Below, in pieces: positions 1 to 21,010 of a stretch of 21,010 nt of DNA (the first letter of the stretch is position 1; the number at the start of each line of letters is the position of its first letter). Both the position numbers and the translations under genes were made by a program. The notes under the pieces are model-generated. The model ran no database searches. It was not told the DNA's origin and worked only from the letters and a program-made list of their open reading frames with translations. The stretch spans positions 1 to 21,010 of the IMG/VR virus record IMGVR_UViG_3300034374_006200; one strand, 5' to 3'. Source of the stretch: a virus.

Positions 1-948
1 GCTTTGAATGATATATTCGGGTATCGGTGGCTCTTTTTTATCCCAAACCCGTATCCATTCGCGCTTAATAATAGCCCCTTCACCGCCAGTAGGCTCTTGC
101 ATCCACTGTGCCGCCCATTTCGCATGCGGCAAAGACGCCCGAATGGTCTCTAGTTCTTCAATTTTCCAAAATTCAGGCCAACAAGGGTTGCCAGAAGGCA
201 TAATAGCCGGAAATTCTATAACTTCCCATTGGTCAGCCTTCGGATCAAGGGCTTGTGCTTTCAATAATTGACCCGTCAAGTCCTTTTTTGACCACCGGGT
301 CATAACTAAAATGATTGTACCGCCCGGTTGTAGACGCTGTCGTGGACCAGAAGTATACCACTCATAGGCCATATCCATGGCCGTTTCGCTCATCGCGTCT
401 TGTTCAGAGTGCGGATCGTCAATAATAAGCACATCAGCGCCGCGACCAGTAATAGCTCCTCCCACGCCAGCCGCAAAATATTCGCCTCCCTTTGATGTTT
501 CCCACCTTCCGGCGGCTTTTGAATCTGCTCGCAATGTAACATCAGGAAAAACCTTTATATAGTCTTCAGTATCGACAAGGTCACGAATTTTTCTGCCGAA
601 ACGCACAGCTAGTTCGCCAGTGTGTGTTGCTTGGATTATTTTTAGATCAGGTTTTAGACCTAAAAGCCACGCCGGAAGAAAATACGAAGACATTTCTGAC
701 TTCGAATGTCGCGGACCCATGTTAATAATTACGCGCTTTAGTTCGCCTCTAGCAATCCGATTAAAGGTTTGCGACATCTTGCGGTGGTGCGCACCTTCAA
801 TAAACGAAGGCCATTGAGCTTTTACGAAAGTCAAAAAGTCTTCACGCGATTGTTTTCTAACTTCGCGCTGTTTTAGTTCTTCCGCGATCATAAAGGCTTG
901 TTCGGCCTTTTCGCGGGGCAGGTGAGAAAAATCTAAATTATCGAGCAT
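1..948 (-). CDS. terL: Terminase large subunit, ATPase part (3' end cut by window edge)
   Basis: Motor subunit of the DNA packaging machine: it hydrolyses ATP to drive DNA into the prohead and cuts the concatemer. My translation of the minus strand from ATG 948 stays open through position 1, giving 316 residues. It shows a Walker A-like MGPRHSKS at about residues 77-84, a strong Walker B, GRGADVLIIDDPHSE, with the acidic pair at 177-178, and the coupling motif TIILVMTRW at about 211-219. This set is typical of gp17-like phage terminases. The C-terminal nuclease domain lies outside the window. The start has an AGGTG ribosome site seven bases upstream that overlaps the stop of the preceding gene, so the two are coupled. 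It is the last gene of the left block, behind the putative virion proteins, which recalls T7-like late gene order. Confidence 0.93.
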   Translation of the reverse strand, partial: MLDNLDFSHLPREKAEQAFMIAEELKQREVRKQSREDFLTFVKAQWPSFIEGAHHRKMSQTFNRIARGELKRVIINMGPRHSKSEMSSYFLPAWLLGLKPDLKIIQATHTGELAVRFGRKIRDLVDTEDYIKVFPDVTLRADSKAAGRWETSKGGEYFAAGVGGAITGRGADVLIIDDPHSEQDAMSETAMDMAYEWYTSGPRQRLQPGGTIILVMTRWSKKDLTGQLLKAQALDPKADQWEVIEFPAIMPSGNPCWPEFWKIEELETIRASLPHAKWAAQWMQEPTGGEGAIIKREWIRVWDKKEPPIPEYIIQS

Positions 949-954
949 TAGTTA

Positions 955-2163
955 TCACCTTGGCACAGACATTCTAATTTCTTCCCCAGCAGCTTCTTTA
1001 TCAGCTATATATTTTTCAAAATCAGCTTTACTCATCTCACCACGCATGACAGCCCGTCTAACTTTTTCATCAGGTATAAAAAATTCGTCTCCAATATCAG
1101 CGGCAATACCATACTCAGGGTCCATGAATTCGAAAATATGATCAGACTCAAATATGTCATAAACTATTGTATCAATAGTGCCGTCTGGATTATCTTTTAT
1201 AACTTTATCTATATGCTCTTTACCTAGTGTAGTTCCTTGGTGGTCGGCCACAAAATTTACAAACTCAGAATCGTCAAGCTCGCCTTTTTTATAAGCCTCA
1301 ACAAACATAGCGTACCCTTCTTTATCAATCATTTTGACTGCGTCGTCAATAGACATATCAGGGTATTTTTCTATAAAATCATTTAAGATATTATCTGTAA
1401 TACCAAGAGCTGTTTCTTCGCCAGCTAAATCATAATCTCGAACCCGAGTTTCACCGATATCAGATAAGATTTCTGCTTTCCCATCCTTACCATATTGTAA
1501 TCTACCAAAACTTTTAATTCGATCTTTTAATTCGTTTAATTGATGTATTGACTGAAATAGTGTTTTCTCTGGCTTACTTTGATCACCCAACACACTTTTA
1601 AATATAGGCGCAAGCTCGTCTTTTACAAAAGGTAAACTATCTAGCAGCTTGGATCCTGTAACATTCGGTACAGCTTTTGCTACTTTTGCAACTGCGCCCA
1701 TAGGTAAATCGCTAAGTACCTTTGCCGCACCTGTCGCCATAACTGGTAACGCCGCGATCCCTTGCGTTACTTTTCTTCTACCCATATCAACTGCTTCTTC
1801 AGCGGCTGCACCTTTCGGGAACATCCGCTTTAAGCCTTTTGCCATTAGAGCTGTCATCGGAAAGGCTTCAAGCGCACTTAATCCAACAACCCCAGCCCCT
1901 AGACCTTTACCAAGTAAATCGTCGGAACGCTGAAACATCCGCGCCCCTTCTTGACCCCCGAACAAAGCACCCGCTGGAGTAAAATCAGCAATACCAAGAG
2001 ACCCTAAAAGGGTTTGGGCGCTTTCATCCCCCATGATCCCCCGTGCTATATCGTAGGAACGATAGTTCCCTACACCAAATTTATCGCGCAAAAAATTTGC
2101 AACGTCTTTGGTATACTTCTCTCGGAGGGTGGGTTCGTAAGGTACGAGTTGTGCTTCAGCCAT
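955..2163 (-). CDS. Putative internal virion/ejection protein (402 aa)
   Basis: No enzyme motif is recognised. The N-terminal third (about residues 50-150) is rich in Ala, Gly and Leu, with amphipathic or weakly hydrophobic helices such as GVVGLSALEAFPMTALMAKG. The C-terminal 200 residues are strongly acidic and charged (many Asp, Glu, Lys). Mixed membrane-active and charged parts are common in phage ejection proteins. It starts in a TAATG overlap with the stop of the 2163-3017 gene and ends seven bases before terL, so it belongs to the same late transcript. The function is inferred from position and composition. A non-virion late protein is possible. Confidence 0.6.
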   Translation of the reverse strand: MAEAQLVPYEPTLREKYTKDVANFLRDKFGVGNYRSYDIARGIMGDESAQTLLGSLGIADFTPAGALFGGQEGARMFQRSDDLLGKGLGAGVVGLSALEAFPMTALMAKGLKRMFPKGAAAEEAVDMGRRKVTQGIAALPVMATGAAKVLSDLPMGAVAKVAKAVPNVTGSKLLDSLPFVKDELAPIFKSVLGDQSKPEKTLFQSIHQLNELKDRIKSFGRLQYGKDGKAEILSDIGETRVRDYDLAGEETALGITDNILNDFIEKYPDMSIDDAVKMIDKEGYAMFVEAYKKGELDDSEFVNFVADHQGTTLGKEHIDKVIKDNPDGTIDTIVYDIFESDHIFEFMDPEYGIAADIGDEFFIPDEKVRRAVMRGEMSKADFEKYIADKEAAGEEIRMSVPR

Positions 2164-3017
2164 TACGGCACCATTGGGCTAATCGTTTGCGCTTCAGCTA
2201 ATCTTTGTGCTTCCATCTTGGCTATTGTAGAACGATATTGGTTTTCTAACTTTTTAAACTGTTCTGGGTCCATAGAGTAAAACAACGACGGGCTAACACC
2301 ATAAGCCTTGCCTAATTCTTCTTCCGCATCTAAACCTGTTTCGGTCGCCCCAGCAATAAGGTCCAAGGGCAAAGCTGCAATACCCACGCCTTTAGCAATC
2401 ATCGGCAATGCTCTACCCGCTGCTATCGCACCAGCTATACCATAGTTACCACGTCTAAAAGTTTCCGCAACATCAATCTTGCCTGTTTTATCAAAGACCC
2501 CTTCTTCCATAGTTGTCTTTAACATAAAATCAAATTCATCTTTAGGTAGTTTGCCACTACGCAGTTTATCTAATTTATCTGCATGCCAATCATCAACTTG
2601 ATTTAAATATCTATAATACTCGTCTTCTGCTTTAACTCTAGAAACACCGTTTTCTAAGTTCATATTAAAAGCTGTTTTGCCATGGTCGTAGTAAGCCTGA
2701 CGAGACGCTTGAATTATTTCTTCAGGCGATACGTCCATAGTTTTAGTTACCGCGCCACCTAAAATACTCGGTGCTTTTTTCGACGGATAACGAGAGGCTT
2801 TATCAGCTGTAAACCCGTACCACCGACCAGCCGCTTCTTCAGACCCTAGCGGAGTACTAAGCGACTTAATTAAGTTGTCACCGCGATAGGCTCTTATTTG
2901 TTCGTTAGGTAATACTGCCGGACTAGTCTTATCAATAAAAAGATCAACGCCCTTATCCCCAATATCGAGGAGACTTATTAGACCTTGAGTACTGGGGGTC
3001 GTTCGTGAATTAGCCAT
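2163..3017 (-). CDS. Putative virion-associated protein with ADP-ribosyltransferase-like N-terminus (284 aa)
   Basis: The first 110 residues have the layout of R-S-E type mono-ADP-ribosyltransferase folds. These show an Arg in a short strand (IRAYRGDN, about 42-49), then a strand and helix of the form GRWYGFTADKASRY (about 64-77), then a later strand leading to a PEE (about 98-100). Residues 185-225 form two Ala/Gly-rich hydrophobic segments around AIAAGRALPMIAKGVGIAAL, which could interact with membrane. The C-terminus is helical. It sits between two other probable ejection proteins, so delivery into the host cell with the DNA is plausible. The ART assignment is pattern recognition only, and the catalytic Glu is not certain. 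Start ATG 3017 has only a weak ribosome site. Confidence 0.55.
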   Translation of the reverse strand: MANSRTTPSTQGLISLLDIGDKGVDLFIDKTSPAVLPNEQIRAYRGDNLIKSLSTPLGSEEAAGRWYGFTADKASRYPSKKAPSILGGAVTKTMDVSPEEIIQASRQAYYDHGKTAFNMNLENGVSRVKAEDEYYRYLNQVDDWHADKLDKLRSGKLPKDEFDFMLKTTMEEGVFDKTGKIDVAETFRRGNYGIAGAIAAGRALPMIAKGVGIAALPLDLIAGATETGLDAEEELGKAYGVSPSLFYSMDPEQFKKLENQYRSTIAKMEAQRLAEAQTISPMVP

Positions 3018-3024
3018 GAGTTAA

Positions 3025-4242
3025 TTATATTCCCATCTTTTTAGAATAGGCGTCTAAAAAGCCCGTAGGAGAAATTTTGCGGTCTCTTTGATTACCTACG
3101 CTTTGAATATTAAATGGGGTTGCTGGCTGCGCTAACTGCCCAGTTAAAAAACCGTACATATCGGTTGGGGATAATAAAGTAGCTTCCTGTTGATATCCTA
3201 GCGGATTTTGAGTTACAGCCTCTTGTTCTGGATATCCTTCAACGGGCATATAGTTTTGAATATTTCCTGCAATTCCAAAATTTGGCTGTGGCGCTTGAGC
3301 TGTTTGCACCGCATCTAATACTGCTTCAAGCGAAGATGGAGCCATAATACCTTCAAAGGACGAAGGTGCTTGAGGCGCAAACCGTGCTTCAAAACCACTT
3401 AGGTCAAGATTATTGGTTTGCGCTTTTTGTGGGGTGGTTGCGTTTTTAGCTTTCGTATCAGCAATAAGACTCTTAGCCGTTTTCATCGCATCGCTTAACG
3501 ACGAAGTAAATTGACCAATACCCTGCGATAAAGTACGACCAATGCCACCATAAGTTTGGCCTTGCGCTGCCATCTCATCGGTCGGCATCAACGCACCGAC
3601 AGGTGCGCCCGCCATAAGTGATACGGGGTCAGTAGGATCAGTAACTAATCCGGTTTTACTTCCCGTTAATGCGCGAACAGCTAATCCTGCTGGTAATCCC
3701 GCAAGCGCAGATACAGCGGTCAAGGCGAGATTATCCATACCTGAATAATTTGTATCGTAATCAGCTAGTGTTCCAAGAGCTGTTTCTTGACCAGCGTTAG
3801 ACGAAAAAATTCCTGATTGTAGTCCCGGACGTACCATCCCATCAAGAGACGTTGGTATATCTGGACGATATCCCGGTTTACCTTGTTCGTTAAACGGATT
3901 AGCAAATAAACCGTATAAACCATCAGCTTGAGTAAAAGCGTTATTAGTCTGACTTGGCCCAAAACTTACTTTACCGCTACCAATCCCTAAGTTCCCAAGA
4001 AACTTGGCTAAGTTATACCCCCACGCCTTTTTACCATAAGGGTTTGTTGGCGTAATATCATTAATAACATTATAAGTATCTTTTGATACACGGCTTAACG
4101 CATCGCGGTACGCTTGTTTATCATCATCTTTGCCGGGGTTGCCAAAGTCGTAACCACCCATATCAATGCCGGACGCTTGGGCGGCGGCAGCAGCTTCGTC
4201 TTGGGCGGCATCGTTGTCTTCGGACTCGGAATCGTATGCCAC
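3025..4242 (-). CDS. Putative internal virion protein, Ala/Gln/Gly-rich (405 aa), GTG start
   Basis: First gene of the left-hand late block. It opens with a very acidic, Ala-rich stretch (SESEDNDAAQDEAAAAAQ) and continues with Gly, Asn, Pro and Gln-rich sequence of low complexity. There is one hydrophobic segment around residues 173-190 (LALTAVSALAGLPAGLAVRA). Such composition is usual for phage internal or structural proteins and gives no enzymatic clue. The codon at 4242 is GTG, and AGGAG lies seven bases upstream, which supports the start. The 111 bases before it separate it from the plus-strand nuclease gene. Two downstream genes follow at spacings of 7 and -1 bases, so co-transcription is likely. 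Confidence 0.6.
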   Translation of the reverse strand: MAYDSESEDNDAAQDEAAAAAQASGIDMGGYDFGNPGKDDDKQAYRDALSRVSKDTYNVINDITPTNPYGKKAWGYNLAKFLGNLGIGSGKVSFGPSQTNNAFTQADGLYGLFANPFNEQGKPGYRPDIPTSLDGMVRPGLQSGIFSSNAGQETALGTLADYDTNYSGMDNLALTAVSALAGLPAGLAVRALTGSKTGLVTDPTDPVSLMAGAPVGALMPTDEMAAQGQTYGGIGRTLSQGIGQFTSSLSDAMKTAKSLIADTKAKNATTPQKAQTNNLDLSGFEARFAPQAPSSFEGIMAPSSLEAVLDAVQTAQAPQPNFGIAGNIQNYMPVEGYPEQEAVTQNPLGYQQEATLLSPTDMYGFLTGQLAQPATPFNIQSVGNQRDRKISPTGFLDAYSKKMGI

Positions 4243-4353
4243 TAATATTCTCCTGAAGATCCATGGACCAAGGGCAACGATATATGAAAATAATAAAATT
4301 CGAAACTATTCTTTTATTTACATCTCAAAAAATATCCGCTCTAAATTTCCAAG
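4243..4353. promoter_or_regulatory. Divergent AT-rich intergenic region between the late block and the plus-strand nuclease
   Basis: This is the only place in the window where two genes face away from each other, so promoters for both directions would be expected. It is very AT-rich between about 4280 and 4345. I cannot identify a convincing -35/-10 pair in either direction. A late promoter read by a phage-specific factor or polymerase would not look like sigma70. An AAGATCCATGG element at about 4256 recurs imperfectly near 7941. Confidence 0.35.
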
Positions 4354-4800
4354 ATGATAAAACTCCCCGCTACTACAATCGGTCTTATTGGTGAACACTT
4401 AACAGCAGCCGCCCTAATTACATTAGGCTGGAAAGTTTCGCTCGCCCAACAAGACCACCTCGACCTTGTTGCTTGGCACCCCGACATAGAAAACGAGTTT
4501 ATACGCATCCAAGTCAAAACCTCGTTTTGCCGAGCGCAAAGTAAAAGTAGAAATCCCTGTTACCATTTTCAGAACGGCTCTGGTAGGTTTAAAAAAATTT
4601 TGGACCACCTCACAAAATACGACATCCTTGCTCACTGCGCCGCTGACCGTAGACGATGCCACTTCCAAGCTGCCCATACCGTGTTTAAAGTAACTGAGCG
4701 CTATCGCCCAGAACGCTTCGACGATCCATCCATCGAACAAGATTCTTGGACCAAGGCTCTTGAACACATGCGCGATTACAAAAAATCTAGAAACCGCTAG
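4354..4800 (+). CDS. PD-(D/E)XK family endonuclease-like protein (148 aa)
   Basis: The only convincing plus-strand gene. The N-terminal 60 residues show a nuclease core in the expected order: an early Glu in a helix (IGEHLTAAAL, Glu14), a helix ending GWKV, then Asp37 in HLDLVAW and Gln53-x-Lys55 in RIQVKTS. This D...QxK arrangement fits the family of small PD-(D/E)XK nucleases with Gln in place of the usual Glu (PDDEXK_5-like). The C-terminus has several Cys and His residues and a basic end. No clear ribosome site precedes ATG 4354. Possible roles are recombination or Holliday-junction processing, host DNA breakdown, or a homing-type nuclease. The sequence does not decide between them. Confidence 0.7.
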   Translation: MIKLPATTIGLIGEHLTAAALITLGWKVSLAQQDHLDLVAWHPDIENEFIRIQVKTSFCRAQSKSRNPCYHFQNGSGRFKKILDHLTKYDILAHCAADRRRCHFQAAHTVFKVTERYRPERFDDPSIEQDSWTKALEHMRDYKKSRNR

Positions 4801-4960
4801 AAGGTTCCTACCTCCTTTTTTCTTGAATCAGGGTCCTCTTATCAAAGTATGACTCTGTATATTTAAGGTCGTCCCGAAAATTTTTGGCATATCGCCTAAC
4901 AGCGTTAAGACTTGCGACTTTATATGAGGAGGTGCGCGAAAATAGGGGGGGTCGGGGTAA

Positions 4961-4995
4961 AGAAAATCCCGCGCCGAAACGCTAACGGCACGGGA
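4961..4995 (-). terminator. Rho-independent terminator of the minus-strand early/middle genes
   Basis: On the minus strand a 10-pair stem, TCCCGTGCCG with CGGCGCGGGA (one G-U pair, arms 4986-4995 and 4967-4976), closes a nine-base loop and is followed directly by TTTTCTTT. It lies about 45 bases past the stop of the 5041-5397 gene. It would stop right-to-left transcription before the plus-strand nuclease and the late block. Confidence 0.8.
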
Positions 4996-5005
4996 CTCAA
5001 AACGC

Positions 5006-5033
5006 GGGGCGGGGCGGGGGCGTTAGCCCCCGC
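5006..5033. other. G-rich tract with a perfect GC hairpin
   Basis: Runs of four, four and five G separated by single C (5006-5020) merge into a perfect 8-pair hairpin, GCGGGGGC/GCCCCCGC, around a GTTA loop (5014-5033). It stands eight bases past the stop at 5041, ahead of the 4961-4995 terminator. It could reinforce termination or protect the mRNA 3' end. The G runs could also form a quadruplex on the plus strand. No T-run follows it. Confidence 0.6.
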
Positions 5034-5040
5034 GCCTAGG

Positions 5041-5397
5041 TTACGCGCCTATTTTTAACAGGCCGCTAGCTAGTAGCTTTTTGCGATAGAAAGTTAAAAT
5101 ACGCGTCGCGCCTTGGGTAGTAGCTAATACGCTATCGGGCGCGTCCATAGCCTCGATAAGCGCGGCTTGGGTAGCCGAGCCGCCCAGCTGGTCCAAAACG
5201 TAAAGGATAGCTTGGGCTTGGGGCGGAAGCGGCTTTTCTAAGGCGGCTAGCTTTTCGACCGCGTCAGACGCAAGCGCCAACTTAACCCCGTTACGGCCTT
5301 TAGGCGACGGGGCGGGGATACCGCAACGCGCCACAGATTTAGGGTCAACGGTAGGGGTTACGGTAGCGTTAGTAGTAGGCTTAGAAATCTTAGACAT
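5041..5397 (-). CDS. Winged-helix-like small protein, paralogue A (118 aa)
   Basis: Function unknown. It is a clear paralogue of the gene at 6327-6686. Both have a Thr/Ala/Pro/Lys-rich flexible N-terminus, a GIPxP...NGxK segment (about 26-40 here), then a folded C-terminal half with LPPQA.(A/V)IL..LD.LGG.ATQ (about 57-77), followed by T.Q...RI..FYRK.L (about 94-109). The helix-turn-helix-like ATQAALIEAM and the final FYRKKLLASGLLKI wing suggest a winged-helix DNA-binding fold. I start at ATG 5397 because GGAG lies upstream at good spacing and a strong promoter (5450-5477) lies inside the longer reading frame. It is probably a DNA-binding or regulatory protein acting on the neighbouring repeats, which is inference. 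Confidence 0.75.
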   Translation of the reverse strand: MSKISKPTTNATVTPTVDPKSVARCGIPAPSPKGRNGVKLALASDAVEKLAALEKPLPPQAQAILYVLDQLGGSATQAALIEAMDAPDSVLATTQGATRILTFYRKKLLASGLLKIGA

Positions 5398-5449
5398 ATC
5401 ATTATTCTCCAAAATCGGAAGCAGCAACCGCGCCGCCTCAACACATACT

Positions 5450-5477
5450 ATTATATGCATTTTCATACTAAAGTAAA
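5450..5477 (-). promoter_or_regulatory. Sigma70-like promoter for the 5041-5397 gene
   Basis: On the minus strand TTTACT (5472-5477) and a perfect TATAAT (5450-5455) are separated by 16 bases. An A-rich region upstream (about 5485-5520) could act as an UP-like element. It leaves a leader of about 45 bases before ATG 5397. Confidence 0.65.
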
Positions 5478-5540
5478 CCCCCCTATCAATCTTTTTTTAT
5501 CTTTTTTTAATTTTATTTTTCAGGCAGCGCGACACGCAGC

Positions 5541-5580
5541 GCGAGTCAATCAAACAAACAAAAGAGTCAGTCAGTCAAAG
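5541..5580. repeat. GTCAATCA/GTCAGTCA repeat block, copy 1
   Basis: Holds one exact GTCAATCA (5545-5552) within GCGAGTCAATCA, a 12-mer that recurs exactly at 6140-6151, and then AGTCAGTCAGTCAAAGC. It lies upstream of the paralogue A promoter. Confidence 0.65.
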
Positions 5581-5633
5581 CACGTGTACAAAAAAGCGAG
5601 CGAGTGAGAGCCACGCGCACGTGCGAAGTAATT

Positions 5634-5647
5634 ATGATGATGAAGAG
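5634..5647. repeat. ATGATGATGAAGAG repeat (first of two)
   Basis: An exact 14-base match to 6227-6240. In both places it follows a GC-rich CGCGCACGTGCG/ATGCGCGTGC stretch and adjoins a GTCA-type repeat block, so the match extends to the layout of the two intergenic regions. Confidence 0.6.
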
Positions 5648-5675
5648 GGGAGAGGAAGAGCCGAAGCCCTTCCAA

Positions 5676-5774
5676 TCAATGTTTGTCCATTTCGTCTAAG
5701 ACGCTGGCAATAAAGCACCAATATCCAATAACAAGGATAGCCCAGAATATGAAGAGAGCAGTCAGCGTTCCCAT
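5676..5774 (-). CDS. Very small predicted membrane protein (32 aa)
   Basis: Minus-strand frame from ATG 5774 to TGA 5676-5678. It begins MGTLTALFIFWAILVIGY, continues as a single hydrophobic stretch to about residue 26, and ends with a short charged tail (LDEMDKH). One membrane segment with the charged tail last is a common form for small phage membrane peptides. It starts in a TAATG overlap with the stop of the 5774-6055 gene, which supports coupled translation and argues against a chance frame. Possible roles include a pinholin-like or membrane-modulating peptide. No specific function can be assigned. Confidence 0.6.
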   Translation of the reverse strand: MGTLTALFIFWAILVIGYWCFIASVLDEMDKH

Positions 5775-6055
5775 TAGACAGTCTCCTCAAGGCGGTCCTC
5801 AGCACGATACGCAGCATAAGGCGCAAGCACCTGACGCATGCGTTTAATAGCATCGGTGTCGCAAAGACAGTCTTTGATCTGAGCATAAATCATTTCGTCA
5901 TTCCAGCATTCGACCAGAACATCCCATGCGCCATAAGAATAGAATTCCTCAGCATGCGCACGGACACTGCTGATCATAGCCGCAGCGTCCTCTGAAAAAG
6001 CATTGCCAGATTTGACAATCAGATCACCGTTTTCGTCGAGTGTTATATATGACAT
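5774..6055 (-). CDS. Small acidic phage protein of unknown function (93 aa)
   Basis: Starts MSYITLDENGDLIVKSGNAF at ATG 6055, chosen because AAGGAGG lies immediately upstream. A longer frame to 6085 would swallow that site. The protein is acidic and helical with several aromatic residues (EEFYSYGAWDVLVECW) and two Cys in KDCLCDTDA. No domain is recognised. It is preceded by a promoter-like element at about 6088 and coupled to the 32-aa membrane peptide downstream. Confidence 0.7.
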   Translation of the reverse strand: MSYITLDENGDLIVKSGNAFSEDAAAMISSVRAHAEEFYSYGAWDVLVECWNDEMIYAQIKDCLCDTDAIKRMRQVLAPYAAYRAEDRLEETV

Positions 6056-6087
6056 AGCGTCCTCCTTAACGCGGTTAACGTACACAT

Positions 6088-6098
6088 ATTATAGTATG
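6088..6098 (-). promoter_or_regulatory. Promoter -10 element (CATACTATAAT)
   Basis: Reads CATACTATAAT on the minus strand, followed about ten bases later by GTTAAC, as also occurs downstream of the element at about 9754. TTGACT is present upstream (in GCTTTGACT, about 6126-6134) but not at standard spacing. It is therefore an AT-rich start element of the recurring phage type rather than a clean sigma70 promoter. Confidence 0.45.
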
Positions 6099-6139
6099 GA
6101 ACGCTCGCGAAGTATACAACAAAATAGTCAAAGCTCCGG

Positions 6140-6171
6140 GCGAGTCAATCAGTCAGTGAGACAGTCAATCA
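6140..6171. repeat. GTCAATCA repeat block, copy 2
   Basis: Two exact GTCAATCA copies (6144-6151, 6164-6171) with GTCAGTGAGACA between them. A further exact copy stands alone at 6264-6271. The block lies just upstream of the promoter element of the 5774-6055 gene. Confidence 0.65.
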
Positions 6172-6226
6172 AAAGAGGTTTATTGAATCAATGGTTATTG
6201 ATTCAACATGCGCGTGCAAAGTCAAA

Positions 6227-6240
6227 ATGATGATGAAGAG
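6227..6240. repeat. ATGATGATGAAGAG repeat (second of two)
   Basis: Exact copy of 5634-5647, in the 272-base intergenic region 6056-6326. That region otherwise holds GTCAATCA repeats, a palindrome-like TTGAATCAATGGTTATTGATTCAA (6184-6207) and the terminator at 6295-6318. Confidence 0.6.
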
Positions 6241-6294
6241 TAGTATGATGAAGTCACCCATCAGTCAATCACTCAAAGCTGACGGGATGAAGAA

Positions 6295-6318
6295 GGGCGG
6301 TCAGCGAACCGACCGCCC
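6295..6318 (-). terminator. Terminator after paralogue B
   Basis: Perfect 8-pair stem GGGCGGTC/GACCGCCC with an 8-base loop, followed on the minus strand by TTCTTC, eight bases past the stop of the 6327-6686 gene. The T-run is short, so termination may be partial. Confidence 0.65.
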
Positions 6319-6326
6319 ATGGGAGA

Positions 6327-6686
6327 TTAGTCAAGCTTGATGAACTGGTCTTCAACCAACAGCTTGCGATAGAAGTCATAAATACGCTTTGGTGTTTGCT
6401 GGGTCTTGAGACCGTTGTCGAGCAGCGCGTCAACAACCTCACCCTGAGTGGCAGTACCGCCAAGCGCATCGAGCGTATTCAAGATGACCATCGCCTGAGG
6501 AGGCAGCTTGCGATTAGCAGGGACATCCTTAGTCAAGAGAGTGACCTTGCGGCCATTGAACCCGTTGACAGCTGGACGTGGAATGCCAGAGTTGCCGACT
6601 GGTGAAACAGCTTTCAGCTTTGGAGCTGGCTGGGCAGCTTTCGCAGGAGCTGTTGAAGATGATACTTTTTTCTTTGCTTGTGCCAT
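6327..6686 (-). CDS. Winged-helix-like small protein, paralogue B (119 aa)
   Basis: Homologue of the 5041-5397 product, with the same two-part design. The N-terminus is Ala/Lys/Pro-rich. GIPRPAVNGFNGRK lies at about 34-47, LPPQAMVILNTLDALGGTATQ at about 61-81 and QQTPKRIYDFYRKLL at about 96-110. ATG 6686 is used because GGAGG precedes it by five bases; ATGs at 6698 and 6722 would place that site inside the gene. It has its own promoter (6743-6771) and terminator (6295-6318), so it is a single-gene transcription unit. Both flanks carry GTCAATCA repeats. A DNA-binding role, perhaps on these repeats, is a hypothesis. Confidence 0.75.
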   Translation of the reverse strand: MAQAKKKVSSSTAPAKAAQPAPKLKAVSPVGNSGIPRPAVNGFNGRKVTLLTKDVPANRKLPPQAMVILNTLDALGGTATQGEVVDALLDNGLKTQQTPKRIYDFYRKLLVEDQFIKLD

Positions 6687-6742
6687 GATGGCCTCCATTC
6701 TACTTTCTAATTGGTCGAGCACCCCGCTCTAACCATGCTCTT

Positions 6743-6771
6743 AATATAGTATAGTAAAGCAGAGAAGTAAA
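6743..6771 (-). promoter_or_regulatory. Promoter for paralogue B
   Basis: TTTACT (6766-6771), 17 bases, then TATATT (6743-6748) on the minus strand. The -10 lies within CTATACTATATTA, a 13-mer that recurs exactly at 9754-9766 and 13007-13019. Upstream are a 15-mer, GCGTTCAGTATTTTG (6785-6799), shared with 9792-9806, and a GCTTTGACT element. Confidence 0.6.
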
Positions 6772-6825
6772 GTACAAAATAATGCAAAATACTGAACGCT
6801 AGTCAAAGCCCCAGAGACCAGGGCC

Positions 6826-6861
6826 AGTCAATCAATGAGTCAATCAATGAGTCAATCAATC
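6826..6861. repeat. Three tandem 12-bp repeats AGTCAATCAATG/C
   Basis: Copies at 6826-6837, 6838-6849 and 6850-6861. The last differs only in its final base. The array runs into the stop codon of the VRR-NUC gene (6860-6862). Each copy holds GTCAATCA, the unit scattered through the next 1.3 kb. Confidence 0.8.
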
Positions 6862-7276
6862 AGATTCTCAGCTTAGTTTCAAGTGAGTCAGTCAAGCAAA
6901 CGTCAGCCAAAAACTGAGGCCAATCAATCGGCGCACTGTACGAGAATGCTATTGTTGATGAAACACCATCCTCCATTAGTCTCAGTGCATCACCACCGCG
7001 ATGGAGCGTCAATGCTTTCTGTGATGAATCAGCCACCAGTATCCAGGACCTGCCTCCTGCCGCCGCGCGACGCATGTGCCAAGAAACTTGAAACGGAGAC
7101 AGTGAAACAGTGTCATTTGTGGTGCATTTGAGCTCAAGCCAAAACTCATGACCCCCATAACACGCGTTGACGTCAGGCACTCCCTGCTGAAGCGCTCCCG
7201 TCTCGATCCTTTGCCAATGGACCTTGGTCAGATTGTTCTTCAGGGCTTGATACAAATTCTTCTCTGTATGGTACAT
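6860..7276 (-). CDS. VRR-NUC-type PD-(D/E)XK nuclease (138 aa)
   Basis: Small phage nuclease of the VRR-NUC family, which acts on branched or junction DNA in characterised members. The catalytic pattern is complete: Glu25 in QRIETG, GVPDV with Asp35, ELK with Glu48 and Lys50, and the downstream SPFQ (Gln63) that is usual in the family. Length is normal for stand-alone phage members. The start at ATG 7276 is required to keep the N-terminal helix and RIETG, and it has an AAGG site. It therefore overlaps the end of terS by 104 bases in another frame. A nuclease next to terS may help resolve replicated DNA before packaging, which is inference. Confidence 0.82.
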   Translation of the reverse strand: MYHTEKNLYQALKNNLTKVHWQRIETGALQQGVPDVNACYGGHEFWLELKCTTNDTVSLSPFQVSWHMRRAAAGGRSWILVADSSQKALTLHRGGDALRLMEDGVSSTIAFSYSAPIDWPQFLADVCLTDSLETKLRI

Positions 7277-7802
7277 CGTTCAACACCTTCATGTTGCTTC
7301 CGTCAAGTAACTGCTGTAACCTTGACTTTAGTTCGTCGTCTGACATTGTTTCAACCTTTGAAACAGTGACCTCCTTCTTCTCAATATACAGGCCAGCCGC
7401 CCGACCTCTTGAGACCTCCGCGCTAATAGCCGAGGATATTTGACCCGAATCACGGGCTTCATCCCGTAAGAGGGAAAGTTCAGTAAGATGCGACTCCATC
7501 GACACAGCCGCCCGTTCATGCTCCTTTTTCATCAAGTCGATGATATGATTAGCGATGAGCGGATTTCTGCGAAGTAGAGCAGATCCTTGAGCTTTCGCGC
7601 CAAATTTATGTTTTGTGAAACCTGCACGGCGAGCAGCTTCAGCGCCCGACATCCCCTGTACATACAGTTGACAGAACTTTTTGTGCTTTGGTTGCAGGGG
7701 ACGGTGTTTCTTACCATCAGGCGTTACCCAGTAGTTGCCACACTCTGACGGCTCTACGGGCGTATATTCAAGGGAATCCAATGTGGTTACGTCAGTCTTC
7801 AC
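7173..7802 (-). CDS. terS: Terminase small subunit (209 aa), GTG start
   Basis: DNA-recognition subunit of the packaging terminase. Residues 36-90 carry the small-terminase signature: KHKKFCQLYVQGMSGAEAARRAGF, then GSALLRRNPLIANHI, a helix-turn-helix followed by the Leu-Leu-x-Asn-Pro segment. Next come a long helix (HLTELSLLRDEARDSG) and AAGLYIEKKEV, typical of oligomerising small terminases. The codon at 7802 is GTG, with GGAGG six bases upstream and a good promoter at 7832-7860. The last 34 or so residues, of low-complexity charged type, are encoded in the region shared with the nuclease gene. It lies more than 6 kb from terL, which is unusual but known in phages. Confidence 0.85.
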   Translation of the reverse strand: MKTDVTTLDSLEYTPVEPSECGNYWVTPDGKKHRPLQPKHKKFCQLYVQGMSGAEAARRAGFTKHKFGAKAQGSALLRRNPLIANHIIDLMKKEHERAAVSMESHLTELSLLRDEARDSGQISSAISAEVSRGRAAGLYIEKKEVTVSKVETMSDDELKSRLQQLLDGSNMKVLNDVPYREEFVSSPEEQSDQGPLAKDRDGSASAGSA

Positions 7803-7831
7803 TAGTGTCCTCCAAAATACTTACCAAAGTA

Positions 7832-7860
7832 TATATACCAGTGAATCTTACCCAGAGCAA
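7832..7860 (-). promoter_or_regulatory. Sigma70-like promoter for terS and the VRR-NUC gene
   Basis: TTGCTC (7855-7860), 17 bases, then TATATA (7832-7837) on the minus strand, about 30 bases before the GTG start. Confidence 0.65.
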
Positions 7861-8039
7861 GCAAAACTCTCTCGCGACGGCTTATCGTTTCTATGACATT
7901 TGTAACCCTATGATTTATACCATAGTAAATCTCATAGTCCAAGATCCATGGTACAAGAGCCTTATAGCAAGCATTATGATTTTATGAGATTATGATGTAG
8001 GTTTACGTGAACGAGTCACTCAAACCTGTGGGAAAAGCA
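7861..8039. other. Non-coding region with inverted repeats
   Basis: No credible gene on either strand. It contains a 9-base inverted repeat, AATCTCATA (7928-7936) and TATGAGATT (7983-7991), a CTATG...CATAG pair around 7908-7925, and an AAGATCCATGG element at about 7941 that resembles one at about 4256. TTCTATGACATTT (7889-7901) recurs exactly at 12961-12973. It may hold operators for the terS promoter or a small RNA. Neither is shown. Confidence 0.4.
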
Positions 8040-8060
8040 TTGGGGGCAAAAAGCCCCCAA
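8040..8060 (-). terminator. Hairpin terminator after the 8066-8374 gene
   Basis: Perfect 8-pair stem TTGGGGGC/GCCCCCAA with a five-base loop, five bases past the stop codon. On the minus strand it is followed by TGCTTTTCC. Confidence 0.7.
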
Positions 8061-8065
8061 CATTA

Positions 8066-8374
8066 TTAGTTAGTTTTCGTAAGGTCGTTTGTTACTCTTG
8101 ACGAAATGGACGAATAAAACTTGTTGATAGCTTCTTCAAGAATATCGTCAAGGCTCACCCAGCCGCCGACTTGTTGGGGGATATCGTCCTCATCAAGAAT
8201 GGCTATTTCGAATGTTTCAAGGTCGATAGACAAAGCATAATGACTTTCGGGCCACTGTTCTTCGTCATCGAGTTTTTCTACCCATTCACTAACGCTAGAG
8301 TAATTAGCAGGGAGAATACCCATAAAGGTGAGCATAAAGTCCGCATCATCACGGAATGCATATAACGCTTTCAT
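8066..8374 (-). CDS. Small acidic phage protein (102 aa), possible tandem paralogue
   Basis: Starts MKALYAFRDDADFML with GGAGG seven bases upstream, and overlaps the stop of the next gene as TAATG. It is acidic, with WPESHYALSID and DEDDIPQQVGGW. A short gap-free match to its neighbour at 8374-8652 (FMG, then Ser, Val, Leu, WP and Ile at the same spacing) suggests an old tandem duplication. No known domain is recognised. It is the last gene of a two-gene unit closed by the 8040-8060 hairpin. Confidence 0.7.
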   Translation of the reverse strand: MKALYAFRDDADFMLTFMGILPANYSSVSEWVEKLDDEEQWPESHYALSIDLETFEIAILDEDDIPQQVGGWVSLDDILEEAINKFYSSISSRVTNDLTKTN

Positions 8375-8652
8375 TACTTGACCTCCTCAGGAGTGAAAGT
8401 GATAACATTGCTTTTACCTTCAGGCTGAAAGACCATATCGCCAATATAGTCCCAATCATCGTGGTCGTAGAAATAACAAAAGCACGTCATTTCCATAGCG
8501 TGAATAGCAACGGGCAGACAGTCCAAGGGCCAAGTACCAATCTCGGCGAGCGAATTGACATAGGTGCTGCAATCATTAAGTGAAAGGAACATGCCGCCCA
8601 TAAAGCGACGTTCATGCGTTTCGATATTTTCGGCGTACAGTGTATAGAGCAT
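8374..8652 (-). CDS. Small phage protein (92 aa), possible tandem paralogue
   Basis: Starts MLYTLYAENIETHERRFMGG at ATG 8652, with GGAGG five bases upstream; an in-frame TTG at 8664 would include that site. It contains Cys and aromatic residues (MTCFCYFYDHDDWDYIG) and resembles its downstream neighbour in the FMG...WP segment. Function unknown. It follows the strong terminator at 8675-8711 with little room for a separate promoter, so it is probably expressed by read-through. Confidence 0.7.
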   Translation of the reverse strand: MLYTLYAENIETHERRFMGGMFLSLNDCSTYVNSLAEIGTWPLDCLPVAIHAMEMTCFCYFYDHDDWDYIGDMVFQPEGKSNVITFTPEEVK

Positions 8653-8674
8653 ATCAACCTCCAAGAAAGAAAAG

Positions 8675-8711
8675 GATCGCCCCTGTGAAGGGAGAGGACA
8701 CAGGGGCGATC
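8675..8711 (-). terminator. Strong terminator after the DUF932 gene
   Basis: Perfect 13-pair stem, GATCGCCCCTGTG with CACAGGGGCGATC, an 11-base loop, then CTTTTCTTTCTTGG on the minus strand, four bases past the stop at 8715. Confidence 0.85.
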
Positions 8712-8714
8712 AAA

Positions 8715-9722
8715 TTATGCAGCTTCGGCGTACTCGATAGCTTTTGCGAGAGCCTTGGCTTTGCGGTTAGCGCCAGCACCGAACCACGCTGAGTGGAGGC
8801 TGTTACCTTCGGACTGACTACGACGGTGGTGATCCTCGATGTAAGTCACACCGTTCAGTGCGCCCCACCAAGTACCCTTGGCTGATTTAAGAGTAGCGCC
8901 GGGAGAAAGGTCGATAGCACCCATGACCATCTCTGAAGTACGATTGAACTTCTCCTGCATAACAAACTCTTCGTCGGCACTGGCCTTGGCTTGTTCGATA
9001 AACAGCTGAGGCTGATAAAGCTCGGCAACGAAGTTACGAACAGCTTCGCCAGTAAACTGCTTGGACGAAAGAAACTCGGCTTGCTCTTTGAACTCGTCTT
9101 GGCGACGCTTCGAAAGACCAAGGGCTTCTTCGGCGGCTTGGCGAACATCCATATCGAACTCGCGAATATGTGGCATACGAAACGCAGCACCGCCATCGTT
9201 AAGAGCAACGGTCAACGTATTGTTACACACAACGCGGATCGGCGTGAACTTGATAACCATAGCCTTACCAGCGACGTGCGGCTGGTTGATAAGCAAGTAG
9301 CCCTTGACCTCGTCACCGCCAGCAAGCTGGAAGTCTGCCGAGATACGAGCCAAGCCCCAGATCTCTGAACCGTTGCGTAAGGAACCAGCGGTCTCCATGG
9401 TCATGTGACCAGCGTCGGTAAACTTCTTGAAGAAGTCGAAGATCTGCTCGTTTTGGATAGGAACGTAATCATCACCGCAGTGCGAAAGAACAAGGTTATC
9501 GCTATCGCGAGTAAGGAAGTGGTGACCGTCGGCGAGCATAACGCCAACGTCCTCATGCCACTCGGCTTCATTAAGAGTATATGCGGCGCGTTTGGAAACT
9601 GTCCAATCGAGTGACGCGGCTTGCATCATCTCAACAGGTGTCAGGTCTGATGCAACCTCAACGCCCAACCCGTGCCACGGAACAGTACCAGTCCAAGCCA
9701 TAGTTTCTATATTGTGTGCCAT
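8715..9722 (-). CDS. DUF932 phage/plasmid protein (335 aa)
   Basis: Member of DUF932/TIGR03299, a family widespread in phages and plasmids with no settled biochemical role. Visible hallmarks are the N-terminal WTGTVPWHGLG, the middle section DDYVPIQNEQIFDFF, the GLARI and YLLINQPHVAGKA strands, and the very typical FTPIRVVCNNTLTVAL at about residues 158-173. Length is normal for the family. ATG 9722 has AAGGAG upstream. It is a single-gene unit with a promoter element at about 9748-9774 and a strong terminator at 8675-8711, which suggests expression independent of its neighbours. Confidence 0.88.
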   Translation of the reverse strand: MAHNIETMAWTGTVPWHGLGVEVASDLTPVEMMQAASLDWTVSKRAAYTLNEAEWHEDVGVMLADGHHFLTRDSDNLVLSHCGDDYVPIQNEQIFDFFKKFTDAGHMTMETAGSLRNGSEIWGLARISADFQLAGGDEVKGYLLINQPHVAGKAMVIKFTPIRVVCNNTLTVALNDGGAAFRMPHIREFDMDVRQAAEEALGLSKRRQDEFKEQAEFLSSKQFTGEAVRNFVAELYQPQLFIEQAKASADEEFVMQEKFNRTSEMVMGAIDLSPGATLKSAKGTWWGALNGVTYIEDHHRRSQSEGNSLHSAWFGAGANRKAKALAKAIEYAEAA

Positions 9723-9747
9723 GATCTTTCTCCTTTTTCATAGCGTT

Positions 9748-9774
9748 AACATATAATATAGTATAGACGGTCAA
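9748..9774 (-). promoter_or_regulatory. Promoter element upstream of the DUF932 gene
   Basis: The 13-mer CTATACTATATTA (9754-9766) is identical to those at 6742-6754 and 13007-13019. TTGACC (9769-9774) stands 15 bases from TATGTT (9748-9753), a rather short spacing. GTTAAC follows. The 15-mer GCGTTCAGTATTTTG upstream (9792-9806) matches 6785-6799 exactly. Confidence 0.5.
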
Positions 9775-9807
9775 AACGATGATTACTATAACAAAATACT
9801 GAACGCC

Positions 9808-10530
9808 TTATGCGTTTTTCGGTTCCGGCGGGGCAACTAACATTTTCTTGTGTTCCCACGTTGTTATATCGTTTTTGAGTTCAGATGCTGGACCTACACG
9901 CAAAGTGCCGTCATTTCTTTCAACAACTGCCATCGGGTCAGACAATCTATGATACCCATAGAGCTTTTCAGTGGGGTGAGTTGAAGTGTCCAAGAGCGAA
10001 GATTCAGGGGCTACGGAAACAGCAATACCAGACATACGAGCAACAGCCAACCAATACTCAAGACAAGCGCGACCTGCCTCAGCATAATGAGGAATGCTTG
10101 CGTATGTATAGTCTGCCCCATAGACCGTAAGTTGTCCAACCTCTTGATAAATCGCATATGCTACTGCGTATGAAACCGTACTATTGAAGTATGGGTGTTT
10201 GACGACGTGTAGGACTTCTTTCAAAGGATAAAGTTCTACGACTGGACATCGTTCGTCCAGCTCACAAGAATATATGCGAGAATGACCGGAAGCATTGATT
10301 AAATAATCAACCATATTATCGGTCATTGCACCAGCGTCTTTACTATCTAAAAAGCGGGACGGCGGATCCAACATGAACAGGCGGTTATGTTTTAGGGATA
10401 ACGCCATAGCATTTATGACCCATGTTTCATCGAAATATGCGCCGTTAGCAAGACCAGTAGTGTAGTTTACATGACTACGCCCCATCGCTACGAGAGCGAT
10501 GGAAGCGCCTTTTAAAGATTCATATTTCAT
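9808..10530 (-). CDS. Rossmann-like protein, possibly DUF115/MptE-like (240 aa)
   Basis: Not firmly recognised. The N-terminus is an alternating strand-helix unit, GASIALVAMGRSH, followed by FDETWVINAMAL and RLFMLDPP. Near residues 125-150 there is VSYAVAYAIYQEVGQLTVYGADYTY, a helix and strand ending in a Gly-x-Asp. This order resembles the DUF115/MptE-like and sialyltransferase-like Rossmann folds that bind nucleotide-activated substrates, so a transferase is one possibility. The catalytic chemistry is unknown. It starts in an ATGA overlap with the 45-aa membrane peptide gene and has only a weak ribosome site, so its translation probably depends on coupling. Confidence 0.6.
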   Translation of the reverse strand: MKYESLKGASIALVAMGRSHVNYTTGLANGAYFDETWVINAMALSLKHNRLFMLDPPSRFLDSKDAGAMTDNMVDYLINASGHSRIYSCELDERCPVVELYPLKEVLHVVKHPYFNSTVSYAVAYAIYQEVGQLTVYGADYTYASIPHYAEAGRACLEYWLAVARMSGIAVSVAPESSLLDTSTHPTEKLYGYHRLSDPMAVVERNDGTLRVGPASELKNDITTWEHKKMLVAPPEPKNA

Positions 10531-10664
10531 AGGGATAAAATTCCAAGGACGCCAAACATAAAGAACCCGAGAAGTGCAATACGCTTTGACGTGATGAAAG
10601 GTGGGTCATTACGGCGCGGTGTAGCACGGTCGATATGAAGACTGACAAGGTTTCTAGTTTGCAT
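10527..10664 (-). CDS. Small C-terminally anchored membrane protein (45 aa)
   Basis: Minus-strand frame from ATG 10664 to TGA 10527-10529. The first 29 residues are basic and polar (HIDRATPRRNDPPFITSKR) and the last 16 are hydrophobic (ALLGFFMFGVLGILSL), so it is probably anchored in the inner membrane with its N-terminus in the cytoplasm. Support for a real gene is strong: GGAGG stands six bases before the ATG, it overlaps the previous gene by 11 bases, and its stop overlaps the next start as ATGA. Function unknown. Confidence 0.72.
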   Translation of the reverse strand: MQTRNLVSLHIDRATPRRNDPPFITSKRIALLGFFMFGVLGILSL

Positions 10665-10854
10665 CTTTTACCTCCTTTAGACAAGCGGTGCCAAACCCAG
10701 CGTTTAACATTCGTTGTAAACGGGCAGGAATAACGATTAAATCGTTACATGTTTCGCAACAACGTCCATCGTTTACAGGCTCGGCGTTATGCCCACCTTC
10801 CCAGCCTGTCTTAGTTTGCACCTCGATAGGTTTTTGACAAATAGAACAATTCAT
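10654..10854 (-). CDS. Small phage zinc-finger protein (66 aa)
   Basis: Contains two paired-Cys knuckles: CSIC at residues 3-6 and CCETC at about 32-36, with GHNAEPVNDGRCC and VIPARLQRML. This is a familiar small phage protein type, usually annotated as a hypothetical zinc-binding protein. One zinc ion held by four Cys is expected. Start ATG 10854 overlaps the previous stop (ATGA) and has AAGGA upstream. Its role is not known. Confidence 0.78.
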   Translation of the reverse strand: MNCSICQKPIEVQTKTGWEGGHNAEPVNDGRCCETCNDLIVIPARLQRMLNAGFGTACLKEVKDAN

Positions 10855-11048
10855 CTTTTTATCCTTCTTTCGTATTCGCGTGGTCGCCCAGTGTTTACTC
10901 TAACAGGTGGGGCAACAACGCCTCGTTTCAAAGCACCATAACTACCATCTGTCTGTTTGAGAGGACGGCCTAAACGGTCGAGCTTTGGTTGAACTTCAAC
11001 AATTTTTAGGGCTTGAATAATTTCTTCCCGTGTAGGAACTTTAACCAT
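10851..11048 (-). CDS. Small basic phage protein (65 aa)
   Basis: Starts MVKVPTREEIIQALKIVEVQ at ATG 11048, overlapping the previous gene by eight bases (ATGGTTAA). A longer frame to 11141 only reads through the neighbouring gene. The C-terminus is basic (RPREYERRIKR). The TREEIIQAL start could be one DNA-binding helix, but no domain is recognised. Confidence 0.6.
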   Translation of the reverse strand: MVKVPTREEIIQALKIVEVQPKLDRLGRPLKQTDGSYGALKRGVVAPPVRVNTGRPREYERRIKR

Positions 11049-11217
11049 TATGCAACGCATCCTCTCGCTTTTTGAGGTTACAATGAATAGCCCTATTGAA
11101 AGTGTAGGGGAGAGTGTCGCTGATCTCGAACAACGCATCAACTAATAAGTCGATCTCGAGAAATGACATATCGGCAAGATCTCTTGCCACACTTGTATAT
11201 AATGCTTTACGTTCCAT
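11041..11217 (-). CDS. Small phage protein (58 aa)
   Basis: Starts MERKALYTSVARDLADMSFL at ATG 11217, one base after the stop of the preceding gene, with AAAGGG upstream. It is helical with an acidic middle (EIDLLVDALFEISD) and a basic end. Function unknown. Confidence 0.6.
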   Translation of the reverse strand: MERKALYTSVARDLADMSFLEIDLLVDALFEISDTLPYTFNRAIHCNLKKREDALHNG

Positions 11218-11218
11218 T

Positions 11219-11425
11219 TTACACAACCCTTTCAGGAAACAGATACTCAGCATTTGCTGTTAAAACATCCCAGTTAACACCAATATTTGGATCGTGATTA
11301 TCCCGCACGGTCTCCAAAACCTCCATCGCTTCTTCGCGAGTAAGTTTGGGGGCAACCCCTAAGACATCGTCGACATGCCAAACAAGAGAGATCTGTTCAG
11401 ACCCTGGACCAATTTTCTTATCCAT
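11219..11425 (-). CDS. Conserved small phage protein (68 aa)
   Basis: Contains ISLVWHVDDVLGVAPKLTREEAMEVLETV followed by DNHDPNIGVNWDVL. I recognise this as a conserved small protein found in many phages and prophages, of unknown function. It is acidic and probably forms a compact helical fold. It is coupled to the previous gene by a TAATG overlap at 11425. Confidence 0.75.
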   Translation of the reverse strand: MDKKIGPGSEQISLVWHVDDVLGVAPKLTREEAMEVLETVRDNHDPNIGVNWDVLTANAEYLFPERVV

Positions 11426-11673
11426 TACAACCTCCGTAGTTTTTCATTAACCATTTCGTAACGACCGTGAAGGAAGAAGTCTCTACCCTTCTTTTTCTTC
11501 ACAACATAAACATCGTCCTCACAATATTTATCAGGCCAAACTTGTTTATGTTTAAGGATCTTTTTTTGAATAGCCCCGATAGTTTTATCCATCGCATACA
11601 CAGTTAGAACATCATGCGGACCGAAAGGGGTAAGGCTATCATGAGCATCAGAAAGTCTGTACCAATAAAACAT
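11425..11673 (-). CDS. Small phage protein (82 aa)
   Basis: Starts MFYWYRLSDAHDSLTPFGPH and becomes Lys-rich (KKILKHKQVW, VVKKKKGRDF). No domain is recognised. TAATG overlaps at both ends place it firmly in the cassette. Confidence 0.65.
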   Translation of the reverse strand: MFYWYRLSDAHDSLTPFGPHDVLTVYAMDKTIGAIQKKILKHKQVWPDKYCEDDVYVVKKKKGRDFFLHGRYEMVNEKLRRL

Positions 11674-11861
11674 TAGTGATTACCTCCAACCATATCGAGA
11701 AGAGCCAAGGTCGAAGTCAGCTTATTGCGAGTATAAGTGAACCTATCGGCACCATACGCCACTGACACTTTAATGTCGTCATCAACTTTATTGATGATAT
11801 CTATGGAAGCAAGCGGGTGGTTATAGAGCTTTGACCAGAGGTCGATTAGAACTTGGTTCAT
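11673..11861 (-). CDS. Small phage protein, first gene of the 11861-9808 cassette (62 aa)
   Basis: Starts MNQVLIDLWSKLYNHPLASI at ATG 11861, with AAAGGA six bases upstream. No domain is recognised. It is the first gene behind the promoter-like region at 11889-11917 and leads eight overlapping or near-adjacent genes that run down to 9808. Confidence 0.65.
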   Translation of the reverse strand: MNQVLIDLWSKLYNHPLASIDIINKVDDDIKVSVAYGADRFTYTRNKLTSTLALLDMVGGNH

Positions 11862-11888
11862 GATGAATCCTTTCTTCTTTCTATTACT

Positions 11889-11917
11889 TTATTATTATAG
11901 TAAATATCAAAAGTCAA
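11889..11917 (-). promoter_or_regulatory. Promoter-like region of the small-gene cassette
   Basis: TTGACT (11912-11917, within GCTTTGACT) is followed by an AT-rich stretch holding TATAAT at 12-base spacing and TAATAA at 17-base spacing. GCTTTGACT also occurs in the intergenic regions near 6126 and 6801, and ACAAAATA recurs in the same settings. Confidence 0.5.
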
Positions 11918-11940
11918 AGCTATTACAAAATAATGTTGGG

Positions 11941-12171
11941 TGTTCTATGCGTTTGCAGGTCATGATTTAAGGCAACTCCTGCTTTTGCTCAATAACTGTC
12001 CCCCTAAACACTACGACGAGGGGGAGAACAGGTCGAGACACATAGCCTTGTATTTTGCGATTATCTTGCACGCAACAGCCTAACTGCTATCGCGTCCTAT
12101 CATCCTCGCTCCGACGTCGTCAAACCCAACGCACGTCGCCTCGAAAGGAGGTGTGTTGCCCCCTCATAACT
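11941..12171. ncRNA. Candidate structured non-coding RNA or leader
   Basis: Together with the promoter region this leaves about 310 bases (11862-12171) without a convincing gene on either strand; the open frames are short and lack ribosome sites. It has a 6-pair stem TCCCCC/GGGGGA (11999-12004 with 12020-12025), which can extend through a bulge by CAG/CTG, and a GCAGG/CCTGC pair (about 11954-11981). Position 12143-12153 reads CACCTCCTTTC on the minus strand, identical to the anti-Shine-Dalgarno end of bacterial 16S rRNA. Which strand is transcribed is unknown. Confidence 0.3.
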
Positions 12172-12399
12172 TTATCTAGCGAACTGATGGTCGCCCCAAT
12201 CTTTTCGGTCGTCTGTTTGATCCCAACCGAGTTTGTATTCTTTCATCTCCTCGTCTGTCATATTTTCGCACTTAACAACTCTATACGATTTGCCGTGTTT
12301 TGGCTCGGTATAGAATTCATGATAATGTGGCTGATACGACCGACCGTAATAACGGTCGGCCGAGCCACGGTCATAAGGTGATCCGTGGCTTTTGTTCAT
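12172..12399 (-). CDS. Small conserved phage protein (75 aa)
   Basis: The N-terminal KSHGSPYDRGSADRYYGR and the C-terminal MTDEEMKEYKLGWDQ...KDWG form a pattern I recognise from small proteins of many phages. It is sometimes compared with ribosome modulation factor, but the function is unsettled. It is rich in Tyr, His and Arg in the first half. It starts as an ATGA overlap with the regulator gene upstream and has no clear ribosome site of its own, so translation is probably coupled. Confidence 0.72.
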   Translation of the reverse strand: MNKSHGSPYDRGSADRYYGRSYQPHYHEFYTEPKHGKSYRVVKCENMTDEEMKEYKLGWDQTDDRKDWGDHQFAR

Positions 12400-12947
12400 G
12401 ACGCTGCCCGAAGGAAGTCGTTCTGGTACTGGTCGAGAATAACCTGTGTTAAACGTACAGGAATGTTATCGTCCAAATCCTTTGCGACAAACTTACCAAA
12501 GTCAGTAAGCGTCCATTCAAGCTCTCTCGCACCCTTACTGATAGGCCGAGAAGAAACTAAGCCTAAATCACGAGGACGGCCAAGAACGGAGGACAACGAA
12601 TTGTCATGCCCGTAACCGATAGCCGAAGCTACTTGAACTGTACGCAGTGGACCAAGCGCACGGTTCTTATAAAGACAGACAAGTATCTGCCAAGTCCTAT
12701 ACTGGGAACGAGTATCATCTACTACACGGGCGTGTATAAACGGTATTACTTTACCAGCATCTATTTCGGCAGAAGCAGGAAGCACCTCGATCTCAGCAAA
12801 CTCTTCCCAGATTTCTGGGTAAGCCTGAGATAAAAGAAAAGCTATCTGCTTTGAGGGTGTCCGAAACTCTGAATCAGCAACTTTACGCAATACACGAAAA
12901 GTTGGTGCTTCAACAGCAACAGACTTATGGCTATCAATATTTGTCAT
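12396..12947 (-). CDS. Probable DNA-binding regulator with RHH-like and winged-helix-like parts (183 aa)
   Basis: Residues 8-44 (KSVAVEAPTFRVLRKVADSE, then RTPSKQIAFLLSQAY) match the strand-helix-helix layout of ribbon-helix-helix proteins of the Arc/CopG type. Residues about 85-155 look like a winged helix: helix ILVCLYKN, helix RTVQVASAIGY, a recognition-like helix SLSSVLGRPRDLGLV, then a wing SSRPISKGARELEWTLTDFG of MarR-like type. Two DNA-binding parts in one small phage protein suggest a transcription regulator. ATG 12947 has GGAG upstream, and the recurrent promoter element lies at 13007-13019. The assignments are from sequence pattern only. Confidence 0.62.
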   Translation of the reverse strand: MTNIDSHKSVAVEAPTFRVLRKVADSEFRTPSKQIAFLLSQAYPEIWEEFAEIEVLPASAEIDAGKVIPFIHARVVDDTRSQYRTWQILVCLYKNRALGPLRTVQVASAIGYGHDNSLSSVLGRPRDLGLVSSRPISKGARELEWTLTDFGKFVAKDLDDNIPVRLTQVILDQYQNDFLRAAS

Positions 12948-13006
12948 AAACGATCTCCTTTTCTATGACATTTCTACTTTCTAAGTTTATGGTCTCCCAT
13001 AAACTA

Positions 13007-13019
13007 TAATATAGTATAG
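13007..13019 (-). promoter_or_regulatory. Recurrent promoter element CTATACTATATTA
   Basis: Third exact copy of the 13-mer seen at 6742-6754 and 9754-9766, about 60 bases before the regulator start. No good -35 hexamer lies upstream, where a hairpin occupies the space. Either the element acts as an extended -10 or a phage factor reads it. Confidence 0.5.
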
Positions 13020-13046
13020 GCGGCAATATTTAAGAATACTACCGCC
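13019..13046 (-). terminator. Hairpin between the 13054-13539 gene and the regulator promoter
   Basis: Arms GGCGGTAGTATT and AATATTGCCGCC pair over 12 positions with two G-U pairs around a CTTA loop, seven bases past the stop at 13054. The following bases are AT-rich (TATACTATATT) rather than a T-run. It may be a terminator or processing site placed directly against the next promoter. Confidence 0.5.
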
Positions 13047-13053
13047 AATATTA

Positions 13054-13539
13054 TCAAACTACTGCAACAGCCTCCAGCCGTAAGCACATAGTGTCTATCG
13101 GATACCCGGCTTTCAAACGATGCCAGCCTTCACGGGTGCCAGTGATATGCCAATGTTTGATGTCTTCGATTTCTTTAACTTGACTATCACGGTCATGTAT
13201 CATTATACAGTTTCCGTCGCCCCACTCGATACCCCAAGCACAGCGAGCAGTCCACGGTTTATTGTGGTCAAAGATTGCTACGCCATTACCGTTGAACTCA
13301 TCGGGGTGGATAAGGGGATAACCAAGGTAATTTTCAAGGTCCGTGAATGAAGCTTCACCAAACCCGATTAAATTATGATAACACAAGTTAGTTATCAACT
13401 CAGCTTGGGTCATGAAGTCGTAGTCCATAACCATCTTTTTTACAGCGCCCATAACTTTCTCCTTTTTCTCTGGGTCCATCCACTGACGACGAGCAATACG
13501 AATGCTGTCGTCATCTTCAAAATCAAAATCTTGGGACAA
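13054..13539 (-). CDS. Acidic phage protein of unknown function (161 aa), TTG start
   Basis: Begins SQDFDFEDDDSIRIARRQW after a TTG start at 13539, which has GGAG six bases upstream. No ATG serves better without losing the acidic N-terminus. The middle holds ELITNLCYHNLIGFGEASF and the C-terminal half is rich in Trp and His (HWHITGTREGWHRLKAGYP). No domain is recognised. It overlaps the upstream gene by 17 bases. The hairpin at 13019-13046 follows. Confidence 0.65.
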   Translation of the reverse strand: MSQDFDFEDDDSIRIARRQWMDPEKKEKVMGAVKKMVMDYDFMTQAELITNLCYHNLIGFGEASFTDLENYLGYPLIHPDEFNGNGVAIFDHNKPWTARCAWGIEWGDGNCIMIHDRDSQVKEIEDIKHWHITGTREGWHRLKAGYPIDTMCLRLEAVAVV

Positions 13540-13708
13540 TATCCACTCCTTCTTTCTGCAGAGCTTTCATGTTAATGTATTGATTATACGCAATACTGAT
13601 TTCTTCATCGGTAGCGTCGCCCCAATGAAGGTTCTGCCAGATACGTCGGAGACTATGAACCTCCGACGTAACGTAGATCAGTCTAGGGTCAGGTTCACCT
13701 GAAAACAT
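13523..13708 (-). CDS. Small phage protein (61 aa)
   Basis: Starts MFSGEPDPRLIYVTSEVHSL at ATG 13708, six bases after the previous stop, with only a weak AGTAGA site. It contains IWQNLHWGDATDEEIS and no recognisable domain. The 17-base overlap with the TTG-start gene supports coupled expression. Confidence 0.55.
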   Translation of the reverse strand: MFSGEPDPRLIYVTSEVHSLRRIWQNLHWGDATDEEISIAYNQYINMKALQKEGVDIVPRF

Positions 13709-13714
13709 TTCTAC

Positions 13715-14014
13715 TTAGGCTACTCGCGCTTCTTGAGCAGCTACGTCGTAAAAAGCATTTTCATAATACTCTTTTAGACGGGTCTCATAGATATGAGCTT
13801 GGGTAATCCAGTCTTTAGCAGTATTCCGCCAAATAGAGGCTTGATTTAGATGAAACCAATATCTGCCCCGCTGAAATGGATTATAAGACCAGTCGTAAGA
13901 TCGTCTAATATTTCTAGCTTCTGAAATATATTCACGGTGGTACGCAACACATTTACCATACATCGTCATGGCATTAGCGAAACGCTGTAAGGTATAATCA
14001 AAATCGTATTTCAT
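13715..14014 (-). CDS. Small aromatic-rich phage protein (99 aa)
   Basis: Starts MKYDFDYTLQRFANAMTMYG, with many Tyr, Arg and Trp residues, and is predicted helical throughout (ASIWRNTAKDWITQAHIYET). Function unknown. The ribosome site (GAG) is weak, and it follows the 14042-14260 gene after a short gap. Confidence 0.6.
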   Translation of the reverse strand: MKYDFDYTLQRFANAMTMYGKCVAYHREYISEARNIRRSYDWSYNPFQRGRYWFHLNQASIWRNTAKDWITQAHIYETRLKEYYENAFYDVAAQEARVA

Positions 14015-14041
14015 AACATTCTCACTTTCTCAAAGTAGGCG

Positions 14042-14260
14042 TTAGTTCATTCGTTCGGGTAGCTCCTCGATAAAACCATTAACGATAAGAAACTCTCGGT
14101 AGAAGTCAACTGTTTCTTCTGGGTCGAGGACAGGCTCGAAACCTTGGCCAATGATAATAGCCGCAAGTATTGGGGCTTCTGGGGCTTCAGCTTCGTTCAG
14201 ACTAGACCACATGGCCATAGCAAACTCTGCGTTGATAGATACTTTTTCTTCTGTAGCCAT
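14042..14260 (-). CDS. Small acidic phage protein (72 aa)
   Basis: Starts MATEEKVSINAEFAMAMWSS at ATG 14260 with AAGGAG upstream, behind a good sigma70-like promoter. It is acidic (EAEAPEAPILAA, VLDPEETVDFY). No domain is recognised. Confidence 0.65.
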   Translation of the reverse strand: MATEEKVSINAEFAMAMWSSLNEAEAPEAPILAAIIIGQGFEPVLDPEETVDFYREFLIVNGFIEELPERMN

Positions 14261-14285
14261 TGAATGATCTCCTTACTAGGTACTA

Positions 14286-14313
14286 TTTATAATAGCCTAA
14301 AAAAGGTAGTCAA
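14286..14313 (-). promoter_or_regulatory. Sigma70-like promoter for the 14260-13054 genes
   Basis: TTGACT (14308-14313), 16 bases, then TATAAA (14286-14291) on the minus strand, about 26 bases before ATG 14260. Confidence 0.65.
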
Positions 14314-14334
14314 AAAATACCAAAAAGCTCCCGC

Positions 14335-14697
14335 TTAAAGCTCGTCTTCGTCAAACTTAATGTTACCTTCGAATATCGCTTGTTCAAGCTCTTCATCAGT
14401 TAGCTCACGATAATCTTTAAACATGTTCTTTTTCTTAACTTTCTTTACAGTTTTCTTTAACGGCGGTTTAGGTTTCACTATATCTTGAGGTGGCGCAGTT
14501 GGTACTGCTCCTCGCAACCGTTCTTCTGTTTTAAAGATATGACCGCATGTTTTGCATTTACGGCGGCGGAAATAATGTTCGCCTCTGTCTCTGCTTTCTA
14601 CAACTTCCGTTGTCTTCCAAAGATCAGCGTGGTTACACCTTTTGCGACGAGTAGTTTGATTCCGCGCCCCTTGTCCAGCCCCTTGTGCTTTCGGCAT
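14335..14697 (-). CDS. Zinc-ribbon protein resembling the NrdR N-terminus (120 aa)
   Basis: Residues 20-60 read as a zinc ribbon: RCNH, then VVESRDRGEHYFRRRKCKTCGHIFKTEE. The run of a Ser-Arg pair, three Arg, Cys-x-x-Cys-Gly and a Phe-(T/K)-T/x-Glu closely resembles the zinc ribbon of NrdR, the ribonucleotide-reductase repressor. The NrdR ATP-cone is absent and the first zinc pair is Cys-Asn-His rather than Cys-x-x-Cys. The C-terminal half is a Lys/Pro-rich linker (KPKPPLKKTVKKVKKK) and an acidic end. It overlaps the end of polA by 65 bases. The start at 14697 has AGGTG. It is probably a small nucleic-acid-binding protein. Confidence 0.65.
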   Translation of the reverse strand: MPKAQGAGQGARNQTTRRKRCNHADLWKTTEVVESRDRGEHYFRRRKCKTCGHIFKTEERLRGAVPTAPPQDIVKPKPPLKKTVKKVKKKNMFKDYRELTDEELEQAIFEGNIKFDEDEL

Positions 14698-16588
14698 GTT
14701 CTATCACCTTTTCTATTTCTTTTGCTTCACCCCAGTTTGGACCGAGATCAATGTCCACTTTAATCGGAACACGCATTTCTACGCAATGCTCCATAATATC
14801 TTTGATTTTAGATATTTCAGCATCGGAAGATACTGAGAAGTCTAATTCGTCATGTACTTGAATATGGGGTACAATACCTTCATCATAAAGCATCTTCATA
14901 GCCATCTTAGTCATGTCCGCCGCGCTACCTTGGATCAACTTATTCATAGCTTTATGAGTAAACGCTCTTTTGATTGCGTTACCATATTCTGTGTACGCTG
15001 TTTTATGATCCATGATTTTGCGTGTGCCAAACTGGGCTGGCTCCCACTTATCGAAGCGGCACCGCCGTCCTAACAGCGTTCTAATACTTCCTTGTTTTGA
15101 AGCCCTCTGTACTGCTCTCTCCGAAAGTTCTTTGACGAAAGGTACTCGGTCGTGATACTGAGCGAACAATTCTTTACCTTCTTCTAATGTAAGCCCGAGG
15201 CTTTCTGAAAGTTTAGTAACCCCCATCGAATAAAACAAACCAAGGTTGATGTTCTTAGCTTGCTTGCGCTCGATACCCGCCATGTCCGCCACGATCTGAT
15301 GGAAGTCGGCGTCTTCGTGTTGAAAGGCTTGTACGGCCTCCTCTGCGCCGCGTAGACCCATCATATCGGCGTAGTGTACCACGATCCGTGGTTCTTGTTG
15401 CGAGTAGTCAAAAGCTCCCCACTGGCACCCTTCTTCAGGGATAAATAATGAACGGATGGCTGTCCCTATCTCAGGGTCTCGGGCAGGAACCTGTTGAAGG
15501 TTAGGGTTTGAATAACTGAAACGTCCTGTAACCGTACCTCCGTTATCAGAACGTAAAGGATGTAACTCAGCATGAATGCGTCCATTTACTTGGTTCCCCA
15601 TAATCATTCCGTCAATGAATGTAGTTCTAGCTTTATTCATCTTACGAGCTTGAACGATTAACCGAGGCATTTCATGCGGGTGAGCTTCAAGCCAAGATTG
15701 TTGGAATGACGGAGATCCCAACTCTGTACGATTATATTCGAGGCCAAGGGTATCGAAAGCCTTTTGGATAGATGCGTTTGCCCAGACTTCAACTTCATCC
15801 CCGCATAGTGACTTTATGCGATGAAGGGCGTCCTCCTCCTTGGCTCTAAATTTCTTAGATAAAGTTTCTGCCTTTTCCAAATCTACTCGGACACCGCGCC
15901 AGCGCATTTCGATTAGTAGCGGCGTAAGCGAAGATTCAAGATCGAAGATCGACCATAAATCTTGCTTTGTCATTTCGGCTTTTTGCCACTCCCACAGCTT
16001 TAAGGTCAGTACCGCGTCTTGCTCAGCATACGGTCCTACAAACATAGGCGGTAGTTCATGAAGACCGCCTTTAGCATCAACGCTCCATGCTTCGGCGGCA
16101 TCGCGTAATAAACGCTCATCCTTCTTTTCTTGTAAGTATTCCCTACCGAGGGCGTTTAAAGCATAACTAAACCTATTTTCATCAATCAAGGGTGCGGCGA
16201 CCATTGTATCAATGATCTTGTTTTTAATCTCGATACCTTCTCTACGCATCCAGCCAATATCATAAGACGCGTTATGGCAAACTATAGATGCATTGCCACT
16301 GGTGATCTTTTTCATCCAGTTAAGAACAAGAGTTTTATCCAGATTGCCTCCGCTTCTATGTGCGATAGGAAGATACCCCGACCAGTCTTTAGTCGCGACT
16401 GCGAATCCAACAACAGTCCCGTCGTTTCTAGCCCAACCCGCTCCTTTTTCTTTAATGTTCGGGTCGTGGGTTTCTAAGTCGATACAAATCTCAGAAGCGG
16501 TACTAAGATCAGGTAAGTTTTCTGGAGGTGTCCAATCACTGTCCGGACTAAACAACGGTTGTTGCAAAGGTACGTCTTTTAAAGCCAT
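14633..16588 (-). CDS. polA: DNA polymerase I-like family A polymerase with 3'-5' exonuclease (651 aa)
   Basis: Replicative polymerase of the phage. The exonuclease domain has all three motifs: DLE at 37-39, NASYD with Asp110, and YAEQD with Tyr187/Asp191, so proofreading should be active. The polymerase domain has motif A FDYSQQEPR (Asp394), the O-helix Arg441/Lys445/Leu449/Tyr453, and motif C HDE at 579-581. There is no 5'-nuclease domain, as is normal for phage versions. Leu449 is equivalent to Phe762 of E. coli Pol I. Motif A has Gln-Glu-Pro where Ile-Glu-Leu is usual. ATG 16588 is chosen over the longer frame to 16666 because AAGGG lies six bases upstream and the protein then begins just before the exonuclease. 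A hairpin covers the ribosome site. Confidence 0.95.
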   Translation of the reverse strand: MALKDVPLQQPLFSPDSDWTPPENLPDLSTASEICIDLETHDPNIKEKGAGWARNDGTVVGFAVATKDWSGYLPIAHRSGGNLDKTLVLNWMKKITSGNASIVCHNASYDIGWMRREGIEIKNKIIDTMVAAPLIDENRFSYALNALGREYLQEKKDERLLRDAAEAWSVDAKGGLHELPPMFVGPYAEQDAVLTLKLWEWQKAEMTKQDLWSIFDLESSLTPLLIEMRWRGVRVDLEKAETLSKKFRAKEEDALHRIKSLCGDEVEVWANASIQKAFDTLGLEYNRTELGSPSFQQSWLEAHPHEMPRLIVQARKMNKARTTFIDGMIMGNQVNGRIHAELHPLRSDNGGTVTGRFSYSNPNLQQVPARDPEIGTAIRSLFIPEEGCQWGAFDYSQQEPRIVVHYADMMGLRGAEEAVQAFQHEDADFHQIVADMAGIERKQAKNINLGLFYSMGVTKLSESLGLTLEEGKELFAQYHDRVPFVKELSERAVQRASKQGSIRTLLGRRCRFDKWEPAQFGTRKIMDHKTAYTEYGNAIKRAFTHKAMNKLIQGSAADMTKMAMKMLYDEGIVPHIQVHDELDFSVSSDAEISKIKDIMEHCVEMRVPIKVDIDLGPNWGEAKEIEKVIEHAESTRGWTRGAESNYSSQKV

Positions 16589-16614
16589 GCTCTTCCCTTT
16601 CAGTTTGGAAGAGC
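16589..16614 (-). promoter_or_regulatory. Hairpin over the polA ribosome-binding site
   Basis: Perfect 8-pair stem GCTCTTCC/GGAAGAGC around a 10-base loop, ending directly against the polA ATG. The AAAGGG ribosome site spans the loop and the 3' arm, so folding would limit polA translation. An AT-rich AATAATAATATAG stretch precedes it. Confidence 0.6.
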
Positions 16615-16625
16615 TTACTATATTA

Positions 16626-17042
16626 TTATTCACCTTGTATAGTCCTGTCGCACATTTCAGCATCAATTAGAAAGAGATAGCGACGCAGGTCACGGATATC
16701 GTCTAAAATACCTTCGGGGCGCTGGTCTGCTTCCATAGCCGCGAAGATATCGTAACCATGTTCGTTAACCTGTTTTTCTAACCGATCCCATTTACGCGCC
16801 GCCATCATGAACGCGCCTATACCGCCGCGCTGTTTCCAGCTATCGCCATAGGACTGCTCGGCCTTATGGAGCTTATCCGCGTCCTCGATACCTAAACACA
16901 TAACCCTGTTTATAATCGCGCTATGAGGCTCGTCAGTAACGTAGTCTGCGCCCTCTAATAGCTTGCGCTTCATAAACTCCTCGTGACGCTCTTGCTCTAC
17001 ACGCTCTTGCTCTATTTCTTTCTTTGTAACCACTCTACACAT
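16626..17042 (-). CDS. Nmad1/DUF1599-like protein, possible nucleotide-modification partner (138 aa)
   Basis: The core SYGDSWKQRGG, then AARKWDRLE, then ILDDIRDLRRYLFLID (about residues 64-130) fits the all-helical Nmad1 (DUF1599) pattern. That family is related to MazG-type NTP pyrophosphatases and was proposed to be associated with nucleotide modification. The N-terminus is a charged helix (VTKKEIEQERVEQERHEEF). Start ATG 17042 has GGAG six bases upstream. The in-frame TTG at 17054 is less likely. It overlaps the hydroxymethylase/TS gene by 31 bases. It may act on nucleotide pools for the modified base or for polymerase supply. The family call is moderate and the function is inferred from context. 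Confidence 0.55.
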   Translation of the reverse strand: MCRVVTKKEIEQERVEQERHEEFMKRKLLEGADYVTDEPHSAIINRVMCLGIEDADKLHKAEQSYGDSWKQRGGIGAFMMAARKWDRLEKQVNEHGYDIFAAMEADQRPEGILDDIRDLRRYLFLIDAEMCDRTIQGE

Positions 17043-18010
17043 GCCTTTCTCCAATCTAAAGATTTTATTGTTTTAGCTAAGTCGATAGCATCGTTAAGCA
17101 TACCTTCTTTCCAAAGCCACCAGCTTTCGACCATAGGTACAGCTGTTCCTGCAAATATTCTATTTGAATACGAAGTCCCAAAAAAGTCGCCCTCATGAAG
17201 CCAGTCGAAGAATAAGCCTAGTTCAAGGTCGAAGGTCTCAGGATCAGTAACCAAGGCTTCGTTAGCTTCTATCTCGCCTGAATCATATGGGTCGATAGGT
17301 ACGCCTATTGGTAATTTCTTTTCCAGAGGATCCCAGACTTCTTTATAAACGTGAGCGTTGTTGCTAATCTGATAATAAGTACCCATGCGACAGCCAGACA
17401 TAGCGGCGACGTATTCGTGAACCATACTGAAGTGTACGGCGTTTGCACCGTAAGCCCCCCAGATAAGATCGTTAGACCTATTCGTTACAGTCATGTCAAG
17501 CACAACTTGGTCATTTATCGGAATAGCTTTGAAATAAACTTGGGTGTTACAGGGAACGTCCTTGGATGAAGAATCAAGGTCTTTAGTTGTATCCCACATT
17601 TGAAGAACGACTCGGCGGTCGTAAGGGTTGGCTTTCAAAAGTTTTACCGCAGTAGCTAGTTGGTCATTATCAAACCAGTTGCGCCAGCGATAACCGTAAG
17701 CACCATTAACGAGTACGCCATCGTCAGAAAAGTCTGCCATCTTTTTAGCAAACTCAGTTAAAGTCGCAAGATCGTTACGACCAGCGATCATCCACAGCCC
17801 TTCTACGAAATGAAAGAAAGGATTACAGTTACGCTCTGGGCTTAATAATACACGTTCATACGGCCTCTTATACGCAGTCACAAGAGGGTTACGAAACATT
17901 AAAACTGTTCCATTACGAGAAGGCATTTCAATTAGACCACCCCCACGCAAACTTAAAACAGCTATGTTAAAAGCCTCATTTACATTTCTTGCAGTTATTG
18001 TACCTGTCAC
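17012..18010 (-). CDS. Thymidylate synthase/pyrimidine hydroxymethylase family protein (332 aa), GTG start
   Basis: Transfers a one-carbon unit from folate to C5 of a pyrimidine nucleotide. Family landmarks are NPFFHFVEGLWMIAGRND with Glu70 (63-80), YGYRWR (105-110), RRVVLQMWD (132-140), the nucleophile Cys154 in DVPCNT, NRSND (177-181), GAYGANAVHF with Asn190, and NNAHVY (217-222). In classical ThyA the Cys is followed by His; here Asn follows. The PCN form and the GAYGANAVHF block fit the hydroxymethylase-like branch (MilA-type and phage enzymes). Asn190 sits where Asn selects dUMP in TS and Asp selects dCMP in T4 gp42, so dUMP is the likely substrate. The product could be dTMP or 5-hydroxymethyl-dUMP. 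GTG 18010 has GGGAGG and overlaps the previous stop (GTGA). Confidence 0.88.
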   Translation of the reverse strand: MTGTITARNVNEAFNIAVLSLRGGGLIEMPSRNGTVLMFRNPLVTAYKRPYERVLLSPERNCNPFFHFVEGLWMIAGRNDLATLTEFAKKMADFSDDGVLVNGAYGYRWRNWFDNDQLATAVKLLKANPYDRRVVLQMWDTTKDLDSSSKDVPCNTQVYFKAIPINDQVVLDMTVTNRSNDLIWGAYGANAVHFSMVHEYVAAMSGCRMGTYYQISNNAHVYKEVWDPLEKKLPIGVPIDPYDSGEIEANEALVTDPETFDLELGLFFDWLHEGDFFGTSYSNRIFAGTAVPMVESWWLWKEGMLNDAIDLAKTIKSLDWRKACVEWLQRKK

Positions 18011-18831
18011 GGGAACCTCCCTCTTGGTTTACCTTCGCCGTTACGAACTCGTTCATATTTATCAAACTCGCACAAGCTATGTTCTATATCTCGCATCTCT
18101 AATCTAGGAAAAGACTCATAGAAAAACATCGGAGATATTTTTAGCAGTTCTAACATCTCTTTATTAAAGTCATGCTTTCTGCTTTTAAAGTTCAAATCCC
18201 TGCCGTGTATACGATTGAGACCGCGCATTGCTCCGGGACCAGCGTTAGCCCAAGTATAAATGTCTTCAGCACGATTTAATAAATGTGTGTGACGCAAATC
18301 AGTAATTATTTCATATGACATGAACGCACCTAGGTACGGAAATTGCATAAGAACCTTCCAAGAGTCTTGTAGCGTACTACCAAGGATAAGTTCATAGATG
18401 TATCGGCGATCGTCCCAAACTTTATTTATACAGGATATCACCCCATCTACCTTATCTAAGCCATCAGGGGTTTTAATTATGTATCCACCTGTTACATACT
18501 TAGATTGCTTCTTGATTTCTAGTCTTGCTACTTCTGGCTCCCAATGGACATGAAGACCGTGATCAAGGAGGGTTTGACCAGTTTCGATTAAATTAAACCA
18601 GCGGAATATGATTGTTGCCATTAAAACACATTCTTCATCCTTTAATGGATCCCGCATATTTTTACGAAACCAAACCGTCGTTTTATCGTTTTCTCTGAAG
18701 GGGTTTGTAAAACGATAAGTCTTTAAGATCTCATCGTCCGTCCACATAGATTGAGGAAAGCCCATATTTCGTTTTTCGTAAATATGGTGTCTTTCCTTAA
18801 TCCACCAAAAGAACCTTTCCATAGGTTCCAT
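18007..18831 (-). CDS. aGPT-PPlase2/HMUDK_hel family protein, thymine hypermodification (274 aa)
   Basis: I recognise the helical family first described as alpha-glutamyl/putrescinyl thymine pyrophosphorylase 2, also listed as the helical domain of 5-hmdU DNA kinases. Signatures are YRFTNPFRENDKTT (39-52), the helix IIFRWFN (74-80), the middle VWDDRRYIYELIL, and WANAGPGAMRGLNRIHGR (194-211), a glycosylase-like hairpin. There is no P-loop, so it is not a complete kinase on its own. In phages with hypermodified thymine, members of this family act on activated 5-hydroxymethyl-dU in DNA. ATG 18831 is chosen: it forms TAATG with the methyltransferase stop and has GAGG, whereas the longer frame needs TTG 18852. 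The downstream hydroxymethylase starts in its stop codon. Confidence 0.78.
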   Translation of the reverse strand: MEPMERFFWWIKERHHIYEKRNMGFPQSMWTDDEILKTYRFTNPFRENDKTTVWFRKNMRDPLKDEECVLMATIIFRWFNLIETGQTLLDHGLHVHWEPEVARLEIKKQSKYVTGGYIIKTPDGLDKVDGVISCINKVWDDRRYIYELILGSTLQDSWKVLMQFPYLGAFMSYEIITDLRHTHLLNRAEDIYTWANAGPGAMRGLNRIHGRDLNFKSRKHDFNKEMLELLKISPMFFYESFPRLEMRDIEHSLCEFDKYERVRNGEGKPRGRFP

Positions 18832-19670
18832 TATTTTTTCCTCAAAATCCAATTACAGTTATTAGCTGTTTCCGGATAAGCGGTAGCCAAAATAACACGT
18901 TGCCAGTGCTTATCGAAACGACCTTTGATGTCGTCGATGACATGCTGTGGCCAACGAAGGTTAGCGGTGTGGTTACGCTTGAAATTATTCATTTGCGTAA
19001 ACGTCCCGTAATGCCTTTCGATTGTGTAGTATTTTTCGAGGAGGGTTTTGAGTTCTTCGTATCCCCATTCGTAGACGTGGTCTTTTGGGAGAATGTCGTT
19101 TGACCCATCATGGTTCGGCGTCGAGACATATGCAATGCCGCCCTGACGCAGTTTACGACACGATGCTTCGATCCATGGTTCAATGAACTCCCTCCCCATA
19201 TGCTCAATAACTTCAGTGGTCATAAAGACGTCTATTGACTCATCCTCAACAGGGGGTTCAGAGTCGGTAGTTAAATCTTGAAGAACAATGCGACCTTTAT
19301 TACCAGTCATAGTTTTAAACCACTGGTGCTGGTCTACAGGAAGATCGTCGTCTACCCACCAATCGTCCAAGCACGCAGGATCAATGTCCATACCTACATA
19401 GCTATTTACGATTTCTTCTTTCTTAGAAACGAAAGCCTTATACAGGTAACGAAGTGTCCAAACTTCACCGCAACCGATTTCTAGAATGTCAACAGGTCGA
19501 CCAAGTTCCTTGGCTCTGTCCATAATAAGTTGACCCATTTTACAAAAGCGGCTGATATGAGCCAGTTCATCTGGTCGCCAGTTAGCTAGCGTACCAGCCC
19601 CCGCAATGTCCATGCGGGTGTTTTTAGAGTTGTTCGCGTTTACCGCGAGTTTACGACGAATGGATGCCAT
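18831..19670 (-). CDS. Class I SAM-dependent methyltransferase (279 aa)
   Basis: Rossmann methyltransferase: motif I ILEIGCG (62-68), an acidic strand end YVGMDID (91-97), motif IV IDVFMTTEVIEH (146-157) and LRQGGIAYVSTPN in the post-IV strand. The D/NPPY motif of common DNA base N-methylases is absent, so a small-molecule or modified-base substrate is more likely than plain adenine or cytosine. The C-terminus (about 195-275) is an additional helical part rich in His and Trp. It is coupled by TAATG to the hypermodification gene, which hints at a role in finishing a modified thymine. This is not shown. Start ATG 19670 has GGAG. A structured leader lies upstream. Confidence 0.82.
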   Translation of the reverse strand: MASIRRKLAVNANNSKNTRMDIAGAGTLANWRPDELAHISRFCKMGQLIMDRAKELGRPVDILEIGCGEVWTLRYLYKAFVSKKEEIVNSYVGMDIDPACLDDWWVDDDLPVDQHQWFKTMTGNKGRIVLQDLTTDSEPPVEDESIDVFMTTEVIEHMGREFIEPWIEASCRKLRQGGIAYVSTPNHDGSNDILPKDHVYEWGYEELKTLLEKYYTIERHYGTFTQMNNFKRNHTANLRWPQHVIDDIKGRFDKHWQRVILATAYPETANNCNWILRKK

Positions 19671-19682
19671 TTATTTCTCCTT

Positions 19683-19870
19683 AAAGGGTGGTGGGGAGAG
19701 GTGTTTCGGATTGACCTCTCCCCATAGGGGTGGGGAAGGGAACGGCTACTCAGCTCGTTCTTTGCAGAAGGGAATTTTACCAGACCCCTCCCCGAAGAAG
19801 GAACGATTTCTGTGTGAAGTTCATACACGGCGTAGCCGTAGTAACCCCTTTGCCAATCGCTCCTCCTGCA
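19683..19870 (-). promoter_or_regulatory. Structured leader before the methyltransferase/hypermodification genes
   Basis: About 200 bases without a credible gene. It holds a perfect 10-pair stem GGGGAGAGGT/ACCTCTCCCC (19693-19702 with 19714-19723), a second long-range pair between GGGGTGGGG (about 19727-19735) and CCCCTCCCC (about 19785-19793) with one mismatch, and a small ACGGC/GCCGT hairpin (about 19827-19839). No T-run follows on either strand, so it is not a standard terminator. It ends about ten bases before the ribosome site of the methyltransferase. It could be a regulatory leader or an interspersed palindromic repeat. Confidence 0.5.
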
Positions 19871-19878
19871 CTATGAGA

Positions 19879-20334
19879 TTAGCTAAGAATACGAATGTAC
19901 CCTTTGTCGACCATCTCACGGTGATAGTGTTTGTAGACGCGGTCTACGCTCTGTTTAGTGGGCAGTTGCCCCTCTATCTTTTCCCAGAACATACCAACGG
20001 TGATACCGCCGTCTCCAAATTCTTCTAGCTTTTCTAACATAAGCACCATCTGCCTTGCACCTTTTTCTGGGTACTTGGCAAATGCTATTCTTGTACCAAC
20101 CCTAAGACGACCTGTATTAGAACGCCCTTGAGCCTTTAACATTTCTTCTCTACGAGCTTGCGCTTGAGAGGCAAACTTCTGAGCTTTATTATTAAAAGTG
20201 TCAAGTTCCACGACTGATTTCCCTTTATGAAATTGAGACTCATACTTATGACGAGGAAAACTTTTCTGTTCGCCGAAGTTATGATCCTTAGACCACTGCC
20301 ACGCGTCAGGTGCTATTTGTATCCAACCGCCCAT
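19879..20334 (-). CDS. Winged-helix-like protein, paralogue C (151 aa)
   Basis: The N-terminal 90 residues are basic and Lys/Arg/Gln-rich with several Trp and no recognised fold. The C-terminal 60 residues resemble the folded half of the 5041 and 6327 proteins. ARQMVLMLEKLEEFGDGGITVGMFW (93-117) aligns with PPQAMVILNTLDALGGTATQG, and KQSVDRVYKHYHREMVDKGYIRI (127-149) aligns with QTPKRIYDFYRKLLVEDQFIKL. The match is distant but collinear over the whole winged-helix-like region. It has its own promoter at 20370-20398, and ATG 20334 has GGAG upstream. A DNA-binding role is inferred. Confidence 0.65.
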   Translation of the reverse strand: MGGWIQIAPDAWQWSKDHNFGEQKSFPRHKYESQFHKGKSVVELDTFNNKAQKFASQAQARREEMLKAQGRSNTGRLRVGTRIAFAKYPEKGARQMVLMLEKLEEFGDGGITVGMFWEKIEGQLPTKQSVDRVYKHYHREMVDKGYIRILS

Positions 20335-20369
20335 TCTTCTTTCTCCAGTAAAGTCTTACTCTAATATGA

Positions 20370-20398
20370 GTTATAGGCTATATATAGCGTTTGGTAAA
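20370..20398 (-). promoter_or_regulatory. Sigma70-like promoter for the 19879-20334 gene
   Basis: TTTACC (20393-20398), 17 bases, then TATAAC (20370-20375) on the minus strand, about 35 bases before the start. The spacer contains the palindrome GCTATATATAGC (about 20377-20388), a possible operator. Confidence 0.55.
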
Positions 20399-20410
20399 GT
20401 TTTTTATTCT

Positions 20411-21010
20411 CTATACAGGGAAATATTTATTGGTCATAGGTTGAACGATATGCAGGTTTTCTTTAGCCCGTGTTAAACCGACATAAAACACCCTAGTGTC
20501 GTCATCAGGACGTTTTTCATATTCTTTCCATGTACGGTGAGGGATGTCAGTAAGTAACAAAACATTATCAGCTTCGCCGCCTTTAGCAGAATGAATAGTT
20601 GATAATTTAACCCTTGGGTTTTTTGTTATCTTTTCCCCGCGTCTAAGCATAGCTAGAACGTAACTGCGTTCTGGCACGGAGATGCCATCAAACATCTCAT
20701 GCCAGATTAAAGGTTCACCGACCTCGGCCTTTTCGCAGACTTCTTTTAAGGTCAGTTTTTCGTTTGGCTCCAAGGTATCAAACACTTTCTTCTTAGCCCC
20801 CTTAATATAAGAGACCGCAGACAAAGCGTCTTCGGCATGGAGCATGTCGCCCTTCCTTAATCGCTCCCAGTTTTTCACCGACTGTATTTTCTTTTCTGAT
20901 AAGGACGGTGTTTCCTTACGTTCAAAGTAAATACCTAAACTACGGCAGTGTGAATCAATTTCATTTAGAGAATAGTTAGAACGTGCTAGAATTAACCATT
21001 CACCTTTTGT
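20411..21010 (-). CDS. UvrD/Rep-type superfamily 1 helicase, C-terminal part (5' end cut by window edge)
   Basis: ATP-driven DNA helicase. My translation stays open from the right edge to a stop at 20411, giving 199 residues. It includes a motif IV region WLILARSNYSL near the edge, motif V STIHSAKGGEADNVLLLTD, and motif VI DDDTRVFYVGLTRAKENLHIV, whose Arg senses ATP. These match the 2A domain of UvrD/PcrA/Dda-like helicases. The Walker A and DEAD-like motifs must lie beyond the window. A GTG at 20878 is in frame but is internal. It probably works in phage replication or recombination with the polymerase encoded downstream. Confidence 0.92.
   Translation of the reverse strand, partial: TKGEWLILARSNYSLNEIDSHCRSLGIYFERKETPSLSEKKIQSVKNWERLRKGDMLHAEDALSAVSYIKGAKKKVFDTLEPNEKLTLKEVCEKAEVGEPLIWHEMFDGISVPERSYVLAMLRRGEKITKNPRVKLSTIHSAKGGEADNVLLLTDIPHRTWKEYEKRPDDDTRVFYVGLTRAKENLHIVQPMTNKYFPV

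Follow-up and report, generated by a model that had tools for sequence, protein, structure and literature searches.

A putative 5-hmdU DNA-modification system with a methyltransferase in place of the kinase, encoded beside polA of a marine phage

In the Pseudomonas phages M6 and PaMx11, a TS homologue of the dUMP-hydroxymethylase type, the HMUDK_hel protein (hereafter HEL) and polA are encoded in the same order as in the viral DNA described here, a 21,010-base IMG/VR fragment referred to below as the window. The two phages differ from the window in lacking a methyltransferase (MT) gene and in encoding a P-loop kinase, ADDT (amino-acid:DNA transferase) and a set of tailoring enzymes, either PALP with radical SAM or FAD with acetyltransferase. 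In both, a distinct P-loop gene, which matches the model of the 5-hmdU kinase (weakly in PaMx11), precedes the HEL gene, and ADDT is encoded separately again; Bacillus phage Goe26 has a fused kinase-HEL protein. The HTVC023P-type pelagiphages likewise share with the window a TS gene and a HEL gene (formerly called aG/PT-PPlase1), both beside a related polA, an arrangement published in 2022 and interpreted as DNA hypermodification (PMC9599517). A glucosyltransferase is noted in some of these phages, the word methyltransferase is missing from the main text of that article, and a missing kinase or an exchange of partners does not appear to be discussed there. A further system was described by MetaGPA: the hydroxymethylcytosine carbamoyltransferase, whose gene neighbours that of a TS homologue, caps a phage pyrimidine at its hydroxymethyl group (PMC8670742). 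It differs from the window in the group transferred (carbamoyl rather than the methyl proposed below) and in the base (cytosine rather than uracil), and HEL is not mentioned; by analogy, it may serve as a precedent for an enzyme acting on the equivalent hydroxyl.

Table 1. Features of the modification locus and its surroundings in the window
Feature	Position	Strand	Basis or remark
UvrD-like helicase, C-terminal part	20411..21010	(-)	PF13361; runs off contig end
Small protein between UvrD and MT	19879..20334	(-)	kept only in closest relatives
MT, class I SAM-dependent methyltransferase, 279 aa	18831..19670	(-)	Pfam and AlphaFold fold
HEL, HMUDK_hel (PF18723, formerly aGPT-Pplase1)	18007..18831	(-)	profile match
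TS homologue with dUMP-hydroxymethylase signature	17012..18010	(-)	PF00303, phrog_5131, signature, tree
P142, conserved small protein of the module, 142 aa	16626..17042	(-)	conservation of locus
polA, family A DNA polymerase with 3'-5' exonuclease domain	14633..16666	(-)	PF00476, PF01612

The genes are transcribed from the minus strand in the order UvrD end, small protein, MT, HEL, TS, P142, polA. The four overlapping reading frames followed by polA that had been listed in the initial annotation are all present: the stop codon of MT and the HEL ATG (18831) share one base (TAATG), the overlap of HEL and TS amounts to four bases and that of TS and P142, the ATG of which is at 17042, to 31 bases. 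In-frame TTG codons are found as well, at 18852 for HEL and at 17054 for P142. Good GGAG-like sites lie upstream of the ORFs of the cluster, and promoter matches across the operon are at chance level. More than 90 distinct viral loci, with identities as low as ~50%, share the order MT-HEL-TS-P142-polA; MT lies directly before HEL and overlaps or abuts it in most of them. The UvrD-like helicase keeps its position upstream of MT in relatives too, and the small protein between the two has no Pfam match. When the window was compared with its nearest relative (L012), MT proved to be the most conserved of the five genes compared, with a pN of 0.05 vs a pS of 0.60. Given this ratio and the repetition of the gene order in so many loci, the cluster is real, conserved and far beyond chance.

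As in the initial annotation, the nucleophile of the TS homologue (Cys154) lies within PCN and the dUMP-selecting site is occupied by Asn190, which aligns to Asn177 of the E. coli enzyme. The same signature (PCN/N) is carried by SPO1 gp29, annotated as dUMP hydroxymethylase, as against PCH/N in E. coli ThyA and MCT/D in the dCMP hydroxymethylase gp42 of T4, and PCN/Asn was seen in 94 of 94 scored TS homologues of MT-HEL loci. These two positions also separate canonical from modifying homologues in MetaGPA, there for cytosine modification (PMC8670742). The window protein is 44% identical to the TS of M6/YuA, and in the phylogeny that had been suggested as a check it groups with SPO1 gp29 (15-row group, 93/94) and, more closely, with M6 and PaMx11 (13-row group, 97/96), rather than with ThyA or the dCMP hydroxymethylases. 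Based on the signature residues, the placement in the tree and the positions discriminating in MetaGPA, 5-hmdUMP is the best-supported predicted product of this enzyme. The earlier suggestion that the phage carries 5-hmdU or a derivative thus gains computational support, to which the PF18723 match described below adds.

The HEL protein contains both sequence signatures quoted in the initial annotation, and the HMM search proposed for it returned PF18723 at 146.5 bits (cut-off 25), covering positions 4-278 of the 281 of the profile. It is 37-44% identical to HEL of M6 and PaMx11, and 21 of its residues are constant whatever the partner gene (for instance R53, D56, N87, D185, G205-P206-G207, E262, K265 and R268). 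A PDB sequence search with HEL gave no match. The best chain for its structural model (pLDDT 93.8) was the PaMx11 glycinyltransferase gp46 (8z2n; Z 11.3, rmsd 3.8, 212 residues aligned), and 8-oxoguanine DNA glycosylases followed at Z ~11 (OGG 3knt, Z 11.0); the Foldseek E-value was 0.2, and helical folds call for caution in such comparisons. A HhH DNA-glycosylase-like fold is regarded as likely only, because the Foldseek E-values are weak. The possibility that PF18723 is itself the pyrophosphate-displacing transferase was rejected, since M6 and PaMx11 encode ADDT as a separate gene. A single-sequence scan of IMG/VR with HEL found nothing, so that alignments were needed to collect its relatives; among those collected, no MT-HEL fusion was found, in contrast to the kinase-HEL fusion of Goe26, and this weighs against HEL and MT acting as partners.

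The assignment of the first gene of the cluster to the methyltransferases was borne out by PF13489 (Methyltransf_23; 36.2 bits, cut-off 27) and PF08241 (Methyltransf_11; 28.6 bits, cut-off 21.2). Its AlphaFold model (pLDDT 81.6, residues 1-30 unreliable) shows a class I SAM methyltransferase fold, with structural neighbours reaching a Z of 17, METTL6 and others among them. Natural-product, tRNA and cap N7 enzymes are tied in Z, which counts against a DNA-capping role, and since the nearest structures span such different enzymes, the fold does not fix the substrate. No match was obtained in a PDB sequence search with MT, and GTDB contigs yielded no relative of it, hence no hint of a host. The proposed target, the hydroxymethyl group of 5-hmdU, would follow from gene context as described below.

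P142 belongs to a conserved family that is shared with Pseudanabaena phage Pam3_54, where it is annotated as 'nucleotide modification', and is present in most HEL-TS-polA loci. The label 'Nmad1-like' given to it earlier could not be upheld: no Pfam model matched, including PF07659/DUF1599 at E up to 10. The latter is, as we take it, the Nmad1 model. The polA product is 49-55% identical to those of HTVC023P-type and related phages (52-55% within the HTVC023P-type group).

A P-loop 5-hmdU kinase had been expected elsewhere in the genome. However, neither PF18748, the model of this kinase, nor PF18724 (ADDT) matched in the 21-kb window, itself a fragment, or in any of the 30 related contigs examined (46-84 kb), of which almost all bear MT and the others are variant types; the controls M6, PaMx11 and AIIMS-Plu-RaNi were positive in these searches. 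The PaMx11 kinase scores below the PF18748 cut-off, a point that weighs against the capping model, and a local profile built from five kinases found none in the marine loci. In a scan of six near-complete contigs (54-62 kb), the classical Walker A (GPPGTGKT) occurred only in the UvrD ORF, and other matches to the Walker A pattern were not P-loop-like in appearance. The sequence evidence for the absence of the kinase from the related contigs is thus strong but not absolute, as CheckV gave no completeness for them, and the kinase/pyrophosphate route assumed initially finds no counterpart in the window or the 30 contigs.

HEL is found with several different partner enzymes. Its loci were gathered with several queries and identical proteins were removed, leaving 250 distinct HELs; like the MT collection, this one holds the best matches to chosen queries rather than a random sample, its contigs are mutually related, partner labels come from profiles built here on few sequences, and neighbours were called on mechanical ORFs. 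MT adjoins 95 of the 250 and a kinase 75 (44 of these also with ADDT). Glycosyltransferases adjoin 49: TAGT is next to 30 HELs, plus 2 mixed cases, GT4 next to 10 (in 9 cases alongside an FkbM methyltransferase), and a GT-like/radical-SAM set next to 7. No partner was recognised at the other 31, at least some of which end at a contig edge. A kinase was never seen together with MT, TAGT or GT4 among the 250, and neither a kinase nor ADDT was found near any of the 95 MT-HEL loci; Fisher values for these partners treat related contigs as independent and are not readable as probabilities. On the HEL tree, where the M6-, PaMx11-, TAGT-, GT- and MT-type proteins interleave, the five partner types require at least 15 changes vs a shuffled mean of 54, so that the types cluster yet have been repeatedly exchanged. 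TAGT has been tied to glucosylation of phage hydroxymethylcytosine (PMC13390438), and a single hydroxyl would be the common target of the kinase, the glycosyltransferases and, as proposed, MT.

The same MT family is also found in another type of operon, composed of MT, an NTP pyrophosphohydrolase, a TMP kinase, a TS homologue and a dCMP deaminase, which is present in the phages AXL3 (Stenotrophomonas) and PW916 (Pseudoxanthomonas), in two Manatee Spring phages and in more than 70 IMG/VR loci. The AXL3 and PW916 enzymes share 28-31% identity and the invariant residues with MT of the window and, like it, are encoded beside a pyrimidine hydroxymethylase homologue. That homologue, however, is of the Asp (dCMP) type, the three accompanying enzymes of nucleotide metabolism have no equivalent in the locus described here, and HEL is missing. 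The TS homologue was detected in 76 of 84 such loci (most of the remaining 8 are cut off just downstream), and all 75 scorable ones have Asp at the Asn177 site, the state of the T4 dCMP hydroxymethylase, which indicates dCMP as the substrate. The absence of HEL from the AXL3 branch counts against the capping model, as HEL need not be the partner of MT. Meanwhile, the presence of MT beside hydroxymethylase types for both bases suggests that it tracks hydroxymethylpyrimidine synthesis in general and that the hydroxymethyl group is what it acts on. In agreement with this, 35 of 37 restriction enzymes fail on AXL3 DNA, the two exceptions having recognition sites made up of A/T only (PMC7504290), as would be expected if its cytosines were modified.

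The reading we favour, to which about an even chance is given, is that the operon encodes a phage 5-hmdU DNA-modification system of a type that employs a methyltransferase and dispenses with the kinase, HEL presenting the base and MT capping it. Judging from its signature residues and phylogeny, the TS homologue would turn dUMP into 5-hmdUMP, to be incorporated by the polA product. HEL would then recognise 5-hmdU in DNA and present it to the catalytic partner, as the modelled fold and the swapping of partners suggest, and the SAM methyltransferase translated just upstream would alkylate the exocyclic hydroxyl in place of the M6 P-loop kinase; these two steps draw on gene association, model fold and analogy. 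The product would probably be, most simply, 5-methoxymethyl-deoxyuridine, and its likely purpose the masking of DNA from restriction enzymes. The earlier idea of a methyltransferase giving a substituent not yet described therefore agrees with the computation, the substrate of MT being deduced. A wider proposal, held more tentatively and somewhat short of an even chance, is that a single MT family yields 5-methoxymethyl-deoxyuridine in the marine group and 5-methoxymethyl-deoxycytidine in AXL3-like phages, HEL serving not as a component of the kinase proper but as a general platform that presents 5-hmdU and whose catalytic partners (kinase, methyltransferase, glycosyltransferase) are exchanged.

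Several other explanations have to be weighed. It is possible, if unlikely, that MT acts before replication on free 5-hmdUMP or 5-hmdUTP and that the polymerase inserts the capped nucleotide, HEL being employed otherwise, in reading or proofreading modified DNA. The pool enzymes in the HEL-free branch of MT would suit such a route, as would the finding that the free triphosphate, too, is a substrate of the 5-hmC carbamoyltransferase (PMC8670742). Near the operon of the marine MT-HEL loci, however, no such pool enzymes are seen, and MT keeps as its neighbour HEL, for which a DNA-binding fold is modelled. Alternatively, the DNA may contain 5-hmdU only, or 5-hmdU altered by HEL alone, with MT directed at RNA, protein or a metabolite. 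Both the fold and the Pfam family of MT are generic, and enzymes acting on caps, tRNA and small molecules are just as near to it, which speaks for this option. We nevertheless hold it to be distinctly unlikely, since MT strictly accompanies hydroxymethylases in operons of two unrelated types and is better conserved than the other four genes compared between the window and L012.

Quite improbable, in our estimation, is the canonical route, by which an undetected or host kinase and a transferase would produce an amino-acid-derived thymine as in M6 and PaMx11 and MT would add a final methyl. HEL is named, and in known phages fused, as a kinase domain, and kinases of the PaMx11 type score poorly against PF18748. 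These points stand against the 30 large contigs with no kinase or ADDT match while the controls were positive, the empty five-kinase profile, the single classical Walker A in UvrD of the six near-complete contigs, and the 95 MT-HEL loci with neither gene nearby. The least probable alternative considered, and a very improbable one, is that the MT-fold enzyme moves another group from a SAM analogue such as carboxy-SAM or alkylates another atom of the base: carboxymethyl transfer to DNA has a phage precedent (PMC12783734), yet neighbour scans, run without a CmoA profile, revealed no second SAM-using enzyme beside MT in MT-HEL loci.

The occurrence of TS and HEL next to polA was already known, whereas the methyltransferase and the kinase-free exchange of partners appear to be new: no account of either was found in the literature covered, outside which the main pathway papers lie. 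A literature search for phages with methoxymethyl uracil or methoxymethyl cytosine in their DNA brought up nothing relevant, which is not proof of absence. If the capping model is true, these viruses would reach a DNA base of a new type by a route as short as three genes, and the 'kinase helical domain' would have to be recast as an interchangeable module on the DNA side. The variety of partner genes in metagenomes would then amount to a readable code for the base present. Since AXL3 and PW916 are cultured, the methyltransferase part of the model is testable now.

In the HEL-TS-polA loci L115-L118, L122, L300, L307, L338 and L340, where the HMUDK_hel gene (HEL, PF18723) is accompanied by polA and a thymidylate-synthase homologue (TS), the interval between HEL and TS codes for a glycosyltransferase-like protein, a radical SAM enzyme of the SPASM kind and, in all but a few of these loci, a cytidylyltransferase/cupin fusion. 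This set possibly directs a sugar-derived thymine modification. In L123, L138, L140, L141, L147, L149, L152 and L160, HEL is followed by genes for a methyltransferase of the FkbM type, a glycosyltransferase of the GT4 type and a PD-(D/E)XK nuclease, and then by polA. Upstream of HEL in the HEL-TS locus of L230 are a PIG-L-like deacetylase (match below cut-off) and three other ORFs.

Several small genes were also observed in the window. Two of their products are paralogues of each other (41% over 95 aa), and a weak C-terminal match makes a protein encoded near the methyltransferase gene perhaps the third. The single plus-strand ORF listed below lies within a mostly minus-strand contig.

Coordinates of window genes and of two other HEL loci
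Sequence	Position	Strand	Feature
Window	4354-4797	+	Weak resemblance to PD-(D/E)XK endonucleases, under Pfam cut-off
Window	5041-5466	-	Small protein, paralogue
Window	6327-6722	-	Small protein, paralogue
Window	14335-14697	-	Small protein after polA; NrdR-like zinc-ribbon match under cut-off
Window	19879-20334	-	Small protein, perhaps third paralogue
L230	2711-6507		HEL-TS locus without recognised partner
L201	3626-8271		Locus of a distant HEL, Microbacterium phage Neferthena

Genes for a TAGT glycosyltransferase, a TMP-kinase-like protein and a TS homologue belonging to the Asp (dCMP) type accompany the distant HEL of Neferthena; therefore, HEL may also serve cytosine systems.
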